From: Deltaproteobacteria bacterium
GTDB lineage: Bacteria > Myxococcota_A > Polyangia > Polyangiales > JADJMO01
Reading direction: 5' to 3'
NCBI GenBank assembly: GCA_022843175.1
Contig: JALHOE010000041.1
Coordinates: 1-50,146, forward strand
DNA: 50,146 bases
The notes under the pieces were generated by a model. It saw nothing but the letters and a program-made list of their open reading frames with translations, was not told the DNA's origin and searched no databases. Positions within the stretch are counted from its first letter, which is position 1, and each line of letters starts with the position of its first letter. Position numbers and translations under genes: made by a program. This document shows positions 1 through 50,146 of this stretch, piece after piece.

Positions 1-1
1 G

Positions 2-610
2 CCTGCGCCTGCGGCCGGGCCGGCCCTCGACGACGAGGCCAAGCGGGTTCGGCTCGGGCAGCTCGAACAAGTTGCGGCTGCGTGCACCCGTTGCGCGCTT
101 CACCACGGGCGCACCCACTCGGTGTTCGCGCGTGGCAACCCGAATGCCGAGCTGATGTTCATCGGCGAGGGGCCCGGCGCGGACGAGGACGCGCAGGGGC
201 TGCCGTTCGTCGGCAAGGCCGGGCAGCTGCTCGACAAGATGATCGAGGCGATGGGCTACCGGCCCGACGACATCTACATCGCGAACATCGTGAAGTGTCG
301 CCCGCCCGAGAACCGCAAGCCGGAGCCGGCGGAGGCCGCGGCGTGCATCGGTTATCTCCAGGAGCAGATCGCCCTGGTGCGGCCGCGGGCGATCGTCGCG
401 CTCGGCGCGACAGCGTGCGAGGGCCTCCTCGGGATCAGCGGCATCACGCGTCTGCGCGGCACGTGGCGGCTGTATCGCGGGGAGATCCCCGTCATGCCGA
501 CCTTTCACCCCGCCTATTTGTTGCGCACACCCGAGGCGAAGCGCGAGGTGTGGGCGGACTTGCAGCAGGTCATGGCGAAGCTCGGAAAAACGCCGCCTGC
601 GAAGAAGTGA
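2..610 (+). CDS. Uracil-DNA glycosylase, family 4 (4Fe-4S), 5' end outside window
   Basis: Removes uracil from DNA as the first step of base excision repair. The frame is open from base 2, so the true start lies before the window; a GTG at 122 would cut off two cluster cysteines and is not the start. In the visible part, C28 and C31 (C-T-R-C) plus C99 (V-K-C-R-P-P-E-N) and C115 match the four iron-sulfur ligands of family 4 enzymes. Motif A is [17 protein letters not shown] at about residues 55-71, and the active-site H-P-A-Y-L-L motif is at 169-174. The C-terminus ends in a short Lys-rich tail. The family is clear from these motifs; what is upstream cannot be seen. Confidence 0.93.
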
Positions 611-726
611 GCGCCTCGATCACGCCGGCCGAACCCGCGTCGTGCTCCACAGCGCCATACCCGTGGACGGATCCCGGCCCGAGCCGCGCTGGACAGCTGG
701 CACGTCGGCCGCAACTCTAATGAGGG

Positions 727-1905
727 ATGAGGGCAGACGACTCCGGTAGCCGCCCCTCCGTCCCGGGCGCTCCGTCGTCCGGCGACGGCAGGCGCAGCCG
801 CCGCGATTCGCTCTACGGCGACTCGATCCGCAAGGTCTTCAAGCCGCGCGTCGTGCCGCCGCCGTTCGGAATGAAGATCGCCGCCGCGATGCTCGGCGCG
901 CTCTCGGCCGTGACCACCTGCTTCGCCATCGCCGCGGGCGTCGTCCTCCACGTCCGCATCGGCAGCATCCTGTTCCTCGCTGCGTGGCTCGCGATCCTCG
1001 CAGTCGGCGCGTACGTCGGACCGGGGTGGTGGCGGCGGGAGGTCGAGATCGTCCTCACGTCTCGTCACGTCATCTGGCGGCGCGGTCGCCTCAAGCGCTC
1101 GATCGAGCGTCGCGCGATCTCGTACGCGCGCATTCACTGGCACCCCGGCGTCGCCGGCGTCGGCGATCTCGAGCTCGTGCGCGCCGTTCCCACCGGCGCG
1201 CTCCGTCGCACGCTCTCGATCACGCTCCCCGATCTCGAGGCGCCCGACGCGGTGTGGGCCGCCATCCGCGGCGTCGACGCGACGCCGGTGCTCGGCGATC
1301 GCGTGCGGCCCCTCGGTCAGCGCCTCGACCCCACCGAGCGCGTGCTGTGGACGGCGCAGCCCGCCGCGGTGCCCCCGTGGGACGTGCAGCGCCTCGGCAC
1401 CCTCGGCATCGCCGTCGTCGCGATGCTGTCCGGCGTGCGCGCGCTCGTCGGCGGCGTCCACGCGCTCCGCGTGCTGCACGGCGCCGGCCTCCACGCGTGG
1501 TCACCGGCGTTCGGCGCGATGGTGCTCGCGGTCTCCATCTCGGTGGCGGCGGTCCTCGTCACCGCGATCGTCGCCGGCTACCACGCGCTGGTCCGTCCGA
1601 AGCGCCTCGACCACGCCACGCGCTACGTGGTCACCGACCGCCGCGTGCTCATCCAGCGCGGCTCGGTCGAGCTCCACCTCGATCGCGACCGCATCGTCGA
1701 CGTGATCGACTCGCCGCAGGACCGCGGCCTCCACGACCTGTTCATCGTCCTCGGCGGCAAGAACGCCCACGCCCACGCGCTCGCCGGCGCGTTCGGCGAG
1801 AAGGTCGTCGGCGCGGTGAACGGCGACTTGTTGCCGGTGCTTCGCAGCGTGCAGGACAGCGACACCGTGCGCGCGATCCTGACCGAGGAGCGCGAGGCGG
1901 CGTAG
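727..1905 (+). CDS. Membrane protein with two bacterial PH-like (bPH) domains
   Basis: A 392-aa protein with an internal duplication: a pair of hydrophobic segments (about residues 50-100) followed by a beta-rich domain, then a second pair (about 225-285) followed by another. Each soluble half begins with a 'converts to a local standard' type strand such as L-T-S-R-H-V-I-W-R-R-G and V-T-D-R-R-V-L-I-Q-R-G, which is typical of bPH domains of the YdbS/YdbT type. The role of this family is poorly known; a membrane-associated function is inferred. The following gene starts 10 bases downstream, so the two are probably co-transcribed. The ATG at 727 follows a GAGGG only one base away, so the exact start is uncertain. 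Confidence 0.7.
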   Translation: MRADDSGSRPSVPGAPSSGDGRRSRRDSLYGDSIRKVFKPRVVPPPFGMKIAAAMLGALSAVTTCFAIAAGVVLHVRIGSILFLAAWLAILAVGAYVGPGWWRREVEIVLTSRHVIWRRGRLKRSIERRAISYARIHWHPGVAGVGDLELVRAVPTGALRRTLSITLPDLEAPDAVWAAIRGVDATPVLGDRVRPLGQRLDPTERVLWTAQPAAVPPWDVQRLGTLGIAVVAMLSGVRALVGGVHALRVLHGAGLHAWSPAFGAMVLAVSISVAAVLVTAIVAGYHALVRPKRLDHATRYVVTDRRVLIQRGSVELHLDRDRIVDVIDSPQDRGLHDLFIVLGGKNAHAHALAGAFGEKVVGAVNGDLLPVLRSVQDSDTVRAILTEEREAA

Positions 1906-1915
1906 CCTTCGGTCC

Positions 1916-2938
1916 GTGGGGCTGTTCGACTTCTTGGCTCCGAGCCGCTACCGCCCGGCCTGGGACGCGGAGCTCTCTACGCTCGTCGCGATCCGACGCA
2001 CGCCCAACGCGAGCTGGATCCGCGAGGAGTTCGTGCCCGACGGCTACCGAGGGACGGTCCGCGCTGCCGAGCCCGAGCCGGTGTCGACGAGCGCGATCGA
2101 GAGCCTGATCTTCACGACGTTTGGTGAGGAGGAGACCGCGGGTCTCCGCCGCGTCGACTTCTACGGTGGCCTCGCCGCGACGCGGTGGAGCGTGGACGTT
2201 CACCGCGGGTGCGCGATCGATCGACTCTTCGCGCGTCGCGGCGACGTCTTGTTGCTGTCGCAGCCAGTGAGCGGCCTGCGGGCGATCGCGCTCGCCGACG
2301 GACGCGAGGTGTGGTCGGAGACCACCAACGCCACGCTCGCCATGAGCCCTCGCCTGCTCGACAGCGGTGAGGTGCGCTGCGGCATGACCGACGGAACCGT
2401 GATCGACGTCGATCTCGAGCAGGCACGCACCGTCGCGCGCTTCGACGCGAGCAAGCGCGCCGGCGCGCTCCGGGGCGGGCGCTCCCTCGAACGCGCCGAC
2501 CACGCCACCCGCGACTCGGTCTGGCTCGAGGGAGTCCAGTTTCAACTCATGGACGGCGAGCTCCGCGGAAGAGGAAAGCCCGCGGCTCGACCGGCCGGCT
2601 ATGTCGTCTCGCCCCCGCTCCTCATCCACGGTCGATCGGTGGTCGCGTGGATGACGCGATCGCGGCGCGACACGACGGGCGTCGCCGTCGGGTTCTTCGA
2701 CACGAGGACGCTGGCGTGCGAGGAGTTGGTGGAGGTCTCGGGCTCGCGCGACGGTCGCTGCCTCTCCGCGTTCGTGGTCGACGACGTGCTCTGCGCCCGC
2801 GTGCTCGCCGACGACGTCACGACGCTCCTCGTCGACCTACGAACCCGCACCGTCGTGGGCGTGCTGCACCCCCACACCTCGGACAAGAGCGGGATCTTGA
2901 GCTCGGACGGCGAGGGGATTTTCAGCGGGCGGCTGTAG
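1916..2938 (+). CDS. Hypothetical protein with PQQ/WD-like beta-propeller segments
   Basis: A 340-aa protein with a GTG start 10 bases after the bPH gene. No signal peptide or membrane segment is visible, so it is likely cytoplasmic. The middle contains propeller-like units, for example L-R-A-I-A-L-A-D-G-R-E-V-W at about residues 122-134 and the following T-D-G-T-V-I-D-V-D-L-E, as seen in PQQ-like quinoprotein repeats that report a value and compare it. The N-terminus (G-L-F-D-F-L-A-P) is not a recognised domain. The gene ends 24 bases before the first hairpin repeat of the window. Function unknown. Confidence 0.6.
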   Translation: MGLFDFLAPSRYRPAWDAELSTLVAIRRTPNASWIREEFVPDGYRGTVRAAEPEPVSTSAIESLIFTTFGEEETAGLRRVDFYGGLAATRWSVDVHRGCAIDRLFARRGDVLLLSQPVSGLRAIALADGREVWSETTNATLAMSPRLLDSGEVRCGMTDGTVIDVDLEQARTVARFDASKRAGALRGGRSLERADHATRDSVWLEGVQFQLMDGELRGRGKPAARPAGYVVSPPLLIHGRSVVAWMTRSRRDTTGVAVGFFDTRTLACEELVEVSGSRDGRCLSAFVVDDVLCARVLADDVTTLLVDLRTRTVVGVLHPHTSDKSGILSSDGEGIFSGRL

Positions 2939-2962
2939 GCTCGGGCGCAGCCGTCACGGGTC

Positions 2963-3082
2963 AGGCGCTCGCTGACGCGCGCGCCTATCTGCAGGCGCGG
3001 GCGCAGACACAGGCGCGCGCGTCAGCGAGCGCCTATCTGCAGGCGCGGGCGCAGACATAGGCGCGCGCGTCAGCGAGCGCCT
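2963..3082. repeat. Hairpin repeat locus A (3 copies, convergent gene ends)
   Basis: Three copies of a 24-base imperfect hairpin: 2963-2986 (reverse orientation), 3011-3034 and 3059-3082 (forward). In forward orientation the unit is arm AGGCGC-G-CGC, loop GTCA, arm GCG-A-GCGCCT: six pairs, a G/A mismatch, three pairs and a four-base loop. The last two copies sit in a 48-base tandem duplication that also carries the linker around CTGCAGGCGCGGGCGCAGAC. The locus lies between two convergent stop codons (2938 and 3104). Confidence 0.85.
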
Positions 3083-3103
3083 ACGCGCAGGCGCAGGCGC
3101 ACT

Positions 3104-4468
3104 CTACTTCGGGGGCTTCGGGCGTTCCTTGTCGGGGTTCACGCACGACGACAGGTCGAAGAGCATGAACACGAGCGCCTTCTCCTGCGCGCTCAGGTCC
3201 TTGGTGGTGCAGCCGTTCGGGAACGGGTCGCCGGGCTTGTCGTCGGAGCTCACGTGGATGTCGCTGAAGACGACGCGTCCGCACTGCTCCTCGGGCTTGG
3301 TGCCGATCGGCGTGTTGAACGTGTAGTACATCACCGACTCCGGCGTCTTCCCGTAGATCCAGCGCTGCGAGGTGGCCGGGTTGACGGCGTCGACGGTGTG
3401 CTGGCCGGCCTTGAGCGTGAACTCACCGGCCATCGTGGAGCCGCCGACGTTCACCATCCACTCCGAGAGCGCGACGCCCTTGGGGAACGAGGTGTCGATG
3501 AACGCGGTCGTCGGGTTCGGGAGGTCGGGCTTCTCGACGAACGTTGCCACCGTCGGCAGCGGCGCGGGGCCGTGCACGAGCCAGTACTTGTGGAGGTGCG
3601 ACATGAAGACGCGGCCGCCCGCGTTCATGTACTCGAGCATCGCGCCGCGCGACGGCGCGGGCTTGTCGGGGCCGACGACGTCTTCTCCGGCGCCCTCGCA
3701 CGCGAGCAAGAGGATGTCGTACTTCTTGATCGTCGCCGCGTCGGGCCAGAGGTCGGCCTGTGGCGCGTAGCTCGTGCCGCTGGCGAGCCGGGAGCCGCCG
3801 CCGCTCTTGCCGGCGTAGAGGTGCACGCGCTCGGCGCCGGCCTTCACGCCGAACTCGGCGTCGTCGACGCCGATCTTGCGGAGCAGGCACTCGAGCGGAT
3901 CGGCGCCGCCGGTGGTGATGGCGATCTTCGGGATGTCGCCCTCGCTCTTGTTCCGCGGCAGGCGCAGCTGCCCCGCGTCGAGCGGGTTGTCGACGCAGCC
4001 CTTGATCTCCGGGACGACGATCTGCCGCCGCCACTTGCCGACCTGGATGACGAGCGGCACGTCCTTGCCCGTGGGCACGTTTTCCAGCGTGAACCGGCCC
4101 TTGGTGTCGGTGATCGCGCTCACCAGGGGGGCGCCGCTGATGTTGCCACAGCGATCGCACGAGGCGCCGTCGACGAACGGCTCGACCTTCGCGTTCGGGA
4201 CGTAGACGACGACGTTGTAGAGCGGGAGCTTTCCGGCCGGCTCGTGGACGACGCCGCTGATCGTCGTCTTCGCGCCGCCCTCGCAGAGCACCTGGCGGCA
4301 CTCGAGGTTCACGCACGCCGGGGTCGTGCCGTCGAGGCTGAAGCCCTCGTCGACCGCGCTGCCGTCGCCGACGACGGACGAATCGCCCGCGACGTTGTCG
4401 AGATCGCCGGCGCCCCCCGCGCGCCCGCAGCCGAGCGCCCAGCACGCGAGGAGAAGCGCCCTCTTCAT
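3104..4468 (-). CDS. Lipoprotein with carboxypeptidase regulatory-like and GATase-like regions
   Basis: A 454-aa secreted lipoprotein: the N-terminus M-K-R-A-L-L-L-A-C-W-A-L-G-C gives a signal peptide with lipobox L-G-C. A Cys-containing segment (about residues 50-75) leads into a carboxypeptidase-regulatory/CNA-B-like fold: T-I-S-G-V-V-H-E-P-A-G at about 69-79, then D-T-K-G-R-F-T-L-E-N-V-P near 123. The second half contains Y-D-I-L-L-L-A-C-E-G and N-A-G-G-R-V-F-M-S-H, resembling the Rossmann-like ThuA/GATase fold. Myxobacterial proteins of this architecture have no proven role and are sometimes mislabelled as tryptophan synthase. It is the last gene of a minus-strand operon after prepilin peptidase and a small lipoprotein (10-base gap). 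Confidence 0.75.
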   Translation of the reverse strand: MKRALLLACWALGCGRAGGAGDLDNVAGDSSVVGDGSAVDEGFSLDGTTPACVNLECRQVLCEGGAKTTISGVVHEPAGKLPLYNVVVYVPNAKVEPFVDGASCDRCGNISGAPLVSAITDTKGRFTLENVPTGKDVPLVIQVGKWRRQIVVPEIKGCVDNPLDAGQLRLPRNKSEGDIPKIAITTGGADPLECLLRKIGVDDAEFGVKAGAERVHLYAGKSGGGSRLASGTSYAPQADLWPDAATIKKYDILLLACEGAGEDVVGPDKPAPSRGAMLEYMNAGGRVFMSHLHKYWLVHGPAPLPTVATFVEKPDLPNPTTAFIDTSFPKGVALSEWMVNVGGSTMAGEFTLKAGQHTVDAVNPATSQRWIYGKTPESVMYYTFNTPIGTKPEEQCGRVVFSDIHVSSDDKPGDPFPNGCTTKDLSAQEKALVFMLFDLSSCVNPDKERPKPPK

Positions 4469-4478
4469 GGGCCTCAGT

Positions 4479-5114
4479 CTACTCCTCCGGCGGCGCGATC
4501 AACTTCGGTGGGTCCTTGGTGTCGCTGGGCACGACCGCGTCGACGATCACCTTCGGCGGCGCCTGCGCTGGCGCGTCGGCCGCGTAGAGCAGCGCTGGAC
4601 CGACGTGCGCGTCGCCCGCGTCCCCGAGGGGCAAGGGGACGCCCGCGAGCTCGTTCTTGTCCGGCGCCGGGCAGGTCAGCGCGAGGCCCGTGGAGGCGAC
4701 CGGGCCGGCCGCGTCCACGCGGATGTCGTAGTGGCTCGGCAGGTGCCAGTGCCCCGGGTACCAGGCGAGCGCGCCGTTCGGCATGCGCACGAGCGACGAG
4801 CGCGCGTAGGTCGCGCCGAAGGGCGGGTGCGTCCACGCGCCGGGGCGCCACTCCCACTTGCCCTTCACGGACGTCGCGCCGCCGAGCGATTTCCACGCCC
4901 AGTCGCCGTCGACCCACACCGCTCGATCCGACGGCGGCGCGCCGGTCTCCTCCGGCTTCGCGGCAGGCGGCGGGTAGGGGACGCACGTGGCCTCGAGGGC
5001 GCCGTGCGGGTGCTCGCCGTACGCGGGCTCCCTGACCCGAGAGGCGCTGCACGCCGCGAAGGCGAGCATCGCGAGCGCACACGGCGCGAGCACGACCGGG
5101 ACCGCAGCGCGCAT
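4479..5114 (-). CDS. YXWGXW-type lipoprotein
   Basis: A 211-aa protein starting at ATG 5114, chosen because it is followed directly by a signal peptide with lipobox (F-A-A-C at about residues 19-22). The body holds Trp-rich motifs W-V-D-G-D-W-A-W, W-E-W-R-P-G-A-W and W-Y-P-G-H-W, characteristic of YXWGXW repeat proteins, which are exported and of unknown function. A longer open frame runs upstream but overlaps the prepilin peptidase out of frame and is not coding. It lies 17 bases after the prepilin peptidase and 10 bases before the next lipoprotein, in one operon. Confidence 0.75.
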   Translation of the reverse strand: MRAAVPVVLAPCALAMLAFAACSASRVREPAYGEHPHGALEATCVPYPPPAAKPEETGAPPSDRAVWVDGDWAWKSLGGATSVKGKWEWRPGAWTHPPFGATYARSSLVRMPNGALAWYPGHWHLPSHYDIRVDAAGPVASTGLALTCPAPDKNELAGVPLPLGDAGDAHVGPALLYAADAPAQAPPKVIVDAVVPSDTKDPPKLIAPPEE

Positions 5115-5131
5115 GGCCGACGTGAGATGCC

Positions 5132-6055
5132 CTACTGGACGAGAAATGTCGACCAGTGCGCGAGGAGCCAGGGGCCGAACAACAGGTACTCGAGCGCGCC
5201 GAGGACGAGGAACGGACCGAACGGCACCCGCGCGCCGCCGAGTCCGTCCTCGGGCGGCTCGGCCACCGGATCCGATTCGTCGAGCGGCTCGCCCGCGGCG
5301 ATCGCTTCCTCGCGCTCGCGACGCACCGCCTCGGGCTCCTCGATCTTGCCGTGACGCGCGTAGATGAGCAGCGCGGCGAGGGTGCCCTGGATCGAGCCCG
5401 CGAACAGCGTGAACAACACGCCGGGCCACCCGAACCACGCGCCGATCAGGAGCTCGAGCTTCGCGTCGCCGAGGCCCATGCCCTGCTTCCCGCGGAGCAG
5501 CTTGTAGAGGAGGATGAACGGCACGTAGATGACGGCCACGCCGATCGCAGCGCCGATCAGCGAGTCCTTGAGCGCGATCTCCGGCCGCAGCCCGACGCTC
5601 GCGACCGCCACGACCGCGCCGCCATAGGTGATCTCGTCGGGCAGGTACATGTGCTCGAGATCGATGAACGCCGCGGCCACCAATCCATAAGCAATGGATA
5701 GATCGACGAACGCGCGACCGACCGCGGGCAGCAGCTGCGCGTGCGGCAGCGAGACCACGAACATCTCGACCACCGCCCAGGCGAGGAGCCCGCCGATCAG
5801 CTCCACCCCGGGGTAGCGAATCGAGATCGACGCACCGCAACATCGCGCCCGACCCCGCAACAGCAGCCAGGAGAGGACGGGGATGTTGTCTCGGGGAGCG
5901 ATCGGTTTGCCGCAGACGCAGTGCGACGGCGGGTGCGCGATGCTCTCCTCGCGCGGCATTCGCGCGATGACCACGTTGAGGAAGCTTCCGATGGCCAAGC
6001 CGAACGCGATCGCGAACGAACGAATCAGCCACGGCGGTACGTCGACGACGCGCAT
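5132..6055 (-). CDS. pilD: Prepilin peptidase (type IV leader peptidase, A24 family)
   Basis: Cleaves and N-methylates type IV prepilins and pseudopilins at the inner membrane. The two catalytic aspartates are present: D132 in F-I-D-L-E-H-M-Y-L-P-D and D197 in G-M-G-L-G-D-A-K-L. Several transmembrane helices are visible, and the N-terminal methylase-like domain begins with G-L-A-I-G-S-F-L-N-V-V-I-A-R-M-P. The usual pair of CxxC zinc motifs is degenerate: only C46, C48, C72 and C73 remain, spaced C-V-C and C-C. Length 307 aa is slightly above the family norm because of an acidic insert at about 230-270. It is divergent from pyruvate kinase with 42 bases between starts, and heads the lipoprotein operon. 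Confidence 0.92.
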   Translation of the reverse strand: MRVVDVPPWLIRSFAIAFGLAIGSFLNVVIARMPREESIAHPPSHCVCGKPIAPRDNIPVLSWLLLRGRARCCGASISIRYPGVELIGGLLAWAVVEMFVVSLPHAQLLPAVGRAFVDLSIAYGLVAAAFIDLEHMYLPDEITYGGAVVAVASVGLRPEIALKDSLIGAAIGVAVIYVPFILLYKLLRGKQGMGLGDAKLELLIGAWFGWPGVLFTLFAGSIQGTLAALLIYARHGKIEEPEAVRREREEAIAAGEPLDESDPVAEPPEDGLGGARVPFGPFLVLGALEYLLFGPWLLAHWSTFLVQ

Positions 6056-6097
6056 ATGTCGGGCAGGGGGCGCCCGGCCACGTTAGCATCCCGCTCC

Positions 6098-7567
6098 ATG
6101 ACCGGTCTGCAGTCGCAACATCCCCCCAAAGCCGCGTTGATCCGCCGCGCGAAGATCGTCTGCACCATTGGTCCCGCGTCCGACAGCGCCGAGATGCTCG
6201 ACCGTCTATGCGCCGCCGGGATGGACGTCGCCCGCCTCAATTTCTCCCACGGCAGCCACGACGAGCACCTCGCCCGCATCAAGGCCATCCGCGCCGCCGG
6301 CGAGCGCAACCGTCGGCCGATCGCCATCCTCCAGGACCTGTGCGGTCCCAAGATCCGCGCCGGCAAGATGGCGGCCGGCTTCTTCATGGCCGAGACCCAG
6401 GCCAGGGTCGACCTGGTCGAGGGCGACGACGAGCCGATCCAGGGCGTGATCCCGATCGGCTATCACGGGCTCGCCGAGGACGTCACCGTAGGCGACCGCA
6501 TCCTCGTCGACGACGGCCGCGTCGTCTTCCGCGTCGATCAAATCCTCACCGAGGACGGTATCCCGCGCGTGCGCACCACCGTCGAGCAGGGCGGGCGCGT
6601 GCAGAGCAAGGCCGGGGTGTTCCTCCCCTCGCGCTCGCTCCGCATCGACGCGCTCACCGACAAGGACAAGATCGATCTCGAGTTCGGGCTGTCCAACGGC
6701 GTCGACTACGTCGGCCTCTCCTTCGTCCGCGCCACCAAGGACGTCGAGCAGCTGCGGGACATCTGCGAGGCCTTCGGCCGCCCGACCCCGATCGTCGCGA
6801 AGATCGAGACGCCCGGCGCCATCGAGGACCTCGACGGCATCGTGCGCGCCTCCGACGCGGTGATGGTCGCCCGCGGTGACCTCGCGGTCGAGATGGCGCC
6901 CGAGCAGGTGCCGGTCCTGCAGAAACGCATCCTCACCGTCGCGCGTCGCCATCGCCGCCCGGTGATCGTCGCGACGGAGATGCTCCAGTCGATGACCAAG
7001 TCGTCGCGGCCCACGCGCGCCGAGGCGAGTGACGTCGCCAACGCGATCTTCGACGGCACCGACGCGGTCATGCTCTCGGGCGAGACGGCGAGCGGCGATC
7101 ACCCCGCGCTCGTCGCCAGCATGATGGCGCGGATCATCCAGATGGCCGAGGGCTCTCCCTTCTATCGGCCGCCGATCGATCAGCTCGAGATCGGCAAGAC
7201 AAGCGTCGCCGAGTCGATCGCGCGCAACGCGTGCGACATCGCCGTCGAGGTCAAGGCCAAGCTCGTCGTGTGCTTCACCCACTCCGGCGACACGGCGCGT
7301 CTGGTGAGCAAGGGGCGACCGACGGTGCCGATCATCGCGTTCTCGCCCGTCGAGCAGACTCGGCGCCGGCTTGCGTTGGTGTGGGGCGTACAACCGCGCG
7401 TGCTCAACGAGCGCGCCACGGTCGAAGAAGAGGTGATCAACCTCGCGACCGCCTACCTCATCTCCCACGGCCTCGCGGTGCCGGGCGACCGCGTCGTGCT
7501 GGTGTACGGCGCGCCGCTGAACGTGAAGGGCACGACCAACGTCGTGCGCGTCCACGAGGTGCGTTAG
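6098..7567 (+). CDS. pyk: Pyruvate kinase
   Basis: Converts phosphoenolpyruvate and ADP to pyruvate and ATP, the last step of glycolysis; cytoplasmic. The start at ATG 6098 gives 489 aa, close to the family norm. Visible motifs: C-T-I-G-P-A-S near the N-terminus; M-D-V-A-R-L-N-F-S-H-G; the substrate loop D-L-C-G-P-K-I-R-A-G (the more usual form is D-T-K-G-P-E-I-R); the active-site I-V-A-K-I-E-T-P-G-A segment; V-A-R-G-D-L-A-V-E; and A-T-E-M-L-Q-S-M. A C-terminal domain with the S-G-E-T-A and F-T-H-S-G signatures follows. The region upstream to 5741 is open in frame but overlaps the prepilin peptidase gene and is not coding. The gene ends 47 bases before a hairpin repeat. Confidence 0.96.
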   Translation: MTGLQSQHPPKAALIRRAKIVCTIGPASDSAEMLDRLCAAGMDVARLNFSHGSHDEHLARIKAIRAAGERNRRPIAILQDLCGPKIRAGKMAAGFFMAETQARVDLVEGDDEPIQGVIPIGYHGLAEDVTVGDRILVDDGRVVFRVDQILTEDGIPRVRTTVEQGGRVQSKAGVFLPSRSLRIDALTDKDKIDLEFGLSNGVDYVGLSFVRATKDVEQLRDICEAFGRPTPIVAKIETPGAIEDLDGIVRASDAVMVARGDLAVEMAPEQVPVLQKRILTVARRHRRPVIVATEMLQSMTKSSRPTRAEASDVANAIFDGTDAVMLSGETASGDHPALVASMMARIIQMAEGSPFYRPPIDQLEIGKTSVAESIARNACDIAVEVKAKLVVCFTHSGDTARLVSKGRPTVPIIAFSPVEQTRRRLALVWGVQPRVLNERATVEEEVINLATAYLISHGLAVPGDRVVLVYGAPLNVKGTTNVVRVHEVR

Positions 7568-7614
7568 GGATTGGTCCGGGCGGTGACCCGTCCGGGCGGG
7601 CCACATCACCCGTT

Positions 7615-7667
7615 AGGCGCTCGCTTACGCGCGCGCCTGTCCGAGGCGCTCGCTGACGCGCGCGCCT
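7615..7667. repeat. Hairpin repeat locus B (2 copies, convergent gene ends)
   Basis: Two reverse-orientation copies of the 24-base hairpin, at 7615-7638 (loop TTAC) and 7644-7667 (loop TGAC), five bases apart. They lie between the stop codon of pyruvate kinase (7567) and that of the outer-membrane barrel on the other strand (7685). A further degenerate arm (GGCGCGCCTGTC) follows at about 7675-7686. Confidence 0.85.
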
Positions 7668-7684
7668 GTCTGACGGCGCGCCTG

Positions 7685-8371
7685 TCAGAGGTGCGCGCCC
7701 GCGGCGCCCATGAACGTGACCGTGTTGTTCCCGCTCATGATCATCGCGCGCGAGTCCGCGCCGACGAAGAAGTTGCCGATCGGGTAGATGACCGACGCGC
7801 CCGGCGCGACGTACACCCGCGCGTCGTTCTCCGTGGCGTTCACGTTCTGCGCGGCCGCGGCGTTCGACGCGCCGGAGATCGACTGCGCGCGGAACGCGAG
7901 GCCGAGGCCGATGACCGGCCGGAGGATGACCTTGCCGACGCCGAGGTCGTAGCCGGCCTCCGGCCCGAGGTAGGTCGTGCTGTTCTTGATCGACACGCCC
8001 TGCGACTCGGCGGTGTTGCCGATGTGGTAGCCGGCGAGGCCGCCGATGTAGACGCGGCCGGGCAGCGTGTAGCCGAGGCGCGCGCCGAACCCGAGGCCGT
8101 ACGCGTCGCCGAGACCGAAACCCATGTTCGCGGCCCCGGAGAAGCCGGTCGGGTCCTTCACGAAGTCGCGCTTGCTCTTGCGCGAGAGATCGTCGATGTC
8201 GGTGGTGACAGGATCTTCGCTGCCCCGGGCAGTCGTGATCTCGGGCGAGGTGACGGTCACCTTCTTCGAGCCCTCTTTGGTCTCGGTGGTCTTTGCCGTC
8301 TGCGCGAGCGCGAAGGTGGGAACGGCCAAGCAGGCAGCGACGGAGAACGCAGTGAGGATCTTCTTGGACAC
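7685..8371 (-). CDS. Outer-membrane beta-barrel protein
   Basis: A 228-aa secreted protein. GTG 8371 is chosen as start because AAAGGA lies eight bases upstream and a classical signal peptide follows (S-K-K-I-L-T-A-F-S-V-A-A-C-L-A-V-P-T-F-A-L-A-Q, cleaved after A-L-A). An in-frame ATG further upstream (8524) would add a non-signal-like extension. After a Thr/Lys-rich linker, the chain alternates glycine-rich beta strands (G-F-G-L-G-D-A-Y-G-L-G-F-G-A-R-L-G-Y) as in eight- to ten-stranded small barrels; it ends A-G-A-H-L without the usual terminal aromatic. Role unknown; outer-membrane location is inferred. Confidence 0.75.
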   Translation of the reverse strand: MSKKILTAFSVAACLAVPTFALAQTAKTTETKEGSKKVTVTSPEITTARGSEDPVTTDIDDLSRKSKRDFVKDPTGFSGAANMGFGLGDAYGLGFGARLGYTLPGRVYIGGLAGYHIGNTAESQGVSIKNSTTYLGPEAGYDLGVGKVILRPVIGLGLAFRAQSISGASNAAAAQNVNATENDARVYVAPGASVIYPIGNFFVGADSRAMIMSGNNTVTFMGAAGAHL

Positions 8372-8812
8372 TGTGGTTGTCCTTTCTCGTCCGTGGTGCG
8401 GAGCGAAAAGTCCGAGCCTCGCCGCGGAGTGCGGCTCGGCCCATCGGTCAACTCCTCCTTCGCAAGCGCGGGGCCCGAGCTCGAACCTCGAGGCGACGAC
8501 GGGATCGTTCACGCAGCCGTGCATGACAGGGCCTGCCGGGACGCCACATGCGCGCGCCGCGAACTCAACCGTTCGCTCCCCTCTGGCGCGAATCGTTGGC
8601 CGCGTTAATATCCGTGAGTCGCCATCGCTGGTGACCGGCGCGGCCGGGGGGTTCCCCTGGGCTGATCCACGAGGCGAATCGCCGCCTCGACCGCGACCGT
8701 GGGCACGTGACCGTGTTTCGCCACGGTCCCACCTTAAGAACGCGCGGTCCGGTCACTCTTCATCGACTGACCCTCCCGCGCGCCGGCATCACGTCCGGAG
8801 GAGGAGAGACAA

Positions 8813-8857
8813 ATGCACAGAAACCGTGGCCTCTACCTGGAGGGTCCGGTCCGCTGA
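8813..8857 (+). CDS. Possible 14-aa leader peptide or micro-ORF
   Basis: ATG 8813 is preceded by GGAGGAGGAGAGACAA, one of the strongest Shine-Dalgarno sequences in the window, and encodes M-H-R-N-R-G-L-Y-L-E-G-P-V-R before TGA. It is followed about 150 bases later by a terminator-like hairpin. It may be a leader peptide, a translated small RNA, or chance; no single amino acid dominates as in classical attenuators. Confidence 0.3.
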   Translation: MHRNRGLYLEGPVR

Positions 8858-9009
8858 CGCGTTCGCGATCGCCTTCTACCCAGAAGTGATCGCACGTGCG
8901 GACTTGCAGTGTCTCTGACCGCGGAACCGATGCCATGCCCCACTGGGGAGCATCGAAACGCGCCCAGAAACGAGTAACGGACGCCTTCACAAGACGGCCG
9001 ACGAACAGG

Positions 9010-9049
9010 GGGCGGGTGGCAAGTGCGTCACCCGCCCGCTGACTTTTTT
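9010..9049 (+). terminator. Terminator-like hairpin upstream of the LpxL-type gene
   Basis: Nine-base stem GGGCGGGTG (9010-9018) / CACCCGCCC (9029-9037) with a 10-base loop, then six bases and a run of six T (9044-9049). It lies 26 bases before the next start codon and therefore would end a plus-strand transcript that begins upstream, where no long gene is visible. The six-base gap between stem and T run weakens it as an intrinsic terminator. Confidence 0.5.
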
Positions 9050-9075
9050 GGGTATATCCACCGTCCTCCCCCCGC

Positions 9076-9996
9076 ATGCTTCGAATCCCTCGCTACGACG
9101 CCGGCTTCTGGCGGGCCTTCGCCGCCTGGGGCGCCACCAAGCTCCCCCGCCCCTGGCTGAAATACTCGCCGGGGCCGATCGGCATGCTGGTTGGTGGCGC
9201 TCAGCCCGCGGTGCGCGCGCAGATCCGCGAGAACCTCCGCCTCGTCCACGGCACGCGCTCTTCGATCGTCGAGTCGTTCGACGTCGCGACCACGTTCGCC
9301 AACTACGGGCACTGCCTCGCCGAGGGCCTCGCCGCCGGCGCCGACGATCCGCCGGTGTTCCGCTACACCGTCGAGGGCCGCGAGCACCTGCTCCGCGCGC
9401 GCGACAACAAGACCGGCGCGATCCTCGTCACCGCGCACGCCGGCTCGTGGGACGTGGCGGGCGGCGTGATGAACCTGCGCGGGTTCGACCTCGCGTTGGT
9501 GATGGCGCCCGAGCGCGACGCCGAGGCGCGCCGGATCAGCGACGAGGCACGCCACCGCATGGGCCTCAAGGTGTTCCACGTCGGCGACGACCCGCTGTCC
9601 GCGCTGCCCCTCGCCCAGCACATTCGTCGCGGCGGTGCTGTCGCGCTGCAGATCGACCGCGTGCCGCCGGGGATGCGCACCCGCACCGCGTCGTTCTTCG
9701 GCAAGCCGTGGCTCACCCCGCTCGGTCCGTTCCAGCTCGCGCAGGTCACCGGCGCGCCGATCCTCCCGGTGTTCACGGCGCGCCTCGACTACGCGCACCA
9801 CCTCGTGAAGTGCGATCCGCCGATCCACGTCCCACGCCGCGCCAACCAAAAGGAGCTCGACCGCTCCATCGGCGCCGCCATGCACGCGGTCGAGCGGTTC
9901 GTGAAGCGCTTCCCGACGCAGTGGTTCCACTTCGTCCCGCACCCGGCCGCCGAAGCGCCGGCGACCGAGATCGAAGACGCCCGCGCCGCGAGCTGA
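9076..9996 (+). CDS. Lysophospholipid/lauroyl acyltransferase (LpxL/HtrB-like)
   Basis: A 306-aa enzyme of the LpxL/HtrB family, which transfers acyl groups to lipid A precursors or other lipids at the inner membrane. The catalytic H-x4-D motif is H121-A-G-S-W-D126, preceded by G-A-I-L-V-T-A. Further family features include R-E-N-L near residue 51, V-F-H-V-G near 168, Q-I-D-R-V-P-P-G near 193 and P-I-L-P-V-F-T near 227. No clear N-terminal membrane helix is visible, unlike E. coli LpxL. Substrate cannot be told from sequence. Starts at ATG 9076 just after a terminator-like hairpin; ends 34 bases before hairpin repeats. Confidence 0.85.
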   Translation: MLRIPRYDAGFWRAFAAWGATKLPRPWLKYSPGPIGMLVGGAQPAVRAQIRENLRLVHGTRSSIVESFDVATTFANYGHCLAEGLAAGADDPPVFRYTVEGREHLLRARDNKTGAILVTAHAGSWDVAGGVMNLRGFDLALVMAPERDAEARRISDEARHRMGLKVFHVGDDPLSALPLAQHIRRGGAVALQIDRVPPGMRTRTASFFGKPWLTPLGPFQLAQVTGAPILPVFTARLDYAHHLVKCDPPIHVPRRANQKELDRSIGAAMHAVERFVKRFPTQWFHFVPHPAAEAPATEIEDARAAS

Positions 9997-10029
9997 GCCT
10001 CGGGTCGCTGCCGCGCGCCGCACGGGCAT

Positions 10030-10148
10030 GGGGCGCTCACTGACGCGCACGGGCATAGGCGCTCGCTGACGCGCGCGCCTGCCCGCCCATGGGCGCGCGC
10101 GTGAGCGAGCGCCTGCCCGTCCATGGGCGCGCGCGTGAGCGAGCGTCT
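10030..10148. repeat. Hairpin repeat locus C (4 copies, convergent gene ends)
   Basis: Copies at about 10030-10053 (reverse, degenerate), 10057-10080 (reverse, consensus), 10091-10114 and 10125-10148 (forward, loop GTGA and first arm GGGCGC). A CCAT/GGGC linker is shared by the last three. The last copy runs into the stop codon of the minus-strand UbiB-like gene (10147-10149). Confidence 0.82.
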
Positions 10149-11685
10149 AACCGCCCCTGCGCGACGCCTCATTCGGAACGAAGGCACGCGCGGCCATGAC
10201 GTCCTCGGCCAGCGCCATCACGATGCGCGGATCGCGGAACACGTTCAGGTCCGGCGCGAGCACCTTGGCGTACCGATCGAAGTAGATCATTTGCTTGCTC
10301 ACGAGCACCATCTCGCGAGGCAGCCGCAGCCCGTGGCGCACGCTGGTGCGCAGGATGGCGGGCAGCATGTCGGCGTATTTCGCGCTGGCGCCCCCGAGCA
10401 CCGGCTCGAACGAGGTCTTGAGATCCTGCGCCAGGGCCTTGCGGTCGACCCTCGACGACGCCGAGCCCATCGCGATCATCACGTCGACCACGCCGTCGAA
10501 GTCGCCGAGCGCGAAGGCGAGCAGGTAGTCGGTGATCTGGGTGCGACGCTCGCTCGAGAAGCGACCGACGATGCCGAAGTCGAGGAAGCCGATGCGGCCG
10601 TCGTCGAGCGCCATCAGGTTTCCGGCGTGCACGTCGCCGTGGAAGAACCCGTGGAACACGAGGCAGCGAAACCAAGCGCGCATCCCCGCGAGCAGCTTCG
10701 CTTCGCCATCGACGTTGCGCGCGCGGAGCTTCTCGACGTCGTCCACGCGGTGACCGTGGAAGCGCTCCATCACCATGACGCGCGGCCGTACCAGCGCGTG
10801 CACGGGACGCGGCGCCACGACGTCGTCGTGTCCGTGGCGCGTCATGATGCGGTTGAACTCGTCCAGGTTCGCGGCCTCGAGGCCGAAGTCGAGCTCGTCC
10901 CCGAGCGTCGCCGCGAAGTCCTCGACGATGCCCACCGGGTTGGCCATCTCGACCGCGCGCTGCTTTTCGAGCCGCCTCGCGACGAAGCGGAGGATCGCGA
11001 GATCGGCGGCGAGCAGCGGCGGCAGCCCCGGACGCTGCACCTTGATGACGACCTCCTCACCGGTCCGGAGGCGCGCCGCGTGAACCTGCGCGATCGACGC
11101 CGAGGCGAGCGGGGTCGTGTCGATGTCGGCGAAGATCTCGCGCGGCGGTCGACCGAGCTCGGTCTCGAGCGTGCGCGCCACCTGATCGAACGCGAACGGC
11201 GGCGCTCGATCGAGACATGCGCGGAGCTCGTCGCAGTACGCCTCGGGGAACATCCCGTGGCTCGAGGCGACGAGCTGACCGAGCTTGAGGTACGTGGGGC
11301 CGAGCTCCTCGAACGCCCTGCGGACCGCGACCGGCCCGGCCCGGCGATCGCCGCGAAGCTTGGCGAGCAGCCAGCGGAACGTGGTTCGGGTGGCCACGCG
11401 GACCGTGTGGAACACGCGCTGGGCGTTGGTCGCGAAGGTCGACGCCGCGCCTCGCAGCCCCGCGACGGCCGCCTCGATGGGGCGCCAGAGCGTCAGCGCG
11501 GTCGGAACCCTCCCCGCCGCCGTACAAGCTGGACATAAGCATGTCCAACCCGCAGCGGTGCGCCCGAGGTGGGCATCACCTCCGACCTCGAGCTCCAAAC
11601 GGCACGAATCGCAGGGGATCGCGCGGTTGAGGACGATCGGGACGAAGAAGGTCGTGTCGAACGCCGCATTCGTCATGCGCGACAC
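10147..11685 (-). CDS. ABC1/UbiB-family atypical kinase with N-terminal zinc-finger-like extension
   Basis: A 512-aa protein of the UbiB/AarF/COQ8 family, atypical protein-kinase-like ATPases linked to quinone metabolism. Family marks: K-x-G-Q in Y-L-K-L-G-Q (about residue 130), the Ala-rich loop A-S-A-S-I-A-Q-V-H, lysine in V-V-I-K-V-Q-R-P-G, F-F-H-G-D-V-H-A-G-N-L and L-D-F-G-I-V-G. Unlike usual members, the first about 60 residues carry C25-D-S-C28 and C49-L-C-P-A-C54, a possible zinc ribbon. No C-terminal membrane pair is obvious. Start taken at GTG 11685; ATG 11676 is an alternative and neither has a strong ribosome site. It follows the radical SAM gene by 44 bases in the same direction. 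Confidence 0.88.
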   Translation of the reverse strand: MSRMTNAAFDTTFFVPIVLNRAIPCDSCRLELEVGGDAHLGRTAAGWTCLCPACTAAGRVPTALTLWRPIEAAVAGLRGAASTFATNAQRVFHTVRVATRTTFRWLLAKLRGDRRAGPVAVRRAFEELGPTYLKLGQLVASSHGMFPEAYCDELRACLDRAPPFAFDQVARTLETELGRPPREIFADIDTTPLASASIAQVHAARLRTGEEVVIKVQRPGLPPLLAADLAILRFVARRLEKQRAVEMANPVGIVEDFAATLGDELDFGLEAANLDEFNRIMTRHGHDDVVAPRPVHALVRPRVMVMERFHGHRVDDVEKLRARNVDGEAKLLAGMRAWFRCLVFHGFFHGDVHAGNLMALDDGRIGFLDFGIVGRFSSERRTQITDYLLAFALGDFDGVVDVMIAMGSASSRVDRKALAQDLKTSFEPVLGGASAKYADMLPAILRTSVRHGLRLPREMVLVSKQMIYFDRYAKVLAPDLNVFRDPRIVMALAEDVMAARAFVPNEASRRGG

Positions 11686-11729
11686 GATGAATCACAATGT
11701 ATCACAAGTCAACACGACGAATCACGCCC

Positions 11730-13220
11730 TCAGGCGACGATCGGCAGGCGGTTGGGCTTTCCGGGCCGCGGTGAGAGCTGCGCGAACGCCCGCTTGTACG
11801 CCGCGAAGCCGCCGCCCGCGTGAACGGCCTCGGCGACGGCGCGGCCCTCGGCGTCGCCGCCCGCGGCCAGCAGCGCCTCGATCCACGCCCACTTCGCGCT
11901 GATCGACCGCACGTCGGCGCGCCCGCGGAGCCCACGGCGCAGGCGGTCGAGCCGGTGCTCGACGACGCTCACGCCGGCGAACGGGGCATCGACCATCGGC
12001 GTGTTCCTCTTGGGGCAGAACGGCGCGATGCCGAGGGCGACCGGGATGATCTTGGAGAGCTCGGTGGTGAACCGCACGCACTCGTCGATGTCCTCGTCGG
12101 TCTCGCCGGGGAGGCCGATCATCAAATAGAGCTTGAGGCGGTCCATCTTCACCGCGCGGGCGTTCTCGGCCGCGCGCAGCAGGTGACGAATCTCTGCGCG
12201 TCGATCGAGCTGCTTGCGCATGCGCTCGCTCGGGCCGTCCATCGCGGTGGTGAGCGTGCGATACCCCGCGCTCTTGAGCGCCTGGACGAACTCGAGCTTC
12301 AGCTTGTCCGGGCGGAGCGACGAGAGGCCGACCTCGGCGCCGCGATCGGTGAGGGTGCGCACGATGTCGACGATGCGCGGGTGGTCGCTCACCGCGGCGC
12401 CGACGAGACCGACGCGCTTGGCGTCTGCGGGGATGGTCGCGAGGATCTTCTCGTGCGAGACGATGCGCATGCCACCGTTGGTGGAGCGGCGCATGACGCA
12501 GTAGGTGCACCCGCGCGAGCAGCCGCGCGACGTCTCGATCAAGAACATCGACGAGAGCTCGGTGTCCTCGGCGCGGATCGGACCCCACGCGGGGAGCAGC
12601 TCGTCGTCGCACTGCGACAACGACGGGAGCTGTTCGCCGTGGAGCGCTGGCACCCAGACGTGCGGGAGCTTGGCGAGCGCCGCGAGCTGCTCGCTGCGGC
12701 CGCGGGTGGACTCGAGCGTGCGGACCACGTCGACCACGAGCGCCTCGGCCTCGCCCATGATCACCGCGTCGCAATAGGGCGAGAGCGGCGTGGGGTTGGA
12801 GAACGTGAGCGGCCCACCGCCGAGGACGAACGGGTGCCGCGCGTCGCGGTCGCTGCGGAAGATCGGCATCCCCGCGCCCTCGAGCACCTGCACCAGGCCG
12901 GCGACCTCGAGCTCGTAGGCGACGGACACCGCGAACACGGGGAAGTCGGACACCGCGCGCAGCGATTCGTAGGTGAGCAGCTGCGGATGCGGCTCGCCCG
13001 GCGTGGCGTCGTCGTCGAGGAACGCGCGCTCCGCTCCGAGGCCGGGCGCCTCCTGCAGCGCGCGGTAGATGCGCTGATAGCCGAGCGACGACATACCGAC
13101 GCGATAGGGCGACGGGTAGACGAGCGCGACGGGGAACGCGCCCTGCTTACGGATCGCGCCCACTTCGGTGTCGAGACGACGCCGAACCCTCTCGCGGAAG
13201 GTCTGGGGAGCGCGGGCCAT
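11730..13220 (-). CDS. Radical SAM protein with B12-binding-like N-terminal domain
   Basis: A 496-aa radical SAM enzyme. The 4Fe-4S ligand motif C-x3-C-x2-C is in R-G-C-S-R-G-C-T-Y-C at about residues 233-242. It is preceded by a Rossmann-like domain (residues 30-200) resembling the B12-binding domain of the TIGR03960/MiaB-like group, with Y-P-S-P-Y-R-V-G-M-S-S-L and G-G-G-P-L-T-F-S-N-P-T-P-L. Downstream L-M-I-G-L-P-G-E-T-D-E-D-I is the conserved radical SAM barrel segment. Substrate unknown. It starts 20 bases after the redox protein gene and is probably in one operon with it. Confidence 0.85.
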   Translation of the reverse strand: MARAPQTFRERVRRRLDTEVGAIRKQGAFPVALVYPSPYRVGMSSLGYQRIYRALQEAPGLGAERAFLDDDATPGEPHPQLLTYESLRAVSDFPVFAVSVAYELEVAGLVQVLEGAGMPIFRSDRDARHPFVLGGGPLTFSNPTPLSPYCDAVIMGEAEALVVDVVRTLESTRGRSEQLAALAKLPHVWVPALHGEQLPSLSQCDDELLPAWGPIRAEDTELSSMFLIETSRGCSRGCTYCVMRRSTNGGMRIVSHEKILATIPADAKRVGLVGAAVSDHPRIVDIVRTLTDRGAEVGLSSLRPDKLKLEFVQALKSAGYRTLTTAMDGPSERMRKQLDRRAEIRHLLRAAENARAVKMDRLKLYLMIGLPGETDEDIDECVRFTTELSKIIPVALGIAPFCPKRNTPMVDAPFAGVSVVEHRLDRLRRGLRGRADVRSISAKWAWIEALLAAGGDAEGRAVAEAVHAGGGFAAYKRAFAQLSPRPGKPNRLPIVA

Positions 13221-13240
13221 GAGCGGTCAAGCGTAGGGGG

Positions 13241-13807
13241 TCATGCGTCGCGGGCAAGCTCGTCGAGCGCGCGCGCCACGGCCGCGAAGTCGGTGGGATC
13301 GCCGGCCTCGCTCGATGCGTGCTGCAGGAGCACGCGACCGCCGCGCTGCTTGGCGTCGACGACGAGCACGCCGCCCTGCTGCCATGGATCGCCCGCGTTC
13401 GCTCCCTGCAGGTGACCGCGGCCGAGCGCGCGCACGGCGCTCAGCGCGCTCTTTGGGTTCAGCGTCTTGAGGACGCCGCGCTTCATGCCGGCGATGCGAT
13501 ACGCGGCGAGCGACGGATCGGTGACGAGCGTGCCCGGCACACGCTCCTGCTCGCGGAACCTTCGCGCCTGCTCCGGCGTGCCCGAGCCCACGATCACGAG
13601 CTCCCCGCCGTGCTTGGCGAGGGGCTCGAGCAGGTCGCGCGACCGCGCGACTTCTTCGCGACAGAACAGTCACCCGAAGTGACGCACGAAGAGCAGCACT
13701 GCGGCGTGGTCGTCGAAGTGTTGGCCGAGCGGGTGCGACTTGCCCTCGAGGTCGAGGACCGAGGCTTCGGCGAGCGTGCTGACCTGCGCGTCCATGTGCG
13801 GGGGCAT
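13241..13807 (-). CDS. Thioredoxin-fold redox protein (AhpC/TSA, PRXL2/SelU/SelL-like); predicted selenoprotein with in-frame TGA
   Basis: The frame from ATG 13807 to the stop at 13241 encodes 188 residues if the single TGA at 13672-13670 is read through. Before it: V-L-L-F-V-R-H-F-G; after it: L-F-C-R-E-E-V. Relatives (AhpC/TSA-like, AAED1/PRXL2) have Cys at the TGA position in F-x-R-H-F-x-C-x-x-C, so TGA replaces the peroxidatic-type Cys and gives U46-L-F-C49. C49 is the only Cys. The downstream half keeps family features (V-I-V-G-S-G, D-P-S-L-A-A-Y, G-M-K-R-G) and GC-biased codons, so it is not decaying. A hairpin with GGUC loop follows the TGA. An ordinary start at 13597 would lose the active site. 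Alternatives: nonsense mutation or sequencing error. The start could also be ATG 13795. Upstream gene ends 13 bases away; the radical SAM gene follows. Confidence 0.8.
13634..13651 (-). promoter_or_regulatory. Candidate bacterial SECIS hairpin
   Basis: On the minus strand, 18 bases after the TGA, lies a perfect stem GTCGCGC / GCGCGAC closed by the loop GGTC. The loop begins 26 bases after the TGA, within the spacing usual for bacterial SECIS elements (roughly 16-37), and GGUC is also at the apex of the E. coli fdhF SECIS that SelB recognises. The stem lies inside the coding sequence, as expected in bacteria. GC-rich palindromes can arise by chance here, so it supports but does not prove Sec insertion. 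Confidence 0.6.
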
Positions 13808-13820
13808 TCAGCGACGCACG

Positions 13821-14108
13821 TTACTCGATGTGGGCCGGATTGCCCTTGTAGTGCACCAGCTCGAGGACCTTTTTGGCCTCCCACAGGCCCGCGCGCGCGT
13901 ATTCGGCGTTGCCGGCCCGCGCCGCCTCGACGGCGCTCCGCAGCCCGTTGCGCGCGTGTCCGTGGTCCTGACCCCCGCGGATGTGGTCGAGCTCGGCGAG
14001 GCACGCGGCCTCGAACTCCGCGACCGAAGCCACCGGCGGCACGTGGAGCCCGACCGCGTGCGCGGCGGCGACCAGCAGATCTCGGGCGGTCTCGTCGGAT
14101 GCACTCAT
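13821..14108 (-). CDS. Hypothetical 95-aa helical protein upstream of the selenoprotein candidate
   Basis: Starts at ATG 14108, chosen because GGAG lies nine bases upstream; a longer open frame to 14243 has no protein-like sequence before it. The chain is mostly helical and charged (D-E-T-A-R-D-L-L-V-A-A-A-H, then F-E-A-A-C-L-A-E-L-D-H-I-R and E-Y-A-R-A-G-L-W-E-A-K-K-V-L-E-L-V-H), without signal peptide or membrane segment. I do not recognise the family. It ends 13 bases before the redox gene start and probably heads the operon with it; divergent from the cytochrome gene. Confidence 0.6.
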   Translation of the reverse strand: MSASDETARDLLVAAAHAVGLHVPPVASVAEFEAACLAELDHIRGGQDHGHARNGLRSAVEAARAGNAEYARAGLWEAKKVLELVHYKGNPAHIE

Positions 14109-14236
14109 CGGTATGTTCTCCATCTCGACAAGGATGAAGGGCAAGGTGTGCGCCGCTCGCGGCCGGTAACAACGCCCTGCCTCGCCGTACGGATGCCTAC
14201 TGGCGCCGTACCTCGGCCATGGGAGAATCGCTCTCG

Positions 14237-16102
14237 ATGTCACGCTTCACCGGCCTCGGCCTTGTCCTCACTGTCGCGGCGGCGTCCGCTTGCTACGGCA
14301 ACAACTACGACGACGTGCCGCCGCCGATGCCCAGCGACGGCAGGTTCGTCCCCGAGGCCAGGTCCCGCGACTACGGCGAGACGGTTCACGCGGCGCGCAA
14401 CCCGCCACCGATCAGCGGCGGCACGTTGCTCGTGAGCGCCGACGGCCTGCGCGCTGTCGCGGCCGACAGCGATCGCGACCAGGTCTACGTCGTCGACCTC
14501 GAGAGCAAGAAGCTCACGCACAAGATCAAGCTCCAGGTCGACGACGAGCCGGGCCGCGTCGTCGAGGACGGCAAGGGGCGCGTGCACGTCGTGCTCCGCC
14601 ACGGCGGCGCGATCGTCTCGATCGATCCCGTGGCCGGCACCGTCCTCGCGCGCCGCAACGTGTGCAAGCTGCCGCGCGGCATCGCGTGGGACGCCGAGGT
14701 CGACCAGCTGCACGTCACCTGTCTCACCGGCGAGCTCTACACGATGCCCACCGCGGGAGACGCGGCGCCCACGATCCGAAAAATCGGCGACGACCTCCGC
14801 GACATCGTCGTCAACCAGGGGCAGCTCATCGTCTCGCGCTTCCGCTCCACCGACACGATCGTCGTCGATCGCGGCGGCAAGCCGATCGCGCACACCCGCC
14901 TGCACCCGGTCGCGCTCTCGAGCGGCACCCCCACCTCTTCGATCTTCGATCCGGCCGTCGCCTGGCGTATGCGGGCGATGCCGAAGCGCAACGCCGTGGC
15001 GATCGTCCATCAGCGCGGCGGCGCCACGCCGGTGTCCACCTCGGCGGGTGGCTACGCGCAGAAGCAGGCGTGCGGCAGCTCGATCGTGCACTCGGCGGTG
15101 TCGATCGTCAGCTCCAACGGCGACGTGCAGGAGAGCCCGCCGATCCCCGGCTCGGTGCTCCCGGTCGACTTCGCGATCTCCCCCGACGAAACCAAGATCG
15201 CCATCGTCAACGCGGGCAACGACGGGACCGACCACGACTCCGGTCAGCCCAGCGTCCAGGTCTTTCCGATGAGCGTCATGCTGCCCCCCGGCAGCACATC
15301 GGGTCCGTCCGCGGGCGCCCCGCTCCCCATCGACTGTCTGTCGATGCTGCCCTTCACGCCGCCCGCGGCGAACGCGATCGCGGTCGCGTTCGACAAGCGC
15401 AACAACGTGGTCACCCAGAGCCGGCAGCCCGCCGAGCTGTTCATCGGCTCCACGTCCATCGCGCTCGACAGCACGAGCGTCGAGGACACCGGTCACAAAA
15501 TCTTCCACCTCAGCGCCTCGATCGGCGGCGGCGTCGCGTGCGCGTCGTGCCACCCCGAGGGCGGCGAGGACGGGCGCACCTGGGTGTTCCAGGGGCTCGG
15601 CCGCCGCCGCACCCAGACGCTGCGTGGCGGCATCATGCAGACCGCGCCGTTCCACTGGGCCGGCGACGAGACCGACATCTCCGCGCTGATGAACGACGTG
15701 TTCGCCAAGCGCATGGGCGGCGGCAAGCTCAGCGCCGATCGCATCGCCGCGCTCTCCGGCTGGCTCGACAAGGTCCCCGCGTCGCCGAAGCTCGCCCCGG
15801 TCAACTCCGCGGCCGCCGATCGCGGCAAGGCGATCTTCGAGGGCTCGGCCGATTGCTCGAGCTGTCACAACGGTCACCTCCTGACCAACCACAAAACGGT
15901 CGACGTCGGCACCGGCGCGCCGTTCCAGGTGCCGGTCCTCGCCGGCATCCGCTTCCGCGCGCCGTTCATGCACGACGGCTGCGCGGCCACGCTCCTCGAT
16001 CGCTTCACCAACGAGTGCGGCGGCGGCGACAAGCACGGCAAGACCTCGCAGCTCACGAACGGTCAGCTCGCCGACCTGGTCGAGTACCTCGAGACCCTCT
16101 GA
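14237..16102 (+). CDS. Diheme cytochrome c lipoprotein with beta-propeller domain
   Basis: A 621-aa exported protein: signal peptide with lipobox A-S-A-C at about residues 16-19. ATG 14237 is preferred over 14219 because GGGAGA lies in front of it and the signal peptide begins there. Residues about 40-400 look like a seven-bladed propeller (V-S-A-D-G-L-R-A-V-A-A-D-S-D-R-D-Q-V-Y-V-V-D-L); the C-terminal part has two heme motifs, C-A-S-C-H near residue 436 and C-S-S-C-H near 541, as in MauG/diheme peroxidase-like proteins. A C-terminal M-H-D-G-C segment may supply a distal ligand. Periplasmic electron transfer or oxidase role is inferred. The next gene starts four bases later. Confidence 0.85.
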   Translation: MSRFTGLGLVLTVAAASACYGNNYDDVPPPMPSDGRFVPEARSRDYGETVHAARNPPPISGGTLLVSADGLRAVAADSDRDQVYVVDLESKKLTHKIKLQVDDEPGRVVEDGKGRVHVVLRHGGAIVSIDPVAGTVLARRNVCKLPRGIAWDAEVDQLHVTCLTGELYTMPTAGDAAPTIRKIGDDLRDIVVNQGQLIVSRFRSTDTIVVDRGGKPIAHTRLHPVALSSGTPTSSIFDPAVAWRMRAMPKRNAVAIVHQRGGATPVSTSAGGYAQKQACGSSIVHSAVSIVSSNGDVQESPPIPGSVLPVDFAISPDETKIAIVNAGNDGTDHDSGQPSVQVFPMSVMLPPGSTSGPSAGAPLPIDCLSMLPFTPPAANAIAVAFDKRNNVVTQSRQPAELFIGSTSIALDSTSVEDTGHKIFHLSASIGGGVACASCHPEGGEDGRTWVFQGLGRRRTQTLRGGIMQTAPFHWAGDETDISALMNDVFAKRMGGGKLSADRIAALSGWLDKVPASPKLAPVNSAAADRGKAIFEGSADCSSCHNGHLLTNHKTVDVGTGAPFQVPVLAGIRFRAPFMHDGCAATLLDRFTNECGGGDKHGKTSQLTNGQLADLVEYLETL

Positions 16103-16106
16103 ACGG

Positions 16107-16910
16107 ATGCGCGCCCACGTCGTCGCGCTGACGGTCGCTTTCGCGCTCGTCGCGCCAGCGGTGTACGCGGCTCCGTGCGAGACCGCGAGCGAGTGCCCGT
16201 CGGGCTTCTGCGTCGACGGCGTGTGCTGCGACGCTGCGTGCACCGGCCAGTGCGAGGCGTGCGACGTGCCCGGCACGATCGGCACCTGCGTCGGCGTCGA
16301 CGGCGCGCCGCACGGTACGCGCCCGGCGTGCTCTCCGCCGTGGACCCCTGCCTGTCGCGTGAGCCTGTGCGACGCAAGCCGCAGCCGCAGCGCGTGCGTC
16401 GAGCCGGTGTTCAAGCCCGCGTGCGACTGCACCAAGGACAGCGAGTGCGGCTCCGGCCACTGCGCCGACGGCGTCTGCTGCAACGTCGCCTGCGACGGCC
16501 AGTGCGAGGCGTGCGATCTGCCCGGCTCCCGCGGCAGGTGCGTGCCGGTCACCGGCGAGCCGCGCGGCATCCGAAAGGGTTGCCCCGTCCCCGGCCTCGG
16601 GATCTGCACCGTGCAGGCGTGCAACGGCACCGACACCAAGAGCTGCCACCACGTCCACAACGCCGAGACCAACTGCGACACCATCTGCGGCGGCCGCGTA
16701 CAGCGCCACTGCGACGGGCAGGGCGGCTGCGGGCTCGCGCACGAGCTCAAGTGTCCGAATCAGTCGTGCAGCACGGCGACGCCGGAGCCCACCGAGCGGC
16801 CTCGTTTCCTCGACGCGCTGCTGGTGCTCGGCGTCGCCGCCGCGGTTACGAGAGGCGCGCGTGCTTGGCGAGCCGCTCCTCGACCATCGTGTCGGCGACA
16901 CGATAGGTAG
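16107..16910 (+). CDS. Cys-rich exported protein with C-terminal hydrophobic anchor
   Basis: A 267-aa protein with signal peptide (A-L-V-A-P-A-V-Y-A-A) followed by two copies of an about 40-residue Cys module: E-C-P-S-G-F-C-V-D-G-V-C-C-D near residues 29-42 and E-C-G-S-G-H-C-A-D-G-V-C-C-N near 113-126, each followed by Q-C-E-A-C-D. Near the C-terminus a hydrophobic stretch (D-A-L-L-V-L-G-V-A-A-A-V) is followed by an Arg-rich tail, resembling cell-surface anchoring tails; a full MYXO-CTERM motif is not seen. It starts four bases after the cytochrome gene and its end overlaps the leucine dehydrogenase gene on the other strand by 65 bases. Confidence 0.7.
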   Translation: MRAHVVALTVAFALVAPAVYAAPCETASECPSGFCVDGVCCDAACTGQCEACDVPGTIGTCVGVDGAPHGTRPACSPPWTPACRVSLCDASRSRSACVEPVFKPACDCTKDSECGSGHCADGVCCNVACDGQCEACDLPGSRGRCVPVTGEPRGIRKGCPVPGLGICTVQACNGTDTKSCHHVHNAETNCDTICGGRVQRHCDGQGGCGLAHELKCPNQSCSTATPEPTERPRFLDALLVLGVAAAVTRGARAWRAAPRPSCRRHDR

Positions 16911-17898
16911 GCAGCGCGAGCCGCTCCGAGCGTTCGCAGATCTCGAGGATGGTGTCGTAGATCTTGTGCGTGTCGATCCGCGACTGCTCGGCGTTGTAGC
17001 CCTTGACCTCGGCGGCGACGTTGATCAGACCGCCCGCGTTGATGGCGTAGTCCGGCGCGTAGAGGATGCCGCGCTGGAAGAGCGACTCGCCGTGCCGCGG
17101 CTCGGCCAGCTGATTGTTGGCGGCGCCCGCGACGATCTTGCAGCGCAGCCGCGGGATCGTCTCGTCGTTGAGCGCGGAGCCGAGCGCGCAGGGCGCGATC
17201 ACGTCGCACTCCACGTCGAAGATGTGCTCGATCGCGACGATGCTCGCCTTGAACTCGCGCTGCGCGCGCTCGGCCTTGAGCGGATCGACGTCGGCGACGG
17301 TGAGCTTCACGCCATGCTCGTGGAGCTCTTTGCAGAGGTAATAGCCGACGTGGCCGATGCCCTGCACCGCGACGTGCAGGCCCTTGAGGTCGTCGCGCCC
17401 GAGCTTGCTCTTCACGCAGGCCTCGATGCCGCGACGCACGCCGAGCGCGGTGAACGGCGACGGGTCGCCCGAGCCGCCGTTGGCCTCGGAGACGCCGGTG
17501 ACGTGCTTGGTGACCGAGCGGATGACCTCCATGTCCTCGAGCGAGGTGCCGCTGTCCTCCGCCGTGATGTAGTGGCCGCCGAGATCCTCGATGAAGCGGC
17601 CGAAGGCCCGGAACAGCGCGACCCGGTCGAAGTGGCCGCGCGGTCGGAGCAGCACCGACTTGCCACCGCCGTGCGCGATGCCCGCGAGCGCCGCCTTGTA
17701 GGTCATCCCGCGGGCGAGGCGGAGCGCGTCGATCAGCGCGGCCTCGTCCTTGTCGTAATGGAGGAACCGGCACCCGCCGAGCGCGGGCCCGAGCCGCGTG
17801 TCGTGGATGGCGACGATCGCCCGAAGGCCGCTCGCTTGATCGCGCGCGACGTGAACTTCGCCGTAGTCGTAGGTGGCCATGTGGCCGAAGAGGTCCAT
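16846..17898 (-). CDS. Leucine (Glu/Leu/Phe/Val family) dehydrogenase
   Basis: NAD-dependent oxidative deamination of branched-chain amino acids; cytoplasmic. ATG 17898 gives 350 aa, matching the family length, and places the catalytic lysine at K80 in A-H-G-G-G-K-S-V, the same number as in classical leucine dehydrogenases; the upstream in-frame start at 17961 would add 21 atypical residues. Other marks are G-P-A-L-G-G-C-R near residue 37, A-E-D-S-G-T at about 113 and the nucleotide-binding G-I-G-H-V-G near 178. Catabolism of leucine and valine, or supply of branched-chain starters for iso-fatty acids as in myxobacteria, is plausible. Its 3' end overlaps the Cys-rich gene on the other strand. 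Confidence 0.93.
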   Translation of the reverse strand: MDLFGHMATYDYGEVHVARDQASGLRAIVAIHDTRLGPALGGCRFLHYDKDEAALIDALRLARGMTYKAALAGIAHGGGKSVLLRPRGHFDRVALFRAFGRFIEDLGGHYITAEDSGTSLEDMEVIRSVTKHVTGVSEANGGSGDPSPFTALGVRRGIEACVKSKLGRDDLKGLHVAVQGIGHVGYYLCKELHEHGVKLTVADVDPLKAERAQREFKASIVAIEHIFDVECDVIAPCALGSALNDETIPRLRCKIVAGAANNQLAEPRHGESLFQRGILYAPDYAINAGGLINVAAEVKGYNAEQSRIDTHKIYDTILEICERSERLALPTYRVADTMVEERLAKHARLS

Positions 17899-18011
17899 GG
17901 CCGGGAACCCTAGTGAAAAGCGCGGGCGAATCCATCGCGCGTTGCGTCGACAAAAAGGCACAAGGCGACGACACCGAAGCGCCGTCGCCCTGCAGGTTGT
18001 CGTTTACGAGA

Positions 18012-18185
18012 TCAGGACGCCGCCGGCGAAGCCGCCGGAGCCGCCGAATCCGTGCCCGCCGCCGGAGCGGTCTCGGTGCCAGCCGGAGTGCCACCCGTCT
18101 CGGCGGGCTTCTTGTCGCCGCCGCAGGCGATGAGGAGGAACGCACCGAGGACACCGACTGCCACGACCGTCAGAAACTGCTTCAT
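18012..18185 (-). CDS. Small alanine/threonine-rich lipoprotein
   Basis: A 57-aa protein from ATG 18185 with GGAGG eight bases upstream. The signal M-K-Q-F-L-T-V-V-A-V-G-V-L-G-A-F-L-L ends in lipobox L-I-A-C, followed by G-G-D-K-K-P and a Pro/Ala/Gly/Thr-rich tail. No domain is recognisable. It is divergent from the sigma54 activator, with about 200 bases between starts. Confidence 0.7.
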   Translation of the reverse strand: MKQFLTVVAVGVLGAFLLIACGGDKKPAETGGTPAGTETAPAAGTDSAAPAASPAAS

Positions 18186-18391
18186 TTTCCGAGCCTCCGA
18201 GGTAGGCGCGGCGGTGCCGCGCGTAAGGGGTTCCGATTGGGGAACGGCCAGGACGATACACAAAGCCCGGGCACACTGCAGCATTTTCGAGCAACCAGGG
18301 AGGAGCCAGGACCACCTCAGCTGGTTTTCCCAGCCGATCGCCGCATTCGTGGTGAGGACGCGCGGCTCCCGCGGTGATAAAGACGTGGGCG

Positions 18392-20263
<1,872 letters not shown>

Positions 20264-20287
20264 GCGAACACCGACGCTCCTTCTCGG

Positions 20288-20458
20288 TCAGTCGCAGGTG
20301 CAGCTCTCGGGGCGGTCGAGGAGCTCTTTGACCTCGAGGCACTCGAGGCCGAGATCGAGCAGCGCGTGGGCGACCGCTTCGTCTCCGAGGGTGAAGGCCT
20401 CGCGCACGGGCGGCGGGAGGTTGGGCGCCGCCCGCAGCAGCTCTCTCATCTGCAGCAT
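20288..20458 (-). CDS. Small hypothetical protein, 56 aa
   Basis: Not a shadow: this frame, ATG 20458 to TGA 20288, is complete, has strongly GC-biased third codon positions and reads as a soluble peptide: M-L-Q-M-R-E-L-L-R-A-A-P-N-L then P-P-P-V-R-E-A-F-T-L-G-D-E-A-V-A, ending D-R-P-E-S-C-T-C-D with a C-x-C near the end. The stop lies 24 bases from the convergent stop of the sigma54 activator. ATG 20449 is an alternative start. No homologue known to me. Confidence 0.5.
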   Translation of the reverse strand: MLQMRELLRAAPNLPPPVREAFTLGDEAVAHALLDLGLECLEVKELLDRPESCTCD

Positions 20459-20511
20459 GCCTGATCCGATGCCGTCGCGAGCGCGGTGGGTTCAACGTAT
20501 TCTCGCGGTCG

Positions 20512-20931
20512 ATGGCGCGCGCGAAGAGCAAACAGGACGCGGCGCTCGCAGAGCTGCGGGCGTTCGGGCTCGCCTACCCCGGCGCACATACCAAGAGCCC
20601 GTGGCCGGGCCACCTCGATCTCGCCGTGAAGGACAAGACCTTTGCCTTCCTCAGCGCCGAGGGCGAGCCATTCAGCATCTCGTGCAAGCTGCCGCACTCG
20701 GGCCAGGTCGCCCTCATGCTCCCGTTCGCGAAGCCGACCGGCTACGGCCTGGGCAAGAGCGGTTGGGTGACGGCCACGCTCGCCCCCGGTGAGGCGCCCC
20801 CGGTGGAGCTGTTCCGCGAGTGGATCGACGAGAGCTACCGCGCCCGTGCGCCGAAGAAGCTGGTCGCGTCCCTCGGCGAGATGTCGCCGGGCCAAAAAGC
20901 GAAACCAGTCAAAAAACGAATCAAACAGTGA
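20512..20931 (+). CDS. MmcQ/YjbR-family protein
   Basis: A 139-aa protein of the MmcQ/YjbR type, a small alpha/beta fold often described as DNA-binding. Visible family features: A-E-L-R-A-F-G-L-A-Y-P-G-A-H at about residues 12-25, the segment K-T-F-A-F-L-S near 42, and G-Y-G-L-G-K-S-G-W-V near 77, followed by a C-terminal helix R-E-W-I-D-E-S-Y-R. The Lys-rich tail is longer than usual. It stands alone, divergent from the 56-aa gene; function is uncertain. Confidence 0.8.
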   Translation: MARAKSKQDAALAELRAFGLAYPGAHTKSPWPGHLDLAVKDKTFAFLSAEGEPFSISCKLPHSGQVALMLPFAKPTGYGLGKSGWVTATLAPGEAPPVELFREWIDESYRARAPKKLVASLGEMSPGQKAKPVKKRIKQ

Positions 20932-21021
20932 ACTGCTTGTCCGGGCGCACATTTCGTTGCGCGACGTCTCAACTTTGATACCTCCTCGGCCGTAGTCGCG
21001 TAATCGCGGGAGGAGGGCACG

Positions 21022-24000
21022 ATGTCGTCGGCGAAACTTGCGGCCGCTCTATGTGGGCTGCTCCTGGGGCTCACCACGGCGTGTAGCGGCGGTGAGGAGG
21101 TCTTCTACGAGGACCTCGATACCGGAGCCGACACGAGTCCGGGCGGCGAGGTGTTGCCCTGCGAGCCCACCAAGTCGCTCTGCAGCGGCACCTGCGTCGA
21201 CGTCATCAACGACACGAAGAACTGCGGCGAGTGCGGCAAGACCTGCCCGGACGGTCTGGTTTGTCAGGCGGGGCGCTGCTCGGTGACCTGTCCCTCCCCG
21301 CAGAAGAACTGCTCCGGCGTCTGCGTCTCGCACGACACCGACCGCAACAACTGCGGCGCCTGCGGCGTGAAGTGCAACGCCGGTGAGGTCTGCAGCGACG
21401 GCAAGTGCCAGGTCAACTGCGGCATCGGCTTCACCGAGTGCGTCACGGTGGACATGCGCACCTGCGCTGCGACCGCGACCGATCGCAACAACTGCGGCGC
21501 GTGCGGCGTGACCTGCAAGTCGGGCGAGATCTGCAACGCCGGCAAGTGCGAGGTCTCCTGCGGCAGCGGCCTCACGATCTGCAGCGACGTCTGTCGCGAC
21601 GTGAAGACCGACCGCAGCAACTGCGGGACGTGCGGCGTGACCTGCAAGGCCGGTGAGGTCTGCAGCGACGGCAAGTGCGAGGTCTCGTGCGGCGGTGGGC
21701 TCACCGAGTGCAGCGGCGTCTGCCGCGACGTCACCACCGACCTCAACCACTGCGGCGCGTGCGGCACGAAGTGCGCGGCCGGCCAGGTGTGCACCGCCGG
21801 CAAGTGCGCCGTTTCCTGCGGCGGCGGGCTCACCGAGTGCGGCGGCGTGTGCCGCGACATCAAGACCGACAACGCCAACTGCGGCACCTGCGGCGTCTCG
21901 TGCAAGGCCGGTGAGGTCTGCTCCGACGGCAAGTGCGCGGTGACCTGCGGCGGCGGCACGGTGGAGTGCGCGGGCGTCTGCCGCGACCTCACCAGCAACA
22001 ACAACAACTGCGGCGCGTGCGGCGTCGTGTGCAAGGCCGGCGAGAAGTGCTCCGGCGGCAAGTGCGAGGTGAGCTGCGGCGGCGGTCTCACCAACTGCGG
22101 CGGCGTCTGTCGCGACACCCAGGGCGACGCGGTGAACTGCGGCGGGTGCGGAATCGCCTGCCCCTCCGGGACCGTCTGCGGCGGCGGCGTCTGCGCCCTG
22201 ACGTGCGGCTCCGGGCTCTCGCTCTGCAGCGGCTTCTGCAAGGACACCCAGAGCGATCCGAGCAACTGCGGTGGGTGCGGGAAGAACTGCCCCGTCGGTC
22301 AGGTTTGCTCGAGCGGCGCGTGCGCGCTGACGTGCGGCGCGGGGACGTCGGAGTGCAGCGGCGTCTGCCGCGCGCTCGACACCGACAACAGCAACTGCGG
22401 CGGGTGCGGTATCAAGTGCCCGGCCGGCCAGGTATGCGGCGACGGCAAGTGCGGCGTCACCTGCGGCGGCGGCCTCACCAACTGCAGCGGCATCTGCCGC
22501 GACCTCAGCACCGACCTCAACAACTGCGGCAAGTGCGGCGACAAGTGCGCCCCCGGTCGCGTGTGCAGCGGCAGCGTGTGCGCCGTCTCGTGCGGCGCAG
22601 GCCTCACCGAGTGCAGCGGCGTCTGTCGCGATCTCAAGAGCGATCAGAACAACTGCGGCTTCTGCGGCACGACCTGTGCGGCCGGTCAGATCTGCAACGG
22701 CGGCTCGTGCGAGGTGAGCTGCGGCGCGGGCCTCACCAACTGCAGCGGCGTCTGCCGCGACCTCCTCACCGACGTCAACAACTGCAAGACCTGCGGCGCT
22801 GCGTGCCCTGCGGGCCAGCTGTGCAGCGGCGGCAACTGCCAGGTCTCGTGCGGCGGCGGTCTCTCGAACTGCAGCGGCGTCTGCCGCGACACGTCGACCG
22901 ATCTCAACAACTGCGGCGGCTGCGGCCTCAAGTGCGCGGCGGGTCAGGTCTGCAGCCTCGGAACGTGCACGGTCTCGTGCGGCGGCGGCCTGCTGAACTG
23001 CAGCGGCGTCTGCCGCGACCTCGACACCGACGTGAACAACTGCGGCGACTGCGGCCTCAAGTGCGCGGCGGGTCAGGTCTGCAGCGACGGCGTGTGCGCC
23101 GTCTCGTGCGGCACCGGCCTCACCAACTGCAGCGGCACCTGCCGCGATCTCACCACGGACCTCAACAACTGCGGCGGCTGCACCAATAAGTGCGCGGCGG
23201 GTCAGGTCTGCAGCGGCAGCACCTGCCAGGTCTCGTGCGGCGGCGGCACCACCAACTGCAGCGGCGTGTGCCGCGACCTCACGAGCGACCAGAACAACTG
23301 CGGCGCCTGCGGCAAGCTGTGCGGGGCCGGCGAGATCTGCAGCGGCAGCACGTGCGTCGTCTCGTGCGGCGGCGGGCTCACCAACTGCGGCGGCATCTGT
23401 CGCGACCTCAAGACCGACGCCAACAACTGCAACGCGTGCGGCACCTCGTGCGCGGTGGGGCAGATCTGCGCGGCCGGCGTGTGCAAGGTCTCGTGCGGGA
23501 GCACCCTCACCGACTGCAGCGGCGTCTGCCGTGACACGCAGGCCGACGCCAGCAACTGCGGCGCCTGCGGCAACGTCTGTGGCGCGGGCCAGGTCTGCGA
23601 CGCCGGCGTGTGCAAGACGACGTGCACGGGCGGTCTCACCAACTGCTCCGGCGTCTGCCGCGACCTCACCAACGACCCGGCGTTCTGCGGAAGCTGCAGC
23701 AACGTGTGCGGGCCGGGGCTCGCCTGCGTCGGCGGCGTCTGCTCCACGACGTGCGGGCCCGGCCTCACGCTGTGCTCGGGCGTCTGCGTCAACACCACCA
23801 GCGACGGCAGCAACTGCGGCGGTTGCGGCATCAGCTGCGGCTCGAGCGGCGTGTGCGTGGGCGGCGGCTGCGCGTCGATCCCGAAGTGCAACAGCGGCCC
23901 GGCGAAGATCCTCGTCTACGGCCCGACCGGCACCGCCGAGCAGCCGTACTTCCCGGCCGGCTCGATCGTCACCGTCGCCTCCACCTCGGACTGGAACACC

Positions 24001-24507
24001 ATGACGGCGACGGACTTCGCCAAGTTCCACGTCATCGTCCTCGGCGACAAGAACTGCTCCGGTCCGACCGAGGGCGACTACAACATCGCGTACAACAAAC
24101 GCGCGACGTGGAACTCGGTCGTCACCGGGCGCGTCGTCGTCAGCGGCATCAACCCCGGCTGCAAGCTGAACGACGCCGCGAAGCAGTTCATGCGCGAGTC
24201 GTTCAAGTGGCTCGCGAGCGGTCCCACCACGGGCCTCTACGTGGGCAGCGACTGGGGCCGTCGAAACCTCGACTTCCTCGATTCGATCGGCACGTTCGCC
24301 TCGCTCGGCGTCGCCGCCGACGACGTGTCGATCGTGGCCAGCGGCCACCCGGCACTGGTCGGTCAGACCGACGCGACGCTGTCCAACTGGAACAAGTCGA
24401 TCCGTTCGCAGATCCTGGCCTTCCCGCCCAGCTTCGGCGTCCTCGCGAAGCAGACCTCCACCAGCAAAGCGGTCGTGGTTGGTCGCAACGCTGCGTGCGT
24501 GCCGTAG
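21022..24507 (+). CDS. Giant Cys-rich surface lipoprotein with 21 tandem repeats and ThuA-like C-terminus
   Basis: A 1161-aa exported protein with lipobox T-T-A-C near residues 17-20 and ribosome site GGGAGGAGGG 5 bases before ATG 21022. Residues about 54-955 are 21 tandem modules of about 43 residues, each with about eight Cys: C-S-G-V-C-R-D-L, N-N-C-G-x-C-G, C-x-A-G-x-V-C, C-x-V-S-C-G. Module 3 has a degenerate first segment. The C-terminal 200 residues (A-K-I-L-V-Y-G-P-T-G; I-V-L-G-D-K-N-C) form a Rossmann-like ThuA-type region. It probably folds into a rod stabilised by disulfides; binding or adhesion is inferred. TTGCGC/TACCTC at about 20957-20984 could be a promoter, weakly. The OmpA gene follows 23 bases later. 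Confidence 0.8.
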   Translation: MSSAKLAAALCGLLLGLTTACSGGEEVFYEDLDTGADTSPGGEVLPCEPTKSLCSGTCVDVINDTKNCGECGKTCPDGLVCQAGRCSVTCPSPQKNCSGVCVSHDTDRNNCGACGVKCNAGEVCSDGKCQVNCGIGFTECVTVDMRTCAATATDRNNCGACGVTCKSGEICNAGKCEVSCGSGLTICSDVCRDVKTDRSNCGTCGVTCKAGEVCSDGKCEVSCGGGLTECSGVCRDVTTDLNHCGACGTKCAAGQVCTAGKCAVSCGGGLTECGGVCRDIKTDNANCGTCGVSCKAGEVCSDGKCAVTCGGGTVECAGVCRDLTSNNNNCGACGVVCKAGEKCSGGKCEVSCGGGLTNCGGVCRDTQGDAVNCGGCGIACPSGTVCGGGVCALTCGSGLSLCSGFCKDTQSDPSNCGGCGKNCPVGQVCSSGACALTCGAGTSECSGVCRALDTDNSNCGGCGIKCPAGQVCGDGKCGVTCGGGLTNCSGICRDLSTDLNNCGKCGDKCAPGRVCSGSVCAVSCGAGLTECSGVCRDLKSDQNNCGFCGTTCAAGQICNGGSCEVSCGAGLTNCSGVCRDLLTDVNNCKTCGAACPAGQLCSGGNCQVSCGGGLSNCSGVCRDTSTDLNNCGGCGLKCAAGQVCSLGTCTVSCGGGLLNCSGVCRDLDTDVNNCGDCGLKCAAGQVCSDGVCAVSCGTGLTNCSGTCRDLTTDLNNCGGCTNKCAAGQVCSGSTCQVSCGGGTTNCSGVCRDLTSDQNNCGACGKLCGAGEICSGSTCVVSCGGGLTNCGGICRDLKTDANNCNACGTSCAVGQICAAGVCKVSCGSTLTDCSGVCRDTQADASNCGACGNVCGAGQVCDAGVCKTTCTGGLTNCSGVCRDLTNDPAFCGSCSNVCGPGLACVGGVCSTTCGPGLTLCSGVCVNTTSDGSNCGGCGISCGSSGVCVGGGCASIPKCNSGPAKILVYGPTGTAEQPYFPAGSIVTVASTSDWNTMTATDFAKFHVIVLGDKNCSGPTEGDYNIAYNKRATWNSVVTGRVVVSGINPGCKLNDAAKQFMRESFKWLASGPTTGLYVGSDWGRRNLDFLDSIGTFASLGVAADDVSIVASGHPALVGQTDATLSNWNKSIRSQILAFPPSFGVLAKQTSTSKAVVVGRNAACVP
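21181..23889 (+). repeat. Coding tandem repeats, 21 units of about 129 bases
   Basis: The 21 Cys modules of the lipoprotein are direct DNA repeats of about 129 bases. Neighbouring units (for example 14 and 15 near 22880-23090) keep long shared stretches such as AACTGCGGCGGCTGCGG, showing recent duplication, while others have diverged. Unit number may therefore vary between strains. Confidence 0.85.
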
Positions 24508-24530
24508 TCTCCCGCCCGAGAACCATCCTG

Positions 24531-26279
24531 ATGCGCAAGCTCAACGCTCTTGCCGTTGCAGTTGCAGTCGGTCTCTTTGCCAACGGCGCCCGGGCGCTCG
24601 AGGGGTTCGCGCTCAATCGCTACGAGCCCACGCCCCTCGCCAACGACTGGATGCGTGTCGAGCGGCCGACCGGCCTGCCCCACCTCGGCTACGGCGGCGT
24701 GCTCACCGGCGACTGGGCGCATCGGCCGCTGGTGCTCATCCGCGAGAGCTCCGACGGCTCGCGCACGCGCGTGCAGGACGTCGTGGGCAACACGTTCTAT
24801 GTGACGCCGGGGCTCGCCCTCGGGCTGTGGAACCGGCTCACCGTCCACGCGGCGCTGCCGATCGTGGTCTACCAGGAGGGCAGCGGCCTGCGCACGACCG
24901 CGAGCGTCGCCGAGCCGAAGAACACGGTGCTCGGCGATCTCCGGGTGGGCGCGCGCCTGCGCATCCTCGGCGACACCGAGGGCGCTGCCGATCGTCCGCC
25001 GACGGTGTTCGGCCTCGGCCTCGGCACCTACCTGTGGCTGCCGACCGGCGAGCAGAGCTCGTGGTCGTCCGACGGCATGGTGCGCGGCGCACCGACGATC
25101 ATCGCCGAGCTCACGCCGACGCCGAACATCTTCCTCACGGGCAACCTCGGCTTCATGTTCCGGCCGGTTCGCGCGACCGCGAGCAACGCCACCGGAGCCG
25201 AGACGATCCTGGCGATCGCAGGCGGCGTGAAGTTCCTCGACAACAAGCTGCGGATCGGCGCCGAGGTGAGCACCGGCACCGGTCTTCGCGGCGACACCTT
25301 CTTCAAGCGCGGCTCCTCGCCGCTCGACGGCATGCTCTCCGGCACCTACCAGCTCGGCGGCGGCCTCTACACCTCGCTCGGCGTGGGGGGCGGCGCGCTG
25401 CCGGCCGCGGGCAGCCCGGCGTTCCGCATGGTGCTTCGCGTCGGCTGGGCCTCGCCATGGCCCGAGGCGCCGAAGCCACCGCCGCCGGCCCCGCCACCGC
25501 CGCCGGACACCGATGCCGATGGCGTCCTCGACAAGGACGACGCCTGCCTCAAGACGCCCGGCCTCAAGACCGCGGATCCGGCCACCAACGGCTGCCCGGA
25601 CACCGACAAGGACGGGATCATCGATCCGCAGGACGCCTGCCCGAACGAGGCCGGCCCGAAGACCGACGATCCGAAGACCAACGGTTGTCCGCCGCCGCCG
25701 CCGCCGCCCGACAAGGACAAGGACGGCATCGTCGACGCGGAGGACGCGTGCCCCGACGTTCCCGGGGTGAAGCACACCGATCCGAAGAAGAACGGCTGCC
25801 CGGCCGATCGCGACAACGACGGGGTGGCCGACGACAAGGACGCGTGCCCCGACGACCCCGGCCCCGCGACGGCCGATCCGGCGACCAACGGCTGCCCGGT
25901 GAAGACCAAGTTCGCGCAGGTGAAGGGCTCGGCGATCGTCATCACCGAGAAGGTGAACTTCGCGACCAACTCGGACGTCATCGTCGGCAACACGTCGTTC
26001 CAGGTGCTCGACTCGGTGTTCGAGATCCTCGACAAGACCCCGGCCATCAAGAAGGTCCGGATCGATGGACATACCGACAACAAGGGGAAGCCCGAGTACA
26101 ACCAGGACCTGAGTCAGCGCCGCGCGGACTCGGTCAAGAAGTACCTCCTCAAGAAGGGCCTCGACGCCGGCCGCGTCGACGCCCTCGGTAAGGGTCAGGA
26201 CGCGCCCATCGCCGACAACAAGACCGAGATCGGTCGCGCGAAGAACCGCCGCGTCGAGTTCGTCATCGTCACCGAATAG
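24531..26279 (+). CDS. OmpA-family protein with barrel and calcium-type (TSP3-like) repeats
   Basis: A 582-aa outer-membrane protein. ATG 24531 is followed by a signal peptide (L-A-V-A-V-A-V-G-L-F-A-N-G-A-R-A); the frame is open upstream only because of codon bias. Residues about 40-310 form a beta-barrel, then a Pro-rich hinge, then four thrombospondin type 3-like units (D-T-D-A-D-G-V-L-D-K-D-D-A-C and similar) at about 325-460. The C-terminal 130 residues are an OmpA domain with F-A-T-N-S-D and I-D-G-H-T-D-N, then R-R-A-D-S-V, for peptidoglycan anchoring. Such proteins tether the outer membrane. It ends 30 bases before the hairpin repeats. Confidence 0.88.
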   Translation: MRKLNALAVAVAVGLFANGARALEGFALNRYEPTPLANDWMRVERPTGLPHLGYGGVLTGDWAHRPLVLIRESSDGSRTRVQDVVGNTFYVTPGLALGLWNRLTVHAALPIVVYQEGSGLRTTASVAEPKNTVLGDLRVGARLRILGDTEGAADRPPTVFGLGLGTYLWLPTGEQSSWSSDGMVRGAPTIIAELTPTPNIFLTGNLGFMFRPVRATASNATGAETILAIAGGVKFLDNKLRIGAEVSTGTGLRGDTFFKRGSSPLDGMLSGTYQLGGGLYTSLGVGGGALPAAGSPAFRMVLRVGWASPWPEAPKPPPPAPPPPPDTDADGVLDKDDACLKTPGLKTADPATNGCPDTDKDGIIDPQDACPNEAGPKTDDPKTNGCPPPPPPPDKDKDGIVDAEDACPDVPGVKHTDPKKNGCPADRDNDGVADDKDACPDDPGPATADPATNGCPVKTKFAQVKGSAIVITEKVNFATNSDVIVGNTSFQVLDSVFEILDKTPAIKKVRIDGHTDNKGKPEYNQDLSQRRADSVKKYLLKKGLDAGRVDALGKGQDAPIADNKTEIGRAKNRRVEFVIVTE

Positions 26280-26309
26280 GCGCCATCGAACAGGCGCCCG
26301 CGATCGAAC

Positions 26310-26406
26310 AGGCGCGCGCGTCAGCGAGCGCCTAACTCAAATTCAAACTCTTCACGAACGCCCTGATCCACCCGCTCGGGTCAGGCGCTCGCTGACGCGC
26401 GCGCCT
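26310..26406. repeat. Hairpin repeat locus D (inverted pair, convergent gene ends)
   Basis: One forward copy (26310-26333) and one reverse copy (26383-26406) of the consensus 24-base hairpin, separated by 49 bases of less GC-biased DNA. Together they are a perfect 24-base inverted repeat and could form one large hairpin. Locus lies between the stop codons of the OmpA gene (26279) and the minus-strand porin (26422). Confidence 0.87.
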
Positions 26407-26421
26407 AGCTACACGGCGCGC

Positions 26422-27645
26422 CTAGTAGCTGAACGCCGCCGAAATCACCAACGTGGTGCTGCTCTTGCGAGCGTCGCTGCGGAAGGTGGCCGGCTGCCCG
26501 GTGGAGCCCAGCGTCTCGTCGTAGGCGAGCTTGTCGCCGCCCGTGAAGAAGCGCTCGTTGCTGGTGCGGTGGGCAGCCTCGACGCGCGCGATCATGCGGG
26601 GGTGCGGCTGCCAGCCCAGGGTGACGGTGCCGGCGAGGAGCTTCTGGCCGGGCACCGGCTCGTCCTTCTCGCGTCCGCCGCGGAACGTGAGGACGCCGGC
26701 CGGGTCGTTGAGGCCCTCGCCGCGGAGCGCGACGTAGGTGGTGTCGCCGAACTGCCACTTCGCCCACAACGCGGCGCCGTAATACGAAGGGTTCTTGATG
26801 ACGTGCTTGAGCGCCGGGGTGCCCTTGCGCGGGTCCTCGACCTCGTGGTTCTGCTCGTTGCCGAACCAACCCTCGAGCGCGAGGTGCACGCGCTTGTGCA
26901 CCTGCAGCGTGACGACGAGATCGTCGAACACGCGGAACGGGCGCCGGCCGTCCTGGATGATGTCCTGCTCCCAACCGCCGATGAGGACGTTGGCGATGGT
27001 GAGCTTCTCGGTCGGGTTCCACGCGAGCCGAAGCGAGCCGCTCTTGTGCGAGTTGCGGTCGCCGAGGTGGTCCCAGCCGTTGAACGCCGTGGCCGCGAGC
27101 GAGAGGGTGGGCATGAAGCGCCACGTCGCTCGGAGGCCGGTGACGTAGTACGGGGTGGAGTCGGCGATGATCGCGCGGGTGTAGTTCCAGTTCTCGGTGC
27201 TGACGAAGCTCTCGCGGCCGACCTGGCTCGGGAGCACGCCGGCCTCGAGGTGGAAGTCTCCCGTGCGCCAGCCGACGTTGGCCTGCTGAATGTGCTTCCA
27301 CACCTCGCGCGCGCCCGAGAGCGGGTTGTCGGGGCTGCTGTAGAGCGCGTCGACCGAGGTGCCGGCGTGGACGATCGCCGTGCCGGTGAGCTTCGCGTGC
27401 TCGACCCGCGCGCCGAGCGCGAGGAGGTTGACGGCGATCTCGTTGTGCCGGTTGGCGCTCGACATCAGGGTCGCCGAGCGGGTCGCGGGCGCCGGGTCGT
27501 GGAACGCGTAGTAGGTGTCGGCCACGACGACGGGGACGATCCGCGGGGGCTCGTCGCCCACGGGGAGATCGTCCTCGACCGCATACGCCGCGGCCGACGC
27601 GAGGACGACGACCAGAGACGCACCCGTACCAGCGAGGAGCCGCAT
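26422..27645 (-). CDS. Outer-membrane porin-like beta-barrel protein
   Basis: About 407 aa, with signal peptide (R-L-L-A-G-T-G-A-S-L-V-V-V-L-A-S-A-A-A-Y-A). ATG 27645 is preferred to 27657 because the signal begins there and AGGA lies upstream, but spacing is not ideal. The mature part alternates strands rich in W, Y and G (T-E-N-W-N-Y-T-R-A-I-I-A; L-R-A-T-W-R-F-M) and ends in A-A-F-S-Y, a typical barrel C-terminus. Resembles putative porins of the BBP2 type; substrate unknown. Last gene of a three-gene minus-strand outer-membrane operon. Confidence 0.72.
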   Translation of the reverse strand: MRLLAGTGASLVVVLASAAAYAVEDDLPVGDEPPRIVPVVVADTYYAFHDPAPATRSATLMSSANRHNEIAVNLLALGARVEHAKLTGTAIVHAGTSVDALYSSPDNPLSGAREVWKHIQQANVGWRTGDFHLEAGVLPSQVGRESFVSTENWNYTRAIIADSTPYYVTGLRATWRFMPTLSLAATAFNGWDHLGDRNSHKSGSLRLAWNPTEKLTIANVLIGGWEQDIIQDGRRPFRVFDDLVVTLQVHKRVHLALEGWFGNEQNHEVEDPRKGTPALKHVIKNPSYYGAALWAKWQFGDTTYVALRGEGLNDPAGVLTFRGGREKDEPVPGQKLLAGTVTLGWQPHPRMIARVEAAHRTSNERFFTGGDKLAYDETLGSTGQPATFRSDARKSSTTLVISAAFSY

Positions 27646-27682
27646 GCCTGGCGGCATCCTACACGCGCGCGCGGGGGGAGGG

Positions 27683-28417
27683 CTAGAACGCGTACGCTAC
27701 GAAAAGGCCGGCCTCGCGGGTGTAGAGCCACGGGTCGGTGTCGTTGAAGCGGGCCGGCGTGATCGTGTAGCGGAGGCCGCCGTGGAGCGCGCCGATGCCG
27801 GCCGCGGCCTCGAAGCGGTGCTCGCGCACGAAGGCGTTGTTCGTGGTGGTCGGGATGTAGTGGTAGGCGGCGTGCAGGCCGATGCCGCCGAGCCCGAGCT
27901 GCACGCGGCCGAGGAGCATCGGGTACGCGCGGCCGCTCTGGGTCCACCACCGGCCCCCGTTGAGATCGAACCCGAAGCCTGCGCCGCCGGAGATGCGCCC
28001 CTTGATCGCCCCATCCCAGTGGATGAGGCCGTAGTCCATCGCCGCATCCATGCGGAAGAACAGGTGCGTCTTGTCGTTCTCGGTGGCCGTGGCGCCGTCG
28101 ACCTTGGCCGCGCTGTAGGCGCCGAACTTGGTGACGAGCTCGGCGCCGATCAGCGTGTCGAAGCGGGTGGCGTCCCAGAACCCGAGCAAGTCGAGGTCGA
28201 CGCCGACGCCGGTGCGCTTGAAGTCCTCGGCGACGGCGGTGGGGTTGTTGCTCGTCTGCGTGCCGGTGACCATGCCGGCGAACGCGCCGACGCGGCCGAC
28301 CTTGTCGAAATAGCCCTTGGCTTCGTGCTCCTCGAGGCGCTCGGTGTCGGCGGCCTGTGCGGCGTTGGTGAGGAGGGCCAGCGCGACGATCGGGAGGGTG
28401 ATGAGCGGCTTCTTCAT
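27683..28417 (-). CDS. Outer-membrane beta-barrel protein
   Basis: A 244-aa protein from ATG 28417 with TGAGG eight bases upstream. Signal peptide K-K-P-L-I-T-L-P-I-V-A-L-A-L-L-T-N-A-A-Q-A, then an acidic segment and amphipathic strands (D-L-D-L-L-G-F-W, G-R-I-S-G-G-A-G-F-G-F-D), ending in F-V-A-Y-A-F, a terminal aromatic as expected for BAM recognition. It starts two bases after the stop of the upstream barrel gene. Function unknown. Confidence 0.72.
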   Translation of the reverse strand: MKKPLITLPIVALALLTNAAQAADTERLEEHEAKGYFDKVGRVGAFAGMVTGTQTSNNPTAVAEDFKRTGVGVDLDLLGFWDATRFDTLIGAELVTKFGAYSAAKVDGATATENDKTHLFFRMDAAMDYGLIHWDGAIKGRISGGAGFGFDLNGGRWWTQSGRAYPMLLGRVQLGLGGIGLHAAYHYIPTTTNNAFVREHRFEAAAGIGALHGGLRYTITPARFNDTDPWLYTREAGLFVAYAF

Positions 28418-28419
28418 GA

Positions 28420-29496
28420 TCAGAACCTCACCCCGATCTCGCCCGCCCAGCCGATGCCGTGGGTGCCGAAGGCGTTGATCGATCCATGCCCGCGGACGTA
28501 CGCGCGGTCCGTGAGGTTGACGTTGATGCCGCCGCGGAGCGGGCTCGTCCACACGTAGCCCTTGTCGATGAAGTTCTGTTGCTTGGCGAACAGGCTGAGG
28601 ATGTTGATGTCCCAGTGGACGTAGCCCTCGAGCCAGGTGGTGATCGGGATGATCGCGCGGAGCATCACGCCGATGTTCGTGTAGTAGAGGCGCTTGGCCG
28701 CGAGCGGGCCGACGGTGTTGGCGGGGGTGCCCGCCTCGCCCGGCTTGAAGAACGCGTCGGTGGTGACGTGCGAGCCGACGAACGCGATCTGGAGGATCGT
28801 CGGCAGGCCGCCGGTGCGATCGCCGAGCGGGGTCTGGCCGCCGAGGTAGAGCTCGAAGCCCTTGGCGAAGGACTTGTTGTCCTCCTTCTTCACCGGGCTG
28901 AGGCTCGGTGAGTAGACGACCATCTCGAACACGTATTCGGCGCTGATCGCGGCCTGCATCGCGCGGGCGTTGGCCTCGCGCTCGGCCGGCGTGAGCGGGC
29001 GGTAGTAGTCCGTGCGCCAGGTGTTGCCGGCGGAGTCGCGGGAGTAGCTCGAGCCGACGTAGCGGCTGTTGCCCTGGCCCATCGCCATCAGCATCGCGAT
29101 GGTGAACTTGGACAGGTAGCCGTGGTTCTCGAGCACGCGTACGCCCGAGAGGTTCACGTCGCTCGCGAGGCCGGCGACGGCGAACATGCCCCCCTTGCCC
29201 ATGAACGGACCGCCCTCGTAGAAGCGGTCGGCGAGGCGCGCGGTGCCTGTGACCCACGGCTCGTCGTATTCTTGGTCGTCCTTCTTCTTCGGCGGCGGGG
29301 GCTCGGCGAGCGAGGTCGTCGGCGGCGGCGGGGTGTAGACCGGAGGCGGGTTGCTGGGCGGCGGCGTCGGCGGTGGCGGCGGCGGCGTTACCTCGCCGTC
29401 CTTCCGTTCCTCGTTCTCGTCGGCTCGCGCCGTTCCCGAGAGCGCGACCGTCATGAGCGTGAAGGCGACCGCGCGAATGGAATGACCGATCTTCAC
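28420..29496 (-). CDS. Outer-membrane barrel with proline-rich N-terminal linker
   Basis: A 358-aa protein with GTG start 29496 and a GAGGGG just upstream. Signal peptide is V-A-F-T-L-M-T-V-A-L-S-G-T-A-R-A; residues about 35-72 are a proline-rich linker, a stretch that often spans the periplasm or peptidoglycan. The rest alternates glycine/aromatic strands (F-A-V-A-G-L-A-S-D-V; G-G-I-N-V-N-L) and ends G-V-R-F. Operon leader of the three barrels; the next gene begins two bases after its stop. Role unknown. Confidence 0.7.
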   Translation of the reverse strand: MKIGHSIRAVAFTLMTVALSGTARADENEERKDGEVTPPPPPPTPPPSNPPPVYTPPPPTTSLAEPPPPKKKDDQEYDEPWVTGTARLADRFYEGGPFMGKGGMFAVAGLASDVNLSGVRVLENHGYLSKFTIAMLMAMGQGNSRYVGSSYSRDSAGNTWRTDYYRPLTPAEREANARAMQAAISAEYVFEMVVYSPSLSPVKKEDNKSFAKGFELYLGGQTPLGDRTGGLPTILQIAFVGSHVTTDAFFKPGEAGTPANTVGPLAAKRLYYTNIGVMLRAIIPITTWLEGYVHWDINILSLFAKQQNFIDKGYVWTSPLRGGINVNLTDRAYVRGHGSINAFGTHGIGWAGEIGVRF

Positions 29497-29624
29497 AAAC
29501 CCCTCGCGCCTGTCTCCGGCCGCCAGAGCGCGGCTCTTAAGGGCCCACCGTACGATCGTGAAGAAATGTGCGGAACAAAATGCGCCAATTGCCCAGTGCG
29601 GAGGGGGTGCTTAGGCTGACGGCC

Positions 29625-30512
29625 ATGGCGCAAGTCCCGGAGCTGGATTTCTCTACATATGTCGCGGGTAAGAAGGCCGGTCACGTCGGCGGCGGCGACG
29701 GCCACGACTACGCGTACATCTCGGACCGGCAGACGCGCGCCGCGTTCCAGAAGATGGCCCCGGTCGAGTACGCCGTCGCCGCGACCGTCCGCATGTGGAA
29801 GGCGATCGGCAAGAACCAGCTGCTCGGCAGCACCGTTCGGGTCACCGAGCGTCAGTTCCCGCGGCTGCACAACCTCAACGTGCAGAGCGCGCAGCGGCTC
29901 GGCATCGCCACCCCCACGCTCTACGTCGGGCAGAACCCGCACCTCAACGCGGGCACGTTCGGCACGCTCGACGACTCGTTCATCCTGGTCAACGGCTCGT
30001 TGATCGATCACTTCAACGACAAAGAGATCCTCGACGTGCTCGGCCACGAGCACGGCCACATCCAGAACAACCACGTCGTCTACCTCACGACGCTCTACTT
30101 CCTCACCAACGTGGTCAACGCGTTCGTCGGCTGGTTCGCCTACCCGGCGCGCATCGCGCTCATGGCCTGGTCACGCCGCGCCGAGATCACGTGCGACCGC
30201 GCCGGCCTGCTCGTCGTGCAAGACCTGCAGACCTCGATGAAGGGCCTCATGAAGCTCGCCCTCGGCAGCAAGAAGCTCTACGAGGAGCTCGACCTCGACG
30301 CGTACCTCGAGCAATACGAGGACGGCAAAAAGGGAATCGGGCGGATGACCGAGCTGTTCGCCTCTCATCCCTACGTGCCCAAGCGCGTGATGGCGCTCAA
30401 GGCGTTCTCCGAGACGTCGCTCTACCGCAAGGCGGTCGGCCTCGGCGAGGGCGGCATCTCCATGGAAGAGTGCGACAACCGCGTGCACGAGATCATCAAG
30501 GTGGTGGCATGA
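29625..30512 (+). CDS. M48-family zinc metalloprotease
   Basis: A 295-aa protease. The zinc motif H-E-x-x-H is H141-E-H-G-H145 and the third-ligand motif E-x3-D is E187-I-T-C-D191. Between them is a hydrophobic segment (about 152-180) that would place the enzyme at the inner membrane, as in HtpX-like proteases. The C-terminus contains an H-P segment (S-H-P-Y-V-P-K-R). Relatives degrade damaged or misfolded membrane proteins; the role here is inferred. Start at ATG 29625; earlier in-frame starts look non-coding. Its stop overlaps the start of the GTPase (ATGA at 30509-30512), suggesting translational coupling. Confidence 0.9.
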   Translation: MAQVPELDFSTYVAGKKAGHVGGGDGHDYAYISDRQTRAAFQKMAPVEYAVAATVRMWKAIGKNQLLGSTVRVTERQFPRLHNLNVQSAQRLGIATPTLYVGQNPHLNAGTFGTLDDSFILVNGSLIDHFNDKEILDVLGHEHGHIQNNHVVYLTTLYFLTNVVNAFVGWFAYPARIALMAWSRRAEITCDRAGLLVVQDLQTSMKGLMKLALGSKKLYEELDLDAYLEQYEDGKKGIGRMTELFASHPYVPKRVMALKAFSETSLYRKAVGLGEGGISMEECDNRVHEIIKVVA

Positions 30513-32428
30513 GCGAGCCCGAGACCATGGACACGCCCAAGGGCCCGCTCGAGGGCTTTCGCGAGCGCAAGATCGACGTGCAAACGGCCCTCGAGGAGCT
30601 GAGCGACGTCGCCGGAACCCTCGGCGCCAAGACGCTGAAAGAGCGTCTCGACCGCGAGCTCGTGAAGAAGCTCGAAGAGGACCGCTTTCACCTCGTCGTG
30701 GTCGGCGAGTTCAACCACGGCAAGACCACCTTCGTGAACGCGCTGCTCGGCGCGCCCATCCTGCCCACCGGCGTCACCCCCACCACGGCGACGATCCACC
30801 ACCTCCGCTACGGCGACGAGCCGCGCGCCAAGGTCGTGTTCGCCGAGGGGCGCGAGGAGTCGATCGAGTTCGAGAAGGTCCGCAACTTCGTGGTCGGCGG
30901 CGAGTCGGGCACGAGCGAGGTCGCGCACATCGAGGTGAGCTACCCGGCCGCGCTGCTGCAGGAGCGCATCGTGCTGGTCGACACGCCAGGCGTGAACGAC
31001 CTCTCGCTGCAGCGGGCAGACATCACCTACAGCTACATCCCGCAGTCCGACGCGGTGCTGTTCCTGCTCGACGCCGGGCAGATCCTCAAGGAGAGCGAGC
31101 GCGTCTTCCTCCAGGACAAGATCATCGGCCAGGCCCGCGACAAGATCGTCTTCGTCATCACCAAGTGGGACCTCCTCAACGCCGAGGAGCAGGGCCAGGC
31201 GCTCGCCTACGCCAAGGAGCAGCTCGGCAAGTTCGTGAAGGGCGACCCGATGGTGTTCCCGGTGAGCGCGCAGAAGGCGCTCGGCGGCCACGGCGGCGAG
31301 AGCGGCATGGCCGAGCTCCTCGAGTTCCTCACCCGGTTCCTCGCGGAGCACCGCGGGCGCATCCTCCTGGACAACGCGCTCGGCGAGGGGCTCGCCGCGT
31401 CGAACACGCTGGTCAAGGGCGTCGACGCCAAGCGCCGCGCCCTCACCATGGACGAAAAAGAGCTCGCGCGCCGCATCTCCGCGATCGAGAGCGATCTGCA
31501 GGGCGCCGGCGCCACCATCGAGCAGCGTCGCGCGAAGATCCGCGAAGAGGTGAGCTCGGTGCGCGCGTGGGCGCGCCGCGATCTCGACCGCTTCGTCGAC
31601 GACGCGTCGCGCATGGTCCTCGCGCAGATCGAGAGCGCCGAGCCGGAAGACCTCAAGACCTACTTCGCCGGCTACCTCGAGGCGGTGGTCAAGGGCTGGG
31701 CCGAGCACGAGACGAAGGAGCTCGGCGCCGCGCTCGAGGGCATCGCCGAGCGCACCATCGCCATCGTCCGCGAAGACGCGCACGACACCGCCAAGCGCGT
31801 GGGAGACCAGCTCGGCGCGCAGCTCCCCGGCCTCAAGATCGAGGTCGACTCGTTCGCGTTCGATGTCGGCGTCATGGCGTCGCTGATGCTCGGCGTCGGC
31901 TCGTTGCTCTCGGGCGCGCTCGTCGTCGGCGCGCTGATGCTCGTCGCCGCGCCGATCATCGGCATGTTCGCGCGCGACCGCATCAACTCCGAATACAAGC
32001 GCAACGTGAAGGAGCGCACGCCGCAGGTGCTGCGCGAGATCGCGACCAAGGTCGGCCCGAAGATCGACGAGATGATCAACGAGTTCGCGACCAAGCTCGA
32101 CGCGTGGGTCGTCTCGGCCAGCGAGGATCTCCACCGCGAGCTGCTCGAGGTGCTCAAGTCCGCGAAGGACGCGCGGGCCGAGGGCGTCGAGAAGAGCGCC
32201 TCCGAGCGCGCCGACACCGAGGTCGCGTCGGGCAAGCTCGCCAAGGCGCGCGCGCGGCTCACCGAGCTCCGCGCGGGCCTGTGGGGCGAGGCGATCAAAG
32301 CCGACGAGGCCGAGGTCGCAGCCACCGCGGGCAGCCCGTCCTCGCCGCCGGCGATCAGCGGCAGCGGCCAGGGCACGAGCGACGGCGGGCCCCCGCCGCC
32401 CGTGAACACCCGCGGCGGCGCCGCGTAG
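30509..32428 (+). CDS. Dynamin-like GTPase, membrane-associated
   Basis: A 639-aa GTPase. G1 is G-E-F-N-H-G-K-T-T (66-74), G3 D-T-P-G (158-161), G4 T-K-W-D (218-221), followed by V-S-A-Q-K. A long helical middle region (about 300-440) precedes a strongly hydrophobic stretch (about 450-490: L-M-L-G-V-G-S-L-L-S-G-A-L-V-V-G-A-L-M-L) that could insert in the membrane, then more coiled helix and a low-complexity Ser/Gly/Pro tail. This is the order of bacterial dynamin-like/mitofusin-like proteins, which remodel or protect membranes. Start ATG 30509 overlaps the protease stop, so the pair likely acts together. A hairpin repeat begins 6 bases after the stop. Confidence 0.88.
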   Translation: MSEPETMDTPKGPLEGFRERKIDVQTALEELSDVAGTLGAKTLKERLDRELVKKLEEDRFHLVVVGEFNHGKTTFVNALLGAPILPTGVTPTTATIHHLRYGDEPRAKVVFAEGREESIEFEKVRNFVVGGESGTSEVAHIEVSYPAALLQERIVLVDTPGVNDLSLQRADITYSYIPQSDAVLFLLDAGQILKESERVFLQDKIIGQARDKIVFVITKWDLLNAEEQGQALAYAKEQLGKFVKGDPMVFPVSAQKALGGHGGESGMAELLEFLTRFLAEHRGRILLDNALGEGLAASNTLVKGVDAKRRALTMDEKELARRISAIESDLQGAGATIEQRRAKIREEVSSVRAWARRDLDRFVDDASRMVLAQIESAEPEDLKTYFAGYLEAVVKGWAEHETKELGAALEGIAERTIAIVREDAHDTAKRVGDQLGAQLPGLKIEVDSFAFDVGVMASLMLGVGSLLSGALVVGALMLVAAPIIGMFARDRINSEYKRNVKERTPQVLREIATKVGPKIDEMINEFATKLDAWVVSASEDLHRELLEVLKSAKDARAEGVEKSASERADTEVASGKLAKARARLTELRAGLWGEAIKADEAEVAATAGSPSSPPAISGSGQGTSDGGPPPPVNTRGGAA

Positions 32429-32433
32429 CGAAC

Positions 32434-32500
32434 AGGCGCGCGCGTCAGCGAGCGCCTAAACGTCAATACACACGTCAGGCGCTCGCTTACGCGCGCGCCT
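32434..32500. repeat. Hairpin repeat locus E (inverted pair)
   Basis: Forward copy 32434-32457 and reverse copy 32477-32500 (loop TTAC), 19 bases apart, inverted almost perfectly. This is the one locus between co-directional genes (GTPase and kinase). A related small hairpin, CTCGC-TGAC-GCGAG at 32574-32587, lies inside the first codons of the kinase gene. Confidence 0.83.
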
Positions 32501-32562
32501 ATCGTTAATGCTCGCGTCAGGCGGCTCGCGCGCGACCGGGGTGACTGGTCTAGGCTTCCCTC

Positions 32563-34164
32563 GTGAGGACCCTCTCGCTGACGCGAGCGTTCGCGCCGCC
32601 GGCGCGTGAGGGGGCGCACCCGGACGCGGAGCAGACGGCGCGCGCGCGTGCTGCGCTGCTCGTCACCGCGCTGCTCGTCGACGTGCTCATCGTCGCGACG
32701 CTGCGCGATCCGGCGATGTTCCGGCTCCGCGTGCTCGACGCGTTCGCGGCGATCAACATGTCGCTGCTCGCCGTCGATACCGCGGTGACGCTGGTGTTCA
32801 TGCGTCGCCGCGGCAAGCACTACGAGCGGCTACAGGACGCGTGCATCGTCCTCGAGACCTTCACGATCGTCGTCTGGATCCAGGTGACCGGCTCGGTGTC
32901 GAGCTACTTCCTGTTGATCGTCCCGTCGGCGATCCTCGGGTACCGGTTCTTCCTCGGGTACCGCGCGGGCCTCGTCACCCTCGTCGGGTTCACCGTCTTC
33001 CACGTCGGGGCGTTCGTGCTCGAGGCGCTCGGGGTGCTGCGGATCGCGGGGTTGTTCGTGCGCGATCCGGGCGGGATCTACGGCGTTCCGGCCTACCGCT
33101 TCGCCGCCATGGTCTCGATCCTCTGGACGTACATCGGCGCGTTCGGCTTCGCGAACTGGATGTTCGCCGCGCTCGACGCCAAGGAGGCCCAGCTCCGCGA
33201 GGTGCGGGACGATCTCGAGCGCGCGGTCGCGGAGCAGAAGCCTGGCCGCCTCACCGGCGCGACGCTCGGCGACGCCATGCGCTATCGGCTCGGGGAGATC
33301 CTCGGGCGCGGCGGCATGGGCGAGGTGTACGAGGCCATCGCCGAGGACGGCCAGCGCTTCGCGATCAAAGTGCTCTACGGTCACCTCGCCGGAAACCCCA
33401 CGGTGCTCGAGCGATTCCGACGCGAGGCCGAGGCCGCGCGGAAGCTCCCCCTCGAGCGGGTCGCGGCCGTTCACCACGTCGGCGTCGCGTCCGACGGCAC
33501 GCCGTACCTGGTGATGGATCTCCTCCGCGGCGAGGACTTCGCGGCGACCCTGCGGCGGCGCGAGCGCCTGCCGCCCGCGGAGCTGTTCCCGATCCTCGAC
33601 GAGCTCGCCGCCGCCCTCGATGCCGCGCACGACCACGGCATTGTGCATCGCGACGTGAAGCCGCAGAACGTCTTCCTGGTGGAGGGCTCTGGCGTGCGGC
33701 TCCTCGACTTCGGCGTCGCGCGCCTCGAAGAGGGCCTCGGACTGACGCAGACCGCGGCGCTCCTCGGCACGCCGGGCTACCTCGCGCCGGAGCAGATCAC
33801 CGGGACCGCGAGCGACATCGGCCCCCACACCGATGTCTTCGCGCTCGGGGCGATCGTGTACCGCGCGCTCACCGGCCAAGCCGCGTTCGCGGCGAAGAAC
33901 GCGTCGGCCGCGGCGTTCGAGGCGCTCAACTACGATCCGCCGGCGCCGAGCCGCCTAACGCCCGAGGTGAACGCGGACATGGACGCCGTCATCGCCCTCG
34001 CGCTCGCGAAGAAGCGCGAGGAGCGCTACGCGCGCGCCTCCGACTTCGCGCGCGATCTGCGCGCCGCGTTCGAGGGCACGCTCCCGCCCGACGTCCGCGG
34101 CCGCGCCCATTCGATCGTGCCGCCGTCCGGCACGCCCCCCGGCGACGCCACCCTAGCCAGCTGA
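32563..34164 (+). CDS. Ser/Thr protein kinase with N-terminal multi-pass membrane domain
   Basis: A 533-aa protein with GTG start 32563. The first about 210 residues hold about six hydrophobic helices (L-L-V-T-A-L-L-V-D-V-L-I-V-A; F-L-L-I-V-P-S-A-I-L-G), with a short coiled helix after them. A Hanks-type kinase follows: G-R-G-G-M-G-E-V-Y-E (P-loop, about 247), lysine in F-A-I-K-V-L, catalytic loop I-V-H-R-D-V-K-P-Q-N (about 358), L-D-F-G-V-A-R, G-T-P-G-Y-L-A-P-E. It probably senses a membrane or extracellular signal through its N-terminus, unusual since most bacterial kinases put a single helix after the kinase domain. Substrates unknown. It is in locus E/F repeats on both sides. Confidence 0.9.
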   Translation: MRTLSLTRAFAPPAREGAHPDAEQTARARAALLVTALLVDVLIVATLRDPAMFRLRVLDAFAAINMSLLAVDTAVTLVFMRRRGKHYERLQDACIVLETFTIVVWIQVTGSVSSYFLLIVPSAILGYRFFLGYRAGLVTLVGFTVFHVGAFVLEALGVLRIAGLFVRDPGGIYGVPAYRFAAMVSILWTYIGAFGFANWMFAALDAKEAQLREVRDDLERAVAEQKPGRLTGATLGDAMRYRLGEILGRGGMGEVYEAIAEDGQRFAIKVLYGHLAGNPTVLERFRREAEAARKLPLERVAAVHHVGVASDGTPYLVMDLLRGEDFAATLRRRERLPPAELFPILDELAAALDAAHDHGIVHRDVKPQNVFLVEGSGVRLLDFGVARLEEGLGLTQTAALLGTPGYLAPEQITGTASDIGPHTDVFALGAIVYRALTGQAAFAAKNASAAAFEALNYDPPAPSRLTPEVNADMDAVIALALAKKREERYARASDFARDLRAAFEGTLPPDVRGRAHSIVPPSGTPPGDATLAS

Positions 34165-34166
34165 AT

Positions 34167-34364
34167 CGGCGCGCGCGTCCGCGAGCGCCCGGACCCGCGT
34201 CAGCAAAAAATAGGCGCGCGCGTCCGCGAGCGCCTGGACCCGCGTCAGCAAAATAGGCGCGCGCGTCAGCGAGCGCCTGACCCCAATCCCTCCGGAGAAC
34301 GTGGAGCTCGGCTGGCACCAAGGCGCCAACGTTGCCGGTCAGGCGCTCGCTGACGCGCGCGCCT
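34167..34364. repeat. Hairpin repeat locus F (4 copies, convergent gene ends)
   Basis: Forward copies at 34167-34190 and 34212-34235 (loop GTCC), 34255-34278 (loop GTCA), and a reverse copy at 34341-34364. The first three are spaced by about 45 bases with a shared linker GGACCCGCGTCAGCAAAA, i.e. a tandem duplication. The reverse copy overlaps the stop codon of the minus-strand kelch lipoprotein (34363-34365). Confidence 0.86.
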
Positions 34365-35952
34365 ATTTCGGCCCGTCTTTGCCGGGGAGGAAGTCGAGGT
34401 CGGGGAGGGCGGTGGGGGTGCCGCACGCGCCGCCGCCGACGCCGAGGACCGAGCCGTCGAGGAGCGTGACCGCTTGCCACTCGGTGTTCTTGTTGGGGAG
34501 CGTGGCGAAGGTGGTGACCACGCCCTTCACCGGATCGATCTGGTCGACCGTGTCGTCCGGATCGCACTTGGTGGGGATCGCGTAGCCGCCCATCGAGAGG
34601 ATGGTGCCGTCGCGCACCAGCGCGCTCGCGTGCCAGCAGCGGCCCTTCGACATCTTGTAGGGCATCGTCGACCAGGTCTCGGTCTTGGGATCGAACGCCT
34701 CGATCGAGTCGAGCGGGGCGTTGACGCCGCCGGCCGAGACGCTGGCGCCGCCGATCACCATCACCCTGCCGTCGGGCAGCGTGTGGGCGGTGAGCTTGGA
34801 GCGGCCCTGAGCGAGCGGGGCGGCGGTCTTGAACGTCTTGGTGTCGGGGTCGAAGATCTCGACCGCGGTGGTGCCGCCGTCGCCGGCGCCGAGCATGACC
34901 CGGCCGTCGCGCATGCGGACCATGAAGCCGAAGACATGGCGCGGCGAGTGGTCGACCTTGGTGAAGGTCTCGGTGATCGGATCGAAGATGTCGAGCGAGT
35001 CGTCGTTGGCGGAGGTGATGAGCACCTTGCCGTCCGGCAGCAGCGCGGCGCGCGTGTAGGAGCGGCCGATCGTGAGCTTCGACTTGGTGGGCGTGAACGT
35101 GTTGGTGCTCGGATCGAAGAGGTCGGCCGCGGCCGGGTCCGAGCCGGCCTTGCACGTCGTGAGGTTGAAGTGACACGCGCCGCCGACCACCAGCACGCGG
35201 CCGTCGAGCAGCGTGATGGCCGTGTTCTGCCAGCGCGGCGTCGACATCGCGTTCATCACCGGCGTGACCTTGTCGGTCGAGCGCGTGTAGACCTCGGCGG
35301 TGTCGAGCGCGTCGGCGGTGGAGTCGGGGACCGTGGTGCCGCCGGCGACGAGCACGCGGCCGTCCTGCATCACGGCGACGCCCGGGTCCTCGCCGCGCAC
35401 CTTGGACATCGGCTTCTGCGCCCACGGCCCCGCGAGCCCGCCCTCGGCGTACTTGAAGGCGCCGCGGAGCACGGCGGTCTTGCCGGCGCTCTCGATGCGG
35501 ATGTCGACCGGGCCGAGCGGCCCCGGCGGGGTTTGGATGCGGGCGTTGGACGCGTCGAGCACGAGCACGGGGGCGCGGCCCTCGCCGATGAACACCTTCA
35601 TGCCGGCGGCGAACCCGCTGCCGGTGAGGGACACGTAGTCACCGCCGTTCTGCCAGCCGCCCGCGGGCGAGACGCTGGTGACCGCGAAGGCGCACGCCGC
35701 GGTCTCGACGCACTTGCTCGCGCAGCACTCCGCGCCGCCGCCGCACGAGACGCCGCAGGTGCCGCAGTTGCCCTTGTCGGTCGCGGTGTCGACGCATTTG
35801 CCGCTGCACTCGACCTGCGGGGCCGTGCACGTCACTGCGCCGTCGCTGGCGCTCTCGGCGCCGGTGTCGCCCGAGCCGAGGTCGTCGAGGTTGTCCGACC
35901 CCTTGGAGCAGGAGATCAGGACCAACACGGCGATTCCCACTGCGCTTCGCAT
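34363..35952 (-). CDS. Kelch-repeat lipoprotein with IPT/TIG domain
   Basis: A 529-aa exported protein; ATG 35952 gives signal peptide with lipobox I-S-C near residue 15. One Cys module (E-C-S-G-K-C-V-D-T-A-T-D-K-G-N-C-G-T-C-G) like those of the 21-repeat protein lies at about residues 48-70. An IPT/TIG fold follows (V-T-S-V-S-P-A-G-G-W, about 90-170), then kelch repeats to the end (D-G-R-V-L-V-A-G-G; A-I-T-L-L-D-G-R-V-L-V-V-G-G-A) forming a beta-propeller. A cell-surface binding role is inferred. Longer upstream open frame overlaps the divergent epimerase and is not coding. Confidence 0.82.
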   Translation of the reverse strand: MRSAVGIAVLVLISCSKGSDNLDDLGSGDTGAESASDGAVTCTAPQVECSGKCVDTATDKGNCGTCGVSCGGGAECCASKCVETAACAFAVTSVSPAGGWQNGGDYVSLTGSGFAAGMKVFIGEGRAPVLVLDASNARIQTPPGPLGPVDIRIESAGKTAVLRGAFKYAEGGLAGPWAQKPMSKVRGEDPGVAVMQDGRVLVAGGTTVPDSTADALDTAEVYTRSTDKVTPVMNAMSTPRWQNTAITLLDGRVLVVGGACHFNLTTCKAGSDPAAADLFDPSTNTFTPTKSKLTIGRSYTRAALLPDGKVLITSANDDSLDIFDPITETFTKVDHSPRHVFGFMVRMRDGRVMLGAGDGGTTAVEIFDPDTKTFKTAAPLAQGRSKLTAHTLPDGRVMVIGGASVSAGGVNAPLDSIEAFDPKTETWSTMPYKMSKGRCWHASALVRDGTILSMGGYAIPTKCDPDDTVDQIDPVKGVVTTFATLPNKNTEWQAVTLLDGSVLGVGGGACGTPTALPDLDFLPGKDGPK

Positions 35953-36012
35953 GGGCTGCAGCGTAGCCCTCCCGGCTGGACCCGTCGATCGGGCTCGACT
36001 AGGTTCCCGACC

Positions 36013-37089
36013 GTGCCGGATAGCGCGAACAGCAACGGACGCAGCGCGGCGCCGGTCCGCCGCAAGGCGCGCGGTCGCGTCGTCGCGCTCACCGGCGCGG
36101 CGTCGTTCCTCGGCCGTAACCTGATCGGCATCCTCGAGGAGGACGCGTCGATCGCGCGCATCGTGGCGATCGACATCGAAGCGGCGCCCACCGGCGGCCC
36201 GAAGACCCGCTTCTACGAGCTCGACCTCACCCAGCCCACGAGCGAGGTCCGCATCGCCGAGATCTTCTCGGCCGAGGCGGTCGACACGGTCGTTCACCTC
36301 GCCTTCCTCGCGTCGCCCTCGCACGCCGCGGCCTACGCGCACGAGCTCGAGTCGGTCGGCACCATGCGCGTGATCACCGCGTGCCGCTCGGCGCGCGTGC
36401 GCAAGCTCGTGCAATGGTCGACGACGCTGCTCTACGGCGCGCGCCCCACCAATCCCAACTTCCTCTCCGAGCGCCACCCGCTCCGCGCCCGCCAGGACGA
36501 GCCCTTCTTCGCCGACAAGATCAGCGCCGAGCACGAGGCCGGCCGGTTCGCCGCGCGCGAGAAGGGCACCGTCGTCACCGTGCTCCGCACCGCGCCGATC
36601 CTCGGGCCCACGGTGAACAACTACCTCACGCGCTATCTCGCGCGGAAGATCGTGCCCACCATGATGGGGTTCGATCCGCTCCTGCAGTTCCTGCATGAGG
36701 TGGACGCGATCGCCGCGTTCAAGCGCGCGGTCGACCGCGACGTGCCCGGCGTGTTCAACGTGGTGGGCGACGGCGTGCTCCCGCTCTCCACCGTGGTGAA
36801 GCTCTCGGGCCGGCTCGGCGCGCCGCTCCCGCACCCGATCGCGCGGCCCATGCTCCAGGCGCTATGGGTCGCCCACCTCGCCGAGGCGCCGGCCTCGTTC
36901 ATCGACTACCTGCGCTTTCTCTGCGTAGCCGATGGCGAGAAGGTGCGCCGCGAGCTCGGCTTCACCCCCGCCTACACCACACGCGAAGCCCTGGTCGACT
37001 TCGCCAGCGCCCAACGCCTCCGCGACGTGAATCTCCTCCAGGAGCCCTCGGCGAAGAAGTCCGGCAAGGTCGAGCAGGTGACCGAGTAA
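36013..37089 (+). CDS. NAD-dependent epimerase/dehydratase (extended SDR)
   Basis: A 358-aa protein, GTG start 36013 chosen as the first start after the promoter region and kelch gene. Nucleotide-binding motif is L-T-G-A-A-S-F-L-G-R near residues 24-33, then D-I-E. The active-site S..Y..K triad is not typical: W-S-T-T-L-L-Y-G-A is present but the Lys of Y-x3-K is not clear. C-terminal part ends before an acyltransferase that starts on the same base as the TAA end (37089), so the two are translationally coupled. A lipid or cell-envelope modification is a reasonable guess; substrate unknown. Confidence 0.8.
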   Translation: MPDSANSNGRSAAPVRRKARGRVVALTGAASFLGRNLIGILEEDASIARIVAIDIEAAPTGGPKTRFYELDLTQPTSEVRIAEIFSAEAVDTVVHLAFLASPSHAAAYAHELESVGTMRVITACRSARVRKLVQWSTTLLYGARPTNPNFLSERHPLRARQDEPFFADKISAEHEAGRFAAREKGTVVTVLRTAPILGPTVNNYLTRYLARKIVPTMMGFDPLLQFLHEVDAIAAFKRAVDRDVPGVFNVVGDGVLPLSTVVKLSGRLGAPLPHPIARPMLQALWVAHLAEAPASFIDYLRFLCVADGEKVRRELGFTPAYTTREALVDFASAQRLRDVNLLQEPSAKKSGKVEQVTE

Positions 37090-38444
37090 TGGCCGCACGC
37101 AAAAAGAAGAAGAGGCACCCGCAGCCGCAAGGGCAGCCGCAGGCGCAAGCGCAGGCGCAAGCGCAAGCGCAAGCGCAAGCGCAGGCGCAGGCGCAGGCGC
37201 AAGAGCAGGCGCAGGCGCAGGCGCAAGAGCAGGCGCAGGCGCAGGCGCAAGAGCAGGCGCAACCGCAACCGCAGTCCCCCGAGCTCGACGACGAAGCTCT
37301 CGAAGAGCGCTCCAGCCTCGAGCCCCGCGCCGACGTCGCCGAGATCAGCGCCTACATCCCCAACGTCGAGGACGACGCGCTCGACGGCGGCATCTCCATG
37401 GAGTCCCGCAACACGCGCGAGATCACCGGAGACGTCGACGCCGAGCTGCGCGCCGTCGAGGCCGAGGTCGACCGCATCTTCCACGAGCAGTCGAGGCGCC
37501 CCCGCCGCGACGACGGCCCGCTCTCGAGCGTCGTCAATCGCATCCGCGAGGTGCTCCCCGTCGAGCTGCCCGGCGAGCACGGCGATCTGGTCGACGCCGC
37601 GAAGGACGTGCTCTCCACCGACTACTACCTCCGCCAATGGGGCCGCATCGGTCTCCGCAACCGGAGCGAGGAGGTCGACGAGTTCGGGCTCGACCCGGTG
37701 TATGAGCAGCGGCTGCGTCCCGCGCTCGACTTCCTCTACAAAACGTATTTCCGCACCGAGGTCTCCGGCCTCGAGCACGTGCCGTCCGACGGCCGCTGCA
37801 TCCTCGTCGCCAATCACTCCGGCGTCCTGCCCTACGACGGCATGATGGTGCGCACCGCGCTCCGTCGCGAGCACCCGGCCCACCGCGAGGTGCGGTGGCT
37901 CGCCGAGGACTTCATCTTCCACCTGCCGTTCCTCGGCGCGTTCATGAACCGCATCGGCGCCGTCCGTGCGTGCCAGGAGAACGCCGAGCGCCTGCTCCGC
38001 AGCGAGCGTTGCGTGCTGGTGTTCCCCGAGGGCATCAAGGGCGTCGGCAAGCTCTACAACCAGAAATACAAGCTCCAACGCTTCGGCCGCGGCGGCTTCA
38101 TCAAGCTCGCCCTCCGCACCGGCGCGCCGATCATCCCGCTCTCCATTGTCGGCGCCGAGGAGTCCGCGCCGATGCTCTATCGCATCGAGTACCTCACCCA
38201 GGCGCTCGGCCTGCCGTTCATCCCGGTCACGCCCACGTTCCCCGCGCTCGGCCCGCTCGGGCTCGTCCCTGCGCCCACCAAGTGGAAGCTCACCTTTGGT
38301 CCGCCGATCGATCTCGAGGGCCACGGCGCCGGGGCGGCAGACGACGCGCTCCTGGTCGTCCGGCTCGCCGAGCGCGTGCGCACCGCGATCCAGAAGTCGC
38401 TCGACACCATGGTCTCCGAGCGCAAGAGCGTGTGGTTCGGGTGA
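37089..38444 (+). CDS. Lysophospholipid acyltransferase family protein with Gln/Ala-repeat N-terminus
   Basis: A 451-aa protein. Residues about 1-62 are basic then Q-A/Q-E repeats, and an acidic region leads to a PlsC-type domain: N-H-S-G-V-L-P-Y-D (H-x4-D, about 241-249), then V-F-P-E-G-I-K-G (about 310-317) and I-I-P-L-S-I-V-G. This family acylates lysophospholipids at the inner membrane. The first 200 residues are not needed for catalysis and are not conserved in usual members. It is coupled to the epimerase (start overlapping the TAA) and to truB (GTGA overlap at 38441-38444). Confidence 0.85.
   Translation: MAARKKKKRHPQPQGQPQAQAQAQAQAQAQAQAQAQAQEQAQAQAQEQAQAQAQEQAQPQPQSPELDDEALEERSSLEPRADVAEISAYIPNVEDDALDGGISMESRNTREITGDVDAELRAVEAEVDRIFHEQSRRPRRDDGPLSSVVNRIREVLPVELPGEHGDLVDAAKDVLSTDYYLRQWGRIGLRNRSEEVDEFGLDPVYEQRLRPALDFLYKTYFRTEVSGLEHVPSDGRCILVANHSGVLPYDGMMVRTALRREHPAHREVRWLAEDFIFHLPFLGAFMNRIGAVRACQENAERLLRSERCVLVFPEGIKGVGKLYNQKYKLQRFGRGGFIKLALRTGAPIIPLSIVGAEESAPMLYRIEYLTQALGLPFIPVTPTFPALGPLGLVPAPTKWKLTFGPPIDLEGHGAGAADDALLVVRLAERVRTAIQKSLDTMVSERKSVWFG
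37137..37271 (+). repeat. In-frame GCGCA(A/G) short tandem repeat (Gln-Ala tract)
   Basis: About 135 bases of 6-base units GCGCAA/GCGCAG coding (Ala-Gln)n, including a 24-base period in which GAG interrupts three times (E-Q-A-Q-A-Q-A-Q). Changes in unit number stay in frame because units are multiples of three; slippage is likely, so length may differ between strains. Confidence 0.9.
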
Positions 38445-39283
38445 CCCCGGCGGAGTCGGGCGTCCTCGTCGTCGACAAGCCGCGCGGCCCCACCTCTCAC
38501 GACGTCGTCGCGCAGGTGCGGAGGCGCCTCAAGACGCGCGAGGTCGGTCACGCCGGCACGCTCGATCCGATGGCAACCGGCGTGCTCGTCGTCGCGGTGG
38601 GCGAGGCCACGAAGCTCGTTCCGTGGCTGACCGCGCACGACAAATCCTACGTGGCGACGATCCGCTTCGGCGTCGAGACCGCGACGCTCGACGCCGAGGG
38701 CGAGGTCCTCTCCGAGCACCCGGTCGACCTGAGCGCCCTCGAGGAAGCCGTCGCCGCGGAGCGCGCGCGCACCGAGCAGGTCCCGCCCGCGGTCTCGGCG
38801 ATCAAGATCGACGGCGTGGCCGCGCACGCGCGCGTTCGCCGAGGCGAAGAGGTCACGTTGCCGGCGCGCCCGGTGCTCGTGCACCGCCTCGCGGTCACCC
38901 GGATCGGCGAGCTCGAGATCGACGTCGAGCTCACCTGCGCCAAGGGCTACTACGTGCGCGCGCTCGCGCGCGATCTCGCCGCGCGGCTCGGCACCGTGGC
39001 GCACCTCACGATGCTGCGGCGTACGGCGAGCGGCCCGTTCGCAGTCGCCGAGGCGAGCGACGCGCTCATCCCCATCGCGACAGCGGCCACGCGCGCGATC
39101 GGCGCCTCGGCGCTCACCGAAGACGGCACGGTGCGTGCGCGCCACGGAAAGCGCCTCACGCGTGCCGATTTCGTCGAGGCGCGCGACGGCATCTCGGCCT
39201 GGCTCTCGGGCGGCGCGCTCGTGGCGGTCGGCGAGCTCACCGTTGACGAGGGGCGCGTGCTTCGCGGCTTCCGCGCCGAGTGA
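38441..39283 (+). CDS. truB: tRNA pseudouridine(55) synthase TruB
   Basis: Makes pseudouridine 55 in the T-loop of tRNAs. GTG 38441 overlaps the acyltransferase stop (GTGA). The catalytic aspartate is D42 in G-H-A-G-T-L-D-P-M-A-T-G; other marks are V-D-K-P-R-G-P-T-S-H near residue 12 and P-P-A-V-S-A-I-K near 114, plus C-A-K-G-Y-Y-V-R-A-L-A-R-D-L. 280 aa is near the family size; the C-terminal part is short, without a full PUA domain. In an operon with miaE (24 bases downstream), another tRNA modification gene. Confidence 0.96.
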   Translation: MTPAESGVLVVDKPRGPTSHDVVAQVRRRLKTREVGHAGTLDPMATGVLVVAVGEATKLVPWLTAHDKSYVATIRFGVETATLDAEGEVLSEHPVDLSALEEAVAAERARTEQVPPAVSAIKIDGVAAHARVRRGEEVTLPARPVLVHRLAVTRIGELEIDVELTCAKGYYVRALARDLAARLGTVAHLTMLRRTASGPFAVAEASDALIPIATAATRAIGASALTEDGTVRARHGKRLTRADFVEARDGISAWLSGGALVAVGELTVDEGRVLRGFRAE

Positions 39284-39307
39284 GGCGAAGCTACACTCGG
39301 AGACGAA

Positions 39308-39913
39308 ATGCTCGGGCTCGCCACGCAGACGGACGAAGCCTGGGTCGATGCGGCCATCGCCGACGTCGCCAAGCTGCTCTGCGACCACGCGCACTGCGAG
39401 ATGAAGGCGGCGAGCAACGCGATGTCACTCGCCGTCCGCCACGGCGACCGCCCCGAGCTCGTCTCCGCGCTCCTCGCCCTCGCCGAAGAGGAGCTGCAGC
39501 ACTTCCGCCGCGTGCACGAGATCCTCGTCGCCCGCGGAATCCCGCTCAGCTTCCCGCCGGTCGATCCCTACGCGGCGATGCTCCGCACGGCCTCTACCCG
39601 CGCCGGCAAGAGCCCTTCGGTGGTCGTCGATCGGCTGCTCGTCGGCGCCCTCATCGAGGCGCGCTCGTGCGAGCGCTTTCGCATCCTCTCCGAGCGCGCA
39701 CCGGACGAAGAGCTCCGCGCGCTGTATCACGAGCTGCTCGCGTCCGAAGCCGGACACTACCGAGTCTTCCTCGATCTCGCGATTCGCGAGGGCGCGCGCG
39801 ACGGCATGACCGAATCCGGGGTGCGCGCGCGGCTTCGCGCGCTCGCCAGCATCGAGGGGGCTATCGTCGCGCGCCTCGTCGACGAGGAGGACCGCGCGAC
39901 AGTTCACGGGTGA
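39308..39913 (+). CDS. miaE: tRNA 2-methylthio-N6-isopentenyladenosine hydroxylase MiaE
   Basis: A 201-aa non-heme diiron hydroxylase that hydroxylates ms2i6A37 in tRNAs, using O2. Ferritin-like ligands can be read: E31 in D-H-A-H-C-E-M-K, E62 and H65 in E-E-E-L-Q-H-F, E117 in A-L-I-E-A-R-S-C-E-R-F, and E147/H150 in A-S-E-A-G-H-Y. It lies directly after truB; the upstream genes miaA/miaB are not in the window. Product matches the family in length. Confidence 0.92.
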   Translation: MLGLATQTDEAWVDAAIADVAKLLCDHAHCEMKAASNAMSLAVRHGDRPELVSALLALAEEELQHFRRVHEILVARGIPLSFPPVDPYAAMLRTASTRAGKSPSVVVDRLLVGALIEARSCERFRILSERAPDEELRALYHELLASEAGHYRVFLDLAIREGARDGMTESGVRARLRALASIEGAIVARLVDEEDRATVHG

Positions 39914-39925
39914 GGGGGCTTTCAC

Positions 39926-41341
39926 TTGGCGACTACGAACCTGCTCACGCTCGATCGACAGCTCGCCCTCGCAGCGCGCGCGATCGACGGCTGGCGCGGC
40001 GAGCTCGCGGTCGACGACCGGCGCGATCGAGACGATCCGCTGGCCGCCTGGCCCGACCTCACCTCGCGCTCCACCATCGACGCGATCGCGCGCTCCGGGC
40101 TCGCCACCATCAGCACCACGCCGACGTTCCTCATGCCCGACGGCGAGGTGATCGCCGCGTCCGCCGCGCTCCCTGTCGACCCGCTCGCAGAGGTGCGCGG
40201 CGCGATGATCGTGTGGTGCACCCACCTGCACATGGCGCGAAGCGTTCGCGACGCGACGGTCGCGCGTGCCGCGCTCGCCCGCGACGAGCTCGAGTCCGAC
40301 AGCTACGGCCGCAAGACCTCGCTGCGCGCCATGCTGCGCGCGCTCGCGCGTCCGCGCCAAGCGGGGGGCGTGCCCGAGCCGCGCGCCGCCGCCATCGAAG
40401 ACCTCGCGCCGCAGCTGCTCGACGGCATCGTCGACGAGGAGTCGCGTCGCCGCGAGATCGCCGAGGTGCTCGGCGAGCGCGGCAAGTGCTGTCACGACAT
40501 CGACGTCGAGGCGGTAGCGCTCGCCGAGAAGTTCATCAAGGACACCGACGACGAAGCGGCCGAGGGCGTCGCGCTCGGGATGCGCTCGTCGCAGCGCACC
40601 GCCAAGTCACCCTCGTGGGTCGATCTGTTTGTCGTGCGTCGCGCGGCCGACATCGCCGAGGGGTGGCCGAGCGCGCTGTCCGCGCGCTGGTTCGCTGAGC
40701 TCGCGCGTGGCACCGAGCTGCTCTCGGGTTTCGAGGTCAACGTCCGCGTCGACGCCGGACGCCTCGCGCCGCGCGCCGATCACGCGGGCATTCACCTCGC
40801 GCCGCCCACCGGTGCGTGGACTTTTGCGCGCGCGCTCCACGCGCTCGGCACCGGCCTGCGCATCCACGGCCGCGACGCCAAGACGCCGTTTGCCACCCAC
40901 GCGCCGCCGCACGATCGCCGTCCCCTGGTGCTCGGCGAGGCGTTCCTCGCGCTCGCTTCCACGGCCGTCTTTCATGGACGCGCGCGCGGCGTGGCCAAGC
41001 CCAAGGCCGAGCTGTCCGCGCGCCGCCTGGCCACGAGCCGCTTGCTCGAGCGTCGCCACCTGGCGTTGCGGGTGCGCCTCGCGCCGGAGCTGGCGAAGAA
41101 CCGGCGCGCCTTCCTCGAGGCGTTCGAGGACCTCGCGCCGCGCGTTGTCGGCGAGGCGCCGCGCTCGCTCGCGGCGTTCCTCGGTGCTCCCGGCCCCACC
41201 GGCCCCGCCGACGACGCCATGCGCCTGCGCTCCTTCGCCGAGGGCGACGCCTTCGGCGATCGGCTCGTTCACTCCTTCGACGCGGACTGGTGGCGCAACC
41301 CGAAGGCTGCGAGCTTCATTCGCGATCGTTGCGCTCGCTGA
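39926..41341 (+). CDS. Hypothetical 471-aa protein downstream of miaE
   Basis: The start is TTG 39926, with GGGGG in front (39915-39919) and 12 bases after miaE; the operon position favours translation. No signal peptide and no membrane segment. The middle carries K-C-C-H-D-I-D-V-E (about 190-198). I do not recognise any fold; the sequence is Ala/Arg-rich and looks helical. Its last 26 bases overlap the 88-aa gene on the other strand. Function unknown. Confidence 0.6.
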   Translation: MATTNLLTLDRQLALAARAIDGWRGELAVDDRRDRDDPLAAWPDLTSRSTIDAIARSGLATISTTPTFLMPDGEVIAASAALPVDPLAEVRGAMIVWCTHLHMARSVRDATVARAALARDELESDSYGRKTSLRAMLRALARPRQAGGVPEPRAAAIEDLAPQLLDGIVDEESRRREIAEVLGERGKCCHDIDVEAVALAEKFIKDTDDEAAEGVALGMRSSQRTAKSPSWVDLFVVRRAADIAEGWPSALSARWFAELARGTELLSGFEVNVRVDAGRLAPRADHAGIHLAPPTGAWTFARALHALGTGLRIHGRDAKTPFATHAPPHDRRPLVLGEAFLALASTAVFHGRARGVAKPKAELSARRLATSRLLERRHLALRVRLAPELAKNRRAFLEAFEDLAPRVVGEAPRSLAAFLGAPGPTGPADDAMRLRSFAEGDAFGDRLVHSFDADWWRNPKAASFIRDRCAR

Positions 41342-41582
41342 GCGCCACGTCGAGCGTGGCTCCCACGACCTGGTTCACCGTGCGAATCGCGGTGTAGACC
41401 GTGCCCACGTACGCGTCGTGCACCTTGTGAACGACACGCGCTGGCGCGTCGACCGGCGGGATGTGCTCGAGGACGGTGAAGGTGCGTCCCGCGAGCTCGA
41501 GGTGCACCTTCTCGACGGCGCGCGTGCCGTGCTCCACCGCGTCGCGCACCAGCAACGCGAGTCCATGCCAACGCTTGCTCAT
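41316..41582 (-). CDS. Small 88-aa protein translationally coupled to the lipase
   Basis: Begins at ATG 41582, overlapping the lipase stop by four bases (ATGA), so it is likely translated by coupling. The sequence is K-R-W-H-G-L-A-L-L-V-R-D-A-V-E-H-G, then V-L-E-H-I-P-P-V-D and V-Y-T-A-I-R-T-V-N-Q-V; no signal peptide, predicted amphipathic helix at its ends. It may be a lipase partner or regulator (inference). Overlaps the end of the convergent unknown gene. Confidence 0.6.
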   Translation of the reverse strand: MSKRWHGLALLVRDAVEHGTRAVEKVHLELAGRTFTVLEHIPPVDAPARVVHKVHDAYVGTVYTAIRTVNQVVGATLDVALSERNDRE

Positions 41583-42436
41583 CGGTCCTCCTCGAGCCAC
41601 TCGTGAATCTGGCGGTAGACGTCCGGGTGGTGCGCGATGTCCATGTGCGAGAGGCCGGCGAGCACCTTTACGTGCGACGGCGGGAGCGCGCGCGGGCCCG
41701 CGCGATAGCCGTCGGTGCCGCTCGACACCGGGACCATCGTGTCGCCGAACAGCTCGGTGAGGAACGGCTCGTTGCGGAGCGAGCCGGCGATGAGATAGTG
41801 GCGGATCGAGGGCAGCATCGCGATGGGATGCCGGCTGTCGCCGAGGTTCTTGATCCCCGCGCTCCGCAGCTCGGCCAGCTGTGCGATCAGCTCGACGGTG
41901 GGATCGGGGACGCGCGCGAGCAGGGCCGAGACCACGCGTCCGGCGCGCTCCATCGGCGCGCCGCGGTGGGGCGTCGCGAGGTAGAACGCCCGCTTCACCA
42001 ACGGCAGCCACGCCTGCTCCTCGAGGCTCGCGAGGTGACACGCGCTCCGCACGATGAGCCCGCCCATGCTGTAGCCCACGAGCAGGATCTCGCGCCGCGG
42101 GTGCGCGGCGACGAGCTCCGAGAGCAGCGTGGCGAGCGCGCGGCCGTTGCTTTCGATGCTGCGTCCGCTGTTGTAACGCACGTAGAGCGGCGCGTAGCCG
42201 AAGTCGGCTTGGAGCGACGCGCCGTAGTCGCCGCCGTCGGGGAGGCGCCAGATGTCCTCGGTGCACATCAGGCCGTGCACCAGCACGGCGACGCGCTCGT
42301 CGGACCCTACGTCGGCGACGGGCCGCCCATCGCGCACGAACGCCATGTCGGTCGCGAGGCCGTTGCCGGTGCGCGCGAGGTGATCGCCGACGACCCCATT
42401 GAGGATCGCGATCGCCAGCTCGAGCTTCTTGCCCAC
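41579..42436 (-). CDS. Alpha/beta hydrolase, lipase/esterase (PGAP1-like)
   Basis: A 285-aa hydrolase. The oxyanion-hole segment is L-V-H-G-L-M at about 52-57 and the nucleophile is S123 in V-G-Y-S-M-G-G. Candidate Asp of the triad is in F-G-D-T-M-V-P and His in G-L-S-H-M-D-I. A T-P-H-R-G-A segment near 154 is typical of lipases. No signal peptide is obvious, so it may act in the cytoplasm; substrates unknown. It is followed by the 88-aa gene with a four-base overlap and lies just after prephenate dehydratase (13 bases between 42436 and 42450). Confidence 0.85.
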   Translation of the reverse strand: MGKKLELAIAILNGVVGDHLARTGNGLATDMAFVRDGRPVADVGSDERVAVLVHGLMCTEDIWRLPDGGDYGASLQADFGYAPLYVRYNSGRSIESNGRALATLLSELVAAHPRREILLVGYSMGGLIVRSACHLASLEEQAWLPLVKRAFYLATPHRGAPMERAGRVVSALLARVPDPTVELIAQLAELRSAGIKNLGDSRHPIAMLPSIRHYLIAGSLRNEPFLTELFGDTMVPVSSGTDGYRAGPRALPPSHVKVLAGLSHMDIAHHPDVYRQIHEWLEEDR

Positions 42437-42449
42437 GCTCTCAGCATAC

Positions 42450-43232
42450 TCAACGCACGGCGAATGCGCCGAGTACTCGCAGCGAGGTGGTGACGTCGTC
42501 GAGCGACGGGAGCTCTCCCTCGCTCACGACGTCGGCGTAGAACGCGTACTCGAAGGGGCGGCCACGGATGGGGCGGCTCTCGATCTTGGTCAGATTCATC
42601 CCGCGGAACGCCGACAACGCCGTCGCGAGGGCGCCCGGGCGGTGGGGCAGCGTGAACACGAGGAGCGTCTTGCGCGGCCCGACGAGTGGCTCGAGCGTGC
42701 GGGCGAGGAGCAGGAAGCGCGTCCAGTTCTCCGGATCGTCCTCCAGCCCCTCGGCGAGGATGGTGCCGCCGTACTGCTCAGCTGCGCGCCGGCTCCCGAT
42801 CGCACCCTCTTCGAGCGAGCGCTTGGCGACGACGTCGGCGATCGCGCCCGCGGTGTTGTACGCCGCGACCGGCTCGACATGCGGGTGCGCGCGGAAGAAT
42901 CCCTCGCACTGCGCGAGGCCCACCGGGTGCGAGTACACCCGGCGCAGCGACGCGAGCGTCGCGCCGGGCGCGCCGACCAACACGTGCGACACGCGCACCG
43001 TCGTCTCGCCGATCACGCGAACGTCCTTACGGCCGAGCAGGTCGTAGACGGGGTGCACCGAGCCCGCGAGCGTGTTCTCGATGGGCACGACGCCCCGGTC
43101 GACCTCTCCGCGCGCGACGGCGTCGAACACCTCGTCGAAGCTGGGGAGCGCCACGCGCGGCTCGTCGCCGAGGAGCGCGATCGCGGCGTCCTCGGAGAAG
43201 GCTCCGACGACGCCCTGGAAGGCGACGGTCAT
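42450..43232 (-). CDS. pheA: Prephenate dehydratase
   Basis: Turns prephenate into phenylpyruvate in phenylalanine synthesis. ATG 43232 gives 260 aa, a stand-alone enzyme without chorismate mutase. Motifs: F-Q-G-V-V-G-A-F-S-E at the start, V-V-P-I-E-N-T-L-A-G-S-V near 48-59, the catalytic T171-R-F173, and an ACT regulatory domain with E-S-R-P (218-221) as phenylalanine site and G-R-P-F-E-Y-A-F-Y-A-D. Feedback inhibition by Phe is expected. The start overlaps the metallophosphoesterase stop by one base (TGATG), so the genes are coupled. Confidence 0.94.
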   Translation of the reverse strand: MTVAFQGVVGAFSEDAAIALLGDEPRVALPSFDEVFDAVARGEVDRGVVPIENTLAGSVHPVYDLLGRKDVRVIGETTVRVSHVLVGAPGATLASLRRVYSHPVGLAQCEGFFRAHPHVEPVAAYNTAGAIADVVAKRSLEEGAIGSRRAAEQYGGTILAEGLEDDPENWTRFLLLARTLEPLVGPRKTLLVFTLPHRPGALATALSAFRGMNLTKIESRPIRGRPFEYAFYADVVSEGELPSLDDVTTSLRVLGAFAVR

Positions 43233-44701
43233 CAGACGATGGTCGGTCGCATCATGTCCAAGAGGGAAGCACGATCGCGCGACGAGGCGACGATCTGCGC
43301 CGTGAGGCCGTTTTCTCCGAAGCGGTAGAGGCCGCCCTCGATCGGGGCGCGGCCGTCGCTGACCGGGCGACGCAGCCAAACCACCGGACGGCCGCGCTTC
43401 TGCGGCGCCTCGTCGGGCTCGTCGGCGCCGGGTGCGTCCGGGGTCCACGCCCCGGTGTTGCAGAACAGGACGCCGTCCTCCTCCTGGCATCGCGGAATGT
43501 GGGTATGGCCGAAGACGACGGCGCGGGCGCGGTAGATCCGCGCGATGTGGCGGGCGACGCGCTCGACGCGGTCGTACTCCGCCTCGACGCCCGCGTGCGG
43601 CTGGAGGAGCGCGTTGGCGACGCCGGCGGCGATCGCCGACGCCGAGAGCACCAGGCCGAGCCGCGGCTTGAACGCCGCGACGAAGATGCCGCTGACCGCG
43701 ATCGCCGCGAGCAACGCGTGATCGAGGCGCATTTCGCGCACGATGCGCGTCGGCGTGTCGTCGGCGGGCTCGGCGAACAGCTCGGCGTGCGCCTCGATCC
43801 AGTCGCGGTTCACCGCGTTGGCCTCGGCGAAGGCCTTGCGCGCGCTCATCGCCTCGCGCCGGATCGTGCGCGCGACCTCCTTGGGCGGACGCGCGGCGAG
43901 CATCGTCCCGACGACGCGCACCGCGCCGAGGAACCAGGTGCTGGCGAGCGAGTGTCGCGAGAAGAGGTAGTGCTTCGCCCAGTGCGCAAGGTAGGCCGGC
44001 ACGCTGAGCATGAACGAGCGCTCGTCGTACGCGTTGAAGTAGCCCATCCGCGCGATGAGGTGACGAAATGCGACCGACCCGACGGTGGGGAAGATCTCCT
44101 CGCCGAGCGGCGCGAGGGGGCGGAGCGGATCGCGGAACGAGCAGTAGGCGTCGTACTGGTGTCCGTGCTCGACGTGGACGCCGTCCGCGGTTTGATAGAA
44201 CCAGGTGCGCACCCGCAGCTGCCGCGCGCGAGCCTCGGCGGACAGCTCGGGCACGAGGCCGGCGATGAACTCGCAGAGGCGCTGGTGCACTCGCGGGAAC
44301 GAGAGCTGGACGTCGTGGTTTCCGACCACGAACACCACCCGATGACCGGCGCGGACCACGTCGGCGATGGCGCCGAAGAACACCGGGTGGTCGCGGAGGA
44401 TTCGGTCGAGCGTGGCGATCGACGCCTCCTCGGTGCGGGGCGGATCGCCGCCGTCATCTCCGGGGTGCTCGAACTCGATGAAGTCGCCGCCGAAGACCAG
44501 ATCGAGCTGATCGCTACCACCGAGCCGGCCGAGCAAGTGATCGACGAGGCGCCGAAAATCCTCGTCCGGGAAGAACTGCCGCTGGCGATAGCGCATCCAC
44601 GCGCCCTCGCTCTCCACGGCTTCGGCGAGGTGCACGTCCGAGAGGACGAGCGTGTGGCGGATGGGGGTCACCGCTCGTGTGATGACGCTGGGCCCAAACA
44701 T
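43232..44701 (-). CDS. Metallophosphoesterase with embedded membrane segments
   Basis: A calcineurin-like phosphoesterase of 489 aa. Metal motifs: D-V-H in V-L-S-D-V-H-L near residue 22, G-G-D-F-I-E (a GDxxE form rather than GDxxD), V-G-N-H-D-V near 153, H-G-H in V-E-H-G-H-Q-Y-D and F-G-H-T-H near 402. Between the third and last sets, two hydrophobic segments (L-L-A-A-I-A-V-S-G-I-F-V-A-A-F and L-V-L-S-A-S-A-I-A-A-G-V) could cross the membrane, an unusual insertion. ATG 44701 is chosen; the upstream in-frame extension overlaps a neighbour. Start is 40 bases after the previous gene; it is coupled to pheA. Substrate unknown. Confidence 0.86.
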   Translation of the reverse strand: MFGPSVITRAVTPIRHTLVLSDVHLAEAVESEGAWMRYRQRQFFPDEDFRRLVDHLLGRLGGSDQLDLVFGGDFIEFEHPGDDGGDPPRTEEASIATLDRILRDHPVFFGAIADVVRAGHRVVFVVGNHDVQLSFPRVHQRLCEFIAGLVPELSAEARARQLRVRTWFYQTADGVHVEHGHQYDAYCSFRDPLRPLAPLGEEIFPTVGSVAFRHLIARMGYFNAYDERSFMLSVPAYLAHWAKHYLFSRHSLASTWFLGAVRVVGTMLAARPPKEVARTIRREAMSARKAFAEANAVNRDWIEAHAELFAEPADDTPTRIVREMRLDHALLAAIAVSGIFVAAFKPRLGLVLSASAIAAGVANALLQPHAGVEAEYDRVERVARHIARIYRARAVVFGHTHIPRCQEEDGVLFCNTGAWTPDAPGADEPDEAPQKRGRPVVWLRRPVSDGRAPIEGGLYRFGENGLTAQIVASSRDRASLLDMMRPTIV

Positions 44702-44741
44702 GCTCGCCCAACGCGACCGCGCCTGCCCACAGCGAGCGGAG

Positions 44742-45341
44742 CTATCGACGTTCGCCCGCGAGCGGCGACACGCGCTCCATGATCGCACCCGCTGCCTCGA
44801 GGTCGTCGAAGTGGAACGACTCTTCCCCCTCGCCCTCGCCAATCGAGAGCGCGATCGCCTCGCTCTTCACGAACTTGTAGGGGCGGAGGCGCACCTTCGC
44901 GCGCGGGAGTTGCTCGGGCAGAAGGCTCACGACCCACGCCGGCGCGTGGAAGGACTCGAACGTCTCCGGGTGTTGCGACCCGACCGTGCCGACGAGGATC
45001 AGCCGCTGCGCCGTGAGGCCCATCGCGAGCCCGTGCAGCGACGGCTTCGGGAACCCCGGCCGGTCGGGCCAGACCAGCTCCGCCGCAGAAGCGTTCGGGT
45101 TGCCGACGACGGAGTCGACGGCCGCGACGACCGTCGCCTCCGCGAGCGTGCGGAACACGCCGCGCGCGCGGACCTCCTCGGTGAGGCTCTTGCCGAAGCC
45201 CTTGAGGCCCGCCCACGCGCGGGCTGCGGTCATCGTCGGCACGTGCACGCCGGACGCAAAGAACCAGAGCGGCTCGCCCGGGGCGAGGGTGTTCACCAGC
45301 CACGCGTAGTGCTCGGCTCTCCGCTGCTCGTACGCGATCAT
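44742..45341 (-). CDS. Hypothetical 199-aa protein
   Basis: ATG 45341 is the first start with a soluble-looking sequence (I-A-Y-E-Q-R-R-A-E-H-Y-A-W-L); GAGG lies very near. Visible features: A-W-A-G-L-K-G-F-G-K-S-L near residue 41, G-L-T-A-Q-R-L-I-L-V-G-T-V near 110, and an acidic/Phe patch E-G-E-G-E-E-S-F-H-F-D-D-L near the end. No domain recognised; no signal peptide. It precedes the metallophosphoesterase in the same direction by 40 bases and may be in the same operon. A longer frame to 45698 overlaps the divergent lipoprotein. Confidence 0.6.
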   Translation of the reverse strand: MIAYEQRRAEHYAWLVNTLAPGEPLWFFASGVHVPTMTAARAWAGLKGFGKSLTEEVRARGVFRTLAEATVVAAVDSVVGNPNASAAELVWPDRPGFPKPSLHGLAMGLTAQRLILVGTVGSQHPETFESFHAPAWVVSLLPEQLPRAKVRLRPYKFVKSEAIALSIGEGEGEESFHFDDLEAAGAIMERVSPLAGERR

Positions 45342-45436
45342 CGCCTCTGCTCGGTGACGGTCGCTCGTCGGCGGACTGCGTTTCGGGGAGCTTCCCCTCG
45401 CAGCCGGCGAGCGCTGCCAGGATAGACTGTCGCGTG

Positions 45437-45997
45437 ATGCGAACGCTCTGGAGCTTGTCCGCGCTGTCGGTGCTCCTCGTCGCCTGCCACCCAGCGCCGC
45501 CCGCCGACGCCGGCCGCGCTCCGGTGGACGCCGAGCCGCCCGAGGTGGGCAGCACAGTCGCGCTCGCTCCGACCGACGCTGCGGCGCCCGACCCGACGGC
45601 GACGGCGACGCCTGCGATCGACGCCGCGAAGGACGCCGTCGCGCCGCAGTGCCCCGGCTCGTTTGCAGCGGCGCAGACGAGCCCGTGCACGCTCGCATTG
45701 CCCGCGACGAGGTGCGTGTACGCCGAGGGAGAGTGCGCGTGTACGGCCCCGCAGCAGTGCGGAGGCGCGTACATGCCTCATCCGCTCGGCAGCCCGGGGC
45801 AGTTCGCGTGCGTGCCCTCGAGCCCGAGCACGTTGCGCCACGACGGCTGCCCCTTCTCGCCCCCGAAGAACGCCGCGAGCTGCGCCCCGGCGGGGCTCGC
45901 CTGCGAATACGGCCCGTGCTTCTGGTCGAAGACGAAGGCCAACTGCGCCGGTGGGAAGTGGTCCGTCGTGCACCAACAGCTGCCGCCTCCGCCCTGA
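45437..45997 (+). CDS. Cys-rich lipoprotein
   Basis: A 186-aa protein; ATG 45437 (a GTG at 45434 is in frame) starts a signal peptide with lipobox L-V-A-C at about 14-17. An Ala/Pro/Thr-rich linker (18-65) leads to a C-terminal domain with about ten Cys (Q-C-P-G-S-F; T-R-C-V-Y-A-E-G-E-C-A-C-T; Q-C-G-G). Resembles other Cys-rich surface proteins of the window; function unknown. Divergent from the hypothetical gene with 95 bases between starts. Confidence 0.7.
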   Translation: MRTLWSLSALSVLLVACHPAPPADAGRAPVDAEPPEVGSTVALAPTDAAAPDPTATATPAIDAAKDAVAPQCPGSFAAAQTSPCTLALPATRCVYAEGECACTAPQQCGGAYMPHPLGSPGQFACVPSSPSTLRHDGCPFSPPKNAASCAPAGLACEYGPCFWSKTKANCAGGKWSVVHQQLPPPP

Positions 45998-46051
45998 CGC
46001 GCGATTCGCTGCGGGGAGTTCACGCCCGCCACCCGCGCGCGCCGTGACCGC

Positions 46052-46080
46052 TTGCGTGGTTGTTCTCTAGGTTTCAGAAT
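46052..46080 (+). promoter_or_regulatory. Possible sigma70-type promoter overlapping a palindrome
   Basis: TTGCGT at 46052-46057, a 17-base gap, and CAGAAT at 46075-46080 give a weak -35/-10 pair. The predicted start would be near 46087, leaving almost no leader before GTG 46093. The promoter and the palindrome (46057-46092) overlap, which would fit autorepression. Confidence 0.3.
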
Positions 46081-46092
46081 AGAGAACAACCA
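46057..46092. promoter_or_regulatory. 13-bp perfect inverted repeat, candidate operator
   Basis: Arms TGGTTGTTCTCTA (46057-46069) and TAGAGAACAACCA (46080-46092) are perfect complements with a 10-base spacer. The sequence is AT-richer than surroundings and ends directly at the GTG start of the next gene. Arm centres are 23 bases apart (two helical turns), as for a dimeric repressor; alternatively it folds in the mRNA. Confidence 0.6.
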
Positions 46093-47115
46093 GTGACGCT
46101 CTTCTCTCCGCACCCGCTCGTGCTCCAGACCGCCTACGCGGAGCTGAAGCGACAAGCTCGAGAGCAGCCGTTCGTGCTGATCGGCACGCCGGGCAGTGTC
46201 TCTGCCCGCAGGGTCAAGGGTCAGTCGTTTCTCTACCGTCAGTTCTACGATCCCGAGGGCGGTAAGCGCGCCGACTACATCGGCCCGGCCGCGGACGACG
46301 ACGCTGCAGCGCGCGCCGAGGAGATTCGCGCGGAAATCGCGCGAACCAACGCGCTCCTCGACCAAGCGAGGTTACTCGCGCGCGGAGGCTACGTGCGCGC
46401 CGATAGCCGATCGGGCGCGGTCATCGCCGCCGTGGCGAACGCGGGGCTGTTTCGCGCCGGCGCGGTCCTCGTCGGATCGCATGGGTATGGAGTGCTCCTG
46501 AACGAGCTCGGCGTCCGCGCGGCGGCGTTTCGCACGGCCGACGTCGACATCGCGCGCGGCGCGCGGCTCGACCTCGAGGTGCGCTTCGCCGATGTGCTCG
46601 CGGCCACGACGCTCGGCCTGACGCCGGTGCTCGGCTTCGATCGGAAGATCCCTCCGACCTCGTACTCGACGGGGGGACGGGACGGCATTCGCGTCCACCT
46701 CTTGATGCCGACCTCGGGCGATACCGTCGCCGTTCGCCCGATCCCCGAGCTCGCCGCGCACGGGACCGCGCTCCCGCACCTGCGCTACTTGCTCGAGGAG
46801 CCGCTCGAAGCCGTCGCGCTCGGCCGCGAGAGCGTCGTCGCGGTCCGCGTGCCGCGACCGGAGCGGCTCGCGTGGCACAAGACCCTCGTCGCGCAGCTCC
46901 GCACGGTGACGAGCGAGAAGAGAACGAAGGACCTTCACCAAGCCGCGGTCCTCTTCGCGGCGCTCGCGGAGCAGGAGCCGGCGACGGTCCGCGAAGCCTT
47001 CGCCGAGTGCCCCGCGAAGAAGACGGTGCGAAGGGGAGCCGAGCAAGTGCGCGCGATCCTCGAACAGGCCGCGTCCGCGCGTGCGGTGGACGTGCTGACA
47101 TCGGCGCTGCGCTGA
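46093..47115 (+). CDS. GSU2403-family nucleotidyltransferase-fold protein
   Basis: About 340 aa from GTG 46093; a TTG at 46060 (in the palindrome) would add 11 residues. Early residues Q-P-F-V-L-I-G-T-P-G-S-V-S-A-R-R then F-L-Y-R-Q-F-Y and the NTase-like G-S-H-G-Y-G-V (about 133-139) with T-A-D-V-D-I-A (about 153-159) match the GSU2403 nucleotidyltransferase family (minimal NTase fold). Related NTases act as toxins or nucleotide-adding enzymes, e.g. in abortive infection systems, but the function of this family is unproven. No antitoxin-like partner gene is clear next to it. The upstream palindrome suggests own regulation. Confidence 0.75.
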   Translation: MTLFSPHPLVLQTAYAELKRQAREQPFVLIGTPGSVSARRVKGQSFLYRQFYDPEGGKRADYIGPAADDDAAARAEEIRAEIARTNALLDQARLLARGGYVRADSRSGAVIAAVANAGLFRAGAVLVGSHGYGVLLNELGVRAAAFRTADVDIARGARLDLEVRFADVLAATTLGLTPVLGFDRKIPPTSYSTGGRDGIRVHLLMPTSGDTVAVRPIPELAAHGTALPHLRYLLEEPLEAVALGRESVVAVRVPRPERLAWHKTLVAQLRTVTSEKRTKDLHQAAVLFAALAEQEPATVREAFAECPAKKTVRRGAEQVRAILEQAASARAVDVLTSALR

Positions 47116-47183
47116 CCAAGAGTCTCGCGAAGATCGACGATCTCGAGAGAATTCTGGCAGCGAGCGCCCGTTCGCCGAGCGCG

Positions 47184-48563
47184 CTACTTGGTGCGTGACA
47201 GCTCGTCGTAGAGGTACACCGCGCTCTTGATGCCGAGGTGGTAGTTCTCGAGATCGAGCCACTCGTTGGGGGCGTGGGCGTTCTCGTCGGGCTGGCCGAA
47301 GCCCATCAGCAGGCAGGGCTTGCCGGTGCGGTCGGCGATGGTGCGCACGAACGGGATCGAGCCGCCCTCGCGGATGAACACCGTGGGCTGGCCGAACGCG
47401 CGGGTGAACGCGCGCTTCGCGATCTCGTAGACGGGGTGGTCGGTCGGGGCGAGGTAGGGATGGCCGCCGTGGAGGTAGTCGACCTCAACGCTGCAACCCG
47501 CCGGGGCGTGCTTCTGGAAGTGCGCCTCCACGAGCTTGGCGATCTCGCGCGGGTCCTGGTCGGGGACGAGGCGACACGAGAGCTTGGCGCTCGCGAACGC
47601 GGGCAACACCGTCTTCGGCCCCTTGCCCTGGAAGCCGCTCGAGAGTCCGTTGATGTCGAGCGTGGGACGGGTCCACACGCGCTCGAGCGTGCTGTAGCCC
47701 TTCTCGCCCGCGACGGCGGTGGCGCCGACCGACGCGAGCCACGCCTTCTCGTCGAACGGGAGCGCCGCGATCTCCTTGCGCTCGCCCTCGGTGAGGGTGC
47801 GCACGCGGTCGTAGAACCCGGCGATGGTGATGGCGCCGTTCTCGTCGTGGAGGCCAGCGATCAGGCGGGCGAGCGCGTTGGCCGGGTTCTGCACCCCGCC
47901 GCCGAACGAGCCGCTGTGCGCGTCCATCGTGAGCGCGCGAACGGTGATGTCGAAGTACGCGATGCCGCGGAGACCCACGCACAGGGACGGGATGCCGCGT
48001 CCGAACATCGCCGTGTCGCTCACGACGACGAAGTCCGCGCTCAGGCGGTCGCGGTGCTCCTGCATCAGGTCGTCGAGGTGCGCGGAGCCGATCTCTTCCT
48101 CGCCCTCGACGATCATCTTGATGTTGATCGGGAGCGCGCCGCCGCCACGGAGGAACGCCTCGATCGCGTTGACGTGGATGAGGACCTGCCCCTTGTCGTC
48201 GACGGTGCCGCGCCCCCACAGCCGGCCCTCGCGCTCTTCGGGCTCGAACGGCGGCGAGTGCCACTCGGGGAGCGGATCGATCGGCTGCACGTCGTGGTGG
48301 CCGTAGATGAGCAGGGTGGGCTTGCTCGGATCGACCATCCACTCCGCGTAGACCGCGGGGTGCAGCTTCGTCTCGAGGATCGCCGACGTGGTGCACCCGA
48401 GCGCCATCAACCGCTCGCGCAGGTGCTCGGCGGAGCGCCGCACCTCGCCGCGGTGTTGCTCCGAAGAGGAGATGGACGGGATGCGACACCACGTCACGAG
48501 GTCGGCCACGAAGCGCTGCCGCTCGCGGTCGACGTACGACAAAACCTGGTCGAGATCAGCCAC
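47184..48563 (-). CDS. M20-family dipeptidase/metallopeptidase
   Basis: A 459-aa zinc peptidase of the M20 family (carnosinase/CPG2-like dipeptidases). Motifs: I-Y-G-H-H-D-V-Q-P near residue 85 (metal His and catalytic Asp), R-G-T-V-D-D-K-G-Q near 118 (bridging Asp), E-G-E-E-E-I-G-S near 152 (catalytic Glu), and a C-terminal G-H-P-Y / N-A-H-A-P-N-E-W. A dimerisation lid domain lies between. Cytoplasmic, no signal peptide; cleaves short peptides. Starts at ATG 48563, 15 bases after the histidine kinase gene, possibly in one operon. Confidence 0.93.
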   Translation of the reverse strand: MADLDQVLSYVDRERQRFVADLVTWCRIPSISSSEQHRGEVRRSAEHLRERLMALGCTTSAILETKLHPAVYAEWMVDPSKPTLLIYGHHDVQPIDPLPEWHSPPFEPEEREGRLWGRGTVDDKGQVLIHVNAIEAFLRGGGALPINIKMIVEGEEEIGSAHLDDLMQEHRDRLSADFVVVSDTAMFGRGIPSLCVGLRGIAYFDITVRALTMDAHSGSFGGGVQNPANALARLIAGLHDENGAITIAGFYDRVRTLTEGERKEIAALPFDEKAWLASVGATAVAGEKGYSTLERVWTRPTLDINGLSSGFQGKGPKTVLPAFASAKLSCRLVPDQDPREIAKLVEAHFQKHAPAGCSVEVDYLHGGHPYLAPTDHPVYEIAKRAFTRAFGQPTVFIREGGSIPFVRTIADRTGKPCLLMGFGQPDENAHAPNEWLDLENYHLGIKSAVYLYDELSRTK

Positions 48564-48578
48564 GCGCCGTCGACGTTA

Positions 48579-50146
48579 TCACGGTTTCCATGGGCGTTTG
48601 GGTGACTCTGTCAGCGGGAGCGTGGGCAGCCGGCTGTCGGAGTCGCGCGCCGGCATCTTCTGCGTCTGCAGCATGTCGTCGCTCTCGGGCGGGATCTCGA
48701 GCGCGGGCATCTGCACCGTCGGATCCTCGTGGAGCGAGCGGGTGATCAGCCGCTCGCTCGTGCGATCGGCCGGCGGCCGCTCGAACAGCTCGATCGTCGG
48801 GCGCGTGCCGGGCACGGGCGTGGGCATCTTGAAGGGCCGGATGCTCGGCACTGGCTCGGACTCGGGTTGAACGAGTGGAACGAACAGGGTGAACGCGCTG
48901 CCGTGCTCGGGCGAGGACTCGACGTCGATGGTGCCACCGTGGAGCTCGACCAGGGCGCGGGTCATCGTCAGGCCGAGCCCGAGCCCGCCGTGCCGGCGCG
49001 AGCGGATCGGCTGGCGGAAGGCGTCGAAGATCTGTGCAAGCTCCTTCTCGGGGATGCCGCGGCCCTGATCCTCGACGTCGATCCGCACGCCCTCGAGGCG
49101 CTCGCGCGCGAGCCTGGAGATGCGCACGCGCACGACGCCGTGGTCGCAGAACTTCACCGCGTTGGCCACGAGGTTGATCACCGCCTGCGTGAGGCGCGGA
49201 CCGTCGACCCACATCGGGCGGAGCCCTTGCTGGAGCTCGCCACGCACCTCGACCTGGCCGCCCTTCTCGACGGCGAGCTCGCGGCCGCGACGCACGGCGG
49301 TGGAGAGGATCTCCGCGGGCGCGATCCAGTCGCGCGCCAGGTCGAGCTTACCCGCCTCGATCTTCGCGGCGTCGAGGATGTTCTCGATGAGCTCGAGGAG
49401 CTCGCGTCCGCGGCGATCGATGATCGTCAGCGACTCCATCTGCGACGGCCGCAGGCTGTGCTTTTGCAGGAGCGCGACGAAGCCGAGGATGCCGTTCAGC
49501 GGGCTGCGGAGGTCGTGGGACATCGACGCGAGGAACAGATCGCGCATCCGCTGCGCGCTCTCGCGTGCGTCGATCATTCGCTCGCGGCCGCGCGCGAACT
49601 CGCGGAACCGCTCGGCGACGCCCTCGACGCCGCTCCCGAGCTCGGCCACCTCGTCGAAGCGCGCAGGGCCGGCGACGCGGGTGGCGCCGCGGAGGACGTC
49701 CTGCGTACCGAGCAAGCGGATCTCGCGCGATGCGCCGTTGAGATCGCGCGCGACGGCGCGGCCGATGATTCGCCCGACGATGGCGGCGGCGGCGATGGCG
49801 AGCGCCGCGGCGAGGGCGTACACCTCGACCGGCGCGCTGCCGCTCGTGGGCTGGAACCGGATCACCGCGATCGCGTCGTCGAGGCGCACGCGGAGGATGC
49901 GCACGCCGCCCTCGCCGAGCGCGGAGCCGGGGCCCGGCTCGTACTGCGCCGCTTCGGGCGGCAGCAGCGTGACCTGGTAGCCGAGCTCCTCGGCCGCGCG
50001 GATCGCCGCGTCGCGGCCGGCGCCCGACGCCGCGCCCTCGGGCTCGAGGATGCCGCGCGCGAACGCGTAGGCGTCGTCGCGCCGGCTCCGTGCGTCGAGG
50101 GCGCGTACGTGCGCGTCGACGAGGAGCAACGCGCCGAACGCGACGA
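48579..50146 (-). CDS. Sensor histidine kinase, N-terminus cut by window end
   Basis: The open frame continues past 50146; TTG 50129 sits in a hydrophobic segment (V-A-F-G-A-L-L-L-V-D-A) and is not the true start. A periplasmic sensor region (about 20-100) is followed by a membrane helix (Y-A-L-A-A-A-L-A-I-A-A-A-A-I-V-G), HAMP-like helix and the H-box M-S-H-D-L-R-S-P-L-N-G (about 205-215), N box N-L-V-A-N-A-V-K-F, G1 D-Q-G-R-G-I-P, G2 G-L-G-L-G-L. The C-terminal about 100 residues are an extra low-complexity tail. No response regulator is visible next to it; signal unknown. Confidence 0.9.
   Translation of the reverse strand, partial: VAFGALLLVDAHVRALDARSRRDDAYAFARGILEPEGAASGAGRDAAIRAAEELGYQVTLLPPEAAQYEPGPGSALGEGGVRILRVRLDDAIAVIRFQPTSGSAPVEVYALAAALAIAAAAIVGRIIGRAVARDLNGASREIRLLGTQDVLRGATRVAGPARFDEVAELGSGVEGVAERFREFARGRERMIDARESAQRMRDLFLASMSHDLRSPLNGILGFVALLQKHSLRPSQMESLTIIDRRGRELLELIENILDAAKIEAGKLDLARDWIAPAEILSTAVRRGRELAVEKGGQVEVRGELQQGLRPMWVDGPRLTQAVINLVANAVKFCDHGVVRVRISRLARERLEGVRIDVEDQGRGIPEKELAQIFDAFRQPIRSRRHGGLGLGLTMTRALVELHGGTIDVESSPEHGSAFTLFVPLVQPESEPVPSIRPFKMPTPVPGTRPTIELFERPPADRTSERLITRSLHEDPTVQMPALEIPPESDDMLQTQKMPARDSDSRLPTLPLTESPKRPWKP

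Follow-up and report, generated by a model that had tools for sequence, protein, structure and literature searches.

Members of the SelU/PRXL2 group are redox proteins of eukaryotes and comprise SelU1 (PRXL2A), the prostamide/PGF synthase PGFS (PRXL2B) and C9orf21 (AAED1/PRXL2C). PGFS has also been named SelU3, and forms of SelU containing selenocysteine (Sec) occur in fish and invertebrates (PMC3473315). A second related system is SelL, reported to have two Sec residues (PMC3473315) that form a diselenide (PMC2397514). Among prokaryotes, the selenoprotein catalogues describe an AhpC/TSA selenoprotein (pfam13911/cd02970) with a UxxS motif, and a Prx-like thiol:disulfide oxidoreductase (PF00578) with UxxC or UxxU (PMC9312934, PMC13188914).

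The window, that is, the whole stretch of 50,146 nucleotides analysed here, contains a gene of the same kind on its minus strand (Table 1). We are almost certain that it is a bacterial selenoprotein gene, in which UGA46 would be decoded as Sec by way of SelB, tRNA-Sec and a SECIS element, and which would encode a peroxide or disulfide reductase of the PRXL2 group. The arguments are a conserved reading frame, the exchange of TGA with Cys codons among homologues, a SECIS hairpin, the presence of the Sec machinery and the predicted fold; from these we infer Sec insertion, the type of substrate and the reductant. With the eukaryotic SelU/PRXL2 proteins the window protein shares the fold, the PF13911 domain, the motif R-x-F-G-[U/C]-x-x-C-R and the existence of both Sec and Cys forms. 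However, the eukaryotic SECIS lies in the 3'-UTR, whereas here it is of the bacterial, in-frame type, and identity to human PGFS is just 22 to 26%. SelL and its relatives (NF040769) are likewise Prx-like, with the redox motif at the same position, but SelL has two Sec in UxxU where the window protein has U46-x-x-C49. The catalogued PF13911 and PF00578 selenoproteins belong, as described there, to the same domain group and have the same type of Sec position; the PF13911 entry is set apart by its description, UxxS as opposed to UxxC here, while the broad PF00578 Prx-like class may already include sequences like ours. The window gene is thus new as an entry, and the kind of selenoprotein is already known.

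Table 1. Coordinates of the selenoprotein gene, its recoding signals and its neighbour in the window
Feature	Position	Strand	Remarks
Selenoprotein gene, AhpC-TSA_2 / PRXL2 (SelU-like), thioredoxin-fold redox	13241..13807	-	188 aa including Sec46
In-frame TGA, Sec46 (predicted), position 1 of U-x-x-C	13670..13672	-	TGA/TGC/TGT-only column in 141 homologues
Codon TGT, Cys49, likely resolving partner of Sec46	13661..13663	-	invariant Cys in alignment A2
Bacterial SECIS, 7-bp stem GUCGCGC/GCGCGAC, apical loop GGUC	13634..13651	-	loop 25 nt after UGA, -12.1 kcal/mol
B12/radical SAM-type protein (Radical_SAM_N2 + Radical_SAM)	11730..13220	-	20 nt after selenoprotein stop

The frame consists of 188 codons and a terminal TGA (13243-13241), with a single internal stop at residue 46, in the context FVRHFG-U46-LF-C49-REE. 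The original prediction, made from the sequence, had proposed this minus-strand frame, with its TGA between F-V-R-H-F-G and L-F-C-R-E-E and with C49 as the remaining Cys, and the translation bears it out. Translation may start at 13807 (MPPHMDAQ) or at 13795 (MDAQ). An orthologue from the same genus (G001; 64% identity) has TGA in the same column. Compared with it, pN/pS was 0.256/0.382 upstream of the TGA (43 codons) and 0.243/0.396 downstream (142 codons), and dN/dS about 0.31/0.53 and 0.29/0.56, respectively, values that are similar on the two sides and protein-like. GC3 was 0.91 upstream and 0.87 downstream. The open frame around the TGA is not due to chance, because substitution is protein-like on both sides, the product matches PF13911, and the TGA is either kept or swapped only for Cys.

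At this locus, the standard list of open reading frames contains a C-terminal fragment of 118 aa (13241-13597), together with longer frames in the wrong register, and no N-terminal frame of at least 80 aa upstream of the TGA. Since the C-terminal fragment is all that is called of the gene, an ordinary gene caller would miss the active site, as had been anticipated. Standard annotation splits such genes and drops the catalytic residue, so that a widespread antioxidant-type selenoprotein of Myxococcota has been overlooked; our literature search on selenoproteins of Myxococcota or myxobacteria returned nothing relevant.

The codon at residue 46 was followed in 141 aligned homologues, drawn from 97 relatives, then from 379 genomes of the phylum, plus genome contigs. 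It was TGA in 93, TGC in 39 and TGT in 9, and no other codon was found, so that Cys homologues carry their Cys exactly where the window gene carries its TGA. Two of the entries (L010 and L048, both the same-genus orthologue) are one gene, which leaves 92 distinct Sec genes and 48 Cys genes. Together these offer a clean natural experiment on the exchange of Sec and Cys. Exactly one internal TGA was present in most good matches among the 97 relatives and then the 379 phylum genomes. On a maximum-likelihood tree, 11 changes between Sec and Cys were needed, versus 40 under shuffled labels; the number is a rough one, the deep branching being resolved in part, and well-supported branches require no fewer than six switches. 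Interleaved in this tree are Cys homologues belonging to Acidobacteriota, Planctomycetota, Chloroflexota, Dormiibacterota and other groups.

These data bear on the simplest objection, namely that a TGC or TGT was misread as TGA, or mutated to it in a decaying pseudogene, leaving a truncated, dead protein. The assembly is indeed a draft of metagenome type in 470 contigs, and TGA is one base away from both Cys codons. However, the independently assembled same-genus genome and another 90 genes from the phylum have the same TGA, purifying selection is equal upstream and downstream of it, and the SECIS model (see below) fits the TGA genes, not the Cys genes. We consider a sequencing error or pseudogene refuted to a practical degree by the shared TGA, the two-sided selection and the SECIS contrast, and give it a negligible probability.

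The strongest mechanistic evidence that UGA46 is a Sec codon is a hairpin just downstream of the TGA, a feature absent from the original prediction. The published model of the bacterial SECIS (PMC13188914) asks for a stem of 4 to 16 bp, a loop of 3 to 9 nt with a G in the first two loop positions, a distance of 16 to 37 nt from UGA to loop, and a minimum free energy of -7.5 kcal/mol or lower. The window hairpin agrees with it in every respect. With a simple version of the model, restricted to an uninterrupted stem, a hairpin was detected in 82 of the 92 Sec genes versus 1 of the 48 Cys genes. When the hairpin was set against synonymous shuffles, in which the protein and its codon usage are preserved, Sec genes had a median p of 0.01 and Cys genes one of 0.92. 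Fifty-eight Sec genes share the register of the window hairpin, always with GU in the loop, and a hairpin in this register together with a GU loop was present in none of the Cys genes.

The stem also covaries. Five of its seven pairs were changed on both sides, giving 18 such cells versus 2.9 in shuffles (0/500). For example, GUC-GCGC/GCGC-GAC becomes GUG-GUGC/GCAC-CAC, and the encoded amino acids change on both arms together. The covariation set was composed of the 58 genes preselected for the hairpin and a few close to it, so that the percentage of paired positions is biased there; because of this preselection, it is the contrast between Sec and Cys genes that constitutes the unbiased evidence for a SECIS. 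For the window sequence alone, the mean minimum free energy of the region after the UGA was not unusual (z -0.09; z 0.62), as coding sequence rich in GC forms stable folds in any case. The SECIS signal resides in the specific hairpin and its conservation, not in overall folding energy. A search of the window against Rfam gave no match, since Rfam has no general family for the bacterial SECIS.

A second SECIS register was observed in another part of the tree, where the loop lies about 17 nt after the UGA, that is, some 8 nt closer (GCGAGCA-GGU-UGCUCGC; loci L103, L107, L115, L117, L123, L127, L128, L132, L136, L137 and L146). In these genes the SECIS has moved to another place inside one and the same stretch of coding sequence. 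The assembled set of 92 Sec and 48 Cys genes also lends itself to following how a SECIS hairpin gets written into a conserved protein sequence.

The genome from which the window comes (9.75 Mb, 470 contigs, 95% complete) contains all the Sec machinery that was looked for. Its tRNA-Sec scores 65.1 bits (cut-off 47), with all model positions filled and a UCA anticodon; selB scores 279 bits (cut-off 242) and selA 389 bits (cut-off 268), both being partial at contig ends; and selD scores 359 bits, with an in-frame TGA of its own in GAGUACK. This selD (L044:1501-2430; G000:C44:36123-37052) is itself a selenoprotein gene. Among the 379 phylum genomes, selA was detected in 80 of the 84 with a TGA homologue versus 161 of the 295 others (Fisher p = 4.8e-14, indicative only, as the genomes compared share ancestry). 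The four TGA genomes lacking selA (G220, G257, G298 and G397) have a tRNA-Sec above cut-off in all cases and a selB above cut-off in two, for which reason assembly gaps are the best explanation of the missing selA.

One may also suppose that UGA is read as a sense codon for another residue, such as Trp in genetic code 4, or is passed by low-level, selenium-free readthrough. The frame would indeed be open with any residue at the TGA. However, the selenoprotein gene itself terminates at TGA, homologues without TGA in column 46 carry only Cys and never Trp, and a complete Sec system and a SECIS element are present. An alternative genetic code is rejected on these three grounds, and we attach hardly any weight to either form of this explanation.

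Read through the TGA as Sec, the protein matches PF13911 (AhpC-TSA_2; 4.1e-17, 63 bits against a gathering cut-off of 27) and PF00578 (AhpC-TSA; 2.2e-8). It also matches the NCBIfam model NF040769 (SelL_rel_redox; 5e-31) with 107.6 bits; this is 12 bits under the curated cut-off of 120, and the protein is therefore not filed under the SelL-related redox proteins. Among solved structures, human prostamide/PGF synthase (9us9; 4.3e-10) is closest in sequence, and the first Cys of its GCxxCR motif aligns opposite residue 46. AlphaFold2, run with a 20-sequence alignment (A2), predicted a peroxiredoxin-like fold (pLDDT 94.2, pTM 0.90), in which strand 36-40 is followed by helix 47-65. Sec46 is placed just before this active-site helix, and the succession of strand and helix assigns residue 46 to the active-site position of the thioredoxin fold. 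The best Foldseek match was again human PGFS (3.5e-12, TM 0.87 by target), followed by peroxiredoxins of the Bcp, PrxQ and AhpE types. The AhpC/TSA-like family, close to PRXL2, SelU and SelL, that had been named in the original prediction is thus the right one: the protein belongs, as a UxxC selenoprotein, to the PRXL2/SelU-like (PF13911) group and comes close to the SelL-related model without reaching its cut-off.

The following mechanism can be proposed. SelB and tRNA-Sec would insert Sec at UGA codon 46, directed by the in-frame SECIS hairpin directly downstream, to give a protein of 188 aa with a thioredoxin/peroxiredoxin fold and a Sec46-x-x-Cys49 pair just ahead of helix 47-65, the classical redox-active position. 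Most likely this would be a soluble enzyme that reduces peroxides or disulfides. The attack on the substrate, presumably a peroxide, a lipid peroxide or a disulfide, would come from Sec46; Cys49 would then resolve the selenium intermediate by forming a selenenylsulfide, and the pair would probably be regenerated by a thiol system.

A narrower function can be considered for the same selenoprotein, which would then be a lipid endoperoxide reductase resembling prostamide/PGF synthase instead of a general peroxide or disulfide reductase. Human PGFS tops both the sequence and the structure matches, with the first Cys of its CxxC opposite Sec46, and some relatives are fused to an SDR domain, which is of NAD(P)H type. 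However, identity to PGFS is low, a bacterium would need a different lipid substrate, and the window protein is unfused. We find a PGFS-like function improbable, and prefer the general peroxide or disulfide reductase.

More unusual than the window gene itself are these fused relatives. In many Myxococcota relatives, the Sec redoxin continues, without a break in the frame, into a classical SDR domain at the C-terminal end (TGANSGIG, HNAG and YAETK motifs; PF00106, 8.1e-24), as seen at no fewer than 16 loci among the matches listed (L068, from 1609; L070-L073, L076, L079, L082, L083, L087, L088, L090, L092 and L094; truncated in L074 and L081). On the maximum-likelihood tree these loci apparently fall in one clade of 36 genes, all Sec (support 99/96). 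Our search of the literature for selenoprotein-SDR-peroxiredoxin fusions found none, and the parts of the 2026 selenoprotein catalogue available to us do not list a Sec-SDR fusion. Such fusions provide a concrete hypothesis on the electron donor of SelU-like proteins. As a tentative extension, to which we lend limited credence, the window gene might belong to a large, as yet uncatalogued UxxC branch of SelU-like selenoproteins, widespread in Myxococcota (84 of 379 sampled genomes), with repeated Sec/Cys switching and at least two SECIS registers. The Sec-redoxin/SDR clade of this branch might then represent a selenoenzyme that is self-contained and draws on NAD(P)H, perhaps acting on lipid (endo)peroxides as PGFS does.

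The radical SAM gene next to the window gene gives a partial match to TIGR03960 and occupies the same place beside the selenoprotein gene in the same-genus genome, a conservation seen in two genomes of one genus, too few for functional inference.

Other Sec proteins were encountered along the way. Two loci of the same order (L020:1540, LRHLRULAU, a UxxU motif; L018, LRHLRULAC) are of the SelL type and form a separate Sec lineage elsewhere in the tree. A further Sec protein (L034:1501-1722, genome G078) is a lipoprotein-like AhpC/TSA protein with the motif RGHWUPFC.
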